From contig NZ_JNIF01000003.1 of NCBI RefSeq assembly GCF_000702445.1, positions 496,001 to 560,000 on the forward strand: a stretch of 64,000 bases of DNA, written 5' to 3'. The notes under the pieces were generated by a model that was not told the DNA's origin, did not search any database, and saw only the letters and a list, made by a program, of their open reading frames with translations. The DNA is from Bryobacter aggregatus MPL3. Its GTDB lineage: Bacteria; Acidobacteriota; Terriglobia; Bryobacterales; Bryobacteraceae. Positions 1 to 64,000 of this stretch are shown here, piece by piece. Position 1 is the stretch's first letter; the number at the start of each line of letters is the position of its first letter. The translations under genes and the position numbers were made by a program.

Positions 1-355
1 AAGGCGCGAGGTGGAGCAAAAGGCCTATGTTGCGGCATTGCGCCGCCGTTTTGTCGACGAGCCGGTCTTGATCCTGCCTCCCGGACGCAACTTTTCCTTC
101 TCTTCCATCGGGATGACTCCCATCCCCGGCGAAGGCACGATTTATCCGTCGTTTCGGATCGCGGCGGCCTGGGGTACGCTCGAGGCCTCAGCGGTTCTCG
201 TATCCCCGGATAGCAACAAGCTCAGCGTTCCGGCCCCGCCCGTGATCGAGGGAAAGACACTCAAAGGCGATGGCTGGAGCATGACGATTGCGGAGGGTTG
301 GGTGCTCGGGCCTGGACCACGAGCAGGGGACTTCCAATTGCTTCGGGAACGCTAG
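1..355 (+). CDS. C-terminal part of an unrecognised protein (5' end outside window)
   Basis: The reading frame is open to the left edge, so the GTG at 11 is probably an internal codon and only the last ~118 residues are present. The visible part begins with a basic helix-like stretch (AALRRRF) followed by a Pro/Gly-rich, beta-looking region with motifs such as LPPGRNFSF and GDGWSMTIAEGW, as in extracellular or periplasmic proteins. I do not recognise a family. The stop codon shares the tetranucleotide CTAG with the stop of the convergent Rrf2 gene, which supports this frame being a real gene end. Confidence 0.6.
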   Translation, partial: RREVEQKAYVAALRRRFVDEPVLILPPGRNFSFSSIGMTPIPGEGTIYPSFRIAAAWGTLEASAVLVSPDSNKLSVPAPPVIEGKTLKGDGWSMTIAEGWVLGPGPRAGDFQLLRER

Positions 356-825
356 ATGTAGTACATCAGGCCTTCGCCCTCTTCGGCTTCCACCTTGGCC
401 GCATCCACTTTCCGGCAAACATCGGCGAGCGTGGTGCGGTCCAGAATATCGGCAGTAGCATCCCGCACCTGGCGCATCACAATGCGCGTGCCGCAGAAAC
501 GGATGTCCGGACACTCATCACACTTGCGGAAGCTGTGTTCACTCGCGCAGGGCAATGGCGCGAGCGGCCCATCGATCATGCGGATAATGGAACCCACGGA
601 AATCTTCTCGGGCTGTACGGCCAACACATAGCCGCCGTAGCGCCCTCTCCGGCTGTCCACCAAACCCTTTTGCTTCAGACTCAACAGGATCTGTTCGAGG
701 AATTTCTTCGGGATTTCTTCGTCCCGGGACAGATCTCCAATCAGAGCCGGCTTGCCCACGCCTCGGCGCGCTAAGGCATAAAGCGCCCGGAGTGAATACT
801 GGGTTCGTTTAGAGAGTGACCGCAT
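352..825 (-). CDS. Rrf2 family transcriptional regulator
   Basis: The 157-residue protein has the Rrf2 layout: an N-terminal winged helix (KRTQYSLRALYALAR at 6-20, then a recognition region and the wing GRYGGY at 61-66) and a C-terminal helical part with cysteines at 93, 102, 105 and 111. In the family, three cysteines in this region (as in IscR or NsrR) ligate an Fe-S cluster that senses iron-sulfur status, NO or redox state. Spacing here differs from IscR, so the ligand set is inference. The ATG has no clear ribosome-binding site. A small inverted repeat lies ~50 bases upstream and may be its operator. It faces away from the decayed TlpA-like gene, so its target is not evident. Confidence 0.88.
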   Translation of the reverse strand: MRSLSKRTQYSLRALYALARRGVGKPALIGDLSRDEEIPKKFLEQILLSLKQKGLVDSRRGRYGGYVLAVQPEKISVGSIIRMIDGPLAPLPCASEHSFRKCDECPDIRFCGTRIVMRQVRDATADILDRTTLADVCRKVDAAKVEAEEGEGLMYYI

Positions 826-874
826 AGGAACCGAACTGTTTTATTTTACTGCAGTGGACTCGACGCCTCTAATC

Positions 875-891
875 TATATCACTTCGATATA
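875..891. promoter_or_regulatory. Short inverted repeat upstream of the Rrf2 gene (possible operator)
   Basis: TATATC and GATATA are separated by 5 bases, about 50-65 bases upstream of the Rrf2 start. Rrf2 regulators often bind imperfect AT-rich palindromes and autoregulate. The match to any known motif is not established; six-base arms can arise by chance. Confidence 0.25.
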
Positions 892-941
892 CAAATGGTG
901 TAAATGGGAAGGAGAAGTGCTCCTCAACCAAGGGCAGCCTT

Positions 942-1220
942 GACGGTTCCGTCTTCCAGTTGGAGTGGCCGCTACCAGAACAGCAGCTTTCTCTTGAGTC
1001 ACTTCTCCGGAGCACGTCCTGGTCTCCTCGAAGTGGCGACACAGTAGGACGGTAGCCTCGCCTTAAAGCTAAATGGGACAGACTACATCGCACGCCGTCC
1101 GGAGTTGGCCCGAGCCCAGGGACTCAGCGAGCTAGCGGACCCGGCCCACTTCACCACCGTCAAGAATGCGTCCAAACCTTTTCGCTTCGCCTTCCCCGAT
1201 CTGAACGGCTCGATGAAGAA
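942..1220 (+). pseudogene. Remnant of a TlpA-like redoxin (N-terminal domain only)
   Basis: Translating from 994 gives LSHFSGARPGLLEVATQ, a TAG at 1045-1047, then DGSLALKLNGTDYIARR and, further on in the same frame, PFRFAFPDLNG. From memory this resembles the pre-domain and start of the thioredoxin fold of acidobacterial TlpA-family proteins, where the text normally continues into a Cys-x-x-Cys redox motif. Here the reading diverges after FPDLNG, no thioredoxin CxxC follows, and the upstream piece (FQLEWPLPEQQL near 954) lies in another frame. The gene therefore has an in-frame stop, a frameshift and a lost catalytic domain. This fills the otherwise gene-free stretch 826-1325. Confidence 0.5.
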
Positions 1221-1249
1221 GCAAAACGTGAGTTCACCAAAACCGTCGA

Positions 1250-1276
1250 GAAACTTCTCGCAGAACGAGAAGTTTC
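1250..1276. repeat. Perfect 11-bp inverted repeat (hairpin) before the tRNA promoter
   Basis: GAAACTTCTCG (1250-1260) pairs perfectly with CGAGAAGTTTC (1266-1276) around a 5-base loop. No T-run follows, so a classic terminator is uncertain. It ends two bases before the proposed -35 of the tRNA gene and may be the old terminator of the decayed gene or an insulator. Confidence 0.5.
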
Positions 1277-1277
1277 A

Positions 1278-1306
1278 TTGCGCTAAGTGGTTCAGCGTGC
1301 TACATT
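1278..1306 (+). promoter_or_regulatory. Putative sigma70-type promoter of tRNA-Asp
   Basis: TTGCGC (1278-1283) and TACATT (1301-1306) are separated by exactly 17 bases and lie 20 bases before the mature tRNA 5' end, a normal distance for a tRNA promoter. Three of six -35 bases and four of six -10 bases match the consensus. Confidence 0.4.
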
Positions 1307-1325
1307 AAAAGTTCCGGCAGTTTGC

Positions 1326-1402
<77 letters not shown>

Positions 1403-1424
1403 TTCATCTTTTTCTTCCCATTTC

Positions 1425-1721
1425 ATGGTTCCCCCTCAAGCTCCGAAACTGAACATCGAGAACGCAGACGCTTACCGCGAGAGTTACTCGAATTCGGTAC
1501 AAGTGAGAGTGAACCTTTGGGACTTCTTCCTGATGTTTGGCACCATCTCGCAAACGCAACCGGATACCGTCAATATCAGCAATTTCCAGGGTGTCTATTT
1601 GAGCCCGCAACAGGCGAAGGCGCTCGCTAACCTGTTGAATCAGAACATTGCTCAATACGAAGGCACTTTCGGCGAAATCCGCCTGGAGCCTCTCGGTGGC
1701 GGCTCCGGCCCCGTTCAATAG
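1425..1721 (+). CDS. DUF3467 family protein
   Basis: This 98-residue protein carries the features of the DUF3467 family: a central SNSVQVRVNLWDFFLMFG strand-rich segment, then VYLSPQQAKALANLLNQNI and YEGTFGEI near the end. The family's molecular role is unknown. The frame is open back through the tRNA, but the family similarity starts after the ATG at 1425, and nothing before it looks like protein, so I place the start there. No ribosome-binding site is visible between the tRNA and this ATG (the spacer is pyrimidine-rich), which suggests weak initiation or translation from a processed tRNA-mRNA transcript. Confidence 0.85.
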   Translation: MVPPQAPKLNIENADAYRESYSNSVQVRVNLWDFFLMFGTISQTQPDTVNISNFQGVYLSPQQAKALANLLNQNIAQYEGTFGEIRLEPLGGGSGPVQ

Positions 1722-1732
1722 GCTCAACTCCC

Positions 1733-3205
1733 TTGGCTCGATCCCGCGCCAAATCTCTCCTCATCGTTTTTTCGTTCTTCGCGTTCGTCCTTTTCATCAC
1801 CCATTTCCGCTTGCTCGAGCTCCCCTATTTCTGGGATGAGGCGGGACAGTTTATTCCCCAAACACACGACCTCTGGAAGCACGGCCTGCTCGTCCCCCAG
1901 TCGACTTCTCCAAACTCGCATCCTCCCGGGCTGCCCATTTTGCTTGCCGGGTTTTGGACGCTCTTTGGCGATTCGATCGAGGGCACGCGAGCGTTCCTGC
2001 TCCTGATCGCCGCAGCCTTCTTTACGATTTCCTTTCTGCTGAGTGTCGAGCTACTCAAGGGATCCCACGGTGCGCCTGCTTTTCTGGCCGGGGCGATGAT
2101 GCTGTGCAACCCGCTGCTTTACACCCAATCGATGATGGCGCAACTGGATCTGCCGACTGCAGTCTTTTCGACCCTTCTGCTGCTTGCCTATGTGCAGAAA
2201 CGGGAGAGACTAGCCGTTGTGGCCGCGCTGCTCAGCGTTGCCTTTAAGGAAACCTCAATCGGCATTCCGCTGACCCTCGCCTTCTTTGCCTGGCGCGAAG
2301 GGCGCACCCGCTTTGCGCTGGCTCTCGCTGGGCTCCCTGCCCTGCTGTTGGCCAATTGGTTCGGGTTCATGGCCTTCAAGACGGGTTATCTGTTCGGCGA
2401 CCCCGCTTATGCCAAATACAATCTGTCCTACCCGCTCCATCCGGTGCGGCTGGCCTATGCGCTGTTCCGCCGCTTCAGCTACTTAGCCATTGAGAACTGG
2501 CACCTCATTCCAGCCATGGTCCTGCTTTTCCGCTGGCGGCAAATCGGCTTTGCCCCCGTCTGGCGGCCGATTGTGGCAGCCGTCACAGTTCATACCTTGG
2601 TCGTGTCGGTAAGCGGGGGCGCCGTCCTCGAGCGTTATCTGCTGCCCGTCCTCCCGGTACTCTATACAGCCTTTGCGGCTGGACTCTCCACTCTGCGGCC
2701 GAAGCCTCGCTACCTTGCCTTAGGCTTCACCTGTCTCGGCCTCTTCTCGATGATTTTCCTGAATCCACCCTGGCCCTATGCGCTCGAGAACAATCTCGCG
2801 ATGGTGGATCTGGTGGAGATTGAACGCAATGCGAGCGGCTTTGCCGAAGTACGCTTTCGCGACCACCGGATCACCACGGCCTGGCCCATGACCGATGCGC
2901 TTCGCAAACCCTATCTCGGCTATGTGGAGAAACCGATTCCCAATGTCCGCAGTGTGGAGGATTTCTCGCTCGATCGCCTGAAGGCTCTCGATTGGAAGCG
3001 TGGCGATGTCCTGATTCTCTATTCACGCTCCTGGGACCCTGACTTCGGCCTGACACAATGGCCTGCGCTGCGCGCTGCCTTGCGCCGCTATTTCGGGACA
3101 CCGCTCGAGATGACACCCCGCGACATTCCGGATCTGCCGCAACTGAAGCCCTATCTCGGCTACAGCCAGCGAGGCCTTTGGGTGGAAATTCTTGTGGTTC
3201 CGTAA
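1733..3205 (+). CDS. GT39/PMT-like integral membrane glycosyltransferase
   Basis: The 490-residue protein is polytopic, with roughly ten hydrophobic segments. It opens with a membrane helix followed by an acidic first loop (LPYFWDEAGQF, residues ~29-39) typical of the PMT_2/GT39 and ArnT-like superfamily, where Asp-Glu in this loop takes part in catalysis. Such enzymes transfer a sugar from a polyprenyl-phosphate donor on the outer face of the inner membrane to proteins or lipids. The ~90-residue C-terminal part is soluble. Start is TTG at 1733, eleven bases after the DUF3467 stop; no better ATG lies ahead of the first membrane helix. The acceptor cannot be deduced. A strong hairpin follows the stop. 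Confidence 0.8.
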   Translation: MARSRAKSLLIVFSFFAFVLFITHFRLLELPYFWDEAGQFIPQTHDLWKHGLLVPQSTSPNSHPPGLPILLAGFWTLFGDSIEGTRAFLLLIAAAFFTISFLLSVELLKGSHGAPAFLAGAMMLCNPLLYTQSMMAQLDLPTAVFSTLLLLAYVQKRERLAVVAALLSVAFKETSIGIPLTLAFFAWREGRTRFALALAGLPALLLANWFGFMAFKTGYLFGDPAYAKYNLSYPLHPVRLAYALFRRFSYLAIENWHLIPAMVLLFRWRQIGFAPVWRPIVAAVTVHTLVVSVSGGAVLERYLLPVLPVLYTAFAAGLSTLRPKPRYLALGFTCLGLFSMIFLNPPWPYALENNLAMVDLVEIERNASGFAEVRFRDHRITTAWPMTDALRKPYLGYVEKPIPNVRSVEDFSLDRLKALDWKRGDVLILYSRSWDPDFGLTQWPALRAALRRYFGTPLEMTPRDIPDLPQLKPYLGYSQRGLWVEILVVP

Positions 3206-3223
3206 AAATTGCACCGTCTGAAG

Positions 3224-3260
3224 AACAAAGCCCCCATGCTCGCGCATGGGGGTCTTTGTT
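3224..3260. terminator. Strong hairpin terminator after the glycosyltransferase
   Basis: AACAAAGCCCCCATG (3224-3238) pairs with CATGGGGG, a one-base bulge, and CTTTGTT (3245-3260), giving a 15-bp stem with a 6-base loop. The A-rich start and T-rich end of the stem are typical of an intrinsic terminator usable in either direction. Confidence 0.8.
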
Positions 3261-3270
3261 TGGGTGCGGA

Positions 3271-3298
3271 CCCTAAACGGTTGGGGTCCCGTTTAGGG
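3271..3298. repeat. Second perfect inverted repeat in tandem with the terminator
   Basis: CCCTAAACGG (3271-3280) pairs with CCGTTTAGGG (3289-3298) around an 8-base loop, 10 bases after the first hairpin. It is followed by a G-run rather than T-run on the + strand. It may be a backup terminator or a protein-binding palindrome. The remainder of 3299-3468 shows nothing I can identify. Confidence 0.55.
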
Positions 3299-3468
3299 GG
3301 GGTTGGGAGCTTGTGGAAATCAAAATTTTCCGCGCCTCAACACTTGGTATTCTAGCACAAACATTTCCGACCGAGCAATGTTTGTGATCTTTTTTGCTCC
3401 CTCTATCCTGGACCGTGCAGACTGCCGATCTCGCCTCGAAAGACTCTGCAAAACTAGGATCAATACGG

Positions 3469-4209
3469 ATGAAAACAGTCGACTACGGGATTGATAAGCC
3501 CGAACGGGTGCGCGCCTTCGCGATGGTGGCCACCATCCTGATCGCCACAGGACTCTCCCAGTTTCTGGCTCTCCGCAGCAGCGTCGAGATCTGGCCGGAG
3601 CTGATTCTTTCGTTCTGCCTTTGGGTGGGCATTTTGATCTACGTGTTAGCGGGCGTGATGCTCTGGTCGAGTAAGAGTGGCAAATTCGGACTCGCCTGGC
3701 GGATGCTCGAAGAGATGAAGTGGATCGGGAAAGAAAAAGTGCTCGACGTTGGGTGCGGCAGGGGGCTGCTCACCATCCTCGCGGCACGCAAGGTGCCACT
3801 CGGCGACGTCACCGGAGTCGACATCTGGAGCCAGGAGGAACTCAGCGAAAACTCCAAGGAAGCCGCGGTCGAGAATGCACGGCTCGAACAGGTTTCTGAA
3901 CGAATCCAGTTTGAGGATGGGGATGTGCGCGCGTTGGGTTTCCGTTCCCACAGCTTCGACAAGATCGTCTCCAGCCTCTGCCTGCATGCGATCGCATCCC
4001 GCAACGACAGAAACCAAGCGATTGCCAATCTCATCAAGCTTTTGAAGCCAGGCGGTGAGATTGCGATCCTCGATATCCTCCACACTCGGGAGTACAAAGT
4101 TTTGTTTGAGAAACAAGGACTGAAGAATATTCGTCGCTCTCCGATGAAGTTTCTATATTGCCTGCCGACACGTTATGTGATCGCTTACAAACCCTTGATG
4201 GAGCAATAA
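3469..4209 (+). CDS. Membrane-anchored class I SAM-dependent methyltransferase
   Basis: Two hydrophobic helices (about residues 17-36 and 44-66) are followed by a class I methyltransferase domain. Motif I is VLDVGCGRG at 91-99, an acidic residue ends the next strand (VTGVDIW), and the post-motif [12 protein letters not shown] is clear. The substrate is unknown. I use the ATG at 3469 ([17 protein letters not shown]); the frame is open 25 codons further up, but that stretch is not protein-like. The stop TAA overlaps the ATG of the GH63-like gene by one base (TAATG), so the two are co-translated. Confidence 0.82.
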
Positions 4210-6836
4210 TGGCTACACCTGTTGAGTGGCGACGCCTCGCCGAAGAACGCGACCGGACCCAACACTGGCGCCGCTGGGGTGCTTATCTCAGTGAGCGGCA
4301 ATGGGGCACCGTCCGGGAGGACTATTCGGCCTACGGAGAAGCCTGGGATTATTTTCCGTTCGAGGTGGCCCACAAGCGGGCCTACCGCTGGGGCGAAGAC
4401 GGTCTGCTGGGCATCTGCGACAACCACTGCCGGCTTTGCTTCTCAATTGCGCTGTGGAATGGCCGCGATCCGATTCTGAAAGAACGCCTCTATGGCTTGG
4501 CTGGGCCTCTTGGCAATCATGGGGAAGACGTCAAGGAGCTTTATTACTACCTCGACGCCACCCCCACCGCCTCCTATCTGCGCGGTCTGTACAAGTACCC
4601 GCAGGCGGAGTTTCCCTATGAGCTGTTGCGGGAAAAGGGCCGCCTGCCCCGCTCTGAACCTGAGTTTGAACTGATCGATACCGGCATCTTTGATGAGAAC
4701 CGCTATTTCGATATCGACATCGAATACGCCAAGGCCTCGGTCAATGACATCCTGATCCGCATCACGGTGCACAATCGCGGTCCGGAAGCAGCGCCGTTGC
4801 ACCTGTTAGGCCAGTTGTACTTCCGCAATCTGTGGTCCTTCGGGAGGGATTCGAAACCTAGCCTCTCCAGCAGCAACGGACGCATCCTCGCGCATCACCC
4901 CAGCCTGGGCAATTATGAATTCCATGCCGAAGGGGCCAAGGAGTTCCTCTTTACCGAGAACGAAACCGATGGGGTGGAGCTTTACGGCTTTCAGCCGAAT
5001 GGAGCCTTCTTCAAGGACGGCTTTGGCGAGTATCTGATTCGCGGCAAAAAGGACGCCATCAACTCGAATCGCACGGGCACCAAGGCCGCGGCGCTGTATC
5101 AGATGGAGATTCCTGCAGGCGGCAGCCGCTGCTTTCATATGCGATTGCGCGAGCAGGATCTCGACAGCTCCGAAGCTCTGGCCTTTGATGAAGTGTTTCG
5201 CCGCCGCATCGCCGAAGCCGATGAATATTACGACGACGTGCTGTCGCGCGGCGGCACGCAAAACACCCCCGATGCCAAGCGCATCCAGCGCCAGGCTTCT
5301 GCCGGCCTCATCTGGTCGAAGCAGTACTTCAATCTCGACATCAATGTCTGGCTGAAGGGCGACCCCGGCCAGCCCCCTCCACCCGCGGGCCGCTGCGAAG
5401 GACGCAATTCGGGCTGGAAGCATCTGTTCAACGAAGACATCATCTCGATGCCCGACAAGTGGGAATACCCGTGGTATGCGGCCTGGGATACCGCCTTCCA
5501 CATGATCCCCTTTGCGCTGCTCGATCCGGACTTTGCCAAGCGGCAGTTAGGGCTCTTTCTGCGCGAGTGGTACATGCACCCCAATGGCCAGATTCCGGCC
5601 TATGAATGGGCGTTTTCGGATGTCAATCCGCCGGTCCATGCCTGGGCCTGCTGGCGCGTGTATAAGATTGACGCGAAGCTGAATGGCAAACCGGATACAG
5701 CCTTTCTCGAATCGGTCTTCCATAAGCTGTTGATGAACTTCACCTGGTGGGTGAATCGCAAAGACGCATCGGGGGCGAACATCTTTGAGGGCGGCTTTCT
5801 CGGTCTCGATAATATCGGCGTCTTTGATCGCTCAAAACCCTTGCCCACCGGCGGCCGCATTGAGCAATCGGACGGCACCTCGTGGATGGCGATGTACTGC
5901 CTGAACATGTTGAAGATTGCCATTGAGCTGGCAAAGTCGAATCCGGTGTATGAAGACATTGCCAGTAAGTTCTTCGAGCATTTTCTCTATATTGCCGCGG
6001 CGATGAACGGCAGTGGCCGCTCGGGCCTTTGGGATGAAAAAGATCAGTTCTACTATGACCATCTGAAGCTGCCCGACGGCAATGAGTATCCGATGCGGGT
6101 GCGCTCGCTGGTCGGACTGATCCCACTGTTTGCGGTGGATACGCTGGACGCCGAAACAATCAATACGCTGCCCGGCTTCAGCCGTCGCATGAAGTGGTTT
6201 ATTGAGAACCGGCCGGACCTGGCGGGCAATCTCGCCTCGCTCACCCGTGAAGGTGTTGCGGACCGCCGCCTGCTCGCCCTGGTGGGCCGCGACCGTCTCC
6301 GCGCCGTGCTGCGCCGCATGCTTGATTCCACTGAGTTCCTGTCGGACTACGGCATTCGCGGACTCTCGAAATTCCACAAAGAGAATCCCTATCTGCTGCA
6401 TGTCGGAGGTATGGAATATCGCGTCGATTATGAGCCGCGCGAATCGCAAACCAGTCTCTTTGGAGGAAACTCGAACTGGCGCGGGCCGGTGTGGTTTCCA
6501 GTGAACTATCTGCTCATCGAGAGTCTGCAGAAGTTTCATCATTATCATGGCGATGCGATGAAGGTGGAATGTCCGGCCGGTTCCGGCAATCCGGTGACGC
6601 TCGACAAGGTGGCACAGGAATTGTCACGGCGCTTGAGTAAGTTGTTTCTTGCGAAGCCGGACGGAGTGCGGCCCGCGATGCATCAGAACCCGAAGTACTC
6701 AAACGACCCACACTTCCGCAACCACATCCTTTTCTATGAGTACTTCGATGGAGACACAGGAGAAGGGCTCGGCGCCAGCCACCAGACCGGCTGGACCGCA
6801 CTGGTGGCGAAGCTGATGCGCTCGATTGATTGCTAA
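4209..6836 (+). CDS. GH63/MGH1-like glucosidase
   Basis: The 875-residue protein matches the bacterial glucosidase group related to GH63 and mannosylglycerate hydrolase. An N-terminal beta domain ([21 protein letters not shown]-like segments) is followed by an (alpha/alpha)6 barrel. The barrel contains [19 protein letters not shown] (~residues 420-438), where the WD aspartate is the likely general acid, and [16 protein letters not shown] near the C-terminus. No signal peptide is seen, so it is probably cytoplasmic and acts on alpha-glucosides or compatible-solute glycosides. Start at the ATG overlapping the methyltransferase stop. Its own stop shares CTAA with the convergent amidase gene. The substrate is not resolvable from sequence. 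Confidence 0.87.
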
Positions 6837-8479
6837 ACGGCAAAGCCCGGAGGCCGCCTTAAGTGCCAGTCCGTCAGGTCCTGGTAGGCTTTTGCAATCC
6901 GGGACAGCTTGCCTTCCTCAAACAGGTGTCCAGTGAATAGAAGTCCCAGCGCTTCCCTGTTTGGGAAGCCGCAGGGAACCACCATTTGCGGGTGTCCCGT
7001 CAGGTTGGTCACCACAAGCGACTGCGAGCTGGTTGCGGAGACCAGCGCGTCAAAGCCGGCCAGATACTGATGGAAGCTGCGCATCAGCAAGGTGCGCGCC
7101 CTGGCGGCACGAATGAACTCGACGGCCGGAATCAAGCGGCTGGTCCGGAAGGAGTTGGGCCAGTCTCCCGGCTTTTGCCCATTCAGCTTCTCGACGCCGC
7201 CATTCCGCGTCAGATCGTCGAAGGCCGCGGCTGCTTCCGCGCTGAGCATCAACAACAAGGCATTCGAGGGGAACACAGGCAGTTTCGTCTCCACCAGTTC
7301 CACGCCTGTCTGCGCTAGAACTCGCAGCGCATCGTGGTAATGCTTGCGGCGCGTCTCGTCCGTGATGTCAGTAAAGCTGTCGCGCAGCACGCCAATCTTC
7401 AGCTTCTTCACCGCCGCCTTGGCGTCCCATTTCACCGGCACCGGATAACGCGCCGCCATGTCTTGCCCATCCGGGCCATCGATCACCCGCAGCACCAGCA
7501 TGCAGTCCTCTACCGTCCTGCAGATTGGCCCGATCTTGTCCATGGTCCAGGACAAGGCCATCGCGCCGGTCCGCGGCACTCGTCCAAAGGTCGGACGCAA
7601 GCCGGTGACTCCGCAGCGCGTCGCCGGACTCACAATCGAGCCGAGCGTCTCTGTCCCTAAGGCAAAGGCCACCAGCCCCGCAGCCGTAGCGGCAGCAGAA
7701 CCAGCCGAGGAGCCGGAAGACGACTGCTCCAGATTCCACGGCGTCTTGGTCATCCCACCGAACCACAAGCCCCCTTGCGCCAAGGCCCCCATCGACAACT
7801 TCGCACACAGCACCGCGCCGGCCGCTTGCAAGCGGCTGATCACCGTCGCATTCGTCTCTATCACCTGATCGCGAAAGGGTTCCGCACCCCAGGTGGTCGG
7901 GTAGCCTGGAACCGCAAACAGATCCTTTGCCCCATAGGGCAGGCCATGGAGCGGCCCGTGATACTTGCCGCGCCGCAGGTCAGCATCGGCTTGCCGCGCT
8001 TGTTCGAGCGCCAGCTCTTCCGTCAGGCTGATCGTGCACAGCAAGGCTGGCGAGTGCGTCTTCAAGCGCTCCAGATACATCTGGGTCAGTTGCAGGGAGC
8101 TGATTTTTTTCCTGCGAATCAGTTCCCCCAGATGGGTCACCGGCCAGAAGGCTAAATCCTCCACCTGCTTCCAGGCGGGCAACTTCGACAGCTTTGTAGG
8201 CTTAAATTCGCGCTTGCCCGCAGGAAGACTCATCCCCGCCAGCATGGGAGAAAAAGTGAAGGCAGGCTCGGTATCGGGCGGGATACGGAGCCCACGCAAG
8301 CGGGCATAAGTATCGAGCGAACGCGTGATGTTTGGCAACATCATCTCGAGGTGCTCGTCTTTGAAGTCCAGCCCCAGCAAGGCCAGCGTCTGTCTCAGCT
8401 GCTCTTTGTCCGGTGCAATCTCGGCAGCACACAGGGTCGCTAGTGCGGGAAGCAACTGCGCGAGAGCACGTCGAGTCAT
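6833..8479 (-). CDS. Secreted amidase-signature family amidase
   Basis: The 548-residue protein has an N-terminal signal peptide ([17 protein letters not shown]) and an amidase signature domain. The catalytic Lys is in PYGAKDLF (K185), the cis-Ser in [11 protein letters not shown] (about S258) and the nucleophile Ser in [11 protein letters not shown] (S281). The usual Asp of the G-x-D-x-G-G-S stretch is Glu here. Family members hydrolyse linear amides; GatA is a relative, but the exported location and absence of GatB/GatC neighbours argue against tRNA amidation. It lies 8 bases downstream of threonine synthase on the same strand and is probably co-transcribed. Substrate unknown. Confidence 0.86.
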
Positions 8480-8487
8480 AGTGTCCT

Positions 8488-9669
8488 TTAGCGTGGAAAC
8501 AGCGTTGAGTAGGCTTCGAGGTATTTCAGCCCGGCGCCTGTGTTATAGATGACGATCTTCTCTGACGGATCGAGAAAACCGCTGACCAATAGCTTTCTGA
8601 CTGCGGCAACGCAGGCCGCACCTTCGGGGGCGACAAACATGCCTTCGAGCCGCGCCAGTTCCGCCCCGGCGGACAAGGCGTCGTCATCGGAGATCGCAAT
8701 CGCCGTACCGCCAGACTCGCGGATCGCCCGCAGAATCAGAAAGTCGCCCAGCGGCTTCGGCACCCGCAGGCCACTCGATACCGTATGCGCGTTTTCAAAG
8801 AACACGCTGCGCTCGGCGCCCTCTGCAAAGGCCTTCACCACTGGCTGGCAGCCTTCTGCCTGCACCGCGATCATCTTTGGCCGTTGCCCGGGCAGAATCC
8901 AGCCCAGCGCCTCCATCTCCTCAAAAGCCTTCCACATGCCGATCAGACCAACACCGCCGCCAGTCGGATACAGAATCACGTCGGGCAGCCGCCATTGGAG
9001 TTGTTCCGCTAACTCGTAGCCCATCGTCTTCTTGCCTTCGATGCGATACGGCTCTTTCAGCGTCGAGACTTCAAACCAGCCCTCGGCGTCCTTGCGCTCC
9101 CCAACAATGCGCGCGCAATCGCTGATGAGCCCATCGACCAGCGTCACCTCGGCGCCGAAGGCCTTGCACTCGATGTAATTCGAATGCGGTACATCCTGCG
9201 GCATGAAGATATGGCACTCGATGCCAGCAGCGGCGGCATAGGCAGCAGAGGCGCTTGCGGCGTTGCCGGCTGAGGGAATCGCGATCTTCTGGATGCCCAA
9301 CTCCTTACACATCGAAATGGCGCAGGACAGCCCGCGCGCCTTGAAGCTGGCCGTCGGGTTGAGCCCTTCGTCCTTGATCCAGAGGTCTTTCGCACCCAAG
9401 GCCGCGCCGAGCCGGGGCGAGCGCACCAACGGCGTCATGCCCTCGCCAAGCGTCACAATGCTGGGTGGCTTGGACACCGGCAGGACAGGAGCGTAGCGCC
9501 ACATGTTGGTGGGCCCGGAACTGATCCAATCGCGATTCCATCCGTCGCGCGCCTTCTCAAGATCATAGCGAACCAGAAGCGGCCAGCCGTCTGGCGACAG
9601 ATTCCTCACCTCGTTTGCGGGATAAGTCTTGCCGGTGCCGGAGCACTCGAGGTGGGAAACAGTGGTCAT
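8488..9669 (-). CDS. thrC: Threonine synthase
   Basis: The 393-residue PLP enzyme converts O-phosphohomoserine to threonine, the last step of threonine biosynthesis. The PLP lysine is in NPTASFKARG (K110), the phosphate-binding loop is PTGGGVGLIGMWK, and the N-terminus begins with a short segment with one Cys (HLECSGTGKTYP), a reduced form of the zinc-ribbon-like start seen in many class II threonine synthases. Length fits the short bacterial/archaeal type. The amidase gene follows after 8 bases. Upstream, a 39-base gap separates it from a divergent small ORF, so the promoter must lie there. Some family members annotated this way are diaminopropionate or other PLP lyases, but the fit is good. 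Confidence 0.9.
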   Translation of the reverse strand: MTTVSHLECSGTGKTYPANEVRNLSPDGWPLLVRYDLEKARDGWNRDWISSGPTNMWRYAPVLPVSKPPSIVTLGEGMTPLVRSPRLGAALGAKDLWIKDEGLNPTASFKARGLSCAISMCKELGIQKIAIPSAGNAASASAAYAAAAGIECHIFMPQDVPHSNYIECKAFGAEVTLVDGLISDCARIVGERKDAEGWFEVSTLKEPYRIEGKKTMGYELAEQLQWRLPDVILYPTGGGVGLIGMWKAFEEMEALGWILPGQRPKMIAVQAEGCQPVVKAFAEGAERSVFFENAHTVSSGLRVPKPLGDFLILRAIRESGGTAIAISDDDALSAGAELARLEGMFVAPEGAACVAAVRKLLVSGFLDPSEKIVIYNTGAGLKYLEAYSTLFPR

Positions 9670-9708
9670 AGAGAGAGAAGAGGGGTAAAGAGCTATAGTA
9701 ACGAAATC

Positions 9709-9903
9709 ATGAAAAGTCCGATTTTTGCTCCGCTGTTGGCGTCATCGTTACTGCCCAGCCAGCAAAAACAGGACCAGGCTGATACTGCCAAGATATTCCT
9801 CACTGGATCGCGGCACTCGACCGAAACCGGAAACCCGGAGATGCTGATGGAGCTGGGTGAGGAACTGCCAAAACCTCGGCGCGGACCGGAGAAAGAAAAG
9901 TGA
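9709..9903 (+). CDS. Small hypothetical protein
   Basis: This 64-residue frame starts at an ATG in the thrC/lytic transglycosylase intergenic region. The first ~15 residues are hydrophobic (KSPIFAPLLASSLLP) but lack a typical charged start plus cleavage site. The rest is Gln/Glu/Lys-rich and ends KPRRGPEKEK. There is no good ribosome-binding site. The orientation agrees with the downstream secretion operon. I do not recognise a family, and it may not be expressed. Confidence 0.35.
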   Translation: MKSPIFAPLLASSLLPSQQKQDQADTAKIFLTGSRHSTETGNPEMLMELGEELPKPRRGPEKEK

Positions 9904-9946
9904 CAGTCAACGAAACGGGGACAAGCAGCGTCATTGCTGTTGAGCA

Positions 9947-10597
9947 ATGATTTTGCGCGCTCTCATTTTCGCCTTTTCTTTGCCGCTTTGGAGTGCCAAG
10001 TTTGTGGTTCTGCAGAGCGGCTTCCAATTCCAGGTGGAACGCTGGGAGCGCTCTGGCGACCAGGTGCTGCTGCATCGCGACGGCGGCGTCCTGACGATTC
10101 CGGCCAGCGATGTCGCGGAATATCTCGAAGAAGCCGACGCGCCCAAACCAGTAGTGGCCGCTCCGCCCCAGCCGGTGGAAACGATTGCGGCCCCAGCAGT
10201 TCCGCCGCCCACCGACCCCAAGCTGGTGATTGCTGAAATGGCAGCCAAGCATGGGCTGCCCGAGAAATTTGTCGCCAGCGTCGCCCGCGCCGAGAGCGCT
10301 TTTCAGCCGAATGCAGTCAGCAATAAGGGCGCCATCGGCGTCATGCAATTGATGCCTGGCACCGCGAGAGATCTTGGCGTCGACCCGAATGACGTCCGCC
10401 AGAATATCGAAGGCGGTACCAAACTGCTGCGCGACCTGCTGGTGCAGTATCAAAACGACCCCGATCAGGTGCGCAAAGCGCTGGCCGCCTACAATGCCGG
10501 GGCCGGCGCGGTGGCCAAGTACGGCGGCGTGCCGCCTTATCGCGAAACGCAGAATTATGTCGAGAAGGTTTTAAGAAATTACCAGGGTGCAAAGTAG
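9947..10597 (+). CDS. Lytic transglycosylase (SLT domain), exported
   Basis: A signal peptide (MILRALIFAFSLPLWSA) is followed by a ~70-residue segment resembling a short beta domain, a Pro/Ala-rich linker and a C-terminal SLT domain. The catalytic Glu is E116 in VARAESAFQPNAVS, followed by the family motifs GAIGVMQLMPGTA and ALAAYNAGAGAV. These enzymes cleave the glycan strand of peptidoglycan with 1,6-anhydro product formation. The gene ends one base before gspE, so it is the first gene of the secretion/pilus operon and probably opens the wall for that machine, as SLT proteins commonly do. Confidence 0.9.
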   Translation: MILRALIFAFSLPLWSAKFVVLQSGFQFQVERWERSGDQVLLHRDGGVLTIPASDVAEYLEEADAPKPVVAAPPQPVETIAAPAVPPPTDPKLVIAEMAAKHGLPEKFVASVARAESAFQPNAVSNKGAIGVMQLMPGTARDLGVDPNDVRQNIEGGTKLLRDLLVQYQNDPDQVRKALAAYNAGAGAVAKYGGVPPYRETQNYVEKVLRNYQGAK

Positions 10598-12214
10598 ATG
10601 GCAACCGAACGCGTCGCACTAAAAAATACGGAACAAGAGGAGATTGACGCCCGGCGCTTGGCGCTGCGCTACCGCGCCGAATTTGTCGATCTCCGCAACG
10701 CCGACATCGATCACGATCTGTTCCGCACCGTGCAGGTGGACCTGATGTTCCGCTACAACTTCGTGCCCTTGCATGAGGATAGCGGCACCCTCGAGATCGC
10801 GATTGCCGACCCGCGCAATCTGCAGATGATCGACGAGCTGGCCTCCTTGCTGGGTAAGAAGCTGAAGATCAAGGTCGCCACGCTCAGTCAGATTTCCGAT
10901 CGTCTGAAAAAAACAGAACAAAGCCAACGCGTCCTCGAAGAAGTGACCGAAGGCTTCACGCTCGATGTGGTGGGCGACGATGACAATGCCGAAGAGAATC
11001 TCTCGATCGACAAGCTCAGCGCCGATAGCGACACCGCGCCGGTCATCCGTCTGGTGGATACGACGATCTTCAATGCGCTCGAGCGCCGGGCAAGCGACAT
11101 CCACATCGAAACGCGCGACCAGGAAGTAGCGATCAAGTACCGCATTGACGGCGTGCTGCAATACGCCATGCCGCCGATCGGCAAGGATTGGCACTCGGCG
11201 ATCATCTCGCGTATTAAGGTGATGAGCGAACTGGATATTGCTGAGCGGCGCGTGCCGCAGGATGGCCGTTTCCGCGTGCGCTACAAGGGCCGCCTCATCG
11301 ATTTCCGCGTCTCGATCATGCCCACGGTGCACGGCGAAGACAGCGTGCTGCGCGTGCTGGACAAAGAGAGCATGAGCGAAAAGTTCACCCGCCTCACCCT
11401 TGAGGTGGTGGGCTTCTCCCATCACGATGTCACCAAGTTCCGCCGCTACATCAAAGAGCCTTACGGCATGGTGCTGGTGACCGGACCCACCGGATCGGGC
11501 AAGACGACCACGCTGTACGCCGCCCTCAGCGAGATCCAGAACGACGAAGACAAGATCATCACCATCGAAGATCCGGTCGAATACCAGTTGAAGGGCATCA
11601 CCCAGATTCCGGTGAATGAGAAGAAGGGTTTGACCTTTGCCCGCGGATTGCGCAGCATTCTGCGCCATGATCCGGACAAGATCCTGGTTGGCGAAATCCG
11701 TGACCAGGAAACCGCGATCATCGCCATCAACGCGGCGCTCACCGGCCATCTCGTGTTCACCACCGTCCACGCAAACAACGTGTTTGACGTGCTGGGCCGC
11801 TTCCTCAATATGGGTGTCGAGGCCTACAACTTTGTCAGCGCCTTGAACTGCATCCTTGCCCAGCGCCTGGTGCGGCAAATCTGCCCGCATTGCAAGGTGC
11901 CGGTTGAGGTCTCCAATCAGGAACTGCTTGACAGCGGTCTTGAACTGGCCAAGTGGCGCGATGTCATTTATTACGAAGGCAAAGGCTGCTTTGAGTGCGG
12001 GGGCACCGGCTTCCGGGGCCGTACCGCGATTCATGAATTGCTCGACCTGACCGAAGAGATCCGCGAGCTGATTCTCGAGCGCAAGCCTACTTCGCACATC
12101 CGCATTGCCGCCCGCGCCCAGGGCATGACTACGCTTCGCGAAAGTGCGCTCGATCGCATGCGCGAGGGCATCACAACTCTGAAAGAAATCAACAAGGTGA
12201 CCTTCGTCGAATGA
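10598..12214 (+). CDS. gspE: GspE/PilB-type secretion ATPase
   Basis: The 538-residue protein has an N-terminal MshEN/GspE-N type domain (~1-110), then the hexameric ATPase domain. Walker A is GPTGSGKTTT (~297-306), followed by the Asp and His boxes and Walker B (KILVGEIRDQETA, ~360). A tetra-cysteine zinc site (CPHC at ~428 and CFEC at ~464) is present as in GspE/PilB. It powers pseudopilus or pilus assembly from the cytoplasmic side of the inner membrane. It begins immediately after the SLT gene, and its stop overlaps pilM by ATGA. The zinc site argues for an assembly ATPase rather than a PilT retraction ATPase. GspE versus PilB cannot be settled because no GspF, GspD or PilC is in the window. 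Confidence 0.93.
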   Translation: MATERVALKNTEQEEIDARRLALRYRAEFVDLRNADIDHDLFRTVQVDLMFRYNFVPLHEDSGTLEIAIADPRNLQMIDELASLLGKKLKIKVATLSQISDRLKKTEQSQRVLEEVTEGFTLDVVGDDDNAEENLSIDKLSADSDTAPVIRLVDTTIFNALERRASDIHIETRDQEVAIKYRIDGVLQYAMPPIGKDWHSAIISRIKVMSELDIAERRVPQDGRFRVRYKGRLIDFRVSIMPTVHGEDSVLRVLDKESMSEKFTRLTLEVVGFSHHDVTKFRRYIKEPYGMVLVTGPTGSGKTTTLYAALSEIQNDEDKIITIEDPVEYQLKGITQIPVNEKKGLTFARGLRSILRHDPDKILVGEIRDQETAIIAINAALTGHLVFTTVHANNVFDVLGRFLNMGVEAYNFVSALNCILAQRLVRQICPHCKVPVEVSNQELLDSGLELAKWRDVIYYEGKGCFECGGTGFRGRTAIHELLDLTEEIRELILERKPTSHIRIAARAQGMTTLRESALDRMREGITTLKEINKVTFVE

Positions 12215-13047
12215 GCCTCGTCGAGAAAATCCGCAACCTCATCGAAGACCCGCCGCCGGCCTATGCCTTTGAGATTGGCCCGGCGGGCCTTGCCCACTGG
12301 CAGAACGGCAGTACACGCTTTGAAGCCATGCCCGCGCCGAGCGTCGACGACATCGCCCATCTGCTGGCGCGCGTCGCTCCCCCCACGGGCAGCAAGAAGC
12401 GGGCCGCCGCCGTCATTCTGCCCGACAACGCGGCGCGCATCACACTGATGGACTTCGACATGTTTCCGCGCAAGGTGGAGGAGCAGTTGAGCCTCATCCG
12501 CTTTCGCCTGAAGCGCACGCTGCCCTTTGATATCGAAACCGCCGTGCTGCGCTACCAGACCATCCCGCGCGGCGGCAACAAAGTCGACCTGACGGTGGCG
12601 GCGATGGCCGTCGAAACCCTTGCTCCTTATGAGGCTGTATTCCGCGCCGCCGGCTTCCATCCGGGCTACATCACCATTGCCGGTTTGAGTGCGGCCAACC
12701 TCGCCCAGCCCAATACGATCACGCTGCGGTTGAGCGGGCTGACGCTCACCCTCACCCATCTCGAAGGCACAGAGCTCAAGCTGTTCCGCTGCCTCGAGCT
12801 TCAGGATGGCTCGCTCGACGAGATCCTCAACGTGCTCGACCCGACGCTTGCCTTTCTCGAAGATGAACGCAAGCTGAAGCCCGCCCGCATTGACCTGTGC
12901 GGCCTGGGCGAGCTGACCCAAACTCTCGAAACGCATCTCGCCGAAAACTGGCAGATCCCGGCGCAGGCATTGCGCAGCCGCGCCGGTGTGGTCGATGCCA
13001 ATAACGCCGGTCTGATGGGCTATCTCGAATCAGCGGGGGTCCAATAG
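12211..13047 (+). CDS. PilM/GspL-like assembly platform protein
   Basis: The 278-residue protein resembles the actin-like PilM/GspL cytoplasmic domain. It shows DFDMFPRKVEEQLSLIRFRLKRTLPFD, a region characteristic of PilM-like proteins that bind the PilN N-terminus. No membrane segment is present, as in PilM and unlike GspL. It is translationally coupled to gspE by ATGA and lies 2 bases from the PilN-like gene, matching the gspE-pilM-pilN-pilO order of pilus or type II secretion clusters. Sequence identity to well-known PilM is probably low, so I give family level only. Confidence 0.75.
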   Translation: MSLVEKIRNLIEDPPPAYAFEIGPAGLAHWQNGSTRFEAMPAPSVDDIAHLLARVAPPTGSKKRAAAVILPDNAARITLMDFDMFPRKVEEQLSLIRFRLKRTLPFDIETAVLRYQTIPRGGNKVDLTVAAMAVETLAPYEAVFRAAGFHPGYITIAGLSAANLAQPNTITLRLSGLTLTLTHLEGTELKLFRCLELQDGSLDEILNVLDPTLAFLEDERKLKPARIDLCGLGELTQTLETHLAENWQIPAQALRSRAGVVDANNAGLMGYLESAGVQ

Positions 13048-13049
13048 CG

Positions 13050-13622
13050 ATGCAGGGCAGAATTCCAATCAATCTTGCCAGCGAACCCTTCCGCCGGGAC
13101 CGCGCCATCCTGGTGGCCTCTGTGCTGCTGGGCCTGATCCTCGCCGGCTCTCTCGTGGGCCTGACGATGCTGGTGTTGCAGGAGCGCACGCGGGCCAAAG
13201 AAACGCGTGAAGCACTCGAAAAGCTGGAGCGCGCGCTCCGGGTACAATCAACCGAACAAGCAAAAGTCGACGGGGTTCTGCGTCTGGCGCAGAATTCCGA
13301 AGTGCTTGATCGCAACGTCTTTCTCAACACGCTGATCTCGCGCAAGGCCGTCAGTTGGACGCAGCTCTTTGCAGACCTCGAGAAGGTAATGCCGGGCACG
13401 GTGCGGCTGGTCAGCGTACGGCCGCAGATTACACCGCAGAATCAGGTGGTGCTCGACATGACGGTCGGCTCGCAGAGCACCGAACCGGTCATCGATATGC
13501 TGATGCGTCTGGAAGCTTCGCCGCTCTTTGGCGCCACCACCATCACAACTTTTCTGCCTCCGTCGCAGAATGAAACCCTTTACCGCTACAGACTGAGCGT
13601 GAGCTATGCGCCCAAACCTTAA
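13050..13622 (+). CDS. PilN-like inner-membrane assembly protein
   Basis: A short cytoplasmic N-terminus with INLASEPFRRDR, equivalent to the INLLPWR motif by which PilN binds PilM, precedes one transmembrane helix (residues ~20-43). A coiled coil (ERTRAKETREALEKLERAL) and a small periplasmic ferredoxin-like domain follow. This is the PilN topology and length (190 residues). It overlaps the PilO-like gene by 17 bases. In the family PilN and PilO form a heterodimer that aligns the assembly platform. Confidence 0.8.
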   Translation: MQGRIPINLASEPFRRDRAILVASVLLGLILAGSLVGLTMLVLQERTRAKETREALEKLERALRVQSTEQAKVDGVLRLAQNSEVLDRNVFLNTLISRKAVSWTQLFADLEKVMPGTVRLVSVRPQITPQNQVVLDMTVGSQSTEPVIDMLMRLEASPLFGATTITTFLPPSQNETLYRYRLSVSYAPKP

Positions 13623-14190
13623 ACTTCTTGCTCTCGATTGGCGCGATCCGCGTGTCTTCATGCGCGTGATTCTCGGCGTCCTCGTCGCCGGCAACCTGAT
13701 TGCGCTGTATATGTTGCTCTTTCCTCCCGGTGGGAGTCTGACGGAACTCGAGCAGCGCTATGTCACCGATCGCCAACGCAGCACAGCCCAAGCGGCGAAC
13801 CTTGAGCGCATGAAGGTACTTGCGGCAAAGGTGCAGGAAAGCCGGGTCGCAGGCGATAAGTTCTTCTCTTCCTACTTCATGGAGCGGCGAAAGGCGGCCA
13901 GTACCATCGTTGGCGAGCTTTCGAATCTCGCCAAACAGGCTGGCATCCACCCCCGCGAACACTCTTTTGCACTCGAACCAGTTGAAGGCTCAGAGGACCT
14001 TTCGATGATGACCGTCAACGGCTCCTACGAAGGCACCTATGCCGACCTCATCCAGTTCGTATACCGGGTGGACCGCAGTCCGCGCTTTCTCATCATCGAG
14101 AGCCTCACGGCTGCACCGCAGCAAAGCGCCGGGCTCCTCAACATCAGCATCCGCTTCCACGTCTTCGTGAGAGAGACTCCGGGAACTTAA
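13606..14190 (+). CDS. PilO-like inner-membrane assembly protein
   Basis: The 194-residue protein has a transmembrane helix at ~18-41, a coiled coil (LTELEQRYVTDRQRST onward) and a C-terminal domain with YEGTYADLIQFVYRVDRSPRFLIIESL, a segment typical of PilO/GspM-type proteins. The start overlaps the PilN-like gene end; the two are coupled. It should partner PilN in the periplasm. Confidence 0.8.
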   Translation: MRPNLKLLALDWRDPRVFMRVILGVLVAGNLIALYMLLFPPGGSLTELEQRYVTDRQRSTAQAANLERMKVLAAKVQESRVAGDKFFSSYFMERRKAASTIVGELSNLAKQAGIHPREHSFALEPVEGSEDLSMMTVNGSYEGTYADLIQFVYRVDRSPRFLIIESLTAAPQQSAGLLNISIRFHVFVRETPGT

Positions 14191-14193
14191 GCC

Positions 14194-14925
14194 ATGGGAC
14201 TCGAAATGAAATTCGGGGGTAGCTCCAAGCAGATGAAGTTCCTTGGTGCGCTCGGTGTCGTGCTCGCCGTCGTTCTTTACCTGAACTATTCTGGCGGCTC
14301 CGATACGCCCGCGCCCCCACGGCGCACCACCACAGCCATTCCCACTCCGGTTGCGCCCAACATCGCCCGGAGCACGCAGGAAAAGAAACGCGCGCAGGCA
14401 GACCGGAGAGCCCAGGAATTCCGGCCACGAGTAGGCCCCGCCCGTCCTGAAGACCGGCCCGACCCGATGACGGTAGACCCCACGCTGCGTCTGGACCAGC
14501 TCACGCGCCTCGAACGGGTGCAGATCAGCGGCGGCACTCGCAGCCTCTTTGATTTCTCGAATATCCCCAGCACCGGAGCTCCGGTCGCCAAGATTATCCC
14601 GGCGGTAAAACCCATCAAACCCAAAGTCTTCTACGGTCCGATGGAGAAACCGCCAGATCCGCCCAAAGTGGTCGTACAGAAGCCTCAGGCGCCGCCGATT
14701 CCGCTCAAGTTTTATGGCTTCACCACCTCGCCGCGCGGCACGACGGCAAAGCGGGGTTTCTTCCTCGACGGCGAGGCGATCATTGTCGCCTCGGAAGGCG
14801 AACTCATCAAGACGCGATATAAGGTGATCCGGATCGGCTTGGCGAACGTCACAATGGAAGATACGCAGTTTCAGCAGCAGCAGACGCTGCCGATCGTGCC
14901 AGATCCAAGCGGAGGAGGGTTCTAA
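14194..14925 (+). CDS. GspC/PilP-like periplasmic linker protein
   Basis: The 243-residue protein has one transmembrane helix (~14-33), a long Pro/Arg-rich linker and a C-terminal small beta domain (LKFYGFTTS, then FFLDGEAIIVASEGELI and YKVIRIGLANVTMED). That layout and the strand pattern fit the homology region of GspC and PilP, which connects the inner-membrane platform to the secretin. The assignment rests on pattern and operon position rather than a diagnostic motif. It starts three bases after the PilO-like stop and ends directly at the pseudopilin ATG. Confidence 0.62.
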   Translation: MGLEMKFGGSSKQMKFLGALGVVLAVVLYLNYSGGSDTPAPPRRTTTAIPTPVAPNIARSTQEKKRAQADRRAQEFRPRVGPARPEDRPDPMTVDPTLRLDQLTRLERVQISGGTRSLFDFSNIPSTGAPVAKIIPAVKPIKPKVFYGPMEKPPDPPKVVVQKPQAPPIPLKFYGFTTSPRGTTAKRGFFLDGEAIIVASEGELIKTRYKVIRIGLANVTMEDTQFQQQQTLPIVPDPSGGGF

Positions 14926-16212
14926 ATGGTGATTCATCCGGTGCGACGCCAGTCCGAGCGCGGCTATGCGCTGCTCTTTGTCTTCGTCCTCTCCGCCATC
15001 ACCGCCCTCACGCTCTATAACGAGCTCCCACGCGCGGTTTTTGAAAGCCAGCGCGCCAAGGAAGAGCTCCTCCTCAGCCGGGGCCAGGAGTACCAGCGGG
15101 GTATCCAGTTGTATTACCGCAAACTCCGGAAGTACCCGACCACAATCGAAGATCTGGAGAAGACCAGCGGAGTGCGCTTCCTGCGCCGCCGCTACGTCGA
15201 TCCCTTCTCCGGCAAAGACGATTGGCGATTTGTACATATCAATGCGAGCGGCCAGTACACGGACTCGAAGGTAATCAAGCCGCCTTCGGCCACCAATGGC
15301 GCCAATGGCACCAACAGCCTGTCCACGAGCATCACCCAGGAACAGCCTAAGAACGACGCGAACGATCCGGCGCTCAAGCGCCGCGCCAGCGATACGAGCG
15401 CGGTTGAGATTGGCAGCAATGGCAGTAATGGAGCTGTTGCTCCCACCGATCCTTATGCGCCGCCCAGCGCAGTGCCTGCGCCTTATCCAGGCGCCAATCC
15501 CACTAACGTCAGCAACCCCAACAATTACAATCCGGCTGGAATGGGAGGCGTCGGCAGCGTGGGTTCTGGGAGCAGCGCCCCGGGCGGTATGGGTTCTGGG
15601 AGTGTTGGCGTCGGTGGAGTCGGCAGCGTCGGAACCAGTTATCCCGCAGCCGCCGCACAACTCCAGAGCGGCGGCCACATGATCCAACCCAATGGCCAGC
15701 GGCCCCTGACGCCGGAACAATTGAATCCTGCGATGAATATCATCCAGGGACTCTTGACCACCCCACGCACGCCGCCGCCCGGTATCGTAAGTGGAAATAA
15801 CGGCGGAACAAGTGGCGGGACCAGCGGCGGATTCGGCCCCAACCCGAATGCGCCGATCACGAACCCGAGCGGCACCTTTCTTGCCAGCGGCCCGGCAGCC
15901 AATGGCGGAAATGGGCAACTGGGCGGTGGCGGCATCGCTGGCGTGGCCAGCAAGCATGAAGGCCGTGGCATCAAGCTGGTGAACGATCGCGATCGCATCG
16001 AAGAGTGGGAATTTATCTACGACTACGCGAAAGATCGCGGCGGCCGTCCAGGATCGAATACCCAGTCCCAACAATCGGGCATCAATCCAAACTCCCCGCT
16101 GGGCAATACGGGTAGCAATTCCGGCTTTGGCAATAACGGCATGAATCAGAATGGCGGCAACTTTGGCGGTGGACAGAATAACCAGAGCGGCTTCGGCCAG
16201 ACTCGCCGCTAG
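14926..16212 (+). CDS. Pseudopilin-like protein with long Asn/Gly-rich region
   Basis: An N-terminal prepilin-like start (ERG at 11-13, then YALLFVFVLSAITALTL) leads into an amphipathic helix with SQRAKEELLLSRGQEYQRGIQLYYRK and KYPTTIEDL, a pattern of GspG-like pseudopilins of secretion systems. Position 5 after the cleavage glycine is Phe, not the Glu needed for ordered assembly; the minor pseudopilin GspK also lacks that Glu. From ~115 to 428 the protein is mostly low-complexity Asn/Gly/Ser/Pro. An island near 335-365 (GRGIKLVNDRDRIEEWEFIYDY) looks folded. The protein is 428 residues, two to three times the normal pseudopilin length. Last gene of the operon, followed by a hairpin. Confidence 0.72.
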   Translation: MVIHPVRRQSERGYALLFVFVLSAITALTLYNELPRAVFESQRAKEELLLSRGQEYQRGIQLYYRKLRKYPTTIEDLEKTSGVRFLRRRYVDPFSGKDDWRFVHINASGQYTDSKVIKPPSATNGANGTNSLSTSITQEQPKNDANDPALKRRASDTSAVEIGSNGSNGAVAPTDPYAPPSAVPAPYPGANPTNVSNPNNYNPAGMGGVGSVGSGSSAPGGMGSGSVGVGGVGSVGTSYPAAAAQLQSGGHMIQPNGQRPLTPEQLNPAMNIIQGLLTTPRTPPPGIVSGNNGGTSGGTSGGFGPNPNAPITNPSGTFLASGPAANGGNGQLGGGGIAGVASKHEGRGIKLVNDRDRIEEWEFIYDYAKDRGGRPGSNTQSQQSGINPNSPLGNTGSNSGFGNNGMNQNGGNFGGGQNNQSGFGQTRR

Positions 16213-16274
16213 AGGCGGTCTTGAACAGTCCTGATCGATGAAGCCGCACTCCAGCGGATGCCCTCAACAACATA

Positions 16275-16311
16275 GCCTCCACCAATTGAAAGTCATCCAA
16301 TGGGTGGAGGC
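16275..16311. terminator. Bidirectional hairpin between convergent operons
   Basis: GCCTCCACC (16275-16283) pairs with GGTGGAGGC (16303-16311), and after one mismatch ATTG pairs with CAAT, leaving a 9-base loop. It lies between the pseudopilin stop and the convergent LuxR-type gene, where a shared terminator is expected. Confidence 0.7.
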
Positions 16312-16341
16312 CAAAAGAGTTCTTTAAGTTCGTTGCAAGCG

Positions 16342-16890
16342 CTAGAGGGCGACGTAGCCTCGGCGAATTCCCTGAGTAACCGCCTCGGTGCGCGACCCCG
16401 CATTCAGCTTTGACATCAGTGAACTGACATGGAACTTCACCGTATGCTCGGTGATGCTCAGCCTCCAGGCGATTTCTTTGTTCCCTACCCCCTCAGCAAG
16501 TAAGCGCAGAACCTCGCGCTCCCGCGCCGTCAACGTTGTGTCGCTCATCGGCAACTGAGCGGCGGGCCAGGACTCGGCTTCCTGCGCAGGCAGAACCAGC
16601 AATCCGGCCGCAGCGGCTTCGAGCGCGGCCCGGATCTCGATCGGACTCGAGTTCGGCGGCAATACACCGCGCGCTCCCTGGCGGAGCATACTACTCGCCG
16701 ACTGGTGCGTCAACAACACCACCGGTAGCGGCGGGGGATCATTATCGATCTCATCAAACTGACGGTCCGACAATAAAACATCGGCAATCTCGCCTGATTT
16801 CATCGCTTGAAACCCGACCTTCTCTTCCAACAACGTCCGAAGACCCGCTTCTACAACAGGGTTCGATGCGTCAATCCGTACGCGTGTCAT
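16342..16890 (-). CDS. LuxR/NarL-type response regulator with degraded receiver
   Basis: The C-terminal HTH is clear (LTAREREVLRLLAEGVGNKEIAWRL followed by TEHTVKFHVSSLMSKL). The N-terminal ~110 residues keep the NarL receiver outline (PVVEAGLRTLLEE, ADVLLSDRQF, PVVLLTHQS, ARGVLPPNSSP). However, the acidic pair after strand 1 is replaced by IDAS and the conserved Lys before the last helix is Pro. Phosphorylation-dependent switching is therefore doubtful. The start is the ATG that overlaps the protease stop (ATGA); the frame is open further upstream but only antisense to the motifs of the protease gene. It is the third gene of an operon with two HtrA-like proteins. Confidence 0.82.
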   Translation of the reverse strand: MTRVRIDASNPVVEAGLRTLLEEKVGFQAMKSGEIADVLLSDRQFDEIDNDPPPLPVVLLTHQSASSMLRQGARGVLPPNSSPIEIRAALEAAAAGLLVLPAQEAESWPAAQLPMSDTTLTAREREVLRLLAEGVGNKEIAWRLSITEHTVKFHVSSLMSKLNAGSRTEAVTQGIRRGYVAL

Positions 16891-17756
16891 GCGGCAGCAG
16901 CGATCCTCCCTTCGGCACCCGGGCTCAATGCAATCACAACTTCCCGCGGCACAGCCTTTCCGTTGCGCAGGAATTCCAGATGCACAAGCCCTCCTTTCAA
17001 CAGACGGACACTCCACTCATCCAGTGACGAAAAGATTTGACCGTCCATTCCAATTATGACGTCACCAGGTCGCAAAGACGCCACATCTGCCCGTCCATTT
17101 GGCGCTACTTGTTGGATGCGCAAACCCACTGCACGACGCGCACCAACTCGTAATGGTACTGTCTCAACGGTAACGCCCAAAAGCGGCTCGTCCGGCTGCC
17201 CTGCCCGCTTTACAAAAGCGGCGACTTCATTCGACGGAACGGCAAGCCCCAGCGGACCAGCAACCATCGTATTGATGCCCACGACGGCCCCCGTCGAATT
17301 GGCCAAAGCGCCTCCGGAATTTCCAGGGGCCAAACGGATATTGGCTTGCACCCAATGCTTTTCCCCAAGTCCCTGCAGCGGCCCTAGCCCGTGGACCACA
17401 CCGGTGGATAAGGCTCCGACAAAGCCCAGCGGATTTCCGACCGCTAGCACTTCCTCCCCCTCGCGGAGCAACGAAGAATCCGCCCAGGCTGGAACCGGCA
17501 TGGCCGTCCGCTCCACCGCCAGCAGAACAAGATCACGGTATCCATCACGCCGCAGCAGTCGGGCGGGCATCACCTCGCCGTCCCAGAACTCAACCTCCAC
17601 CCGGTCGCGCGTCACCACATGCGCATTCGAGATGAGCTTTCCGTCCGCACTCCACACGACTCCGGAACCAGAACCCGCGCGTCCCCCGTCCACCCGGACC
17701 TGCACCGTCGAACGCCGCAGTTGTTCTGCAATTTCACCGAAACCGGGCCCGCTCAC
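16887..17756 (-). CDS. HtrA-like trypsin-fold protease with PDZ domain, no signal peptide
   Basis: The 289-residue protein contains a trypsin-like domain with an intact triad: His in ISNAHVV (H46), Asp in YRDLVLL (D75) and Ser in APGNSGGAL (S147). A PDZ domain follows at ~190-275 (LRIQQVAPNGRADVASLRPGDVIIGMDG). HtrA proteins are usually exported or membrane-anchored; here there is no signal peptide or membrane helix, so a cytoplasmic place is likely. It overlaps the upstream HtrA-like gene and the downstream regulator gene by 4 bases each. Confidence 0.88.
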   Translation of the reverse strand: MSGPGFGEIAEQLRRSTVQVRVDGGRAGSGSGVVWSADGKLISNAHVVTRDRVEVEFWDGEVMPARLLRRDGYRDLVLLAVERTAMPVPAWADSSLLREGEEVLAVGNPLGFVGALSTGVVHGLGPLQGLGEKHWVQANIRLAPGNSGGALANSTGAVVGINTMVAGPLGLAVPSNEVAAFVKRAGQPDEPLLGVTVETVPLRVGARRAVGLRIQQVAPNGRADVASLRPGDVIIGMDGQIFSSLDEWSVRLLKGGLVHLEFLRNGKAVPREVVIALSPGAEGRIAAAA

Positions 17757-18637
17757 GCAACCTGCCTCGCCGAAGGCCGCTGTCCGATTTCGACAACAAT
17801 CTCCAACTCCTGGCCAGCCCGGTAGACACGTAATGGAACCTGCTTGCCCACATGCGGCGGCTCGAGAAATTCCTGAATCGCCGCAAAATCGATCGCATGT
17901 TGCCCGCCAATCGCCACAATCACATCACCCACCATCAGGTGCGCGAGGGCGGAGGGCGAATTGGGCTCGACATTCAACACAATCATCCCGGCAGGCTGCG
18001 GCACCGGTTGGAGGCCCACTCCCAGATAGCCACGGGAAACACCACCAAACTGGTCGAGGGTCGTTACAAAATCATTCAGGTTCGATGCCGGAATCACCAC
18101 GTTGACGCCGCGCACCAATCCGCCACTCATCAACCCCAGAATCGAGCCATCCGCACGCAACGCAACCCCTCCCGAAACACCTGGCGCTACTGGGATGTCC
18201 ACTTGAATGAAGTGATCCATTTTCCCACCCTTCCAGGTACGCCATGCTCCCGACAGAGAGCTCAGGATACCCATCGACGCGTGAGGGCCTGTGTCGGGAG
18301 CCCTGGACACGCCAATCACCAGTTCACCCAGTGTGGCTCCACCCGCCAATGGGAGCGGCGGGAGATCCATATAGGGAATCTCCAACCCGAAGAGCGCCAA
18401 ATCACTTCCGGGGTCACGGCCGAGGAGGGATGCGGCCGTGACCTCGCCGGAAGGGAGGAGGATTTCAGCCTCCCCATCTAATTCGACGCCGTGATCGACG
18501 GTTACGATTCGGTGATTATCAATCAGCAGTCCGCTCTGGAAACCTTTTCGGCGGGATGAGACGGCGGCCACCCGGGGGGCGGCGGTGTTTACGATCTCAG
18601 CAATGGTCTGACTCAGTTCGATCAACGGATTCTGCAT
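17753..18637 (-). CDS. HtrA-like trypsin-fold protein with PDZ domain and altered Ser motif
   Basis: This 294-residue protein is first in the operon. A trypsin-like domain shows His in VTVDHGVEL (H49), Asp in PGSDLALF (D79) and Ser in APGVSGGVAL (S155), so triad residues remain. The usual Asn of GNSGG is Val and the region around His is atypical. A PDZ domain follows at ~200-285 (IVLNVEPNSPSALAHLMVGDVIVAIGG). No signal peptide is seen. The ATG is preceded by GAGAG at suitable spacing. The pair may form a mixed HtrA oligomer in which this member is regulatory or of reduced activity; this is inference. Confidence 0.85.
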   Translation of the reverse strand: MQNPLIELSQTIAEIVNTAAPRVAAVSSRRKGFQSGLLIDNHRIVTVDHGVELDGEAEILLPSGEVTAASLLGRDPGSDLALFGLEIPYMDLPPLPLAGGATLGELVIGVSRAPDTGPHASMGILSSLSGAWRTWKGGKMDHFIQVDIPVAPGVSGGVALRADGSILGLMSGGLVRGVNVVIPASNLNDFVTTLDQFGGVSRGYLGVGLQPVPQPAGMIVLNVEPNSPSALAHLMVGDVIVAIGGQHAIDFAAIQEFLEPPHVGKQVPLRVYRAGQELEIVVEIGQRPSARQVA

Positions 18638-18776
18638 TTTACTCTCTGTCAGGCTGGTGGCCTAGGATTTTAGGATGCGCTTCTTGGCCGCAAATTACCT
18701 CGGACAATGGACTAGTCTGCGACTGGCAATTTGGCTAGGTGTTCCCAAACCTCGCTTACAATGAAGAAGAACAACC

Positions 18777-19196
18777 ATGGCCACTGAAGCAAAAGTTGAA
18801 GTTCCTACGGCGGCTCCCACGCAAAGCTGGGTGCTCCCGGTGCTGCTCACCTGGATCGCGCCCGGATCTGGCTATTTCTTCTTGAAAAGCCCGGTACGCG
18901 GGGCTCTCATGGGTGGCGCTTCTCTTCTGATGTTCCTGCTCGGGCTGTTGATGCGGGGCGCTTTCTTTGAGGCGCAAACCGGCGACTTGCTGACGACGGT
19001 CATCTATTGCGGTGGCTTCGTTTGCAATCTGGCCACCGGCGGCTTGTACTTTCTCGCCAAAGCCTTTAATTACAACGCTCCCGATGTCGCCGGACATGTC
19101 GTCGACTACGGCACCAAGTTCCTGGTCGGCGCGGGCCTGATCAATGTTCTTGCCATGGTGGACGTATTCGAAATTGCTACCGGACGGAAGCGTTAG
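18777..19196 (+). CDS. Small integral membrane protein (DUF6677-like)
   Basis: The 139-residue protein has about four hydrophobic segments. It starts with a soluble Ala/Pro-rich tail, then WVLPVLLTWIAPGSGYFFL, a motif seen in acidobacterial small membrane proteins that I recall as DUF6677 (not checked). Function unknown. The ATG has a purine-rich leader (GAAGAAGAAC). A second small membrane protein follows after 11 bases, so the two likely form a transcription unit divergent from the HtrA-like operon. Confidence 0.7.
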   Translation: MATEAKVEVPTAAPTQSWVLPVLLTWIAPGSGYFFLKSPVRGALMGGASLLMFLLGLLMRGAFFEAQTGDLLTTVIYCGGFVCNLATGGLYFLAKAFNYNAPDVAGHVVDYGTKFLVGAGLINVLAMVDVFEIATGRKR

Positions 19197-19207
19197 GAGA
19201 TCCCACG

Positions 19208-19393
19208 ATGCCCAAAATGGCCTTATCCCACTTTGAGATGGCGATTCTGTTCTCGCTACTCACCAGCGTCGCGCTCGGCATCACCGGCAAAACCGGCAAG
19301 CAGGACCAGATCCGCTACGCCGCCTATTGCTTTGGTTCCTTTGTCCTCGCACTCTTCGGCATTGGCTGGCTGATGTACTTCGGCCACCGCTAA
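19208..19393 (+). CDS. Small two-helix membrane protein
   Basis: The 61-residue protein contains two predicted membrane helices (residues ~10-26 and ~38-58) joined by a basic loop (GKTGKQDQIR). GGAG in AGGAGATCCCACG precedes the ATG at good spacing. It probably acts with its upstream neighbour. Its stop shares CTAA with the convergent repeat-protein gene. No function is known to me. Confidence 0.6.
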   Translation: MPKMALSHFEMAILFSLLTSVALGITGKTGKQDQIRYAAYCFGSFVLALFGIGWLMYFGHR

Positions 19394-20238
19394 GGCTTGG
19401 CGGGCGGCAGGATTTTTTCCGAGATCTTCTGATACGCGCCCATCTTGTCGTCACTCAGATTCGGACGGCGGATACTCAAGCTCTCAACCGCCCCACCATT
19501 CGCCGTCGGCTTGAGAGTCACCAATTGTTGCTCACGCACATGCATCTGGCCGTCCGCTGGACGCCCCGGAGCAGCCACCCCATAGATCGTAATTTCGCTG
19601 GTGGTGGATCCATCAGGATTCGGGAACGAAACAGTCACCCGCTGCCCGCTCAATTCCATCGAGCCAGTGGCCGCGTTCCGGTACTCCTGCGTCACTTCCT
19701 TCGTTGCTTTTCCGTCCGGAACTTGTTCCTTCCGCTCTCGAATCGCCTCAACAAAATTCCCGTTCACGTCCGGCAAATACACCGAGCGATTCGTCGTCTG
19801 CCGCCCATCGGCACTCATCGTCTGCGATGCGCTTTTCTCTACCGCTTCAAAGCCACCGTTCAGATTCGGCTTCTCCAAGGTCGTCGTGGTTGTAGTCAGT
19901 TCGCCCTGCTGCCGCGTTGAGACCAGATTCCGTTCCGCTGGAGCGAGCCGGCCATTCAAATCGCTCCGAAAGGTAGTGGTTTCAACCACATTGGCCCCAT
20001 CCGCCCCCTTACGCTCGACAATCCGCAACTTCTCGAGAGGAAGAGGGTTCCCCGCCGCATCGCGCCGCTCGACCGTTTCTTCCACCACGCGGCCATTCGG
20101 CCCGTCTTCCACCACTTTCCGTTTGCGGGTCTCCTGGATTGCGGGCAGTACGGTGGGCTTTCCATCCGAATCGTAGGTATAGGTCTGACCGAAAACGGCG
20201 CAGGCAAGCAGAAGAACCGTAGCGAACCGCATATGCAT
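19390..20238 (-). CDS. Secreted protein of tandem ~32-residue repeats, function unknown
   Basis: An N-terminal signal peptide (MRFATVLLLACAVFG) leads to a ~250-residue region rich in Thr, Glu, Arg and Asn, predicted all-beta. Six or more units of 31-34 residues begin near residues 49, 81, 112, 145, 176 and 210. Each follows the scheme G-x-x-T/V-x-E-x-T, then an aromatic or charged strand, D/N-x-NG, then E-R and a final D/G. Example cores are RSDLNGRLAPAER, KPNLNGGFEAVEK and LPDVNGNFVEAIRER. No cysteine pair or catalytic motif is seen. The layout suggests a beta-repeat surface or periplasmic protein. Two in-frame ATGs (20238 and 20232) precede the signal peptide. Confidence 0.72.
   Translation of the reverse strand: MHMRFATVLLLACAVFGQTYTYDSDGKPTVLPAIQETRKRKVVEDGPNGRVVEETVERRDAAGNPLPLEKLRIVERKGADGANVVETTTFRSDLNGRLAPAERNLVSTRQQGELTTTTTTLEKPNLNGGFEAVEKSASQTMSADGRQTTNRSVYLPDVNGNFVEAIRERKEQVPDGKATKEVTQEYRNAATGSMELSGQRVTVSFPNPDGSTTSEITIYGVAAPGRPADGQMHVREQQLVTLKPTANGGAVESLSIRRPNLSDDKMGAYQKISEKILPPAKP
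19495..20094 (-). repeat. Degenerate tandem repeat region encoding ~32-residue units
   Basis: The units described in the secreted protein are spaced 32, 31, 33, 31, 34 and then ~39 residues. They are conserved at protein level (NG turn, flanking strands) but diverged in DNA, so they are old duplications. Confidence 0.6.
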
Positions 20239-20304
20239 TTACGCTAAATCTATCGGCAGAGCTGCGCAATCGGTGCAGTCTCTATAATGGGATCTGGGCC
20301 TAGT

Positions 20305-21633
20305 ATGAAAAAGTTCTACATCGAAACCTTCGGTTGCCAGATGAATGTGCACGATTCCGAGAAAGTGATCAGCACGCTGGTAAACAAGGGCTATTCGCAA
20401 GTGGAACTCCCTGACGATGCCGACCTGGTGCTCTATAACACCTGCAGCATCCGCGACAAAGCAGAGGCGAAAGTCTTCCAGCGCCTCAACGAGTTTAAAA
20501 AGCGCAGCAAGGATAAGGTGGTGGGCGTCATCGGCTGCGTCGCCCAGCAGGAAGGCGAGAAGATCTTCGACCGGGCCCCCCATGTCGGGCTGGTTGCAGG
20601 CTCGGCAAGTTACAACCAACTGCCGCAGATGCTGGTGCAGATTGAAGCGGGCGCCCGCCGGGTCACCGGTTTGAGTCTTGATACTGAGGACACCTTCGAA
20701 GTCCCGTTCACCAAGCGGGACAACCCGCACAAGGCGTTTCTCACTATCATTGAGGGCTGCGATAAGAGCTGCGCCTATTGCGTGGTTCCGATGACACGAG
20801 GTCCCGAGCGCAGCCGGGCCAGTGCCGGCATTCTCGAAGAAGCGCGCCAGCTGGCCGCGAACGGTTACACCGAGATCACGCTGCTGGGCCAGAACGTCAA
20901 CAGCTACCGCGACCCCTCGGACGCCGGCCTTGATTTCGCGATGTTGCTGCGCCGTATAGGCGAGGTGCAGGGACTCAAGCGTATTCGCTTCACCACTTCG
21001 CACCCGCGCGATTTTGTCCGCGACATTGTCCATGCGATCGACGAGAATCCGGTCCTCTGCAATCACATCCACCTGCCGGTCCAGAGCGGCTCAACTGAGA
21101 TCCTTGACCGCATGCGCCGTCTCTATACCCGCGATGAGTACCTGCGCCAGATCGACTGGATGAAGGCTGCCAAGCGCGACATCGCCATCACCTCCGACAT
21201 CATCGTCGGCTTCCCTGGCGAGACCGAGGCCGATTTCGAAAAAACTCTGGGACTGCTCGACACGGTGCAGTATGACGCCGTTTTCAGCTTCAAGTATTCC
21301 CAACGTCCCAATACGCCAGCGCTCCAGTACACCGAGCACATGAGCGAAGAGGAGAAGAGCCGCCGCCTGACTATGGTGCAGGAGCGGCAGCGCCAGATCC
21401 AATTGCCCCGCAACATCAATTACATCGGCAGTGTTGAAGAAGTGCTCGTCGAAGGCTATAACCGCGCCACGCAGCAATGGATCGGTAAGACTTCGCAATT
21501 CAAGACGTTGAACTTCAGCCATCCCGTGGTGCCCGCGCCTGCGGAAGGCCATACCCTCGAAGGAAGCTATCTCGACGTACGCGTGCTCCGCGCCGGCCCG
21601 AATTCGCTGGCCGGAGAAGCAGTCCTATCCTAA
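20305..21633 (+). CDS. miaB: tRNA-2-methylthio-N6-dimethylallyladenosine synthase
   Basis: The protein (~442 residues) is a radical-SAM methylthiotransferase that adds the methylthio group to i6A37 of tRNA. The N-terminal UPF0004 domain has three cluster cysteines (TFGCQMN, NTCSIRDKA, GCVAQQ), the radical SAM motif is GCDKSCAYCVVP, and a C-terminal TRAM domain ends the protein. The usual start of the family, KKFYIETFGCQMN, begins at the ATG at 20305; an in-frame ATG at 20287 lies inside a TATAAT box and would add six unlikely residues. It stands alone, divergent from the repeat protein. Confidence 0.95.
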   Translation: MKKFYIETFGCQMNVHDSEKVISTLVNKGYSQVELPDDADLVLYNTCSIRDKAEAKVFQRLNEFKKRSKDKVVGVIGCVAQQEGEKIFDRAPHVGLVAGSASYNQLPQMLVQIEAGARRVTGLSLDTEDTFEVPFTKRDNPHKAFLTIIEGCDKSCAYCVVPMTRGPERSRASAGILEEARQLAANGYTEITLLGQNVNSYRDPSDAGLDFAMLLRRIGEVQGLKRIRFTTSHPRDFVRDIVHAIDENPVLCNHIHLPVQSGSTEILDRMRRLYTRDEYLRQIDWMKAAKRDIAITSDIIVGFPGETEADFEKTLGLLDTVQYDAVFSFKYSQRPNTPALQYTEHMSEEEKSRRLTMVQERQRQIQLPRNINYIGSVEEVLVEGYNRATQQWIGKTSQFKTLNFSHPVVPAPAEGHTLEGSYLDVRVLRAGPNSLAGEAVLS

Positions 21634-21707
21634 GTCCTCTACTTTCGGGCAGCTTACGCCACGCGGCAGGTCTGCTGTAATGAAATAGGAAGGGGCGCGC
21701 AAAAAAG

Positions 21708-22190
21708 ATGGAAGTTGAAATGAAGATCCGCACGCTGATGATGGATCCCGTAACGCAAATGCCAATTGTTGTCTTGCGCGATCTTTCCGGCAATACGATT
21801 CTTCCCATTTGGGTTGGAGTCTACGAAGCAAACGCAATCGCACTCGAAATCGAGAAGATCAATACGCCGCGTCCCATGACGCATGACTTGATTCGTACCC
21901 TCTTACAGGGCATGGATACGAAGGTGAATCGTATTGTCGTCAGCGATCTCAAGGACGACACGTTCTTCGCTGTCATCTGGCTCGAAAAAGACGGCCAGCT
22001 CATCAGCATCGATTCGCGTCCCAGCGACGCACTCGCCATCGCCCTGCGTACCGATTCGCCGATCTACGTCGATGAAAATGTTCTCAAGAACTCGCGCATG
22101 TCTTCTTCGCAAGAGAAAGGCCAAGGCGAAGAACTGCGCCGCTGGCTCGAGAATCTGAACGAGGAAGACTTCGGCCGCTACAAGATGTAG
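21708..22190 (+). CDS. Bifunctional nuclease (BFN/DUF151) family protein
   Basis: The 160-residue protein matches the BFN domain: LPIWVGVYEANAIALEIE (~30-47), PRPMTHDLIRTLL and ISIDSRPSDALAIALRTDSPI are the family's best-conserved stretches. Plant and archaeal or bacterial members have been reported with DNase/RNase activity, but the physiological role is unclear. AGGAAGG lies upstream; a second ATG at 21720 is a possible start. A small conserved-looking gene follows 2 bases after the stop and is likely co-translated. Confidence 0.9.
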   Translation: MEVEMKIRTLMMDPVTQMPIVVLRDLSGNTILPIWVGVYEANAIALEIEKINTPRPMTHDLIRTLLQGMDTKVNRIVVSDLKDDTFFAVIWLEKDGQLISIDSRPSDALAIALRTDSPIYVDENVLKNSRMSSSQEKGQGEELRRWLENLNEEDFGRYKM

Positions 22191-22192
22191 CC

Positions 22193-22492
22193 ATGGAGCA
22201 AATCCTCCAACGTCTGGCTTCGGCCAACATCCAGCTGCTCCCCACCGTCGAATTGACGCAGCATTTTGTCTTTGAGCGCGATGGCTTCATCGCCCTTGTC
22301 GAGCGCCGGGAAACAGGGTTCGGCAACATCGGAGCGCCAGGGATTCTGAGCGAAAAAGGCATGGCGCAACTGGTCTGGCGCGGCGAAACCGCCTTCTTCA
22401 TCGCGCGGGGCTTCGAGCGTCCGGCCGCCCCCGAAGAAGTTGAAAAACTCCGCTCCTTTGCTGCCGATCTCAAGAATTCTTTAACTGCATAG
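22193..22492 (+). CDS. Conserved-looking hypothetical protein
   Basis: The 99-residue protein starts two bases after the BFN gene. It has an alpha-beta composition with the segments LPTVELTQHFVFERDGFIALVERR and RGETAFFIARGFERPA and ends in a charged helix. No cysteine, signal peptide or membrane segment. I do not recognise the family. Close coupling suggests a functional link to the BFN protein. Confidence 0.65.
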   Translation: MEQILQRLASANIQLLPTVELTQHFVFERDGFIALVERRETGFGNIGAPGILSEKGMAQLVWRGETAFFIARGFERPAAPEEVEKLRSFAADLKNSLTA

Positions 22493-22528
22493 TGCACAGC
22501 GGCCCCCAATCGATATAGACTCTCCGCT

Positions 22529-23659
22529 ATGAAGAGAAGAGAGTTTCTCGTCGCTGGCTCTGCCGGTCTCACCGCTGGTGCTAACGCCACTCCTGCTGCA
22601 GTTGCTCCAGATTGGAAGCCAACCGTTCCGCCAGTTGCCGCCCCGATCGGGAAGAAGGGCAAGGGCCGCCCCAAGCTCGGCACCCAGAATTCCTCCGATG
22701 AAGCCTATCTCAAGATTCTCAGCGGCCTCGGAGTCTCTAACATCTGCGCCACTCTCCCTTCGCGAAGCTACGATGCGAACTGGAGCGTGGAAAGTTTGAC
22801 TAAACTCCGGGAGCGCGTCGAAGCCAATGGCATTTCGCTCGATATGATCCCGCTCCCGTTGAGCTCCGCCTACATCACCAAGCACGAATACCCCGACATC
22901 ATGAAGGGTGAGAGCCCGCAGCGCGATAAGTCGATCGAAGACATCTGTAAGATGATTCGCAACTGCGCGAAGGCTGGAATCCCAGCCATGAAGTACAACA
23001 TGAGCATCCTCGGTGTCGTGCGGACAGCACCGTCCAAAGGCCGTGGTGGTTCCCAACTCAGTACCTTTAAGTATGCCGGCGCCAAGCAGGAGCCAGCGCT
23101 CACCGAGGCGGGTCCTGTACCAGCCGACGTGTACTGGGAACGCATCACCTATTTCCTCGAGCGAGTCGTCCCCGTGGCCACCGAAGAGAAGGTCAGAATC
23201 TGCTGCCATCCCCATGACCCGGGAATGCCCAAGGGCAAGGGCTGGCGCGGCGTGGAGACCGTTCTTGGCAGTGTGGACGGGCTCAAGAAGTTCGTCAGCA
23301 TCAAGGAAAGCCCTTATCATGGACTAAATTTTTGCCAGGGTACGATCAGCGAAATGCTCGTAAATCCGGCTAAGGAAATCATGGATGTCATCCGCTACTT
23401 TGGCACGCGGAACAAGATCTTCAATGTTCACTTCCGCAACATCCGCGGCGGCTTTCTCGACTTCCAGGAGACCTGCCCTGATGACGGCGATGTCAATATG
23501 ATTCAGGCGGCTCGCGTGTATAAAGAGGTTGGCTACAGCGGAATGTTGATGCCCGATCATGTCCCCCACATTGAGGGGGATACCCGGGGATTCCAGGCCT
23601 TTGCGTTTGCCTACGGCTACATCCGCGCGATTCTCCAGCAGCTTGAGAACGAAGCTTAA
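22529..23659 (+). CDS. Tat-exported mannonate dehydratase (UxuA)-like protein
   Basis: The N-terminus [17 protein letters not shown] is a twin-arginine signal, followed by a TIM-barrel with UxuA hallmarks: metal-binding [12 protein letters not shown] (family HPDDPP), [11 protein letters not shown] (family CFCTGSLG), and [12 protein letters not shown]. UxuA dehydrates D-mannonate to 2-keto-3-deoxygluconate in the cytoplasm. Export of a UxuA-like protein is unusual and the second Asp of the HPDD motif is changed (HPHD), so the substrate is open. No uronate genes are adjacent. Length (376) is close to UxuA (~390). Confidence 0.75.
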
Positions 23660-23695
23660 TATTTTGTCCGTCGGGTTACCATGGAGGTAGTACCT

Positions 23696-24151
23696 ATGGC
23701 GCGACGCAATCCGATGAAAGTGACCTGTCCCGGATGTTCTAGTACGAATGTTCGCATGTCACGTTGGAGGAATAGGATTGAACAGGCATTAGATCTCTTT
23801 GGGATGCCCACGATGAGGTGTATTGATTGCCAGCACCGCTGGCGTCATAGCCTCTGGCATCTCAGAGAGTCGTTCTATGCCCGTTGCCCGCGCTGCTACC
23901 GGCTCCAGCTCAGTACCTGGGACGAGACTTACTACCACATCCCTTTGATCTGGCGAGTACTGACAGGCCTCGGCGCCAAAAAAGTGCGTTGCAAGGCCTG
24001 CCGCTTCAACTTTGTCAGCTTCCGCCTGATCAAGAACAAGGCAGAGTGGGCGGCCTCCATGACGCCAGCCACAACGAAATATACGGATGGCGCCGGGGTT
24101 CCAATCCCAGTCCTCAATCCCAATCTGAATGACACCGTCGATCACCCTTAG
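23696..24151 (+). CDS. Zinc-ribbon protein, function unknown
   Basis: The 151-residue basic protein carries three or four CxxC pairs: VTCPGCSS, RCIDCQHRW, ARCPRCYRLQ and VRCKACRFN, which should form two zinc ribbons. GGAGG at 23684-23688 sits 7 bases before the ATG at 23696, so I prefer this start over the ATG at 23681. A nucleic-acid or protein-binding role is plausible; no family is recognised. Its end overlaps the cytochrome c gene start by 23 bases. Confidence 0.7.
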   Translation: MARRNPMKVTCPGCSSTNVRMSRWRNRIEQALDLFGMPTMRCIDCQHRWRHSLWHLRESFYARCPRCYRLQLSTWDETYYHIPLIWRVLTGLGAKKVRCKACRFNFVSFRLIKNKAEWAASMTPATTKYTDGAGVPIPVLNPNLNDTVDHP

Positions 24152-25433
24152 TTTCTTTCTGGCCGCTCTGGCCTTGCAGGCTGCCGTCCCGCAGTACAGC
24201 ACCGACATTGCGCCTCTGTTGAATCAACATTGCGTCAGTTGCCATCGCCCTGGCGAAATCGGCCCGATGCCTCTGCGCAGCTATGCAGAAGTGCGTCCCT
24301 GGGCCAAGGCGTTGGCCGCCAGCGTCGCCCAGCGCAAGATGCCACCCTGGGATGCCGACCCGAAGGTCGGCAAGTTTCATAACGACCGCAGGCTCCCGCA
24401 AGCAGACATCGATCGTATCCTGGCCTGGGCAAAAAATGGAGCGCCCGAAGGCGACCCCAAACGAACGCCCCCCACGCCGACCTTCGCCGAAGGCTGGGTG
24501 ATTCCCCAACCCGACCTCGTCGTACGCCTTCCCGAAGAGCGGGTCATCTCCCCAACAGGGCCCGATGAGTACGTCAAAATTACGGTCGATCCGGGAATCA
24601 AGAGCGACCTCTGGGTTAAGGCCGTCGAACTCAGACCCGGGAATCGTCGCGTGGTTCATCACGCTCACGTCTTTCTCATCACGCCCAATCCTGCGCCCTC
24701 GACTGGTCCCCGGGCGCCCAGTCCCTTTGTCAAAGAGGATGGGCTGCAAGTGATCCGCCCCGGCGCACCCGTCATAGATGACGGCTGTTCCCATCCCGAT
24801 GGCGGATATATCATCGGCCGTCCTCACGGTGAAACCCGCACCCTGCTCGCATCCTTTGTGCCTGGCATGAGTCCGGATCAATGGCCGCTCCATGTCGCAA
24901 AGAAAATTCCTGCTGGCAGCAAGTTCCTCTTCGACATCCACTACTCGAAGGTCACCGGCAAAGAAGAGCGGGACCGCAGCATGGTGGGTCTCTCCTATGC
25001 CCCCGGCCCCCCCAAAGTGGAGATCGAGCGCTTTGAGGCATCGAACTTCTATTTTGAGATTCCGCCCGGAGCCGAGAATCATCGCGTGACGGCATGCGTC
25101 ACCGCCAGCAAAGACATTGAAGTCCTCTCGTTATTGGGTCATATGCATTACCGGGGGAAGGCCTTCCAGATCGATGCCCGTCTCCCCGATGGCAGCAGCC
25201 AGATGTTGCTCAACGTCCCGCATTACAACTTTGATTGGCAGGAGATGTACCGTCTTGAAGCGCCCATCCGTTTGCCGAAGGGCTCGGTCATCCGCATCGT
25301 GTCCTGGTTCGACAACTCCGCCAATAATCGAGCCAATCCCGATCCGGCAAAAACGGTTCGGTGGGGCGAACATACACGCACCGAAATGATGGACGGCTGG
25401 GTGGAATTCGTCGAAGCGGGCAAGCTCCCTTAG
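24129..25433 (+). CDS. Secreted cytochrome c / copper monooxygenase (PHM)-like fusion
   Basis: A signal peptide (TLSFFLAALALQAAVP) precedes a c-type heme motif CVSCH (35-39) and a small cytochrome-like region to ~120. A C-terminal region resembles the type II copper ascorbate-dependent monooxygenase fold: RVVHHAHVFLI (~174-184), GHMHYRGK (~338-345) and VPHYNFDWQEMY, giving His ligands for copper. Such fusions are frequent in Acidobacteriota and Planctomycetota; substrates are unknown. It probably acts in the periplasm with the heme feeding electrons to copper. Its stop shares TTAG with lolA. Confidence 0.8.
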   Translation: MTPSITLSFFLAALALQAAVPQYSTDIAPLLNQHCVSCHRPGEIGPMPLRSYAEVRPWAKALAASVAQRKMPPWDADPKVGKFHNDRRLPQADIDRILAWAKNGAPEGDPKRTPPTPTFAEGWVIPQPDLVVRLPEERVISPTGPDEYVKITVDPGIKSDLWVKAVELRPGNRRVVHHAHVFLITPNPAPSTGPRAPSPFVKEDGLQVIRPGAPVIDDGCSHPDGGYIIGRPHGETRTLLASFVPGMSPDQWPLHVAKKIPAGSKFLFDIHYSKVTGKEERDRSMVGLSYAPGPPKVEIERFEASNFYFEIPPGAENHRVTACVTASKDIEVLSLLGHMHYRGKAFQIDARLPDGSSQMLLNVPHYNFDWQEMYRLEAPIRLPKGSVIRIVSWFDNSANNRANPDPAKTVRWGEHTRTEMMDGWVEFVEAGKLP

Positions 25434-26071
25434 AGCTCGCCGCGCAACTTCACGACTTCAAATCCCTCCGGGGCCTCAAACTGAAACAGCTTTGAGGCGA
25501 GTGGCAGATTGCGCTGCTCATTCGCAAACGAATAGGTCATCGTCGAGCCGTCCTTGCCGGCAACCGTCACAACGCTCAAAAAGCCATCGGCGCCGGCCAC
25601 AAACTCGACAAACTCAAACATCGATTTCTGACTCTTGGGAATCGCCTTGATCTTCCATTGAGTGCCCACGGCACTGTACTCGAAGCGCTGGAAGTCTCTT
25701 GAGAAGTCCAGCTTGCCCAGAAGAAAGGCAAGCGGCGCCCGCAGATCTTCCGACTCTTTCATCGCACTCACTTCTACGCGCCGCGCCGCCGGGGTGACAT
25801 AGTGAATCTGCTTGCCATCCGTCAGAAAGAGTTTGCCTTTGGGCTGTGCATACTCCCAGCGCATCTGGCCCGGCTTGCGCAAATAGAGCACACCGCTCTC
25901 ACTGACCGTGCGCCCCTGGGCCACCGCCATAGTCTGCTGAAAGTCGGTCTTCAGTGTCTTCGTATTGTTGTATCGTTCTTCAATCCGCTTCAGAATCTCC
26001 GACAATTGCGGAGCAGGAGCTGCGCTTTGTGCGAGAAGCAGAACTACGGGGATAAGCGCTGGATTTGCCAT
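25430..26071 (-). CDS. lolA: LolA-like outer-membrane lipoprotein carrier
   Basis: The 213-residue protein has a signal peptide (MANPALIPVVLLLAQSA) and LolA features: SEILKRIEERYNNTKTLKTDFQQT, then LYLRKPGQMRWEY and FLTDGKQIHYVTP. LolA carries lipoproteins from LolCDE to the outer membrane, so the organism has a diderm envelope. The start lies inside the pdxH 3' end (28-base overlap), which suggests coupled translation. Confidence 0.87.
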   Translation of the reverse strand: MANPALIPVVLLLAQSAAPAPQLSEILKRIEERYNNTKTLKTDFQQTMAVAQGRTVSESGVLYLRKPGQMRWEYAQPKGKLFLTDGKQIHYVTPAARRVEVSAMKESEDLRAPLAFLLGKLDFSRDFQRFEYSAVGTQWKIKAIPKSQKSMFEFVEFVAGADGFLSVVTVAGKDGSTMTYSFANEQRNLPLASKLFQFEAPEGFEVVKLRGEL

Positions 26072-26691
26072 GTGTTGTCGCTCCGACGATGATAATGCAG
26101 ACGGTCATGCAGCCGTCCTGGACGTCCCTGCCAGAACTCAAACTCGATCGGCCGCAACAGATAACCACCCCAAAATGGAGGCATCGGCACAAGCTGATCG
26201 ACGAACTCCTGTTCATAATGACGCCGCGCAGCCTCAAGAGTTTCCCGGCCGGCAATCACTTGCGATTGTGCGCTCGCCCAGGCCCCAATTTGGCTGGCTC
26301 GCGGCCGTTGGGTAAAATACGCTGCGCTTTCTGACGTTGATAGCTTCTCCACGGTCCCTGCGGCCCGCACCTGCCGCTCGAATTCTTTCCAATGAAAGCA
26401 GAGCGCCGCCTGGGGATTTTCGGCCAATTCCCTGCCCTTGCGGCTCTCGTAGTTCGTAAAAAAACAAAAGCCGCGCGCATCGAGGGCCTTCAGCAATACG
26501 ATCCGGACATCCGGTACGCCAGCCGCCGATGCGGTGGCCAGACTCATCGCATTCGCCTCAAGCACTCCCTGCGCCAGCACTTCGTCGAACCAGCGGTGGA
26601 ACTGCGCAATCGGGTCCCCCAACGCCTCGCTTTCAAGCAATCCCCCCTGCCGATAGTTCTCCCGCAACTCTGCGTATCGATTTGCTCCCAA
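26044..26691 (-). CDS. pdxH: Pyridoxamine 5'-phosphate oxidase
   Basis: The 215-residue FMN enzyme oxidises pyridoxine/pyridoxamine phosphate to PLP. Diagnostic stretches include AMSLATASAAGVPDVRIVLLK, GFCFFTNYESRKG, ALCFHWKEFERQVR and the C-terminal EFEFWQGRPGRLHDR...W.IQRLSP. Length and ends match PdxH. It is the first gene of a two-gene unit with lolA and is divergent from the PpiD-like gene. Confidence 0.95.
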   Translation of the reverse strand: MGANRYAELRENYRQGGLLESEALGDPIAQFHRWFDEVLAQGVLEANAMSLATASAAGVPDVRIVLLKALDARGFCFFTNYESRKGRELAENPQAALCFHWKEFERQVRAAGTVEKLSTSESAAYFTQRPRASQIGAWASAQSQVIAGRETLEAARRHYEQEFVDQLVPMPPFWGGYLLRPIEFEFWQGRPGRLHDRLHYHRRSDNTWQIQRLSP

Positions 26692-26743
26692 ACTACTCCC
26701 CTTCTCCGTCTACCCTTTTGAGGTGCGCGCCGCTCTGATTCGC

Positions 26744-26749
26744 TATAAT
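26744..26749 (+). promoter_or_regulatory. -10 box (TATAAT) before the PpiD-like gene
   Basis: A perfect TATAAT lies 74 bases before the ATG in the divergent pdxH/ppiD region. No convincing -35 at 16-18 bases is visible, so this is only a probable promoter. Confidence 0.4.
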
Positions 26750-26822
26750 TTTAGGTGCATTTGCCAGTAGCGGCAAGCTAGCGGCATTCTCCCGCCAAAT
26801 CGTACTTAGTTCAGGAGTCTTC

Positions 26823-28760
26823 ATGTTTGATCTGTTCCGGCGCAAAGATACTAATTTGCGTATTGTCCTTGGAGTCCTGCTCGGGCTCGTAGCCCTATCC
26901 ATGGTCGTCACCCTCATCCCGGGCTTCGGCTCCGGTGGCTTCGGGGGGCAGACTGGGGAAGAAACAGTTGCCAAGGTCTGCGGAGAAGCGGTGACCGGCC
27001 GGGAAGTCCGACTGAAGATGCAGCAGATGCTAAACAGGCAATCGCTGCCGCCCGAGAGCGCTGCCATTTTCATTCCGCAGTTCGTCGATCAGTATGTTGC
27101 CGTCAAGGGTGTTGCCTGCTACGCCGGAGAAGCCGGTATGGGGACATCCGATCAGGATGTTGCGCTCAAAATTCAGAAGGATGTTCCGGCCCTTTGGCAG
27201 GATGGCAAGTTTGTCGGCCGCCAGATGTACGAGCAGATGCTGAAGCAGACGGGCCTGACAGTAGCCCAGTTTGAAGACAGCATGAAGAAGGACATCGAGA
27301 CCCAGCGCCTCCGTACGCTGATTCTGATGAGCGCCGTCGCTACGCCCAAAGAAGTGGAAGATGCCTACCGCGACGCTGAAGAGAAGATCAAGGTCGAATA
27401 CACGGTGCTCGACCCGATGGAAATCGGCAAGACAATCTCGATCACGGAAGCCGACGTCCAGGCTGAATTCGACAAGAACAAGGCCTCTTACACGGTTCCG
27501 GAATCCCGTGTTGTCACCCTGTACAATATCGATACGGCCAAGGTGATGGCCTCGATGGAAGTCACGGAAGACGAGGTCCGGCGTGCCTATAACGAGAACC
27601 TCGAGAACTTCCGGATGCCGGAGCGCTCGCACGTCCGTCATATCCTGTTCAAAACCAAAGAAAAACCAGAGGCCGAAGACGCCAAAATGAAGGCGCTCGC
27701 TATCAAGGTATCTGGAGAACTGAAAGCCGGCGCCAAGTTTGAAGACCTCGCCAAGAAGTACAGCGAAGATCCTGGATCCAAGGACAATGGTGGCGACATT
27801 GGCTTCATCACCCGCGGGCAAACAGTCAAAGGCTTTGACGACTACGCCTTCGTCGGTCCTCTGAAAACCATCAGCGCCCCGATCAAGACCGAGTTTGGCT
27901 ACCACATCATTGAAGTTCTGGAACGTCAACCGGCAGGCCTGCGCACCTTTGAGGAGATCAAGGCTCCCCTCACCGCCGACATTCTGCGCCAGAAGAGCAG
28001 CGCCGGCGTTGGCAAGTTTGCCGACGACCTCCACAGCGACCTCGAGAAGAACCCAAAGCGCGCGAACGAAACCATGGCGAAGTTCAACATTCCCGCCGTC
28101 AAGTTTGAATACAAAAGTTCGGACATGCCCCTCGGAAATATAGGCGCCAAGCCGGAAGTTTTTTCAGCCGTAAGCACTCTGAAGGTCGGCGAATTCACAC
28201 ATCCCATCACCATCGACGCCAATCGGATCATCATCCTCTCGGTCGATCAGGTGATCCCGAAGCGCCCAGCCACCCTCGCTGAAGTTCATAACGTCATCAT
28301 GGCGAACCTTCGCATTGCGGCCTCCAACAAGAAGGTTAGCGATCTCCGCAATCGTGGAACAGAGCTCATGAAGACCGCCGATGGCGATCTCGCCAAGATC
28401 GCAAAGGAATTCGGTACCCCTGTGAAATCCACTCAGGAATTCAACCGTCAGGGTTTTGCCGATGGTCTCGGCCCAGCCTCGACGCTGGCAGAAGCCTTCC
28501 AGAAGAAGACCGGAGAATTGCTGGGCCCAATCTCGGTGGACAGCAAGTTCTTCTTTGTCAAAGTCATCGAACACAAGCCCGCTGACATGAATCTCTTCCC
28601 GCCGCGCCGCGCTGAGTTCGTCAACATCGTCAAGAACCGCAAGGCCGCCGAGCGTGCCGATATTTTTGAAGAAACTCTGGTCAAGCGCATGATTAGCGAC
28701 GGTCAGATCAAAATCGACGAAGCAGCAAAGAAACGGATCGCGCAGAGCTACAGCAACTGA
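26823..28760 (+). CDS. PpiD-like membrane-anchored peptidyl-prolyl isomerase/foldase
   Basis: The 645-residue protein has a cytoplasmic basic start (FDLFRRKDTNLR), one membrane anchor (~14-35), SurA_N-type helical parts (VDQYVAVKGVACYAGE and further), and a parvulin domain at ~266-375 (ERSHVRHILFKTKEK, FEDLAKKYSEDPGSKDNGGDIGFI, FGYHIIEVLERQ). A second, degenerate parvulin-like part and a C-terminal helical end follow. This is PpiD architecture; PpiD sits at the SecYEG exit and helps outer-membrane protein folding. The stop overlaps the dedA ATG (TGATGG). Confidence 0.87.
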   Translation: MFDLFRRKDTNLRIVLGVLLGLVALSMVVTLIPGFGSGGFGGQTGEETVAKVCGEAVTGREVRLKMQQMLNRQSLPPESAAIFIPQFVDQYVAVKGVACYAGEAGMGTSDQDVALKIQKDVPALWQDGKFVGRQMYEQMLKQTGLTVAQFEDSMKKDIETQRLRTLILMSAVATPKEVEDAYRDAEEKIKVEYTVLDPMEIGKTISITEADVQAEFDKNKASYTVPESRVVTLYNIDTAKVMASMEVTEDEVRRAYNENLENFRMPERSHVRHILFKTKEKPEAEDAKMKALAIKVSGELKAGAKFEDLAKKYSEDPGSKDNGGDIGFITRGQTVKGFDDYAFVGPLKTISAPIKTEFGYHIIEVLERQPAGLRTFEEIKAPLTADILRQKSSAGVGKFADDLHSDLEKNPKRANETMAKFNIPAVKFEYKSSDMPLGNIGAKPEVFSAVSTLKVGEFTHPITIDANRIIILSVDQVIPKRPATLAEVHNVIMANLRIAASNKKVSDLRNRGTELMKTADGDLAKIAKEFGTPVKSTQEFNRQGFADGLGPASTLAEAFQKKTGELLGPISVDSKFFFVKVIEHKPADMNLFPPRRAEFVNIVKNRKAAERADIFEETLVKRMISDGQIKIDEAAKKRIAQSYSN

Positions 28761-29410
28761 TGGACTCCATTCAGCAGTTGATTGAGCTGATCAAGACCCT
28801 GATCAGTGCCGAGAAGTTGCGTGCTCTCTTTGAGAGCACGCTCACCGGATGGCCTGGCTACCTGGCCCTCTTCGCGATCATCTTCTCGGAGACCGGACTG
28901 CTTATCGGGCTCTTTCTCCCCGGCGATAGTCTCTTGTTCATCGTTGGTGTGCTCTGTGGAGCCGAAAAGCTCGACTACCTGCTTGTCAATAGCTTGTTGA
29001 TCGTCGCGGCCATCGTGGGCGATGCGACAGGCTACTATCTGGGGCATCAGGCTGGAAAGGCCGTCTACAGCTGGCCCGACGGCCGCCTCTTTAAGCGAAA
29101 GTACCTCCAGCAGACGGAAGCCTTCTACCAGAAGCACGGCGGAAAGACGATCATCTACGCTCGTTTTGTCCCCATCATCCGCACCTTTGCGCCTTTTGTG
29201 GCGGGAGTGGGCCGAATGAGCTACCGCCGCTTTCTCTCCTTCAACATCTTTGGTGGCATCGGCTGGGTTCTGCTCTTCACCACGATGGGCTATCTGCTCG
29301 GTGGAATTCCGATCATCCAGAAGTACTTCGACAAGGTCATTTTGCTGATTCTTGTCCTCTCCGTTCTCCCAGTTGCCTTTGAGACGTGGAAAGCTCGTAC
29401 GGCTAGCTGA
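28760..29410 (+). CDS. DedA/SNARE-associated family membrane protein
   Basis: The 216-residue protein has 5-6 hydrophobic segments with DedA landmarks: FSETGLLIGLFLPGDSLLF (E and PGD motif) and ARFVPIIRTFAPFVAGVGRMSYRRF (arginine motif), then GGIGWV. DedA proteins are implicated in undecaprenyl-phosphate or phospholipid flipping. The gene is coupled to ppiD and overlaps the convergent ABC ATPase gene by 8 bases. Confidence 0.92.
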   Translation: MDSIQQLIELIKTLISAEKLRALFESTLTGWPGYLALFAIIFSETGLLIGLFLPGDSLLFIVGVLCGAEKLDYLLVNSLLIVAAIVGDATGYYLGHQAGKAVYSWPDGRLFKRKYLQQTEAFYQKHGGKTIIYARFVPIIRTFAPFVAGVGRMSYRRFLSFNIFGGIGWVLLFTTMGYLLGGIPIIQKYFDKVILLILVLSVLPVAFETWKARTAS

Positions 29411-30155
29411 TCCGGTCCAGCTTTAAAAACTCCTGGATCAGCTCGTCGTTACATTCCTCAAGCCCTTCGACGGGACCGAAATAAGCAACCTTTCCCTCGC
29501 TCAGAAACACGACTTTGTCGGCCACCGTACGCATTAACTCGAGGTCGTGAGTCACCACAACGCTCGTCAGGCGCAACTGCATTTTCAGCCGCAACATTAA
29601 CATCGCGAGATGATGCGCCATGATCGGATCCACCATCGTTGTCGGTTCGTCGTAGAGAACGCATTCCGGCTGCGCGGCAAGCGCCCGTGCAATCGCCACA
29701 GCACGGCGATGTCCGGTAGAAAGATCGGCCGGATAGGAATCCTTATATGGCAGCAGTTCCACCATGTCGAGGAGACCGTCCACCACATCCTCTTTGTTTT
29801 GCATGTCGTAGTCGTCGCGCAACTCGAGCGAAAACAGAATATTCTCGCCAACAGTCAGGGAATCAAAAAGGGCCCCCGACTGGAACACCATCGTGACCTT
29901 CTTCCGTACTTTGCGCAATTCTGCTTCATCAAAGAAGGTAATATCCCGATTCCCGACAATGACACGCCCTTCGTCGGGTTTGAGAAAGCCCATGATCGTT
30001 GCCAAGCTGACGGACTTGCCCACACCGCTGCGTCCGATAATGGCGACCGTTTCTCCTGCAGGAACATAAAAATTTGTGTCGACTAAAATCGGCCGATCGA
30101 ACGTCTTAAAAACGTGCCGGAACTCAATGTAGTAGGGGAAGCCTTCAACGCTCAA
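29403..30155 (-). CDS. MlaF-like ABC transporter ATP-binding protein
   Basis: The 250-residue ATPase has Walker A GRSGVGKS (41-48), Walker B CVLYDEPTTMVDP and switch His in VVTHDLEL. The signature is LSTGHRRAVAIARAL, with Thr-Gly-His where MlaF usually has Gly-Gly-Met. The Mla-type sequence MVFQSGALFDSLTVGENILF supports a phospholipid/lipid ABC importer of the MlaFEDB type. The frame begins with TTG at 30155 (AAGGA ten bases upstream); no ATG is available. No permease or MCE gene is adjacent, so its partners are elsewhere. It overlaps mobA by 11 bases. Confidence 0.87.
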   Translation of the reverse strand: MSVEGFPYYIEFRHVFKTFDRPILVDTNFYVPAGETVAIIGRSGVGKSVSLATIMGFLKPDEGRVIVGNRDITFFDEAELRKVRKKVTMVFQSGALFDSLTVGENILFSLELRDDYDMQNKEDVVDGLLDMVELLPYKDSYPADLSTGHRRAVAIARALAAQPECVLYDEPTTMVDPIMAHHLAMLMLRLKMQLRLTSVVVTHDLELMRTVADKVVFLSEGKVAYFGPVEGLEECNDELIQEFLKLDRIS

Positions 30156-30750
30156 AATTCGCTTTTCCTTCGCTTGGATATCCAGGCAAGTCTTCGGGAC
30201 GATTCCAGTTTGCCAAGATTTGCGGGTCTGGGGGAATGAGTTTTTTCGCGTTCAGAGGCTCTAAGAGATCACGGAGCCGGAAATTTCCTGCATCCAGCGC
30301 GCCCTGCACCTCAGAAAGAGCACTCCGCCGCCACAGAGCCAACAGCGGATTCTCGCCCGTACAAATGCAGCGGACTGTCGCCTCACTGGCAAGTGCCACC
30401 TCGATCATCGTAGTGAGCCACTCCGCAGTGACAAAGGGCATGTCGCAAGCGAGGATGAGATTCCATTCGCAATCGGAATCGAGGAGCGCTGTTTCAATTC
30501 CCGCTAGCGGTCCGCAGCCCATCCGGCGGTCTTCGAGCCCTGGCAAACCGAATTGTTCGTACCGTCCGGCTGGGGCCAAAAGCCGCGGATCTGCCACCAC
30601 GGAAGCCAGTACTTTCGCCAGATGCAGCAGCAGCGGTTGCCCTTCAAATGGCAGGACGGCCTTGTCGGTCCCCATGCGCCGGCTGGCTCCTCCGGCAAGC
30701 AAATACGCTCGCACATCGCGGTACGGAATGAAGGCTGGAGAGTAATTCAT
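30145..30750 (-). CDS. mobA: Molybdenum cofactor guanylyltransferase
   Basis: The 201-residue protein has the MobA nucleotide-binding start VRAYLLAGGASRRMGTDKA, then LEDRRMGCGPLAGIETAL and LILACDMPFVTAEWL. It attaches GMP to molybdopterin to give the MGD cofactor, implying bis-MGD enzymes elsewhere in the genome. It is the first gene of a unit with the MlaF-like ATPase; there is no known functional link between the two. Confidence 0.9.
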   Translation of the reverse strand: MNYSPAFIPYRDVRAYLLAGGASRRMGTDKAVLPFEGQPLLLHLAKVLASVVADPRLLAPAGRYEQFGLPGLEDRRMGCGPLAGIETALLDSDCEWNLILACDMPFVTAEWLTTMIEVALASEATVRCICTGENPLLALWRRSALSEVQGALDAGNFRLRDLLEPLNAKKLIPPDPQILANWNRPEDLPGYPSEGKANFER

Positions 30751-30791
30751 TGATTCAAAAAGAGTTTTTGGTTATGATGAGGAGGAATAAA

Positions 30792-31490
30792 ATGAGCCGC
30801 TTTTGTTTCAGCGTAGCGTGCTTTTGCCTTGCGGGTCTTCCCGGCTGGGGAGTGGACGCAGCGGCGATTCGTACTATAGTACGCGTAGATCGCGGAAGCG
30901 GCCGTTTGGTTCGTTCCCAAGTGATCCTGCCGAAGGAAGTGCCCTCGCTCGAAGCCTTCACACAATCCTCCGCGGCCACCCGTCCCGCCAAGCCGGTTGC
31001 AACTGGCCGGGCTGACTTTGACGAGTTCGTCGAGCAAAGCGCCGCCAATCACGGCGTGGACCCCTTACTCGTGAAAAGCGTCCTCCAGGTGGAGAGTAAT
31101 TACAACCAATACGCACTCTCTCCCAAGGGAGCCATGGGTCTCATGCAACTGATGCCGGCCACTGCAAAGCAATTGGGCGTGCTCAATGCCTTCGATGCCC
31201 GTCAGAATATCGAGGGAGGCGTCAAGTTTCTCCGTTATCTCAAAACCAAGTTCGATGATGATCGCCTGGTGCTCGCCGCTTACAACGCGGGAGAAGCAGC
31301 CGTCAAAAAGCATGGATGGATCCCTCCCTACCCGGAGACGATCGATTATGTCTATAAGGTCGGCAAGAAGTACGGCGATTCCAAGAAATTACAAGCTCCA
31401 GCGGTTGCTGCTCAGCCCGTTGAGAAGCCTCAGCCCAAAATTCAGCAGGTCATCGATGCCGATGGCCGGATCCACCTTCATATCCCTTAG
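30792..31490 (+). CDS. Exported lytic transglycosylase (SLT domain)
   Basis: A perfect AGGAGG (30780-30785) six bases before the ATG fixes the start. A signal peptide (SRFCFSVACFCLAGLPGWG) and ~45 residues of beta-like sequence precede an SLT domain with catalytic E101 in LQVESNYNQYALSP, followed by GAMGLMQLMPATA and LVLAAYNAGEAAV. It is a second, separate family member besides the one heading the secretion operon. The C-terminus ends in a short VIDADGRIHLHIP tail. It precedes the AMIN-amidase by 6 bases, forming a peptidoglycan-hydrolase pair. Confidence 0.92.
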   Translation: MSRFCFSVACFCLAGLPGWGVDAAAIRTIVRVDRGSGRLVRSQVILPKEVPSLEAFTQSSAATRPAKPVATGRADFDEFVEQSAANHGVDPLLVKSVLQVESNYNQYALSPKGAMGLMQLMPATAKQLGVLNAFDARQNIEGGVKFLRYLKTKFDDDRLVLAAYNAGEAAVKKHGWIPPYPETIDYVYKVGKKYGDSKKLQAPAVAAQPVEKPQPKIQQVIDADGRIHLHIP

Positions 31491-31496
31491 GAAGCA

Positions 31497-32933
31497 ATGC
31501 CGCGGACCCAAGCTACCATCCAAACTCTTGCAGCGCTGCTCCTCTGCGTGGCCGGGAATGCGCAGGAGAAGGCAAAATCCAAGCTTGGCAGCGTCACCGC
31601 AATTCAGATTGCCAGCCTTGACCAGCTCACCCGCGTGACGATCGCGGTCAATGGGGTCATTGACATCAAATCCGACCGCATCGAAAACCCCAGCCGCGTC
31701 TTCATTGACTTCCGCGATACGGTTCCGATGCTTTCCGGAAAGTCGGATCGCACCATCCAGACCGTCTCGACCAACGACAAGCTGCTGAAGCAGATCCGTG
31801 TGGCCGAGAATCAGAAAGGCGTCACCCGCCTGGTCTTCGATCTCCTCCGTTCTGATATCGAGTATCGAACCATCGTGGCCAAGGACCCCAACCGGCTCGT
31901 CGTCGAGCTGCGCAGCGCGCACAAAGAATCGGGCCTGCGCAATCCTCTGGCCGATGCCCCGCCTCCTGTCCCAACCGTACTGGCCCGGAACGTCGCAACG
32001 CCTTACCGGGGTGGCTTCCGCATGCCCGATCCGCCGTTGCTTAGCACCGCCGCCTTTCGGCTCCCGCGCGTCGAAACCTCCCAGCTTCCCTATCGCGTCA
32101 CCGGAATCCAGACGCTCGAATTGAAGGGTGCGATGCCGGCCAAAACCGCCTCCCGCCCTATCTCACCCGCCATCGCCGCCACACGCACCAGTTCTGGCAA
32201 GCAGTCGCTGACACGGGTGCTGGGACTGAAGATCGGCAAAGTGGTGATCGATGCAGGCCATGGCGGCCACGATGTCGGCAGTATCGGGATCACCGGTCTG
32301 CTTGAAAAAGATGTCGTCCTGGACGTGGCCAAGCGGCTGGGAACCCTCATCGAAGATGGCCTAGGCAGCGAAGTGATCTACACCCGCAAGGACGATACCT
32401 TTATCGTTCTCGACCAGCGTCCCATCATTGCCAACCAGAACCATGCCGATCTGTTTATCTCGATCCATGCCAACTCTTCGCCCGCCAAGGCGGCCACCGG
32501 CGTCGAGACTTACTATCTGAACTTCACCTCCTCGCCGGAAGCGCTCGAAGTCGCAGCGCGTGAGAATGCATCCAGCGGACGAGGCGTCTCCGATCTTGGG
32601 GATCTGATCAAGAAGATTGCATTGAAAGAAAAGATCGATGAGTCACGCGAATTCGCCAGCAAAGTACAAAGTTCTTTACAAGCCGGTTCCGCAAAAGCGG
32701 GGATTGTCTCGAAAGACCGCGGCGTACGCAAGGCCCCATTTATCGTTTTAATTGGCGCACAAATGCCAAGCGTTCTGAGTGAAATTGGCTTCTTGAGTAA
32801 CCCGAAAGAAGAAGCCTTACTGCGCAAACCCGAGTACCGGCAGAAGATTGCGGAATCGATCTACCGCGGCCTCTCCCAGTATGCGGGAACGCTCAGCCAC
32901 TTCACCGTTGCGCAAAACGCCGGCCAACACTAA
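31497..32933 (+). CDS. N-acetylmuramoyl-L-alanine amidase with AMIN domain
   Basis: The 478-residue exported protein has a signal peptide (IQTLAALLLCVAGNAQ), an AMIN domain (~30-140; VTAIQIASLDQLTRVTIAVNG and LVFDLLRSDIEYRTI) that targets septal peptidoglycan or the secretin, a ~100-residue linker, and an Amidase_3 domain. Zinc ligands are visible in IDAGHGGHD (H255), the following Glu region, and SIHANSS; the catalytic Glu is in LSEIGFLSN. It removes stem peptides during daughter-cell separation (AmiC type). The stop shares CTAA with the GGDEF gene. Confidence 0.93.
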   Translation: MPRTQATIQTLAALLLCVAGNAQEKAKSKLGSVTAIQIASLDQLTRVTIAVNGVIDIKSDRIENPSRVFIDFRDTVPMLSGKSDRTIQTVSTNDKLLKQIRVAENQKGVTRLVFDLLRSDIEYRTIVAKDPNRLVVELRSAHKESGLRNPLADAPPPVPTVLARNVATPYRGGFRMPDPPLLSTAAFRLPRVETSQLPYRVTGIQTLELKGAMPAKTASRPISPAIAATRTSSGKQSLTRVLGLKIGKVVIDAGHGGHDVGSIGITGLLEKDVVLDVAKRLGTLIEDGLGSEVIYTRKDDTFIVLDQRPIIANQNHADLFISIHANSSPAKAATGVETYYLNFTSSPEALEVAARENASSGRGVSDLGDLIKKIALKEKIDESREFASKVQSSLQAGSAKAGIVSKDRGVRKAPFIVLIGAQMPSVLSEIGFLSNPKEEALLRKPEYRQKIAESIYRGLSQYAGTLSHFTVAQNAGQH

Positions 32934-33886
32934 ACCCCCGCCGGAGCCCCAGCCTCACTACTCAGAGATCGAAATACGATCCGGTTGCGCCCGGCGCGCT
33001 TTGCCTCATAGAGACACTCATCCGCCACGCGCAATAAGGATTCAGGGGTTGCCCGGATCCCTGGGAGCGCAGTCGTGCTGCCAAAACTTGCGGTCAAGGC
33101 AAGCGAAGTATCGGGATGCGCATCTTCAGAGATCGGCATCGGCTCGCTTGCCAAGGCACGGCGAATGCGATCTGACTGGCTCCGCGTGCAGGCCTCATCA
33201 CAGCCCGGCAGGATAATGAGAAACTCCTCACCCCCATAGCGCCCAATCGAGTCATAAGACCGGATTGAAGCTTTAATGCGTCTGGCAGCCTCGGTTAAAA
33301 CGGTATCTCCCGCAATATGCCCATAGGTATCATTCACCGACTTAAAAAAATCAATATCGAGCAGGGCGACACCAATCGGCATTTGATCGCGCTCTCCGCG
33401 CCGTAATTCCCGCTCGAGCACCTCGAAAATAGAATGCCTGTTATAAACCTTTGTCAGCGCATCGTGGGTTGCCTGGTCGCGCAATTTTGCTTGTGTTTCA
33501 AGCAGTTCCGCCTGGAGTTCCACAATGCGTCTCCCCGCACGCAACCGTACCTGCAACTCATGATGATTAAAGGGCTTAGTAATATAGTCGTCGGCGCCGG
33601 CATCCATGCCTTCAATCAGGTCTTCCCGCTGATTCTTGCTCGTAAGCAGAAGCATATAGGTGTAGGTCTCGCGCTGCTGTTGGCGCACGAGTTTACACAC
33701 CTCCGGCCCGGTGAGCAGAGGCATCACCCAATCTAGAATCGCAAGTTGCGGAGCGCCTTCTTTTTGAAGAAGATCCCAAGCCTCTTTTCCGTCACAAGCA
33801 ACGATTGGCTCGTAACCCCATTTCTTCACAGTGGCTTCCAACATATGCCGACTGACTAGGCTGTCATCGGCAATGAGTACCTTCAT
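32930..33886 (-). CDS. Response regulator with GGDEF diguanylate cyclase domain
   Basis: The 318-residue protein has a receiver domain at 1-120 with the acidic pair IADD (7-8), phosphoacceptor D52 in AILDWVMP and Lys in DDYITKPF. A linker helix and a GGDEF domain follow, with the active-site GGEEF in GRYGGEEFLIIL and an RxxD inhibitory site (RSYD) five residues before it. It should make cyclic di-GMP when phosphorylated and be product-inhibited. No histidine kinase is adjacent. The 124-base gap upstream separates it from a divergent gene. Confidence 0.95.
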   Translation of the reverse strand: MKVLIADDSLVSRHMLEATVKKWGYEPIVACDGKEAWDLLQKEGAPQLAILDWVMPLLTGPEVCKLVRQQQRETYTYMLLLTSKNQREDLIEGMDAGADDYITKPFNHHELQVRLRAGRRIVELQAELLETQAKLRDQATHDALTKVYNRHSIFEVLERELRRGERDQMPIGVALLDIDFFKSVNDTYGHIAGDTVLTEAARRIKASIRSYDSIGRYGGEEFLIILPGCDEACTRSQSDRIRRALASEPMPISEDAHPDTSLALTASFGSTTALPGIRATPESLLRVADECLYEAKRAGRNRIVFRSLSSEAGAPAGV

Positions 33887-34010
33887 CCCTAATCTTTTCC
33901 TTGTTGCTTACCAACGACCAGTAAACCTACTCTCTCTATTGTTCGTCTTCTCAAGGCTGGATGCAAGTGTCTCAACGGCAACAGTCTTCGCTAGAAATCT
34001 TTGAAATTTA

Positions 34011-35513
34011 ATGTATCTTGATCATGTGCTGAGAATCTATCTTTTGCTGGTCTCTTTCCAATTGGGCGCTACAGTTCTCCAATTGCCGTCGTTTCCGCAA
34101 GTTCGGGTACAACAGTTTCCACAAGCAAACGTGGTGCCTGCAACCAAGGCAGACTTTCTTGCCTCGGATTCCTCGGTTTGGAAGATCGCAGTGCGCGGAG
34201 TGACCCGGAACGGCCGGCTTTTTCACAGCAAACGGTTTCTGCCTTGCGACCAAGTACATCAGATCTCGGAACCGCAACCAGGGAGAATTCGAGTTCATAC
34301 CAGTTGCGGCGATAGCGAGATTTGGTTTGAGAATCAGACACTCGAAGCCAAGGCCCGTCACTACCAAGGAATTGCGGGCCGTCACGATCGGTATGGCTTC
34401 ATCGCCGATTCCCCGAAGGGCAAACCGACATCCAGCGACAACGACGGCCTCTGGACCGCCATGTACGCCGCAGCCAACCTCTTCGAGTATCGAAGCACAG
34501 GTAGCAACGAAGCACTGCGCCGCGCGGAGAGAGCCATTCGCGCCATCCTCTTTCTTGAAAAGATTACCGGCGTGCCTGGTTATCCGGCACGCACCTATGT
34601 CAGAACTGAAGACCCGAAGCCGAAAGACGGTGTCTGGTATCCCAGCGCGGACGGCAAATACCAGTGGAAGTCCGACACCAGTTCCGATGAGATTGTCGGC
34701 CACTTTCTCATCTTCTCCATTGGCTGGGATCTCCTCCCTCCCGGTCCGTTGCGCAGTGAGCTACAAGCCACCTGCCGCCGGATGATTGATTTCATACTCA
34801 AAAATCATTACTACCTCATTGACCGCAATGGGAAGCCAACTCGTTGGGGTAAGTGGTCCCCCGACTATTTCAATGGCGAGGGCCGCAGCGATTCGCCACT
34901 CAATGCCATCGAGTTGTTGAGTTTTCTCACCACGGCCGGACATGTCACGGGCGATGCCCGTTATGATCGCGAGTTGAAAAAGGTCGCCGAGGACCTCGGC
35001 TATCTCAAAATCGCAGGAGAACTCAAGACCCGGAGCGTCGAAATCAACTATTCCGATGAAGAACTCGCCATGCTCAGCTTCTACCCGCTCCTACTCCATG
35101 GCAAGAATCCGACTTACAATACAGCCATTCGCAGAGCACTGGACGATTGGTTCGAGAATATCCGTCGCGAAAAGAATCCGCTCTGGAACACAATTTACGA
35201 GATCGTCCGAGGTGAAAACAAAACGCTCCGGCAGGAATCGATTGCCACGCTCCAGCGCCTGCCGCTTGACCTCACCACGTGGACTGTCGAAAACAGTTGG
35301 CGCAAGGATCTACCGCTCGAGGCAAAGTTAGACCGCTTCGATAAAAAACAGACCACCCAGTGGATTCCGCCCGATGAGCGACAGGTGATCAAGTGGAATG
35401 GAAATCCTTTTGTGCTCGACGGCGGCGATGGAGGCCAGTCAGAGGACGACGGAACGATCTTCTTGCTTCCCTACTGGATGGGCCGCTATCACAAGCTCTG
35501 GGAGGAGCGCTGA
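34011..35513 (+). CDS. Secreted protein, helical-barrel-like, function unknown
   Basis: An N-terminal hydrophobic segment (LRIYLLLVSFQLGATVL) looks like a signal peptide. The 500-residue mature protein has repeated helix pairs suggestive of an alpha/alpha toroid: LWTAMYAAANLFEYRSTGS, ALRRAERAIRAILFLEKITG, FLIFSIGWDLL, LNAIELLSFLTTAGHVTGD and ELAMLSFYPLL. An early segment with two cysteines (LPCDQVHQ and HTSCGDSE) may form a disulfide. Conserved-looking acids occur in SDNDGLW and GEGRSDSPL. A glycan-active enzyme is possible but there is no motif to prove it. It overlaps the convergent gene by 25 bases. Confidence 0.65.
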   Translation: MYLDHVLRIYLLLVSFQLGATVLQLPSFPQVRVQQFPQANVVPATKADFLASDSSVWKIAVRGVTRNGRLFHSKRFLPCDQVHQISEPQPGRIRVHTSCGDSEIWFENQTLEAKARHYQGIAGRHDRYGFIADSPKGKPTSSDNDGLWTAMYAAANLFEYRSTGSNEALRRAERAIRAILFLEKITGVPGYPARTYVRTEDPKPKDGVWYPSADGKYQWKSDTSSDEIVGHFLIFSIGWDLLPPGPLRSELQATCRRMIDFILKNHYYLIDRNGKPTRWGKWSPDYFNGEGRSDSPLNAIELLSFLTTAGHVTGDARYDRELKKVAEDLGYLKIAGELKTRSVEINYSDEELAMLSFYPLLLHGKNPTYNTAIRRALDDWFENIRREKNPLWNTIYEIVRGENKTLRQESIATLQRLPLDLTTWTVENSWRKDLPLEAKLDRFDKKQTTQWIPPDERQVIKWNGNPFVLDGGDGGQSEDDGTIFLLPYWMGRYHKLWEER

Positions 35514-36028
35514 ATCCGAAGAATCCAAAGGAGAAAGCCCCAGATCAGGCGCGGCATATCGAGTAGATCGCGCCACAGGGGACGCCCCTCTTTGCCGATA
35601 ATCATCGCCCCACGCCGCATCGCATAGGCATTGAATAACATCGCGATCACCGTGAAGCAGACACTTGCCAGAATACTGGTCATCAACTTTGGCGTCCCAC
35701 GGGTGTAATGCACCAGAAACTCGATGCTGTGATTCAACAGCGGCAAGACAACGGCAGTGATCAAGGTCGCCTGCCATAAGGGTTCCGCTCGCCGTAAACT
35801 CTGGATGATACTGCCAACAAAGCCCGCCACGGCAAAGCGCCAGAGAAACTCGGCTTCCATCGCTCCCACCGCAGCCGCCCGCCCCGCCGATAAGTTCGCC
35901 ACAAAAAAAATCACCGCGCGAATCAATGCACTGGTGACCGCCGATTTCCAGTTCCAACGGAGAACGATTTCCCGCCACGGATGGCGGACCAGACGCACGA
36001 GAACTGCGTGGACGCTTTCAGTTTCCAT
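35489..36028 (-). CDS. Integral membrane protein, function unknown
   Basis: The 179-residue protein starts at METESVHAVL; the frame continues upstream but is not protein-like and overlaps the M1 gene. It has 3-4 hydrophobic segments (ALIRAVIFFVANL, FLWRFAVAGFVGSI, ATLITAVVLPLLNHSIEF, LASVCFTVIAMLFNAYAM) and a basic C-terminus. No family recognised. Confidence 0.6.
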   Translation of the reverse strand: METESVHAVLVRLVRHPWREIVLRWNWKSAVTSALIRAVIFFVANLSAGRAAAVGAMEAEFLWRFAVAGFVGSIIQSLRRAEPLWQATLITAVVLPLLNHSIEFLVHYTRGTPKLMTSILASVCFTVIAMLFNAYAMRRGAMIIGKEGRPLWRDLLDMPRLIWGFLLWILRIQRSSQSL

Positions 36029-36099
36029 GCCTATGGAAGGATAACTTAAAGACTCCTCATCTGGGGGCGCCCTTCGTCCCCAGGCCCTAAGATGAATCC

Positions 36100-38715
36100 A
36101 TGGGCATCCGTCTGGCGTTACTCTTTCTGGTTCTGACTGCCTTGGATGCGGCGCCACCGAAGCTCAGGCTTGGAGAAGTGCAAAAAGCCTTTCCACAGCG
36201 ATACCAGGCGGAACTCACCCTGAACCCGGAGCGGGAGCAATTCGAAGCTTCCATCGAGATCGAGATCTCCCTGGCCGAGCCCCGTTCCACCCTGTGGCTG
36301 CATCAGAACCACCTTTCCATTCAGAAAGCGGTAGTAATCCTCGCCGGAAAAAGCATCCCGGCCAAAGTCATTCCGGGAGGTGAAGATTTCGTTGGTTTCA
36401 GCTTCCCACGCCCCCTACCCGCCGGAACGATCCAACTCCAGATTCATTACACCGGGCTGATTTCATCGAAATCCAGTTCGAGTATCTTCCGCCAGCGCGA
36501 CAACGGCAGTTGGTATCTCTTTACGCAGTTTGAGCCGAGTGACGCCCGGGGCGCATTTCCCTGTTTCGATGAGCCGCAGTACAAAACGCCCTGGCAACTG
36601 ACGCTGCACTTCCCCGCCTCCCTGTCGGCAGTCAGCAATACGAACCCGGAATCGGACCAGACCACCGGCAACCAGCGCACTCTGCGCTTCCGCCCGACGC
36701 CGCCATTGCCCAGTTATCTCATTGCCTTTGCTGTCGGCAACTTTGAGTATGTTCCGGCAGGTCTTGCCGGCGAGAAACAAGTTCCGGTGCGGATTGTGGT
36801 TCCGCGTGGCCACAAAGACGAAGCGAAATATGCAGCCGAGGTCACAGCCGAGATCATCAATCGTCACGAGAAGTATTTTGGAATTCCCTATCCCTACGAG
36901 AAAGCCGATCAATTAGCCATCCCCGACACCTCCGGGTTTGGCGCCATGGAGAATCCGGGGCTGATCACTTACGCCCAGAACATTCTGCTTGCCGACCCCA
37001 AAGCGGACAGCATCATCCGCCAGCGGAACTATGTCCGCACCGCCGCCCACGAACTTGCCCACCAGTGGTTTGGCGATCTGGTCACCAGCGCCTGGTGGGA
37101 TGACATTTGGCTCAACGAATCCTTCGCCACCTGGATGGAAGATAAATATTTGGCCGACTGGAAGCCCGCATGGAAAACGCAACTCAGCCAGGTGGATGCA
37201 AAACTCAGCGTGGCCGCGCAGGACAGCCTCATTTCCGCACGGCAGATCCGGCAACCCATCCGCGTTAAAGATGACATCAACAACGCCTTCGACAGCATCT
37301 CCTATCAGAAGGGTGGCGCAGTCCTGGCGATGTTTGAAGCTTGGCTTGGAGAGGGAGTCTTCCAGCAATCGATCCACAATTACCTGAGCCAGTATGCAAA
37401 TCGAGCCACCACAGCCGCGGATCTTCTCGATGTCCTCAGCAGCACCACTCACAAGGACATCACGGCCGCCTTCTCCACCTTTTTGAATCAACCCGGCATT
37501 CCTCTGCTCCGCGTCGCGCTGCAATGCGAGCCGGGCAAGGCCAGCCTCCACCTCGAGCAGCAACGCTTTCTGCCCACGGGTTCCACAGGTTCCACGAATC
37601 AGACCTGGAGTTTCCCGGTCTGTGTGCGCTACGAATCGAATGGAGGCTCCCAGCGCGAATGCACACTCCTCAGCAAGCCCAGTGCCGACTGGACACTGAA
37701 CACTACGTCCTGCCCCGCCTGGGTGGTCCCAAACGCGGACGGCAAGGGTTATTACCGCACGGAACTCAAGGATAATCTTCGCTCGGGCGATCTGACCGCC
37801 GCCGAGAAAATCGAAGAGATGGGCAATGCCGAAGCCCTGGCGAGCGCCGGGAAATTCTCTACGGGGTCACTGCTTGAGCTAGTGGCAAAATTCCGCGCCG
37901 ATCCCGACCGGCAGGTCCTCACCAAGGCAATCGACATCGCGCTGGCACCAGCCTCGCAGTGGATTCGTCCCGAGTTTCGCGCCAATTACGTGCGATTTCT
38001 GGACCAGTCCTTCGGAGCAAGAGCCCGCGCGCTGGGATGGACCCCACGCCCAAAGGAAGATGACGAGACCACGCTCCTGCGGCCGATCTTGCTCTCCATC
38101 GCCGCCACCTATGGAGAAGACGCCACCCTTGCCCGGGAAGCGAGAACGCTCACCGACCGCTGGCTGAGCGGCGAGATCACCCTCAACCCCAATCTGCTGC
38201 GCACTGTACTCACCACAGCGGCTTACCACGGGGACCGTGCCCTCTTCGATCGTTTCCTCGCTGCCTTCCTCAAGACCACTGACAAACTGAATCGCAGCCG
38301 CTTGATCGGAGCGATGAGTGGATTTCGCGATCCGACCGCCCTCCGGGCCGGCATGGACGCCCTGATCACAGGCAAGCTCCCCTTTCTCGAAGGAAACTTC
38401 CTGCTCTTTAACGGCACGAATTTCCCGGAGACGCGCCATCTGCCCTTTGAATTCCTCCAGGCCAACTTCAACACCATCGTCAAGCTGATGCCCACCGGTG
38501 GCGGTTTTGATTTTGGCTCGGTCCTACCTCAGGTGGGAAGCAACTTCTGCGACGCACAGAGCCGCGATCAACTCGCCAACTTCTTTACGCCACGCGTCAG
38601 CAAGTTTACCGGAGCGCCCGCCATCCTGAAACAGACCCTCGAAGGCATCAACCTTTGCATCGCCGACAAGGCCCAACGCCAACCTGGCGTTGAGGCCTTC
38701 CTGCGACGCTTCTAA
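36100..38715 (+). CDS. M1 family aminopeptidase, exported
   Basis: The 871-residue protein has a signal peptide (IRLALLFLVLTALDAAP) and the M1 layout: a beta saddle, then a thermolysin-like domain with GAMEN (281-285), HELAH (317-321) and the third zinc ligand E340 in WLNESFATW, and a C-terminal helical ERAP1-like domain (~520-871). It removes N-terminal residues from peptides in the periplasm. It is close to the PepN/aminopeptidase N type in length. The stop is one base from the convergent purA stop. Confidence 0.94.
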   Translation: MGIRLALLFLVLTALDAAPPKLRLGEVQKAFPQRYQAELTLNPEREQFEASIEIEISLAEPRSTLWLHQNHLSIQKAVVILAGKSIPAKVIPGGEDFVGFSFPRPLPAGTIQLQIHYTGLISSKSSSSIFRQRDNGSWYLFTQFEPSDARGAFPCFDEPQYKTPWQLTLHFPASLSAVSNTNPESDQTTGNQRTLRFRPTPPLPSYLIAFAVGNFEYVPAGLAGEKQVPVRIVVPRGHKDEAKYAAEVTAEIINRHEKYFGIPYPYEKADQLAIPDTSGFGAMENPGLITYAQNILLADPKADSIIRQRNYVRTAAHELAHQWFGDLVTSAWWDDIWLNESFATWMEDKYLADWKPAWKTQLSQVDAKLSVAAQDSLISARQIRQPIRVKDDINNAFDSISYQKGGAVLAMFEAWLGEGVFQQSIHNYLSQYANRATTAADLLDVLSSTTHKDITAAFSTFLNQPGIPLLRVALQCEPGKASLHLEQQRFLPTGSTGSTNQTWSFPVCVRYESNGGSQRECTLLSKPSADWTLNTTSCPAWVVPNADGKGYYRTELKDNLRSGDLTAAEKIEEMGNAEALASAGKFSTGSLLELVAKFRADPDRQVLTKAIDIALAPASQWIRPEFRANYVRFLDQSFGARARALGWTPRPKEDDETTLLRPILLSIAATYGEDATLAREARTLTDRWLSGEITLNPNLLRTVLTTAAYHGDRALFDRFLAAFLKTTDKLNRSRLIGAMSGFRDPTALRAGMDALITGKLPFLEGNFLLFNGTNFPETRHLPFEFLQANFNTIVKLMPTGGGFDFGSVLPQVGSNFCDAQSRDQLANFFTPRVSKFTGAPAILKQTLEGINLCIADKAQRQPGVEAFLRRF

Positions 38716-38716
38716 A

Positions 38717-40059
<1,343 letters not shown>

Positions 40060-40079
40060 GAAGGTTTACCCCGCTTCAA

Positions 40080-40541
40080 ATGAAGTTACATGAGCTCTTC
40101 GTCGCGCTGGGAGAAGATTCTTTCCGCTCCCAACTCCGTGGCATATCCTTCGGCACCCTCCGGACCTACCAGATCTACGATCGGGTCAAGACGCGCTGCC
40201 ACCTTGCAAAACTGAATACCGAAAGCCTCCGTACCAATTCCGGCCGGCTGTGGGAAAGGCTAAAAACCGGTGAAGACGAACTGGCCCTGGAACTGTCTCA
40301 GGCCATCCTCGTCTCTCAGCTCAAACTGATCATCGACGTGCTCGATTATTTCAAGATTCCGCACGAAGATGGCTTTTTTGCTAAGGAAACCGACCCCAAG
40401 CAGTTTCTGCCCGAGGGTTGGCAGCAGCAGGCCTACGATCATTTCAAGGACAAGTACACCCCGGCGCTAGTGGATTTCTACCTGAACCACCTGGCCTTTG
40501 AAATGGATTCGAACACCCCCATTTTCAAACCCGCATCATGA
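40080..40541 (+). CDS. Hypothetical protein coupled to pheS
   Basis: The 153-residue, mostly helical cytoplasmic protein has the segments GTLRTYQIYDRVKTRCHLAK, ELSQAILVSQLKLIIDVLDYF and LVDFYLNHLAFEMD. No cysteine cluster, membrane segment or nucleotide motif is visible, and I do not recognise a family. The end overlaps the pheS start by ATGA, so the two are co-translated; the gene heads the pheST operon. Confidence 0.72.
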   Translation: MKLHELFVALGEDSFRSQLRGISFGTLRTYQIYDRVKTRCHLAKLNTESLRTNSGRLWERLKTGEDELALELSQAILVSQLKLIIDVLDYFKIPHEDGFFAKETDPKQFLPEGWQQQAYDHFKDKYTPALVDFYLNHLAFEMDSNTPIFKPAS

Positions 40542-41557
40542 TCCCCGAAATCGAAGCACTCGCCTCGAAAACGATCGAGCGCATTGCCGCGGCAGAGAAC
40601 CCGGAGGCGCTCGAGACCGTCCGCGTCGAGGTTCTAGGCCGCAAAGGCAGCCTCGCAGATTTCGGAAAATTGATGGGAAAATTGTCCGCCGAAGACCGTG
40701 TTTCGGCTGGCAAGGCGCTGAATTCTGCGAAAACTTCGCTCGAGGCAGCCTACGAGATCAAGAAGACCGCCTTTGAATCGGCGGCGCTCAACGAGCGTCT
40801 GCAGAACGAATGGCTCGATCTGACGATTCCTCCCACCGGCATTCTGCCCGGCAGCCTGCACCCGCTCACCCAGATCCAGAACGAAATCGAGTCGCTGTTT
40901 TTCTCGCTCGGCTTTGCGATCCTCGATGGGCCGGAAGTCGAAACCGAGTTCTACAACTTCGACGCGCTGAATATCCCGCCCGATCACCCGGCGCGCGACA
41001 TGCAGGACACTTTCTGGCTCGAAGGCGGCCATCTGCTGCGCACCCACACCTCGCCGGTGCAGATCCGCGGCATGCAGCGCCTGGGCCCGCCGCTGCGCAT
41101 GATCGCCCCCGGCCGCGTCTTCCGCAATGAGGAAGTCGACCCCTCGCATGAACACACCTTTTATCAGCTCGAAGGCATGATGGTGGATCGGGATGTCTCG
41201 GTGGCCAACCTCCTCTACTTCATGAAGACACTGCTGTCGGGCATCTTCAAGCGCGACGTCACCGTGAGGTTGCGGCCTGGCTTCTTCCCCTTCGTCGAAC
41301 CTGGTTTTGAACTCGACATCCAGTGCATGGTCTGCGGCGGCAGCGGTTGCCCGGTCTGCAAACACTCTGGCTGGGTCGAACTGCTTCCCTGCGGCCTCAC
41401 GCACCCGAATGTTCTCCGCGCGGGCGGCATTGATCCCGACCAATACGGCGGCTTTGCCTTCGGCCTCGGTCTCACCCGCCTCGTCATGATGCGTTATCTG
41501 ATTGACGACATCCGTTGGTTGCAATCGGGCGACCTCCGTTTCTTGAAACAGTTTTAG
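40538..41557 (+). CDS. pheS: Phenylalanine-tRNA ligase alpha subunit
   Basis: The 339-residue subunit has an N-terminal coiled-coil region (~1-85) and a class II synthetase core: PGSLHPLTQIQNEIESLF, HDMQDTFW-like motif (ARDMQDTFWL), RTHTSPVQIR (motif 2 region), FRNEEVDPSHEHTFYQLEG, and motif 3 GLGLTRLVMMRY. The Cys-rich loop VCGGSGCPVCKHSG seen in many bacterial PheS is present. It forms the (alpha-beta)2 enzyme with PheT, which follows after 11 bases. Confidence 0.97.
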   Translation: MIPEIEALASKTIERIAAAENPEALETVRVEVLGRKGSLADFGKLMGKLSAEDRVSAGKALNSAKTSLEAAYEIKKTAFESAALNERLQNEWLDLTIPPTGILPGSLHPLTQIQNEIESLFFSLGFAILDGPEVETEFYNFDALNIPPDHPARDMQDTFWLEGGHLLRTHTSPVQIRGMQRLGPPLRMIAPGRVFRNEEVDPSHEHTFYQLEGMMVDRDVSVANLLYFMKTLLSGIFKRDVTVRLRPGFFPFVEPGFELDIQCMVCGGSGCPVCKHSGWVELLPCGLTHPNVLRAGGIDPDQYGGFAFGLGLTRLVMMRYLIDDIRWLQSGDLRFLKQF

Positions 41558-41568
41558 GAGCATCCACC

Positions 41569-43833
41569 TTGAAGTTCTCCTACCAATGGCTCACTGAGCT
41601 GGTTGAAGATCTCGACATCGACGCGAAAGAAGTTTCCCGCCGCATCACCCTGCACACCGCAGAGAGCGAGGGCGTCGAAGAGCACGGCGCGCTGTGGAAG
41701 GGCGCCTGCCCTGCCACCGTCCTTAGCGTCGAGAGCATCCCCAACGCCCACAATGTCAAAGCGGAAGTCGAAACCGCCCTCTACGGCAAGAAGACTCTCG
41801 TCTGCGGCGCGCCGAATTGCCGCGCCGGCCTGCGCACGATCTACATCCCGCTTGGTGTCAAGCGCATCAGTGGGGTTGATAGCGACGGCATGCTCGCCAG
41901 CCCCGCCGAACTCGGCATCAACGGCGACCACGACGGCATCATCGAACTGAGCGAAGACTTCGCGCTCGCCCCCGACGCGATCATCGAGATCGACAACAAG
42001 AGCCTCACCCATCGCCCCGACCTCTGGGGCCACTACGGCATGGCGCGCGAACTGGCCGCCATCCTCGACAAGCCGCTGGTCGACCCGGTCAGCTTAGAAC
42101 TGTTGCCCGAGGGCGACCCGCAGGTTGCGGTCGAAGTGCTTGACTCCCATCTCTGCCCCCGTTTCTCGGCCCAGCTCTTTGAAAACGTCAGCGTCACGGA
42201 CTCGCCCTACTGGCTGCAGTACCGCCTGCAATCGATCGGGCTGAACTCGATCAGCAACATCGTCGACGTCACCAACTGGCTGCTCGCCGAGCTGCCGCAG
42301 CCCACCCACGCCTACGACGCCGATAAGATCCACGGCAAGATCATCGTCCGCCGCGCCACCGACGGCGAAACAATGCTCGCGCTGAACGGCGAAGAGTATA
42401 CCCTCACCGCCGAAGACCTCGTCATTGCCGACGAACAGGGCGCCATCGGCATCGCCGGCGTCATTGGCGGCAAGGCCAGCTCCATCGGCCCGGACACCAA
42501 GCGCATCATCCTGGAGGCGGCAAATTTCAACGCCTCGGCCGTGCGCAAGACAAGCTCCCGCCTGAAGCTGCGCACCGACGCCTCCATGCGCTTTGAGAAG
42601 GCGCAGGACCCCGTCAACACGCTGCGCGCCATTGCTCGCGGCGCGGAACTCTTTGAGCTGGTCAGCCCTGGCATCCGTGCCGTAGGCGGCCCCACCGACG
42701 TCGCCGCAGTGGCCAAGCCGTTGCCGGTCATCACCCTTTCCCTGCCCTGGCTCACCCGTAAGCTGGGCCGCGAGATCGCCAAGCCCGAGGTGATTGGCAT
42801 CCTCACCCGCCTCGCCTTCCTGGTGGAAGACCGGGGCGACACGCTGCTGGTTACTGTCCCCAGTTGGCGCGCGACCAAGGACGTCTCGATACCGGACGAT
42901 CTCGTCGAAGAAATCGGCCGCACCGTGGGCTATGCCACCATCACGCCGGTTGCCCCGGCCATGCCCGTCGTGCCTCCTCCGGTCAATGAGGAGCGCCGCT
43001 ACTTCAACCGTTTGCGCAACGTCGCCACCCAGCACGGCTATCACGAAATCTACAACTACTCGTTTATCAGCGAAGCGCAGGCCAGCCGTCTCGGCGTGCC
43101 ACTCGCATCGCATGTGCGTGTGTTGAACCCCATCGCCTCCGACCAGAGCCTGATGCGCACGACGCTGCTGCACGGCGTCCTCAAGAACTTTGAGGACAAC
43201 CGCAAGCACTTCGACGCCTTCCGCTTCTTTGAGATCGGCAAGGAGATCCACAAGCAGCCCTCCGGGCTTCCATCCGAGGTCCCGCACCTGGTCGCTGGGG
43301 TTTACCAGAACGAAGGCGCGCTCCAGGAGATCCAGAATCTGGTCCGCGCCATCGCCCCGCAAGCGAGCTTTGAGCCGACCACAGAAGTCCACGCCTACGA
43401 GCATCCGCAGCGTGTGGCGATTGTCTTCCTCGATGGCGTCCCAATCGGCCGCATCTTTGAGTTCCATCCAAACTGGGTGGAAGGCCGCGCCGCCGTGCTC
43501 AATCTCAATCTCGACACGCTCGCGCCCCTGCTGGCCAAGCCGGTCCGCTATGCGCCCATCCGCCGCTTCCCAGCCAGCGAGTTCGATCTCAGCGTGCTCA
43601 CCGCGCCGCGTGTCTACGCCAATGCCGTCGAGAGCGTTCTGCGGAGCGCCGCCAGCACGGCTGTGGAGCAGATTGCCTTCGTTCGCGACTTCACCTTGCC
43701 CGACCAGAAGCGCAGCCTCTCCTTCCGCGTGACAGTCGCCAACAAAGAACGCACCCTCACCCAGGAAGAAATCACTGCAGAACGCGACGCGCTCATTGCC
43801 GCCATCCGCTCTGCGGGCTTTGAACTTCGCTAG
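41569..43833 (+). CDS. pheT: Phenylalanine-tRNA ligase beta subunit
   Basis: The 754-residue subunit begins with KFSYQWLTELVEDLDID, the usual PheT start; TTG at 41569 is the matching start codon with AGGAG eight bases upstream. The frame also has an upstream GTG/ATG region within pheS, which I reject. Domains in order: a tRNA-binding OB (EMAP-like) region with VCGAPNCRAGL, a B3/4 domain, B5, the catalytic-like core, and a C-terminal anticodon-binding FDX-ACB domain (FPASEFDLSVL, then VRDFTLPDQKRSLSFRVTV). Partner of PheS. Confidence 0.95.
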   Translation: MKFSYQWLTELVEDLDIDAKEVSRRITLHTAESEGVEEHGALWKGACPATVLSVESIPNAHNVKAEVETALYGKKTLVCGAPNCRAGLRTIYIPLGVKRISGVDSDGMLASPAELGINGDHDGIIELSEDFALAPDAIIEIDNKSLTHRPDLWGHYGMARELAAILDKPLVDPVSLELLPEGDPQVAVEVLDSHLCPRFSAQLFENVSVTDSPYWLQYRLQSIGLNSISNIVDVTNWLLAELPQPTHAYDADKIHGKIIVRRATDGETMLALNGEEYTLTAEDLVIADEQGAIGIAGVIGGKASSIGPDTKRIILEAANFNASAVRKTSSRLKLRTDASMRFEKAQDPVNTLRAIARGAELFELVSPGIRAVGGPTDVAAVAKPLPVITLSLPWLTRKLGREIAKPEVIGILTRLAFLVEDRGDTLLVTVPSWRATKDVSIPDDLVEEIGRTVGYATITPVAPAMPVVPPPVNEERRYFNRLRNVATQHGYHEIYNYSFISEAQASRLGVPLASHVRVLNPIASDQSLMRTTLLHGVLKNFEDNRKHFDAFRFFEIGKEIHKQPSGLPSEVPHLVAGVYQNEGALQEIQNLVRAIAPQASFEPTTEVHAYEHPQRVAIVFLDGVPIGRIFEFHPNWVEGRAAVLNLNLDTLAPLLAKPVRYAPIRRFPASEFDLSVLTAPRVYANAVESVLRSAASTAVEQIAFVRDFTLPDQKRSLSFRVTVANKERTLTQEEITAERDALIAAIRSAGFELR

Positions 43834-43869
43834 CGCTTTTCCGTACTCTGAGAGAAGAGAACTTCTCTC

Positions 43870-46536
43870 ATGCACCTTTTCAAACTCACGCTGCTCTCCG
43901 CACTTGTGGCGCTTCCCTTGCTACCGCAGGGGCTGCCGCCGCTCATTGATCGCGAACTTCTTTTCGGCAATCCCGAAATCGCCGGAGCGCAGCTTTCGCC
44001 CGACGGCAACTTCATCGCCTTCCAGAAGCCGTACAAAAACACCCGCAACATCTGGGTGAAGGAAACAAACGAACCCTTCTCGGCGGCACGGTTGCTCACC
44101 CAGGAGACCAAGCGGCCAATCAGTGGCTTCTTTTGGAGCGCCGACTCGAAGTACATTCTCTTCGTCAAGGACAACGATGGCGACGAGAACTTCAACGTCT
44201 TCGCCGTCGACCCCAAGGGCATACCCACCTTCGGCTTTGATGCCCCCATCGCCCGCGATCTCACTGGCCTCAAAGGCATCCAGATCCAGATCTATTCGGT
44301 GCCCAAGAAAGATCCCGACACCATCTACATCGGCCTCAACGACCGCGACAAGGCCTGGCACGATCTGTACCGGCTGAAACTCTCGACAGGCGAAAAGACG
44401 CTGCTCCGCAAGAACACCGACAAGATCGCCTCCTGGAACTTCGATGAGCAAGGCCAGCTTCGCCTCGTCATGCAGGTCACAAATTCCGGGGAACAGCAGA
44501 TCCTGCGCGTCGACCCCGAGGCCTTCACCAAGATCTATAGTTGCGATGTGTTTGAATCCTGTGGCCCGGTTCGCTTCCATAAGGACAACAAGCGGGTCTA
44601 TCTGGAAACGAACAAGGGCTCGCGCGACCTCAGCGAGCTGATCCTCTTCGATCCGGTCACGCTGAAGGAGGAATCCGTCGAATCCGATCCGCTCAAGCGC
44701 GTGGACTTCGGCCAGGCCCGTTTCTCCGATGTCACCGACGAACTCACCCTCACCATCTATAACGACGAGAAGGTCCGCCGCTACTTCAAGGACAAGACAC
44801 TCGAGGCTGACTACAAACTGTTGCAAGCCCGCTTCCCCGGCCTTGAAATCGGCTTCGGCTCCCACTCGCGCGATGAGCAAGTCTGGCTCATCAGCACCAC
44901 CGGCGACACGGAACCTGGCGCAACCTATCTCTTTGATCGCAAGACGAAAAAGACGACGCTGCAATACAAACTCCGCGACAGCATCCCCCGCACGTCCCTC
45001 TCCCCGATGACCCCCATTCGCTACAAGTCGAGCGACGGTCTGGAGATCCCGGCTTATCTGACGCTCCCGAAAGGCCTCTCCGCCAAAGGACTGCCTGTCC
45101 TCGTTGTGCCCCATGGCGGCCCCTGGGCCCGCGATAGCTGGGGCTTCAATTCGATGGCCCAGTTCTTTGCCAATCGCGGCTACGCGGTGCTGTCACCCAA
45201 CTTCCGCGGCTCCACCGGCTATGGCAAGAAGTTCCTCAATGCCGGCAATGGCGAATGGGGCCGCAAGATGCAGGACGACATCACCTGGGGCGTCAAGCAT
45301 CTGATCGCCCAAGGTACGGCTGACCCCAAGCGCGTCGGCATCCTCGGCGGCTCCTATGGCGGATACGCCGTGCTCGCCGGCGTCGCCTTCACCCCAGACC
45401 TCTACCGCGCCGGTGTCGACATCGTCGGCCCCTCGAACCTCATCACACTGCTCGACGCGATTCCGCCCTATTGGGAAGCCGGCAAGAAGATCATGTTCTC
45501 GCGCATGGCCGACCCGGCCACTCCGGAAGGCAAGGCCTGGCTCAAAGCGCGCTCGCCGCTGAATGCCGCCGACAAGATCAAGACCCCGCTGATGGTGGTG
45601 CAAGGCGCCAACGACCCGCGTGTCAATAAGGCCGAGGCAGAACAGATCGTCGTCGCCTTGCGCGATCACAAGTCCCCGGTCGAATACCTGCTCGCTCCCG
45701 ACGAAGGGCACGGCTTCCAGCGCCCGGTCAACAACATGGCGATGTTCATGGCGATTGAAAAATTCCTCGCCAAACAGCTCGACGGCCGCTATCAGGAAGG
45801 TGGCACGCCCGAGGTTGAAAAGCGATTGCAGGAGATCACAGTCGACCCGAAAACCGTCACCCTCACCAAGAAAGCGGATGCCAGCGAAGTCAAACCCGCG
45901 ACGCCCACAGCGCTCACCCCTGGCGTCTACCATTACCAGGGCAAGCTCAGCTTCGGCGGGCAGCAGGTGGCCATCAAGCTCACCAGCACAATCCAGGAAG
46001 AAGACGGCAACTGGGTGGCCACGGACCTGATGGAAACGCCCATGGGCAAGGTGTCAGACGCAGCCACCCTCGACAAGGCCACGCTCTACGTCAAGAAGCG
46101 CAACATCCAGCAAGGCCCGGCGAACATCGAGATGATCTATGACGGCAACAAGGTCAAGGGCAAAATCGTGATCAACAACGAGGAGCGTCCAATCGATGGC
46201 GACATTGGAGGCCCGCTCTTTGCCGATGCCGCCGGGGCCCAGCAATCCATCGGCGCCCTGCCCCTTGCCGAAGGCTACACTCTCGTTTACCGCAACTTTG
46301 ACCTCACCGGCCAAAAAGCAAAGCTGCTGCAACTGAAGGTGGCTGGAACCGAAAAAGTAACGGTTCCAGCCGGGAGCTTTGATTGTTACCGGGTGGAAGT
46401 AATCTCAGCCGAGGGCCGTCCGGACAAGATGACGATCTGGATCGCCAAAGACACGCGGCAACCGGTCAAGACCACCACGGTGATGCCGCAGATGGGCGGC
46501 GCCACGATGGAATCGGAACTCCTACCGCAGCGCTAA
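43870..46536 (+). CDS. Exported S9 prolyl-oligopeptidase-type peptidase with extra C-terminal beta domain
   Basis: After a signal peptide (LFKLTLLSALVALPLLP), a beta-propeller (~30-380) precedes an alpha/beta-hydrolase domain with triad Ser495 in GGSYGGYAV, Asp582 in GANDPRV and His614 in EGHGFQRP. Typical S9C/DAP-like peptidases end near 660 residues. Here ~230 further residues follow with a repeated beta pattern (YHYQGKLSFGGQQVAIKL, VTVPAGSFDCYRVEV, MTIWIAKDTRQPVK), resembling the DUF3108/lipocalin-like domains of secreted proteins. The role of this extension is unknown. Its end overlaps the convergent gene by 15 bases. Confidence 0.9.
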   Translation: MHLFKLTLLSALVALPLLPQGLPPLIDRELLFGNPEIAGAQLSPDGNFIAFQKPYKNTRNIWVKETNEPFSAARLLTQETKRPISGFFWSADSKYILFVKDNDGDENFNVFAVDPKGIPTFGFDAPIARDLTGLKGIQIQIYSVPKKDPDTIYIGLNDRDKAWHDLYRLKLSTGEKTLLRKNTDKIASWNFDEQGQLRLVMQVTNSGEQQILRVDPEAFTKIYSCDVFESCGPVRFHKDNKRVYLETNKGSRDLSELILFDPVTLKEESVESDPLKRVDFGQARFSDVTDELTLTIYNDEKVRRYFKDKTLEADYKLLQARFPGLEIGFGSHSRDEQVWLISTTGDTEPGATYLFDRKTKKTTLQYKLRDSIPRTSLSPMTPIRYKSSDGLEIPAYLTLPKGLSAKGLPVLVVPHGGPWARDSWGFNSMAQFFANRGYAVLSPNFRGSTGYGKKFLNAGNGEWGRKMQDDITWGVKHLIAQGTADPKRVGILGGSYGGYAVLAGVAFTPDLYRAGVDIVGPSNLITLLDAIPPYWEAGKKIMFSRMADPATPEGKAWLKARSPLNAADKIKTPLMVVQGANDPRVNKAEAEQIVVALRDHKSPVEYLLAPDEGHGFQRPVNNMAMFMAIEKFLAKQLDGRYQEGGTPEVEKRLQEITVDPKTVTLTKKADASEVKPATPTALTPGVYHYQGKLSFGGQQVAIKLTSTIQEEDGNWVATDLMETPMGKVSDAATLDKATLYVKKRNIQQGPANIEMIYDGNKVKGKIVINNEERPIDGDIGGPLFADAAGAQQSIGALPLAEGYTLVYRNFDLTGQKAKLLQLKVAGTEKVTVPAGSFDCYRVEVISAEGRPDKMTIWIAKDTRQPVKTTTVMPQMGGATMESELLPQR

Positions 46537-47763
46537 CGGATAATCGAGGCCTTCCCGCAGCCACTCGTGGTTCAACTGGACGGCCTCGCGCAAAGACTTC
46601 ACAATCTCTTCGCGCTTTTCAAACAGACGATAGCCCGTCTTCGGCCGCAGATAGCCGCGCGCTTTCGGGTTGTGCGCAAAGAGATGCTCTTCGCCCACTT
46701 CCTCGGCCTTCTTCGCATAGTAGGCGCGGTTGTCGAGCAGCGCCTTCACGATAAAGGGCATGACAAGCGAATAGTCGCACTGCAGGCTCTCCGTCGCCTC
46801 GGTATAAGTGTCCTTATCGACCTTGCCCCAGGTGACGGCCTCGGCTGGGAAACAGCTCGACAGCGACCCGTCGGTCACCGGCGCGGTGACGATCTGGACA
46901 TCGAAATTGTAGCCACGTACATTCGGCAGGCCGAGGATCTGACCCAGCGCCGGCTCCGGCTGCAGGTTGTAATTTTTCGGCACGCCGCCGCCGAGAATCA
47001 GGGTCGCCAGTGCTCCCACCGGATTCTGGAAAATGCCCCAGTAGTGATAGGCGCAAGCCTCAAAGACTTCGGCATGGAGATCGAGATCGAAGTTGTAATC
47101 CTCAATCAGCCCGGCCTGCTTCATGGCCCAAAGCTTCATAGAATTCAAGAAGACGCTGCCGTCGCCCGGAGCGCCCACAAAAATCGGAATCGCCAACCGT
47201 TCACAAGTGGCCAGCAGACCTTCGCTCGCCCCATTCGCCTGCTCCTGCGCTGCATAGAAGCGGCCCAGGATGTTACGCATCTCCGTGCCCGTCATCTTCC
47301 GTTGGAACTCAGGGCGCTGCAACATCGCGGTCAGGAAGCGATCCTGATCAAACAGCACGTCCTCATCAAAGGCCATGTCTGTCACGCGAATCGTCTTGTC
47401 ATCGCGTAAAGCCGCATCGTCGCCAAAAATCGGCACCTCATGCACCGGATTCTTGTGCCCGTTCAAGCTGCGATGACCATCGTGGTAACAGACCGCATCT
47501 GTTGTGGACAAATAGGCAATCCACCCGGTCTCCAGCAGCGGCTGGAGCCAGGTCTGGTGCTGACCACTCACCGTGATCGGCCCGGCAATCGAAAGCGTGA
47601 ACGGGCAGCCCATGCCAATTGCGGTGTCGAGAATCGTATACACACGCCGCAGAAAAGCGCCGCCAAAAGCAGGCAGGCAACTGAGGAAGACATCATGCAG
47701 GCTGTCGCACTCGTCGACGCGCTTGGTCAGGACGGTACGTTTTTCGGGATGGTGGTGGCTCAT
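46522..47763 (-). CDS. Deoxyhypusine synthase-like protein
   Basis: The 413-residue protein carries the DHS fold signatures: an NAD-binding region with FTLSIAGPITVSGQ, a central IPIFVGAPGDGS, LILGGGVPKNYNLQPE, a segment ending in SCFPAEAVTWGKV. The Lys in TWGK (K314) aligns with the active-site lysine of human DHS (in SWGK). DHS transfers the butylamine of spermidine to eIF5A, which bacteria lack; bacterial relatives include homospermidine synthase and enzymes of unknown substrate. It shares ATGA with the PIG-L gene, its only neighbour in the unit. Confidence 0.82.
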   Translation of the reverse strand: MSHHHPEKRTVLTKRVDECDSLHDVFLSCLPAFGGAFLRRVYTILDTAIGMGCPFTLSIAGPITVSGQHQTWLQPLLETGWIAYLSTTDAVCYHDGHRSLNGHKNPVHEVPIFGDDAALRDDKTIRVTDMAFDEDVLFDQDRFLTAMLQRPEFQRKMTGTEMRNILGRFYAAQEQANGASEGLLATCERLAIPIFVGAPGDGSVFLNSMKLWAMKQAGLIEDYNFDLDLHAEVFEACAYHYWGIFQNPVGALATLILGGGVPKNYNLQPEPALGQILGLPNVRGYNFDVQIVTAPVTDGSLSSCFPAEAVTWGKVDKDTYTEATESLQCDYSLVMPFIVKALLDNRAYYAKKAEEVGEEHLFAHNPKARGYLRPKTGYRLFEKREEIVKSLREAVQLNHEWLREGLDYPLALR

Positions 47764-48515
47764 AAGTTAACTACGGTCGTGAGACGCTCAAACATTTCCT
47801 GAAGCAATGGGGTTTGCGGATAAGGATGACCATGATACTGACGGAAGCCTTCCGCATAGGCAAGGCCCGCCAGGGCGCCACGTCCTGCGGTCCAGCGAAT
47901 GCTGCTGTCCACATAGTCGTCGAGCCCATGCTGTTTCTTCAACCAGGCTCGCTGCGATTCATGGCAGCCAATCAGCGCAGCCTTCATCTCGATGGTCTCG
48001 GCGACATCTACCAGGAACTCCGGACGCAGGGTGTTGCCATCGCGATCGATGCCGCTGGTGGAATCCATGAAATAGAGATGGGGAATGTGGTCCAGTGCCG
48101 GGTGCTCGCCCGGAACATAGTTCGGGGTACTGGCGCCAAAGCACGCATCGCGCACCAGCAGATGCGTCGCTTCGTGGTCGCAGTGATAATCGGGCGTGTT
48201 CGCCGTGATGACAATATCGGGCCGCACGCGGCGCAGCAACTGCGTCATCTTCTCCCGCCCGGCCTCGTCATTAAAAACACGCATGTCGCGGTATTCGGCG
48301 CAGATATAATCGGCTCCCAGCATCATGGCCGCAGTTGCCGCTTCCACGCGGCGCAGGGCGGCAATTTCTTCGGGTCCCATCTCAGCAGAACCGCAATCGC
48401 CAGGCGTCATGGTGCAAAAAGTAAGGGAAACACCCGCACGGGCTAACAGCGCAAACGCGCCTCCGGCAAGGATTTCAATGTCATCGGGGTGAGCATGGAT
48501 AGCCAGAATTCTCAT
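47760..48515 (-). CDS. PIG-L family deacetylase
   Basis: The 251-residue protein starts MRILAIHAHPDDIEI, where HPDD binds zinc, and has DYHCDHEATHLLVRDACF, the second zinc motif (HxxH) of the LmbE/PIG-L family. The Asp of HPDD is the likely base. Members deacetylate N-acetylglucosaminyl lipids, thiol-glycosides (MshB, BshB) or antibiotic precursors. No mycothiol or bacillithiol gene is nearby. It is the first gene of a pair with the deoxyhypusine synthase-like gene, overlapping by 4 bases. Confidence 0.9.
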   Translation of the reverse strand: MRILAIHAHPDDIEILAGGAFALLARAGVSLTFCTMTPGDCGSAEMGPEEIAALRRVEAATAAMMLGADYICAEYRDMRVFNDEAGREKMTQLLRRVRPDIVITANTPDYHCDHEATHLLVRDACFGASTPNYVPGEHPALDHIPHLYFMDSTSGIDRDGNTLRPEFLVDVAETIEMKAALIGCHESQRAWLKKQHGLDDYVDSSIRWTAGRGALAGLAYAEGFRQYHGHPYPQTPLLQEMFERLTTVVNL

Positions 48516-48577
48516 GTTTCTTTGGGGAAACTCTCATTCTCGCACGTAGGCGCAGGCCCCCCGATTGATAGGATGAG

Positions 48578-50254
48578 ATGTTTATGAACCTCAAGAGCTA
48601 TACCATCACGCAAGGCCGCGATCGCGCACCTGCGCGTTCCATGTTGAAGGCAATCGGCTTTACGGATGAGGATTTGCGCAAGCCGATTATCGGCATCGCA
48701 AACACCTGGATCGAGACGATGCCCTGCAACTATAACCTGCGTGAGCTCGCCGCCAAGGTCAAGGAAGGCATCCGCGCCGCGGGCGGCACGCCGATGGAGT
48801 TCAACACCGTTGCCATCAGCGACGGCGTCACGATGGGCACTGAGGGAATGAAGGCCAGCCTGGTCAGCCGCGATCTCATCGCTGACTCGATCGAGCTTTG
48901 CGCGCGCGGCTACATGTTCGACGGCATCATCGCCCTGGTGGCCTGCGACAAGACCATCCCCGGCGCGGCCATGGCCCTGCTGCGGCTGAACGTCCCCGGC
49001 GTCATCATGTACGGCGGCACCATCATGCCCGGCAAGCGCAACGGCATCGACATCACGCTCCAGGACGTCTTTGAGGCAGTCGGCGCCAACGCCGCCGGCA
49101 AAATCAGCGACGAAGAGCTGCTCGACATCGAAAACAAGGCCTGTCCGGGTGCTGGTGCTTGTGGCGGCCAGTTCACCGCCAACACCATGGCGACCGTCAT
49201 GGAACTGATCGGCCTCGCGCCGATGTACACCGGCAGCACGCCGCAGGTGGACCCCGACAAGGATGAAGTGGCCCGCCGTTGTGGCCGCATCATTGTCGAC
49301 GCCGTCAAGCGCGACTTGAAGCCCCGCGACATCTGTACCCGCACCGCCTTCGACAATGCGATTGCCAGCGTCGCGGCCACCGGCGGCTCCACCAACGCCG
49401 TGCTCCACCTGCTGGCCATGGCCCAGGAGGCGGAAGTCCCCTTGAAGATCGACGAGATCCACGCAATCAGCGCACGCACCCCGTTGCTCAGCAATCTGAA
49501 GCCCGCCGGCCGCTTCACCGCCGCCGATGTGCATACCGCAGGCGGCATCCCGGTCGTCGCAAAGTTCCTGCTCGAAGGCGGCTTCGTCGACGGCAGCGCG
49601 ATGACCGTCACCGGCAAGACCTTTGGCGAAGAAGCGAGCGCCGCCGTGCCCACGCCCGGCCAGGAAGTCATCCAACCCGTCAGCAACCCGATCAAGAAGT
49701 CGGGCGGCCTCGTCATTCTGCGCGGTTCGCTGTCTCCCGAAGGCTGCGTCATCAAGGTCACCGGAATTGAGCGCAAGGGCCAACGTGGCCCGGCGAAGGT
49801 CTTCGAGCGCGAAGAAGACGCGATGAAGGCAGTCACCAGCGGCCAGATCCAGCACGGCGACGTCGTCGTCATTCGTTATGAAGGCCCCAAGGGCGGCCCC
49901 GGCATGCGTGAGATGCTCGGCGTCACCGGCGCGATCATGGGCGCCGGTCTCGGCGACACCACCGCACTGCTCACCGACGGACGCTTCAGCGGCGCGACGC
50001 GCGGCTTCATGGTGGGCCACGTCTCGCCAGAAGCAGTCGACGGCGGTCCCATCGCCTTTGTCGAAAACGGCGATATGATCAACATCGACATCGAGAAGTG
50101 CACCATTGACCTCGAAGTGGAGGAAGCAACGCTTGCCGCCCGCAAGGCGAAGTGGACCGCTCCTGAGCCCAAATACAAAACCGGTGTCTTCGCGAAGTAC
50201 ATCAAAACGGTCGGTTCCGCCAGCGAAGGCGCGATCACCTCAAAGGTCTTCTAA
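48578..50254 (+). CDS. ilvD: Dihydroxy-acid dehydratase
   Basis: The 558-residue Fe-S enzyme makes the 2-oxo acids leading to valine and isoleucine. Its cluster cysteines are in [16 protein letters not shown] and [35 protein letters not shown] near the end is an IlvD signature. The start could be ATG 48578 or 48584. It reads towards a sugar isomerase-like gene beginning after 1 base. No other branched-chain amino acid genes are in the window. Confidence 0.96.
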
Positions 50255-50255
50255 A

Positions 50256-51098
50256 ATGCTCACCAGACGTTCGCTCCTCGCAACCGTACCTCTTGCACTC
50301 AGCGCTAAGGCGAAGCCCCGGCTTCGCCCGGCGCTGTGCGCCTACTCCTTCCGTCAGGATCTGCAGAAGGGCACCTTGAAGTACGAAGACCTGATCGGCA
50401 TAGCGGCCGACAACGACCTTGATGGCGTCGATCTGACGGTCTACTGGTTCCCGAACACGGAAGACAGCTTCCTGATGCCGCTCAAGCGGGCGGCTTACAA
50501 GGCCGGAATCGAGATCTATTCGATTTCGATTCGCACCGAGTTGACCCGGCCCGCCGGACCCGAACGCGACAAGATGATTGCCGACATCAAGAAGTGGGTG
50601 GACGTGGCAGAGAAGTTGGGCGCCGGGCACATCCGTGTCTTTGGCGGCCCGATCCCGAAGAATTCGACCGAAGACGAAGCCGCAGGCTGGGTGGCAGAAA
50701 CACTCCTGCCTGCCGCCGACTACGCTGGCAAGCACGGCGTCATTTTAGGGCTTGAGAATCACCACGGCGTCACCGATCGAGCCGACACTATCGTCAAGAT
50801 CGTGAAGAAGGTGAACAGCCCCTGGGTGGGCGTCAATCTCGATACGGCCAACTTCCCGACGCGCATCTACGAACAGATCGAAACCATCGCCCCCTATGCG
50901 GTGAATGTACAGGTGAAGGCGATGATCAAGGACGAGAACGGCCCCGCGCCCTCCGACTGGGACCGCGTCGCCAAGATGCTCACCGCAAATAACTACCGCG
51001 GCTATCTGGCGCTGGAGTACGAAGAGAAGGAAGATGCCTCCATCGCGACTCCTCCGCTCTTCAAGAAACTACGCGAAGTCTGCGCCCGCCACTCCTAA
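50256..51098 (+). CDS. Tat-exported sugar phosphate isomerase/epimerase-like TIM barrel
   Basis: The 280-residue protein starts LTRRSLLATVPLALSAKA, a twin-arginine-like signal, followed by an AP endonuclease 2/xylose isomerase-like barrel: LCAYSFRQDL, LDGVDLTVYWF, LGAGHIRVFGG, VILGLENHHGVTDRAD, VGVNLDTANFP and YLALEYEEKED. Acidic and His residues at these strand ends form the metal site. The frame is open further upstream inside ilvD but not protein-like. Sugar substrate unknown. A 13-bp perfect palindrome follows. Confidence 0.8.
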   Translation: MLTRRSLLATVPLALSAKAKPRLRPALCAYSFRQDLQKGTLKYEDLIGIAADNDLDGVDLTVYWFPNTEDSFLMPLKRAAYKAGIEIYSISIRTELTRPAGPERDKMIADIKKWVDVAEKLGAGHIRVFGGPIPKNSTEDEAAGWVAETLLPAADYAGKHGVILGLENHHGVTDRADTIVKIVKKVNSPWVGVNLDTANFPTRIYEQIETIAPYAVNVQVKAMIKDENGPAPSDWDRVAKMLTANNYRGYLALEYEEKEDASIATPPLFKKLREVCARHS

Positions 51099-51116
51099 GC
51101 AAAGTTTTCGCCTCCG

Positions 51117-51153
51117 CCGGGTGCATCGCCAGATCGAACAGCGATGCACCCGG
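51117..51153. terminator. Perfect 13-bp inverted repeat after the isomerase gene
   Basis: CCGGGTGCATCGC (51117-51129) pairs perfectly with GCGATGCACCCGG (51141-51153), loop of 11 bases. It lies ~20 bases after the stop and may terminate in both directions, although no T-run follows. An operator is the other possibility. Confidence 0.5.
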
Positions 51154-51196
51154 GAAATTACGGCAGTCTCAACATCATGCTCAATTCATGCCACAG

Positions 51197-51367
51197 ATGA
51201 AGGGAGACGTCATCAATATCTCTTCCATCGTCAGCAGTCTATCGCGCCACGAAATTTGCAGTGAGCGCAATCTCAGAAGGGCTCGGTCAGGAGTGGCCGA
51301 TGCCACAGCCGGAAGACATCGACGGGAGAACGAGATCATGGTCCGTCCCACGCGCGGTGCCGATTAG
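51197..51367 (+). CDS. Possible 56-residue small ORF
   Basis: An ATG-initiated frame in the isomerase/pit gap encodes a 56-residue, Arg-rich peptide (starts KGDVINISSIVSSLSRHE). Its TAG shares TTAG with the pit stop, the same arrangement as other convergent pairs here. No ribosome-binding site is visible and the composition is unremarkable, so coding is uncertain. Confidence 0.25.
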   Translation: MKGDVINISSIVSSLSRHEICSERNLRRARSGVADATAGRHRRENEIMVRPTRGAD

Positions 51368-52404
51368 AAGTGTCCGACAAACACCCGGATGAGGGTCATG
51401 CAGATGGCTGCAACGAGCGCTGCGGCCGGTAAGGTCAACAGCCAGGCCCACAGGATGTTGGTTGCCAGTCCCCAGCGCACCGCCTTCGGACGCCGGATCG
51501 CGCCCACCCCGGCAATCGCGCCCGAAATGACGTGAGTGGTGGAGACGGGAATGCCCAGATAGGTTGGAAACAGAATCGCCAGCGCACCGGCGGTTTCGGC
51601 ACAAAAGCCGCCGCGCGGCTTCAAGCGGGTCAGGCGTGCGCCCATCGTCTTCACGATGCGCCAGCCACCCGTCATCGTGCCCAGCGCGATGGCGGCGTGC
51701 GCCGACAGAATCACCCACCAATCGACTCGGAACTCCTCAAGATACCCGGCAGCCACCAGAACGCCAGCGATGATGCCCATGGTCTTCTGCGCGTCATTGG
51801 CGCCATGCGAATAGCTGAACAGCGCCGCCGAGAGCAGTTGCAAGTGGCGGAACCAGCGATCCATGCGCCGGGGAGTCGCATTCCGGAAGCCCCAGTAGAC
51901 GATGATCATCAGCAGATAAGCCAGCGCCATACCCAGCATGGGCGCCAGCACGATAAAGAACAGCGTCTTCACCCAGCCTTGGATCACAATGGCATGGAAG
52001 ATGTTGGACAACCCCTCGTCAAATGCGACGCGGGCAATCGCTGCTCCCGCATAACCACCAATCAAGGCGTGCGAAGAACTGGTGGGAAGCCCAAACCACC
52101 AGGTGATGAGATCCCAGGCGATCGCGCCTAGCAAACCCGCCAGGATCACCAGCGGTGTCACATACTTCAGCTCCACCATCCCCGAGCCCACGGTCTTGGC
52201 GACCCCAGCCTCCCCGGTGAGGAAAAGCGGTACAGCCGCAGCAAAATTGAAAAAAGCAGCCCAGACAACAGCCTGGAAGGGGGTTAGCACACGAGTCGCG
52301 ACGATAGTCGCAACCGAGTTCGCTGCGTCGTGAAAGCCGTTGATGTAATCAAAGGCCAGCGCGACAAACACGATGAGGAGGACTAGAATCAGCGTCTCAG
52401 ACAT
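51364..52404 (-). CDS. pit: Low-affinity inorganic phosphate transporter (PiT family)
   Basis: The 346-residue membrane protein has ~9-10 helices with PiT duplicated signatures: DYINGFHDAANSVAT near the N-terminus and SYSHGANDAQKTMG mid-protein, plus LPTSSSHALIGG and IPVSTTHVISGA. It is coupled to metal-phosphate or proton symport across the inner membrane. Located 15 bases downstream of the DUF47 gene, the usual accessory pair. Confidence 0.95.
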   Translation of the reverse strand: MSETLILVLLIVFVALAFDYINGFHDAANSVATIVATRVLTPFQAVVWAAFFNFAAAVPLFLTGEAGVAKTVGSGMVELKYVTPLVILAGLLGAIAWDLITWWFGLPTSSSHALIGGYAGAAIARVAFDEGLSNIFHAIVIQGWVKTLFFIVLAPMLGMALAYLLMIIVYWGFRNATPRRMDRWFRHLQLLSAALFSYSHGANDAQKTMGIIAGVLVAAGYLEEFRVDWWVILSAHAAIALGTMTGGWRIVKTMGARLTRLKPRGGFCAETAGALAILFPTYLGIPVSTTHVISGAIAGVGAIRRPKAVRWGLATNILWAWLLTLPAAALVAAICMTLIRVFVGHF

Positions 52405-52419
52405 AATGCTTTTGAGGCG

Positions 52420-53031
52420 CTAGCTGTTCTTGACCACAACAGTCTGCAAGACATCGGCAACGTCCTCACAGGCATCGGTCGTGGACTCGAGGAGGTCCAG
52501 AATCTCTTTGAGTTTCATCACGCGAATCGCATCCGTGGTTTTGAACAAGGCGGCAACGGCGCGGCGGTGCACATGGTCAGCCTGTTCTTCGAGAGCATCC
52601 ACCTGGCGGCAAAACTCGATGATCGGTTTGTCCTTGCTCAAGGCGCCAAAGGCGGCCGCAAGTGACGTCGCGCACTTCTCGGTCAGATCGCAGAGCTCCT
52701 GCACCTCAGGCGGGATGGGAGCAATCTCATAAGCGTCCAGGCAGTGCACGGTGTCCTCAAGCAGGTCGAGACAGTCGTCCAGATGCGAGCCAAGCTGATG
52801 GATATCCTCGGGATCGAGGGGGGTAATAAAGGTCTGGTTCAAGCGCGTGAAGATCTCACGCACAATCGTGTCGCCTTGACGTTCCAGCTCGTCGATACGC
52901 ATTGCCGCTTGAGGCAATGCCTCCGGACCCTTGCGGCAGGCCTCGGCTAGTACCGAGGACGCCTTAAGGATCAAACTGGCTTGCGCCTCAAATTGATCGA
53001 AAAATTTCTCTTCGCGTGGAAGGAGCCGCAT
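52420..53031 (-). CDS. DUF47/PhoU-like phosphate transport accessory protein
   Basis: The 203-residue all-helical protein matches the DUF47 family of PhoU-like proteins: MRLLPREEKFFDQFEAQA at the start, DLEDTVHCLDAYE-like region and ESTTDACEDVADVLQ near the end, carrying acidic metal-binding E/D-x3-D motifs. These proteins pair with Pit and modulate it. The first gene of the pit unit; the 52-base gap upstream separates it from ttcA. Confidence 0.92.
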   Translation of the reverse strand: MRLLPREEKFFDQFEAQASLILKASSVLAEACRKGPEALPQAAMRIDELERQGDTIVREIFTRLNQTFITPLDPEDIHQLGSHLDDCLDLLEDTVHCLDAYEIAPIPPEVQELCDLTEKCATSLAAAFGALSKDKPIIEFCRQVDALEEQADHVHRRAVAALFKTTDAIRVMKLKEILDLLESTTDACEDVADVLQTVVVKNS

Positions 53032-53083
53032 AACCCGAATCTCAGTCTCTCATCACCAGGATTGCCATTCCATTACAACTCAG

Positions 53084-53932
53084 TTACGATTCCGTAAAAA
53101 TCCGAAAGGGGCTGGCGCCGGCAGGCTCCAACTCTTCGTCATCTTGATCGGGGTCCAGGTAGCGGCTGTCGAGCAGGCGTTGGGGCTTGATGTTCCCGAG
53201 AGCACTCAACAGGGAGTCCTTCAAACGGGGATGATCTTGTTCCATCTCGGCCAGAAAATCACGAACACTGCGGCGAACGGTTCCAGTCTTCTGCGAGCAA
53301 CCGCAGGGAATCACCGGACAACCCAAACCGCGCGCGAACTCGGTTGTCAACGACTCGGGAACATAGACCAGCGGCCGGATCAGCCGGAAGTCCTTGTTTT
53401 TCGAGTAGGTGACCGGCGGCAGAGAACTCAGTGCGCCCGTAAACAGGGCATTGCGCAGGAAGGATTCGCAGAAGTCGTCCGCCGTGTGACCGAGGGCGAT
53501 CACATTCACGCCGAGATCCTTACAAACCTCATAGACGGCACGGCGGCGAAATCTCGAACAGAGATCGCAGCCATGATCCGGCTCGTCTTCCAACAATCGC
53601 AGGCTGGGCGGATCTTCAAAATGATGCCACTCGACGCCGCGCGAAAGCAGCCACTCACCATAGGGTCGAATCGGGGCAAGGAATTTGCCCTGTTCAATCG
53701 TAAAAGCACAGACCTTGAAGGAAATGGGTGCGCGCCGTTGCAATAACAGCAGCGCTTCGAGAAGGGTAACGGAGTCTTTGCCGCCGGAAACTCCGACAGC
53801 CACACGATCCCCTTCACGAATCATTTTGAATTTCGTAACCGCTTCTCCGACTTTGCGGAGCAGCGTCTTTTCAAGGTCCAAGCTCCTATTATCCGCGAGA
53901 TCAGAACGGAGCGGGGAGTTGGACCACCTCAA
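53084..53932 (-). CDS. ttcA: tRNA 2-thiocytidine biosynthesis protein TtcA-like
   Basis: The 282-residue protein has the PP-loop SGGKDS (49-54), CDLC (C122, C125; the spacing matches TtcA cluster cysteines), GHTADDFCESFLRN and a later C-x-C (PCGCSQK, 210-212) that supplies the third cysteine. TtcA thiolates C32 of certain tRNAs with an Fe-S cluster. No ATG is available; TTG at 53932 overlaps the upstream gene, while the TTG at 53881 (preceded by AGGAG very closely) would remove 17 residues. It ends the sigma-factor transcription unit. Confidence 0.88.
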   Translation of the reverse strand: MRWSNSPLRSDLADNRSLDLEKTLLRKVGEAVTKFKMIREGDRVAVGVSGGKDSVTLLEALLLLQRRAPISFKVCAFTIEQGKFLAPIRPYGEWLLSRGVEWHHFEDPPSLRLLEDEPDHGCDLCSRFRRRAVYEVCKDLGVNVIALGHTADDFCESFLRNALFTGALSSLPPVTYSKNKDFRLIRPLVYVPESLTTEFARGLGCPVIPCGCSQKTGTVRRSVRDFLAEMEQDHPRLKDSLLSALGNIKPQRLLDSRYLDPDQDDEELEPAGASPFRIFTES

Positions 53933-54128
53933 AATGTAGGGGATTGAGGCCGCGATTGCTCAAATTGGTAAAACAGGCGGTCGCCGAGCCCCCAACAGCC
54001 ACAATTTTCCGCAGTGGAAGGCGGTGGATGTCGTAAATCTCGAGGGCAACCCATTGCCCGGTCAAAAGATCGCGCAAAGGAAGACTGAGTTCCTCCGGCG
54101 AATAGCCAATCGCTTCGTCAATGTTCAC
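53901..54128 (-). CDS. Small hypothetical protein
   Basis: The 75-residue protein lies between the secreted protein and ttcA, sharing ATGA with the former and overlapping the latter. It has one predicted beta-rich core (RKIVAVGGSATACFTNL) and begins NIDEAIGYSPEELSLPL. Unrecognised. Confidence 0.55.
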   Translation of the reverse strand: MNIDEAIGYSPEELSLPLRDLLTGQWVALEIYDIHRLPLRKIVAVGGSATACFTNLSNRGLNPLHFEVVQLPAPF

Positions 54129-55222
54129 TGTTTGTTTAACTCTTCGAGCAGCGCAGAGAGCCCGCGACGGCGGTAGATGTCACTCAAGCGCTGTTCTTCC
54201 AGACTACCCGGAATGAGTTTGGACAGACGAGCCTCGTCCCGGAAACTGCTGGGCGGAATCCAGACATCGCCATTAGAAAACTCCACTTGCTGGACAAAAC
54301 CGCTTACGCTATCGATACGTACGGCCGCACCTTGTGCGCGGGAGAGTTGCAGGCTGGTTGTGGGCTGTACCGTACCGCCCGCCTTCGCTTTCATCGAAAC
54401 GGCGGCCGGAAGAGCACCTGCCGAGAACTCGCGGCCTTCCGCATCGCGAATAATCAAACCCATCTCAATCGAGCGCACTTCGCGGCGATCGCGATTCTCA
54501 AACTGGAGCTGTGGGATGCGGAGCTCGTTGCCACTGGCCAGCGCCGTGCCACCGACAGCCTCCACAGGGAGATCCGCCTGGTGCAAGAAAGCAACTTCGA
54601 TCGGACGTTCGTTGGGGAAGGCGGCGGGAGCCCGCGCGAGACGAATATCGAGTTTCGGACGGGCCAGATCCTGAGCCAGAATCTCAGTCATCGCCCGGCG
54701 TAAACCGTCCTCGCCATTGCGGGCGAGCACCTGCTTGAAATGCTGGCGATCCCGGCGCGCTTCGAGTTCCCAGGCCGTCAACTGGCGGCGGCTGCTGAGA
54801 TGATTCGGGCCATAGAAAGAAAGATCCTCAAACAGCGCGCCATCGAGCTGCACCAGGACAATCGCCGACGCGCCGCTGCTTGCCGGTTGCAGCAAGCGCA
54901 GATCGATCTTCACTGGAAATTCCTGGCCCGGATAGACATCGAGACTGGGCACCGAGACGCTTGCCTTGCCGCCCGCGGCCACTTCCTGCGAGGAGACCTG
55001 CAAGGTGATGCCACGCAGGCGCAACCGCGACGTGTTCTTCAATTTCAAGGAAGTGCGGAGATCGACAAACAGCGCACCTCCACGTGCCGCGGCCCGGCTT
55101 TCGCCCCATCCAGAGCTGACCACCGCGACAGGAGAATCGGCAGGGAAGTTCACCTTGAGCGCATCTTCTGCCGCCAGACCTGCAGCAGCCATCAGAAGTG
55201 CCGAAACCGCTTTACTCCACAT
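54125..55222 (-). CDS. Secreted protein of the sigma-factor operon, function unknown
   Basis: The 365-residue protein has a signal peptide (KAVSALLMAAAGLAAED) and alternating beta regions with an Ig-like look (SLKLKNTSRLRLRGITLQV, QFENRDRREVRSIEMGLII), a middle helical part with ELEARRDRQHFKQVL, and an acidic C-terminus ending LEELNKQ. No cysteine. It overlaps the anti-sigma gene by 11 bases, so it is probably either the regulated output or an extracytoplasmic sensor partner of that system. Confidence 0.65.
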   Translation of the reverse strand: MWSKAVSALLMAAAGLAAEDALKVNFPADSPVAVVSSGWGESRAAARGGALFVDLRTSLKLKNTSRLRLRGITLQVSSQEVAAGGKASVSVPSLDVYPGQEFPVKIDLRLLQPASSGASAIVLVQLDGALFEDLSFYGPNHLSSRRQLTAWELEARRDRQHFKQVLARNGEDGLRRAMTEILAQDLARPKLDIRLARAPAAFPNERPIEVAFLHQADLPVEAVGGTALASGNELRIPQLQFENRDRREVRSIEMGLIIRDAEGREFSAGALPAAVSMKAKAGGTVQPTTSLQLSRAQGAAVRIDSVSGFVQQVEFSNGDVWIPPSSFRDEARLSKLIPGSLEEQRLSDIYRRRGLSALLEELNKQ

Positions 55223-55838
55223 AGATCTGACTCACTGTGACCTGACCGGAATCCTGATCGACAGCTGAACTGCGGATACTGCCTTCCAGGCCCAGCTCCA
55301 CGCGGGCCGGTTGTGAGGCCGCACTGCGCAGCAGAAAACCTGAGCCTCCGCTTTCGACACCGACGCCCGTCCGGTCGGCCTTGAGAAGGGCATGATCGGT
55401 ACGCACCTGAGCGACAGAGGCATCGCCTGGAATGCGATTCAAATAGGGATTGTTCACACGCGGACCCGCCAGAAACCAACCCGTAATCACGGTGGCGCAA
55501 AGAGTGCCAATGGCGATGGCAGCGCGCCAACTAATGCGCGGTTCGGAAGACTCTTCCTCCATATCCCGGCCAAAGTCCTGGCGAATCGCACTGACATCCA
55601 GTCCTAAACGGATGTTGGCGTACATTTCGCCTTCCAGCTCCGCCCAATTCATCGCGCGGGGCAGTTGAAACTCATCGACAGCCTGGCGCACGCGCGAGGC
55701 ATCGTCCTTGTAGGAGGCAATGCGGGCGCGGCAGGCGGGACAAACAAGAGCGTGCGCAGTGGCACGCAATCGGTCGAGAGCGGGAAGGTCGCCGCTAGCA
55801 GCGAGAATCGCCGTTTGTTCATTCAAATGTTGACTCAT
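55212..55838 (-). CDS. Zinc-binding anti-sigma factor
   Basis: The 208-residue protein has an N-terminal zinc anti-sigma motif H-x3-C-x2-C (HALVCPAC, H29, C33, C36), a transmembrane helix at ~105-125 (AAIAIGTLCATVITGWFLAG) and a periplasmic tail. It should hold the ECF sigma factor of the upstream gene at the membrane. GGGGG precedes the ATG and the start overlaps the sigma-factor stop by ATGA. The frame is open farther upstream inside the sigma gene but not protein-like. Confidence 0.87.
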   Translation of the reverse strand: MSQHLNEQTAILAASGDLPALDRLRATAHALVCPACRARIASYKDDASRVRQAVDEFQLPRAMNWAELEGEMYANIRLGLDVSAIRQDFGRDMEEESSEPRISWRAAIAIGTLCATVITGWFLAGPRVNNPYLNRIPGDASVAQVRTDHALLKADRTGVGVESGGSGFLLRSAASQPARVELGLEGSIRSSAVDQDSGQVTVSQIYVE

Positions 55839-56428
55839 TGTTCCCCCTTTCTCTTCAGGAAGACGGCGCGGAATTTTGTCCGCGCATTGGCAATGTGGGA
55901 GCGGACCGTGGCCGGAGAGCAGCCCAGAATTCTGGCGACTTCGTTGGCAGGCATGTCTTCCACATCCCGCAGCACCAACGCGGTACGTTCCCGTACACTC
56001 AACGATTCCAGGCAATAATCCAGATGCTCGGCTTCTTCGCTGCGCAACATTTCCACATCAGCGCGGCGATTCACCGGGTCGGGCAGGGGAGTTTCGAGCG
56101 AATCGAGCTCGGTGAAATTCACCCGGCCTTTGCGGCGGAGAAAATCAATTGCCGTATTGCTGGCAACACGCCCGAGCCACTGCGCGCCTTTCTGGGCATC
56201 CTTCAATTGGTCCTTACGCTGGAGCGCTTTGATGAAGGTCTCCTGCGTGAGGTCCTGCGCATCGGCGACATTGCCGACAATGCGATACACAATCGAGAAC
56301 ACACGCCGCAGGTTTTCGCGGACGAAACGGTCCTGCGCTTCCCGCTCGGAAGCCGTAGGCGTCGAATTGGATGCGGACCGGGCCGGCATAGGGCGTTCTT
56401 CGATCACATCGTGCGCCGCAAATTCCAT
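55835..56428 (-). CDS. ECF (sigma-70 family) RNA polymerase sigma factor
   Basis: The protein (~197 residues) has region 2 (REAQDRFVRENLRRVFSIVYR, then QDLTQETFIKALQ) and region 4 (LDYCLESLSVRERTALVLRDVEDM, then EVARILGCSPATVRSHIANARTKF). These two regions and no region 3 define an ECF sigma. I chose the ATG at 56428; ATGs at 56473 and 56389 are alternatives. The gene is followed by its anti-sigma in overlap and is divergent from the thiolase gene with a 66-base gap. Confidence 0.9.
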   Translation of the reverse strand: MEFAAHDVIEERPMPARSASNSTPTASEREAQDRFVRENLRRVFSIVYRIVGNVADAQDLTQETFIKALQRKDQLKDAQKGAQWLGRVASNTAIDFLRRKGRVNFTELDSLETPLPDPVNRRADVEMLRSEEAEHLDYCLESLSVRERTALVLRDVEDMPANEVARILGCSPATVRSHIANARTKFRAVFLKRKGEQ

Positions 56429-56494
56429 CTGACAAGATGACGATTCCAGAGGCAAAAGCGTGCAGCGCGCCAAACAGGGCTACGATTAAATTAT

Positions 56495-57634
56495 ATGAGA
56501 CCCGTCTCGGTTGCCGGAATCGGGAAGACGGCGTTTGGGGCTTTTCCCGATCGCGACCTGAAAAGCCTGGCAGTGGAAGCGATTACGAGTTGCCTGACCG
56601 ATGCGGGCGTCGGGCCCGAGGCCGTGCAGGCTTTTTATCTTGGCAACTTCGATGGGCCTTCCTTCACCAGTCAGAATCACCTGGCTCCTTATGTTGCCGG
56701 AGCCGCGGGCATTTCCGGCGTTCCCGCAACGCGTTTTGAAGCGGCTTGCGCCTCGGGCGGCAGTGCGTTTTTCCACGCATTTCACGCCGTAGCGAGCGGC
56801 CTTTATGAGCGGGTGCTCGTGTGCGGCGTCGAGAAAATGACCTCGCAGACGACAGCCCGGGTGGCCGATATTTTGGCCGGCGCCGGAGACGCCCAAACCG
56901 AATCCAGCGTCGGAGCCACTTTCCCCGCGATCTTCGCGATGATTGCCCGCCGCCACATGTTCGAGTACGGCACCACACGCGAGCAACTGGCCGCCGTCGC
57001 GGTGAAAAATCATTACAACGCCAGCCTCAATCCGCAAGCCCATCTGCGCAAGGTGATCACCATGGAGCAGGCGCTGAACGGCAAGCCGGTCGCCGAACCC
57101 TTTACGATCTACGATTGCTCGCTCGTCAGCGATGGCGCGGCAGCGATTCTCATTTCGTCGGCGGAAGATAGCATCCGGGTAGCAGCCTGCGCCCAGGCCT
57201 CCGGTCCGGTAGCGCTCGCCGACCGCAGCACCATCACCAGCTTTGCCGCGACACAAATTGCAGCGCACAAAGCCTATGCGCAGGCCGGCATCACGCCACG
57301 GCAGGTGCAGGTGGCTGAAGTCCACGACTGCTTCACCATCGCCGAACTGATCGCGATGGAAGACCTTGGCTTTGTCGAAGCCGGACAAAGCGGCCCCTGG
57401 GTGGCCAGCGGAGCAACGGCCCTGAGTGGCGAGTTGCCCGTCAACACCTCGGGTGGCCTCAAGGCGAAGGGGCATCCGGTGGGCGCCACCGGAGTGGCGC
57501 AACTCTGCGACCTGGTGCTGCAGATGCGCGGCCAGGCAGGAGCCCGCCAAGTCAAAGTTGCCAATCTGGCATTGGCGCAGAATCTCGGTGGCAGCGGCGC
57601 AACCAGCGTTGTCACCATCCTACGGAAACCTTGA
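56495..57634 (+). CDS. Thiolase / acetyl-CoA acetyltransferase of the SCP-x type
   Basis: The 379-residue protein has the thiolase nucleophile Cys in FEAACASGGSAF, the C-terminal His in AKGHPVGATG and a Cys/His region VHDCFT. The order and lengths resemble the SCP2-thiolase-like group. It uses CoA thioesters; a degradative or acyl-transfer role is possible. A 64-residue partner follows after 4 bases, a common arrangement of SCP-type thiolases with DUF35/OB-fold proteins. Confidence 0.88.
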   Translation: MRPVSVAGIGKTAFGAFPDRDLKSLAVEAITSCLTDAGVGPEAVQAFYLGNFDGPSFTSQNHLAPYVAGAAGISGVPATRFEAACASGGSAFFHAFHAVASGLYERVLVCGVEKMTSQTTARVADILAGAGDAQTESSVGATFPAIFAMIARRHMFEYGTTREQLAAVAVKNHYNASLNPQAHLRKVITMEQALNGKPVAEPFTIYDCSLVSDGAAAILISSAEDSIRVAACAQASGPVALADRSTITSFAATQIAAHKAYAQAGITPRQVQVAEVHDCFTIAELIAMEDLGFVEAGQSGPWVASGATALSGELPVNTSGGLKAKGHPVGATGVAQLCDLVLQMRGQAGARQVKVANLALAQNLGGSGATSVVTILRKP

Positions 57635-57638
57635 ACAC

Positions 57639-57833
57639 ATGACACTTGCGACGGTCTACACAGAAACAGTCATCCACTCCGCACCGGAGCGCTTCGCAGC
57701 CGAGGCGCCCTATCAGATTGCACTCGTGGAATTCGAAAATCAGAAACGGGAGATGGTCCGCATCATTGGCGAACGCGTCTCGATTGGCGACCGGGTGGAA
57801 AAGACCGAAACCGGCTACCAGGTGAAGAAGTGA
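57639..57833 (+). CDS. Minimal OB-fold (DUF35-like) partner of the thiolase
   Basis: The 64-residue protein has the segments YQIALVEFENQKREMVRIIGERVSIGDRVE, a pattern of the DUF35 OB-fold domain that partners SCP-type thiolases. The usual N-terminal zinc ribbon (two CxxC pairs) is absent. It begins a few bases after the thiolase and its stop overlaps the aminotransferase GTG start. Confidence 0.65.
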   Translation: MTLATVYTETVIHSAPERFAAEAPYQIALVEFENQKREMVRIIGERVSIGDRVEKTETGYQVKK

Positions 57834-58990
57834 AGGCCGCCTCGCGAATCCAGGAGCTCCAACTCGAAGGTGCATTCTCGGTTCTCCAAAAGGCGCGGGC
57901 GCTCGAAGCCCAAGGCAAACACATCATCCATCTCGAGATTGGCGAACCCGATTTCGACACACCGAACAACGTCGTCGATGCCGGCAAAAGCGCGCTCGAC
58001 GCGGGCTGGACGCATTACGGCCCAACCCTCGGCTACGAAGACTTCCGCCAGGCGATTGCCGAACATGTGGCCAAGACGCGCGGCGTGCCGGTAGAAGCAA
58101 AAAACGTCTGCGTCGTGCCGGGCGGCAAGCCGATGATCTTCTTCCCGATCCTCGCCCTGGTCGAAGCCGGAGACGAAGTGATTCTCCCGAACCCGAGTTT
58201 CCCCACCTATGCGAGCGCCGTCCGCTTTGCCGGGGCAACCCCGATCTCGATTCCGCTCGTTGAGGAAAACGACTTCAGCTTCGACATGCAGCGCCTGCGC
58301 GACAGCATCACGCCGAAGACCAAGCTGCTGATTCTGAACTCGCCCGCCAACCCCACTGGCGGCGTGATCCCGGCGGCAGACATTCGCGAGATCGCGCGCC
58401 TCGCCGTCGAACACGACTTCTATGTCTTCAGCGACGAGATTTACTCGCGCATGTATTTTGACGAAGCGCCGCGCTCGGTGCTGTCCGAGCCGGGTATGCT
58501 CGAGCGCACGATTCTGCTCGACGGCTTCTCCAAGACCTATGCAATGACCGGCTGGCGTCTGGGCTATGGCGTGATGCCGGAGTGGATGCTCGATGCCATG
58601 CAGAAGCTGCTGGTGAACGCGGTGAGTTGTACGGCCAGCATGGTGCAGCGGGCGGGCCTGGCGGCGCTCACTGGCGACCAATCGCCGGTAGACCGGATGA
58701 TGGCTGAGTTTCGGGAACGCCGTCAGCTTTTTGTTTCGATGTTGAACGAGATCCCGGGTGTCCACTGCCGCATGCCGAACGGAGCCTTCTATGCCTTCCC
58801 CAACATCAAGGGCACTGGAATGAGCAGTGAAGTGCTGGCAGACCGGCTGCTGCGCGAAGCAGGAGTAGCGGCGCTAGCGGGCACGGCCTTTGGCGAATAC
58901 GGGGAAGGATACCTGCGTTTCAGCTACGCCAACAGCCGTTCGAATCTTGCCGAAGCAGCAATGCGGATGAAGAAGCTGTGTATGGGCTAA
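57830..58990 (+). CDS. Class I/II PLP-dependent aminotransferase
   Basis: The 386-residue enzyme has an AspC-like fold with IIHLEIGEPDFDTPN, ILNSPANPTGGV, FSDEIYS, and the PLP lysine in GFSKTYAMTGWRLGY. Length and motifs match subgroup I aspartate/branched-chain-type aminotransferases; the amino donor is not resolvable. The GTG start overlaps the OB-fold gene by GTGA. Member of the thiolase unit. Confidence 0.92.
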   Translation: MKAASRIQELQLEGAFSVLQKARALEAQGKHIIHLEIGEPDFDTPNNVVDAGKSALDAGWTHYGPTLGYEDFRQAIAEHVAKTRGVPVEAKNVCVVPGGKPMIFFPILALVEAGDEVILPNPSFPTYASAVRFAGATPISIPLVEENDFSFDMQRLRDSITPKTKLLILNSPANPTGGVIPAADIREIARLAVEHDFYVFSDEIYSRMYFDEAPRSVLSEPGMLERTILLDGFSKTYAMTGWRLGYGVMPEWMLDAMQKLLVNAVSCTASMVQRAGLAALTGDQSPVDRMMAEFRERRQLFVSMLNEIPGVHCRMPNGAFYAFPNIKGTGMSSEVLADRLLREAGVAALAGTAFGEYGEGYLRFSYANSRSNLAEAAMRMKKLCMG

Positions 58991-59017
58991 GATGGGTCTT
59001 TCGCCATCCAACGTCCC

Positions 59018-59410
59018 ATGAAGATCCTACACGCCTTGATGCGTTTCTACGCTTACCTCTTCACCCTGTTCATTTCCCTATTTCTCGGCGGTATCAGCCT
59101 GGTTGCCTTTCTCTCCGGGCTGCACAACTGGAAACTCGATACCTTCATCTGGACCGGTCAAGATCTCTCGATCGCGATGCTGACCCTTGCTGTATTGGGA
59201 GTTGCGGCAGTGCTCTTGGCGTTCTTCAACATCTTTCGCGGCCTGCTGCCGCTGGTGGCGCTGGCAATCTTCGGGATCATCATCTATGGCTTCTTCTGGA
59301 ACTCCTACAAGTTTGCCGACCGCGACCAGTTTGACTCGATTCTCCTGCTGGCCGTCGCGGCTTTCGTAAGCTTTCTGTGCAGCCTGATGCTGTTTCGCCG
59401 CCAGCGCTAG
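59018..59410 (+). CDS. Small integral membrane protein, function unknown
   Basis: The 130-residue protein has four hydrophobic segments (YLFTLFISLFLGGISLVAFL, LSIAMLTLAVLGVAAVLL, LLPLVALAIFGIIIYGFFW, ILLLAVAAFVSFLCSLMLF) and ends in a basic RRQR tail. No family known to me. It follows the aminotransferase in the same direction. Confidence 0.7.
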   Translation: MKILHALMRFYAYLFTLFISLFLGGISLVAFLSGLHNWKLDTFIWTGQDLSIAMLTLAVLGVAAVLLAFFNIFRGLLPLVALAIFGIIIYGFFWNSYKFADRDQFDSILLLAVAAFVSFLCSLMLFRRQR

Positions 59411-59438
59411 ACGCGCTCACCAACACCACATCTTCTGC

Positions 59439-59582
59439 ATGTCCATCGTTCGCGGTTGGCGACCGGCAGAAATTGCCATACCCCACGAGATGGTCTCGTG
59501 TCACAACGACCTAAAGCCGGAAAATGTTCTTTTCAACGGACGCCGTGTATCGCTGGTGGATTGGCAGCCTTCCTTCTGCTAG
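59439..59582 (+). pseudogene. Fragment of an APH/choline-kinase-type phosphotransferase
   Basis: A 47-residue frame contains SCHNDLKPENVLFNGRR and VSLVDWQ, the catalytic loop (HNDLxxxN) and metal-binding DW of the aminoglycoside phosphotransferase/choline kinase superfamily. The upstream lobes and the C-terminus are missing and a stop follows at once. It is a decayed gene, not an active enzyme. Confidence 0.6.
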
Positions 59583-59682
59583 GTTCATGGGGCAAGCCAG
59601 TCAACCAGAGTGAGTCATTGCCCTCATTCCACAACTTTCACCAACGACTCTGGAAGCTAAGATCAAGCTGGCAGCCAACGAA

Positions 59683-59862
59683 ATGAATGTCGTCTATGAC
59701 AGGATTCAACGGGATCAATTCTTGCAGAACATGCGGCAAACACGATTTGACGAAGCATTGAGAATCGTCTCAGAGCGACATGCCTGCAGAGAACTTTTCC
59801 CCAAAGTCAGATGCAGGGCGGCGGGCCACCTGGCAAGCGAAAAACCCAGGGACCAGCCCTAA
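59683..59862 (+). other. Possible small ORF or gene remnant next to the IS
   Basis: A 59-residue frame (MNVVYDRIQRDQFLQNMRQ onward) has an alpha-helical look and an in-frame continuation upstream to a TGA at ~59610. Its TAA lies in the IS target duplication. No family recognised; likely a relic of the same decayed locus. Confidence 0.3.
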
Positions 59863-59877
59863 GAACTTGTTGAAAAA
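59863..59877. repeat. Left terminal inverted repeat of the IS
   Basis: GAACTTGTTGAAAAA matches the reverse complement of the right end over all 15 bases; the next base differs. The CTAA target duplication lies directly to the left. Confidence 0.9.
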
Positions 59878-59924
59878 CTCGCCGCTGGATGTGACGCTGA
59901 AATATTTTAGAGCATCTATGTTTT

Positions 59925-60986
59925 ATGCGCGGAACCGACCAGCAACAAAGAACCCTGATCAGCTACGTGAACCTTGAAGATCGGATCGCAGAGGACCATC
60001 CACTGAGGAAAGTACGGCAACTGGTAGACGGGTTGCTCAAGAGCATGGATGGAGAGTTTGAGCAGATGTATTCGCGAGTGGGGCGTCCTTCGATTCCGCC
60101 CGAGCGTCAGCTCAGAGCGTTGTTGTTGCAAATCTTCTACTCGGTGCGCAGCGAGCGCTTGCTAATGGAGCAGTTGGACTACAACCTGTTGTTCCGTTGG
60201 TTCATTGGGCTTGAGATCGATGAGCCGGTTTGGAACCACGCCGTATTCAGCAAGAACCGGGAGCGGCTGTTGAATGAAGAGGTCGCGCAGAAGTTCTTTA
60301 GCCGGGTCAATGAGTTGGCCTCTGGATTCATGTCCGATGAGCACTTCACGGTGGATGGAACGCTGATCGAAGCCTGGGCAGGACAGAAGAGATTTCAACG
60401 AAAAGATGGCGAAGGCCCCAAAGATGGCAAGCAGTTCCACGGCGAGAAGCGCAGCAATGAAACGCACGAGTCCAAGACAGATCCAGATGCCCGCTTGTAC
60501 AAGAAGGGGAATGGGCAGGAAGCCAAGCTCAGCTACCTCGGCCACATTGTGATCGAGAACCGCAATGGTTTGATCCGTGAGGTGATGAGCACGCAAGCCG
60601 ATGGTCATGGCGAAGCCGATGCCGCCTTATTGATGGCGGCCAAAATAGCGCGGCCCGGCAAACGCATAACGCTGGGGGCCGACAAAGCTTATGACCGCAA
60701 GGACTTTGTCAAAACAGTGCGCGAGTTGGGAGTGACCCCACATGTGGCGCAGAACAACAAGAATCGCAGAAGCGCCATTGATCAGCGTACGACAAGGCAT
60801 GAAGGGTATCGCATGAGCCTCAGCAAGAGGTGGCTTGTAGAGAAGGCCTTCGGATGGATGAAGCAAACGGGCGGACTGAAAAAGATCAAGCTGCGGGGAA
60901 TCGATAAGGTCGGATGGCTGGTCACTTATACAGCCGCAGCTTACAATCTGCTTCGAGTCAAAACCCTGCAGGAGCAGTGTGCCTAA
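59925..60986 (+). CDS. IS5-family DDE transposase
   Basis: The 353-residue transposase has an N-terminal DUF772-like helical part (VGRPSIPPERQLRALLLQIF) and a DDE nuclease domain: D144 in TVDGTLIEAW, a second Asp in GADKAYDR (253 or 257) and E306 in WLVEKAFGWMK, with the K/R following as usual. It is full-length with no frameshift. It moves the element by cut-and-paste. Confidence 0.93.
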   Translation: MRGTDQQQRTLISYVNLEDRIAEDHPLRKVRQLVDGLLKSMDGEFEQMYSRVGRPSIPPERQLRALLLQIFYSVRSERLLMEQLDYNLLFRWFIGLEIDEPVWNHAVFSKNRERLLNEEVAQKFFSRVNELASGFMSDEHFTVDGTLIEAWAGQKRFQRKDGEGPKDGKQFHGEKRSNETHESKTDPDARLYKKGNGQEAKLSYLGHIVIENRNGLIREVMSTQADGHGEADAALLMAAKIARPGKRITLGADKAYDRKDFVKTVRELGVTPHVAQNNKNRRSAIDQRTTRHEGYRMSLSKRWLVEKAFGWMKQTGGLKKIKLRGIDKVGWLVTYTAAAYNLLRVKTLQEQCA

Positions 60987-61110
60987 ATGACGGAAAATGG
61001 CCCAAAATCAATGGTTTTCGGCCTATCGCGGGAGCGCGGGCAGGTTCAATTTTGAGCAATGATTCAATACATCCTCATCCAGATACCATCATATTCGCGG
61101 TAGAGGGGTA

Positions 61111-61125
61111 TTTTTCAACAAGTTC
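61111..61125. repeat. Right terminal inverted repeat of the IS
   Basis: TTTTTCAACAAGTTC is the exact reverse complement of the left repeat; CTAA follows. Confidence 0.9.
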
Positions 61126-61133
61126 CTAAGCTA

Positions 61134-62546
61134 TCAGCCCTGCCAAAGCTCATGAACCGGGCCATAGAGATCCTGATCTGAGAAGGGCACGTACTCAAAA
61201 CCGCGATTGAAGGGGTCATCGCGACGGACCGTGGTCCAGTCGATACCGAGCGCCGAGTAGATCGTGGCTTCGATATCTTCCGGACGAATGCTGCGTTCGC
61301 GGCTCCAACCGGGATCGCTCGTATCACCGCCACTCGCATCCGTCGTGCCAATGCTGCGCTTGCCCTTCACGCCAGCGCCAGCGATCAGAGCCGACTGCTG
61401 GAGGTAGTGATCGCGACCGGAAGTCATGTTCGGCATCCCCGTCGTACGGCCAAATTCCCCCATGGCAATGACCAGGGTGTCATCGAGGAGGCCGCTCGCC
61501 TTCATGTCTGCTAGCAGGGCGCCCATCCCCGTATCGAATTGCCGGGCAAGCGAATTTGCATTCGTCGGATTCAACGCGCCAGTGTAGATATTCGCGTGAT
61601 TGTCCCAGCCGCCGAGATTCACTTGTACGAAGCGGGTCCCCTTGTCTGCAGCCAGAAGATTGCGCGCCACAATCAGCGCGTTGCCAAAGCCGGTGTTGCC
61701 AAAGCGAGCCCGTTCATCGGCGGAAAAGCGAAAGAGGCTATCGATTTCAGAGCGATACATGAGCTGCCGTGCGGAGGCATTGAAGGCGGTCATTTCATCG
61801 CCCTTGGCCCCGAGCAGTCCACTGCTGCGCATCTCACCGTCCAGATCGTCGAGCAAAGCAGAGCGCCGGGTGAAGGCAGCCAGCCCGTCCGGGTGCGTGG
61901 TGCCGGAAGGTGGATTGCCCCCGGGGCTAAAGTAAAAAGGCGCTACGCCGGGCGGAAGATAGCCGGCCCCCGGACCATCGCTCGCATTCAGATTAAAGAA
62001 GGGCGGCAAGGTCTTGTCAACGCTGCGCGCCGCCAGTTCCAGGGAGACGACAGAGCCAATGTGCGGCGCAATGCGGGCGAGTCCGCTCACCGGGTTGCGG
62101 CCAATCTGCACCCAGGTGCGCGCCAGTTCATGCACAGCGGCCCACGGTTTCATGCTGCGCACCAGCGCAATCGAATCCAATTGTTCGGCGAGGTTGGGGA
62201 AGAGTCCGCGTGGCCAGCGGATTTCGCCGTAGCTGGTTGGGTCAAACGCTTTCGGAAGCCAGGAGCCTTCCTTCAAATCGAAGGTATCGACATGACTGGG
62301 CGCTCCGCTCATCATGACGAAAATGACATTCTTGGCCTTGCCAATGGGAGTCACAGAGGCCTGAGCGATGCTCTCCATGGGCCGGCCCGGCAACAAGAAA
62401 TAACCGCCAATGGCCGAACCGAGATGCCGAAAGAAATTACGCCGGTTGAAATGAGGGGATTTCCAGAACCAGGTGCCCTTGATGCCGCTCCAGTCCATGC
62501 CGAAGCGATCTTTGCCGGTGGGCTGTTCTCCGTGTATCTGATCCAT
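61134..62546 (-). CDS. DUF1501 family protein (exported)
   Basis: The 470-residue protein has a Tat-like FNRRNFFRHLGSAIGGYF start and the sulfatase-like DUF1501 pattern: VIFVMMSGAPSHVDTFDLK, GGWDNHANIY and LVIAMGEFGRTTGMP, with a later GRDHY. DUF1501 proteins are alkaline-phosphatase-superfamily-like and of unknown function, found next to DUF1549/DUF1553 proteins in Planctomycetota and Acidobacteriota. It follows the DUF1549-type gene by 19 bases. Confidence 0.92.
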   Translation of the reverse strand: MDQIHGEQPTGKDRFGMDWSGIKGTWFWKSPHFNRRNFFRHLGSAIGGYFLLPGRPMESIAQASVTPIGKAKNVIFVMMSGAPSHVDTFDLKEGSWLPKAFDPTSYGEIRWPRGLFPNLAEQLDSIALVRSMKPWAAVHELARTWVQIGRNPVSGLARIAPHIGSVVSLELAARSVDKTLPPFFNLNASDGPGAGYLPPGVAPFYFSPGGNPPSGTTHPDGLAAFTRRSALLDDLDGEMRSSGLLGAKGDEMTAFNASARQLMYRSEIDSLFRFSADERARFGNTGFGNALIVARNLLAADKGTRFVQVNLGGWDNHANIYTGALNPTNANSLARQFDTGMGALLADMKASGLLDDTLVIAMGEFGRTTGMPNMTSGRDHYLQQSALIAGAGVKGKRSIGTTDASGGDTSDPGWSRERSIRPEDIEATIYSALGIDWTTVRRDDPFNRGFEYVPFSDQDLYGPVHELWQG

Positions 62547-62565
62547 GTTCCCTGCCTCTCGATCC

Positions 62566-64000
62566 CTAATAGCTGAAGATGAACTCCTGCTTGTTCATCA
62601 GCACCCAAGCCATGTCTTCCACTGCCGTGTTCTTGGCGGTCTGGACCGCACCGGCTTTCGAGAGGAAGGCGACTGATTTTGCGCGTTCGCCATCGGAAGG
62701 CCGGCGGCCAAGAAATCGCAGGAATAATTCATCGACCATGGTATCGACGTTTGTCATGCCTGCGATGCTTTTCAGGACACTGGAATTCGCAATCTTCGCC
62801 CGTGTCGTCACGAACGAATGGTTCATGAGGTTGAGTTGCTGAAGAATGCTGCCATTCTGCGAACGGAACTGGGTGTCGCGATTGCCACGCAGAAAGAAGC
62901 CCATGAAATCCCGCACCGCCGTGTTGCTGGACGGCTCCACCGGCTCCGGCATTCGCATTGCCCAACTGACGGGCTCAGCCCAGCCACCGATGGTGTATTT
63001 GCCAAATACGTTGGTCGCGGTCTGGATGGCATCGTGGATCTCTTCACCTTCAAGACGGCGGGGATAATGGCGTGCAAAGTACGGGAGCTTTTCGAGACTC
63101 CAATCGGCGCCGTAATCAGAACTCAACTGGTAGGCCTTCGAGCTGACCAGAATGCGCATGTACTCCCGCATATCGAATTTATTCTCGATCAACCAGTCAC
63201 TCAGGCGTTCGAGCAGTTCGGGATGGGTGGCCTGGAGAGTCCAACCGGCCGGCGGAGGATGATTGGGATCCAAACGCGCCGGATCGAGTTGATCCACTGG
63301 TTCCACCAAGCCAAGGCCGAAAAGTTCCTTCCAGAATCTGTTTCCGAAATTGCGCGCGAACATACGGTCCGCGGTGAGACGTTTGGCATACAGAGAGCGC
63401 CAGTCGCCACTGGCGGCTTCGGGATCGTCCATCCGCCAGACCGGCATTACCGCCTTCAGCGTCCCGATCTGGACGCGCTTCGGACGATTGCCGTAGGAGG
63501 TATTGAGATTGTAGCTCCCGCTCGTCGCGTCGCTGATGTCAGTGGAACCGGGGTACTCAGGGTCGTTCTGGCTGCGGTCCGTGTAGCGGAGCCGCGAGAA
63601 GTAGGCCGCCATCTGGTAGGCTTCGAGGCGCGTCGCCTTCTTGCCCCACAGCGTGAGCTGGTCCAGATGACCACGGCCATCGTGGCAAAGCAGGCAGTCA
63701 TAATGCCCCATGCCCAGGAAGGCTGTAGCGCTGCGGGCAAAGAGCGTGTCGTAGCTGTCCTGAATCGGGCCACCCGGCGTACGCCAACGATTTTCCCAGG
63801 TGGTAGGAGCATCCACGCCGCCTGCTTCGGTGTTCCCTTTCGCGGTGAGCACCTCGAAAACAATGTCGCGGATCGATTGATTCTGCGAGACGCTGGAGCC
63901 AATCCAGGTATAGAAGTTGTTGCGGGCGCCCACGCTCTGATTGCGGAAGGAATTCACCCGGGCGTTCTGGAGCAGATCGCCCCACCAGACACTCCACTTG
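62566..64000 (-). CDS. DUF1549/DUF1553-type cytochrome c-like protein, partial
   Basis: The frame is open to the right edge (...WWGDLLQNARVNSF), so the N-terminus is missing. A CLLCH heme-binding motif occurs in GHYDCLLCHDGRGH and is followed by long helical-beta parts typical of DUF1553 (MRMPEPVEPSS, MGFFLRGNRDTQFRSQNG, NHSFVTTRAKIANSSVL). The end NKQEFIFSY is the usual C-terminus. Together with DUF1501 it forms a widespread unit of unknown job, possibly extracellular polymer breakdown. Confidence 0.87.
   Translation of the reverse strand, partial: KWSVWWGDLLQNARVNSFRNQSVGARNNFYTWIGSSVSQNQSIRDIVFEVLTAKGNTEAGGVDAPTTWENRWRTPGGPIQDSYDTLFARSATAFLGMGHYDCLLCHDGRGHLDQLTLWGKKATRLEAYQMAAYFSRLRYTDRSQNDPEYPGSTDISDATSGSYNLNTSYGNRPKRVQIGTLKAVMPVWRMDDPEAASGDWRSLYAKRLTADRMFARNFGNRFWKELFGLGLVEPVDQLDPARLDPNHPPPAGWTLQATHPELLERLSDWLIENKFDMREYMRILVSSKAYQLSSDYGADWSLEKLPYFARHYPRRLEGEEIHDAIQTATNVFGKYTIGGWAEPVSWAMRMPEPVEPSSNTAVRDFMGFFLRGNRDTQFRSQNGSILQQLNLMNHSFVTTRAKIANSSVLKSIAGMTNVDTMVDELFLRFLGRRPSDGERAKSVAFLSKAGAVQTAKNTAVEDMAWVLMNKQEFIFSY

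Follow-up and report, generated by a model that had tools for sequence, protein, structure and literature searches.

What does a transcription regulator that has lost its phosphorylation signature respond to, when the genes with which it shares an operon encode two HtrA-like proteins that carry no signal for export? The question is raised by three genes on the minus strand of the window (the whole stretch of DNA that was analyzed, 64,000 nt in length; the coordinates of its features are positions within it). H1 (17753-18637, minus strand; 294 aa, ATG start) and H2 (16887-17756, minus strand; 289 aa, GTG start) are signal-less and HtrA-like, H1 with a Trypsin_2 domain and one PDZ domain, H2 a protease of the same Trypsin_2 and PDZ make-up with a full triad and GNSGG. 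R (16342-16890, minus strand; 182 aa, ATG start) is a regulator of the NarL/FixJ type, with a degenerate (pseudo-)receiver and an intact LuxR HTH. The 4-base overlaps between all three genes that had been described in a first-pass annotation of this DNA are borne out by the gene coordinates: H1 and H2 share GTGA at 17753-17756, and H2 and R share ATGA at 16887-16890. The latter overlap makes it probable that H2 and R are translationally coupled.

Pfam recognizes Trypsin_2 and PDZ in both H1 and H2 (the PDZ domain of H2 as PF00595, above cut-off), and by NCBIfam both resemble Do-family HtrAs but, at 114 and 154 bits, stay far below a cut-off of 416. The predicted structure of H1 (pLDDT 89.8) has DegQ, DegS, Deg1 and AlgW as its nearest folds. 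The HtrA/Deg (S1C) proteases DegS, DegQ, AlgW and plant Deg1 have the same fold, a trypsin domain followed by one PDZ domain, and the active site of H2 is complete. Unlike these proteases, H1 and H2 have neither a signal nor a membrane anchor and fall far below the NCBIfam cut-offs, while H1 never has the Asn of GNSGG (0/98 copies) and is often without the triad.

The lack of a signal peptide, to which the first-pass annotation had drawn attention as a departure from classical HtrA, holds for the window copies and for nearly all of their relatives. The most hydrophobic 19-residue N-terminal segment scores at most 1.66 in 98/98 H1 and exceeds 1.6 in only one of 65 H2; no hydrophobic leader was found in these 98 H1 or in 64 of the 65 H2 copies. 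Within the phylum, Do-type HtrAs of the canonical kind, which the control set included, mostly score above 1.6 in the corresponding segment. Almost every HtrA that has been studied is extracytoplasmic, and a survey places a signal peptide or a membrane helix in 88.84% of PDZ proteins (PMC6411480), so that one might think of H1 and H2 as being exported by an unrecognized route and acting in the envelope as other HtrAs do. The leader counts just given, together with an almost constant partnership with a DNA-binding protein of the cytoplasm (described below), make this very improbable, and the same two observations support the proposal, also made in the first pass, that the module is cytoplasmic. 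A second signal-less HtrA-like class (~310-370 aa, N terminus LLDAYSxAV) is common in Acidobacteriota outside the module (L011, L025, L031, L104, L114, L117 and others), and the signal-less state is therefore not unique to the H1/H2 operon; the H2 proteins of L072, L074, L075 and L201/L204 resemble this second class.

The C terminus of R is a GerE domain (LuxR HTH; Pfam, 2.5e-21). Its receiver is too degenerate for Pfam, but the predicted fold of the window protein is that of NarL/FixJ, the receiver fold included, with VpsT among the matches. R is, then, the LuxR-type regulator with a receiver outline that it had been taken for. It does lack the acidic pair (positions 8-9) and the switch Lys (position 78), as had also been claimed; the phospho-acceptor Asp, D42, which had gone unmentioned, is present. 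Among R copies with a receiver, position 8 is acidic in 0/81 and the switch Lys occurs in 0/81; the phospho-acceptor Asp is found in 33/81 (the window's D42 among them), and the full set of phosphorylation residues is never present in the family. In several lineages R is a protein of 86-125 aa that has lost the receiver entirely and is still encoded beside H1, with the same tail. One could read the Asp of the window and of those 33 copies as the mark of a response regulator that a distant kinase or small phosphodonors still phosphorylate. The uniform absence of the switch Lys and of the position-8 acidic residue, the absence of the Asp from the majority and the loss of the receiver in some lineages leave this with very little likelihood. 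With neither of the two residues in any copy, and with receiver-less forms of R at hand, the input of R must come from elsewhere, which supports the earlier suggestion of a control other than receiver phosphorylation.

That input might be a small molecule. VpsT is a pseudo-receiver regulator that binds c-di-GMP, and other inputs are known for pseudo-receivers of the NarL/CsgD/VpsT kind. A ligand bound in the same way by the pseudo-receiver of R would control the operon, with H1 and H2 a mere output, a cytoplasmic pair of protease and chaperone whose synthesis follows the appearance of the ligand; the place of VpsT among the fold matches fits this, as does the palindrome described below, in that it supports action of R on its own operon. 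Against it, no conserved ligand-binding motif stood out in the receiver part of R, and the R proteins of 86-125 aa keep their place beside H1 and their tail with no receiver in which to bind anything. Control by a ligand is regarded here as unlikely.

The pairing of R with HtrA-like proteins has a history that extends well beyond the window. An H1 profile run against 297 Acidobacteriota genomes picked out 10 genomes at more than 300 bits, separated by a sharp gap from the next match at 229, and R lies beside H1 in all 10 of these true H1 loci. In the window's family, 62 of 200 genomes have an H1 above 300 bits, and R is present in 29/29 newly fetched loci. A cross-phylum scan of 84,980 species genomes used H1 alone as the query, in the form of a narrower H1 alignment (the broad profile not having a sufficiently conserved stretch). 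It yielded loci labelled as Acidobacteriota, Pseudomonadota (Paraburkholderia, Caballeronia, Burkholderia, Pandoraea, Pararobbsia, Bradyrhizobium and Microvirga), Cyanobacteriota, Chloroflexota, Eremiobacterota and others; some of these labels are those of metagenome bins and may be wrong, but those of the proteobacterial strains with names belong to isolates, as does at least one of the cyanobacterial labels. Gene order in the 80 loci found in this way is H1-H2-R (42), H1-R (28), H1-R-H2 (3) or H1-H2 (7, five of them cut by contig ends). R thus adjoins H1 in 73/80 loci, and H2 is missing from 28/80. Since R is beside H1 in nearly all loci and H2 varies, the core of the module is H1 plus R, and H2 is optional. 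No flanking genes other than H1, R and the optional H2 are common to the module loci. Absence of a conserved gene order in relatives had been named beforehand as the outcome that would speak against a module; synteny is kept across Acidobacteriota and beyond. The H1-R pair is far more than a local oddity, recurring in distant soil and symbiotic bacteria. Where it lies on plasmids, in Paraburkholderia sprentiae and in Bradyrhizobium, its annotation goes no further than 'S1C family serine protease' and 'LuxR / response regulator', and no paper on the module was found in the open-access literature that was searched, subscription papers and preprints aside.

The first-pass annotation saw trypsin triad residues and a PDZ domain in both HtrA-like proteins. 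This is right for the window's H1 and H2 and for the H2 family, but not for the H1 family at large. H2 has the triad in 64 of 65 copies and the Asn of GNSGG in 60 of 65 (a few copies, such as that of L064, are shortened). The triad of H1 is complete in 67 of 98 copies and lost in 31. The window H1 retains H49, D79 and S155 and has GVSGG in the place of GNSGG, as had been noted; whether it is active cannot be told from its sequence. Pro takes the place of the triad His in four of the five other sequenced copies from the genus that have H1, Glu-Asp-Glu/Gln replaces the triad in Bradyrhizobium and Microvirga, and Tyr-Asp-Leu does so in Cyanobacteria; all three residues are lost in L072, L074, L075 and L076. 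The tree requires at least 10 changes of the triad, of which strongly supported branches force at least five. With dN/dS values of 0.03-0.25, the triad-less H1 proteins are under purifying selection. The PDZ domain of H1 (PDZ_2 match, residues 203-283; 17789-18031, minus strand) has a peptide-binding loop, Y204-L205-G206-V207 in the window, that is conserved in 66/67 triad-intact and in 31/31 triad-lost copies. The corresponding PDZ loop of DegS is YIGI, and the loop of H1 is of this DegS YIGI/AlgW WLGV type. The loop residues with which the PDZ domain of AlgW binds its ligand have been described (PMC8545111). This pattern of loss and retention makes H1 look more like a partner that binds than like a further protease.

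These facts bear on the suggestion, made in the first pass, that the proteases themselves govern the regulator. Coupling of R with the HtrA-like proteins is strongly supported by their co-inheritance and by a shared predicted operator; the part of the suggestion that did not stand is protease action on R as a general mechanism. Regulated proteolysis would have H1 and/or H2 cleave or degrade R, with stress diverting the protease from it. The retained triad of H2, its overlap and probable translational coupling with R, and the precedent of mycobacterial HspR, which is degraded once its chaperone has let it go (PMC10415612), all speak for it. H2 is, however, absent from the 28 loci already referred to, and in some of these H1 is triad-less: the Bradyrhizobium modules consist of R and an H1 with Glu-Asp-Glu/Gln, have no H2 within 4 kb, and are therefore left with no module protease. 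Since some modules have no intact protease among their own genes, the module cannot as a general rule work by cleaving R, and we think regulated proteolysis improbable. The frequent absence of H2, together with loss of the H1 triad in several of the same modules, makes PDZ binding more likely than cleavage to be the link that is conserved: R would more likely be held than cut.

R has an end that could be held. In the window it terminates in Tyr-Val-Ala-Leu-COOH (16345-16356, minus strand), a hydrophobic-x-hydrophobic tail and a candidate PDZ ligand. Every one of 91 module R proteins ends exactly four residues past an invariant Gly and is hydrophobic at positions 0 and -2. It is hydrophobic C termini that the PDZ domains of HtrA proteins recognize, and these same two positions are decisive (PMC8545111). 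The same tail shape is found in six of 35 non-module GerE (LuxR-HTH) proteins (38 counted, minus three module members), close non-module relatives included; the feature is therefore enriched rather than unique, and conservation of the tail may come in part from the family.

We propose that the three genes constitute an autonomous, autoregulated cytoplasmic protein-quality-control unit. R, being without a working phosphorylation input, would have its HtrA-like partner as input instead: free H1 would hold R, the PDZ domain gripping the hydrophobic C-terminal tail; damaged proteins with exposed hydrophobic ends would fill the PDZ domain, R would be released, and the output of the operon would change, the direction of the control and the nature of the signal being conjectural. 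H2, where present, would be the active protease that clears such proteins, and H1 the reader, having partly or wholly given up catalysis. R would bind a palindrome before H1 and so control essentially its own operon. To autoregulation of this chaperone-titration type, in which the PDZ domain of H1 reads the tail of R and R controls the operon through the palindrome, we assign a rough probability of 0.45. A broader proposition is put forward more tentatively still: in a widespread and undescribed signaling unit, a cytoplasmic HtrA that can dispense with catalysis would read the free C terminus of a transcription factor by its PDZ domain, and exposed protein ends in the cytoplasm would compete with the regulator and thereby set transcription. 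Besides the occurrence of the tail shape outside the module, three observations count against the autoregulation model. A genus member (G301/L062, 4231-4779) has a solitary R, 71% identical to that of the window and with the same tail, and neither H1 nor H2; L153 and L175 carry H1 and H2 without R; and the H1 proteins of Burkholderiales retain the triad and may be active proteases.

The predicted operator, a 16-bp palindrome (CTAGCCAAATTGCCAG in minus-strand reading), is at 18723-18738, 101 bp upstream of the H1 start. Upstream alignments made clade by clade have footprints such as CTACCCGTTCGGGTGG in Burkholderiales and CTAGCCAATTGGGTAG in the window's genus, and the consensus of the palindromic 16-mer is roughly YTRSCC-RWWY-GGSYRR. 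In a leave-one-out analysis of representatives less than 60% identical, it is found upstream of H1 at p<=0.05 in 35 of 40, but the seed had been picked after inspecting the sequences, so that a split test provides the cleaner figure. There the motif was seeded with sites from Burkholderiales alone and trained on one half of the remaining representatives. Of the 20 in the held-out half, 16-18 reach p<=0.05 when compared with other windows, and 15-17 do so when compared with dinucleotide shuffles. The matrix made from Burkholderiales alone recovers 19 of 39. The clearest failure is L175, a locus without R. At the DNA level, the module (its linkage and its palindrome) is well supported.

Allowing at most one mismatch, the palindrome has 10 sites in the 5.75 Mb genome, nine of which are inside long open frames, the sole exception being the module's own; a reversed control pattern is commoner, with 47 sites. 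The sites thus give no sign of a wider regulon, and R looks like a local regulator. Judging by where they lie, R seems to act on the operon that encodes it, and it may act too on the divergent neighbor, a DUF6677 protein gene at 18777-19196 (plus strand): the palindrome sits between this gene and H1, and the gene might therefore be co-regulated in the window's genus.

What is legible in the sequences themselves comprises the linkage across phyla, the conserved palindrome, a phosphorylation signature that R has lost, H1 triads that have gone while the gene stays under purifying selection, and the conservation of the PDZ loop and of the tail of R. The first-pass annotation is confirmed in what it observed; its interpretation, partly supported, was right in outline.

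An autoregulated quality-control operon is a known kind of thing; the novelty is real and lies in the parts that are used and in their spread. HspR-DnaK-type feedback circuits likewise have an operon-local regulator and an inverted-repeat site before their own quality-control operon (binding by R being predicted in the present case), and DnaK binds the C-terminal region of HspR, the repressor of its own operon, as a co-repressor (PMC10415612). In contrast, the present module would have an HtrA-like PDZ protein in place of Hsp70 and a NarL-type regulator in place of HspR, and its H1-R binding is something that we only infer. In the DegS-RseA-sigmaE and AlgW-MucA envelope stress pathways transcription changes in response to hydrophobic C termini that an HtrA PDZ domain senses (PMC8545111), much as is proposed for H1. 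There, however, a periplasmic sensor cuts an anti-sigma factor, whereas the module appears to have both partners in the cytoplasm, and its presumed sensor is in many cases catalytically dead. With the pseudo-receiver regulators of the NarL/FixJ type, such as BldM, WhiI, CsgD and VpsT, R shares the overall fold, the LuxR HTH and the loss of phosphorylation residues; unlike them, it has a fixed genetic partner of the HtrA type, a receiver that is fully lost in some lineages, and an invariant short hydrophobic tail. A 2025 review of pseudo-receivers calls the switching of such regulators a mystery and makes no mention of HtrA (PMC12632262). With the presumed partner encoded next door in many bacteria, culturable Paraburkholderia and Bradyrhizobium among them, and with an operator predicted, the question of switching becomes directly testable. 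If true, the proposal would mean that a pseudo-receiver regulator of bacteria can be switched by a partner protein, and that HtrA has a role in the cytoplasm that is independent of proteolysis.

Several smaller matters can be added. Identity of the operon as a defense system was rejected, PADLOC having given weak generic matches alone (RT-protease, CARF). The Ala-Ala-COOH end of H2 was considered as a degron and rejected: it is not seen where H2 is without a following overlapping R gene (L169, L201), and its frequency where R does overlap probably just follows from the ribosome site of R and the overlap. Convergent with the operon, at 12211-16212 (plus strand), are genes that look like an assembly set of the PilM/PilN/PilO type, serving a type IV pilus or else type II secretion (the PilN match is weak); the set ends with a very Gly/Asn-rich 428-aa protein that has no Pfam match. 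In another Acidobacteriota family (f25), R-like regulators occur without HtrA-like neighbors in L123 (G029), L124 (G286) and L125 (G254); in two of the three the C terminus has a similar tail. In two members of the window's genus (L132 and L133, 4882-5088), an internal deletion has left H2 as a 67-codon in-frame remnant between H1 and an intact R.
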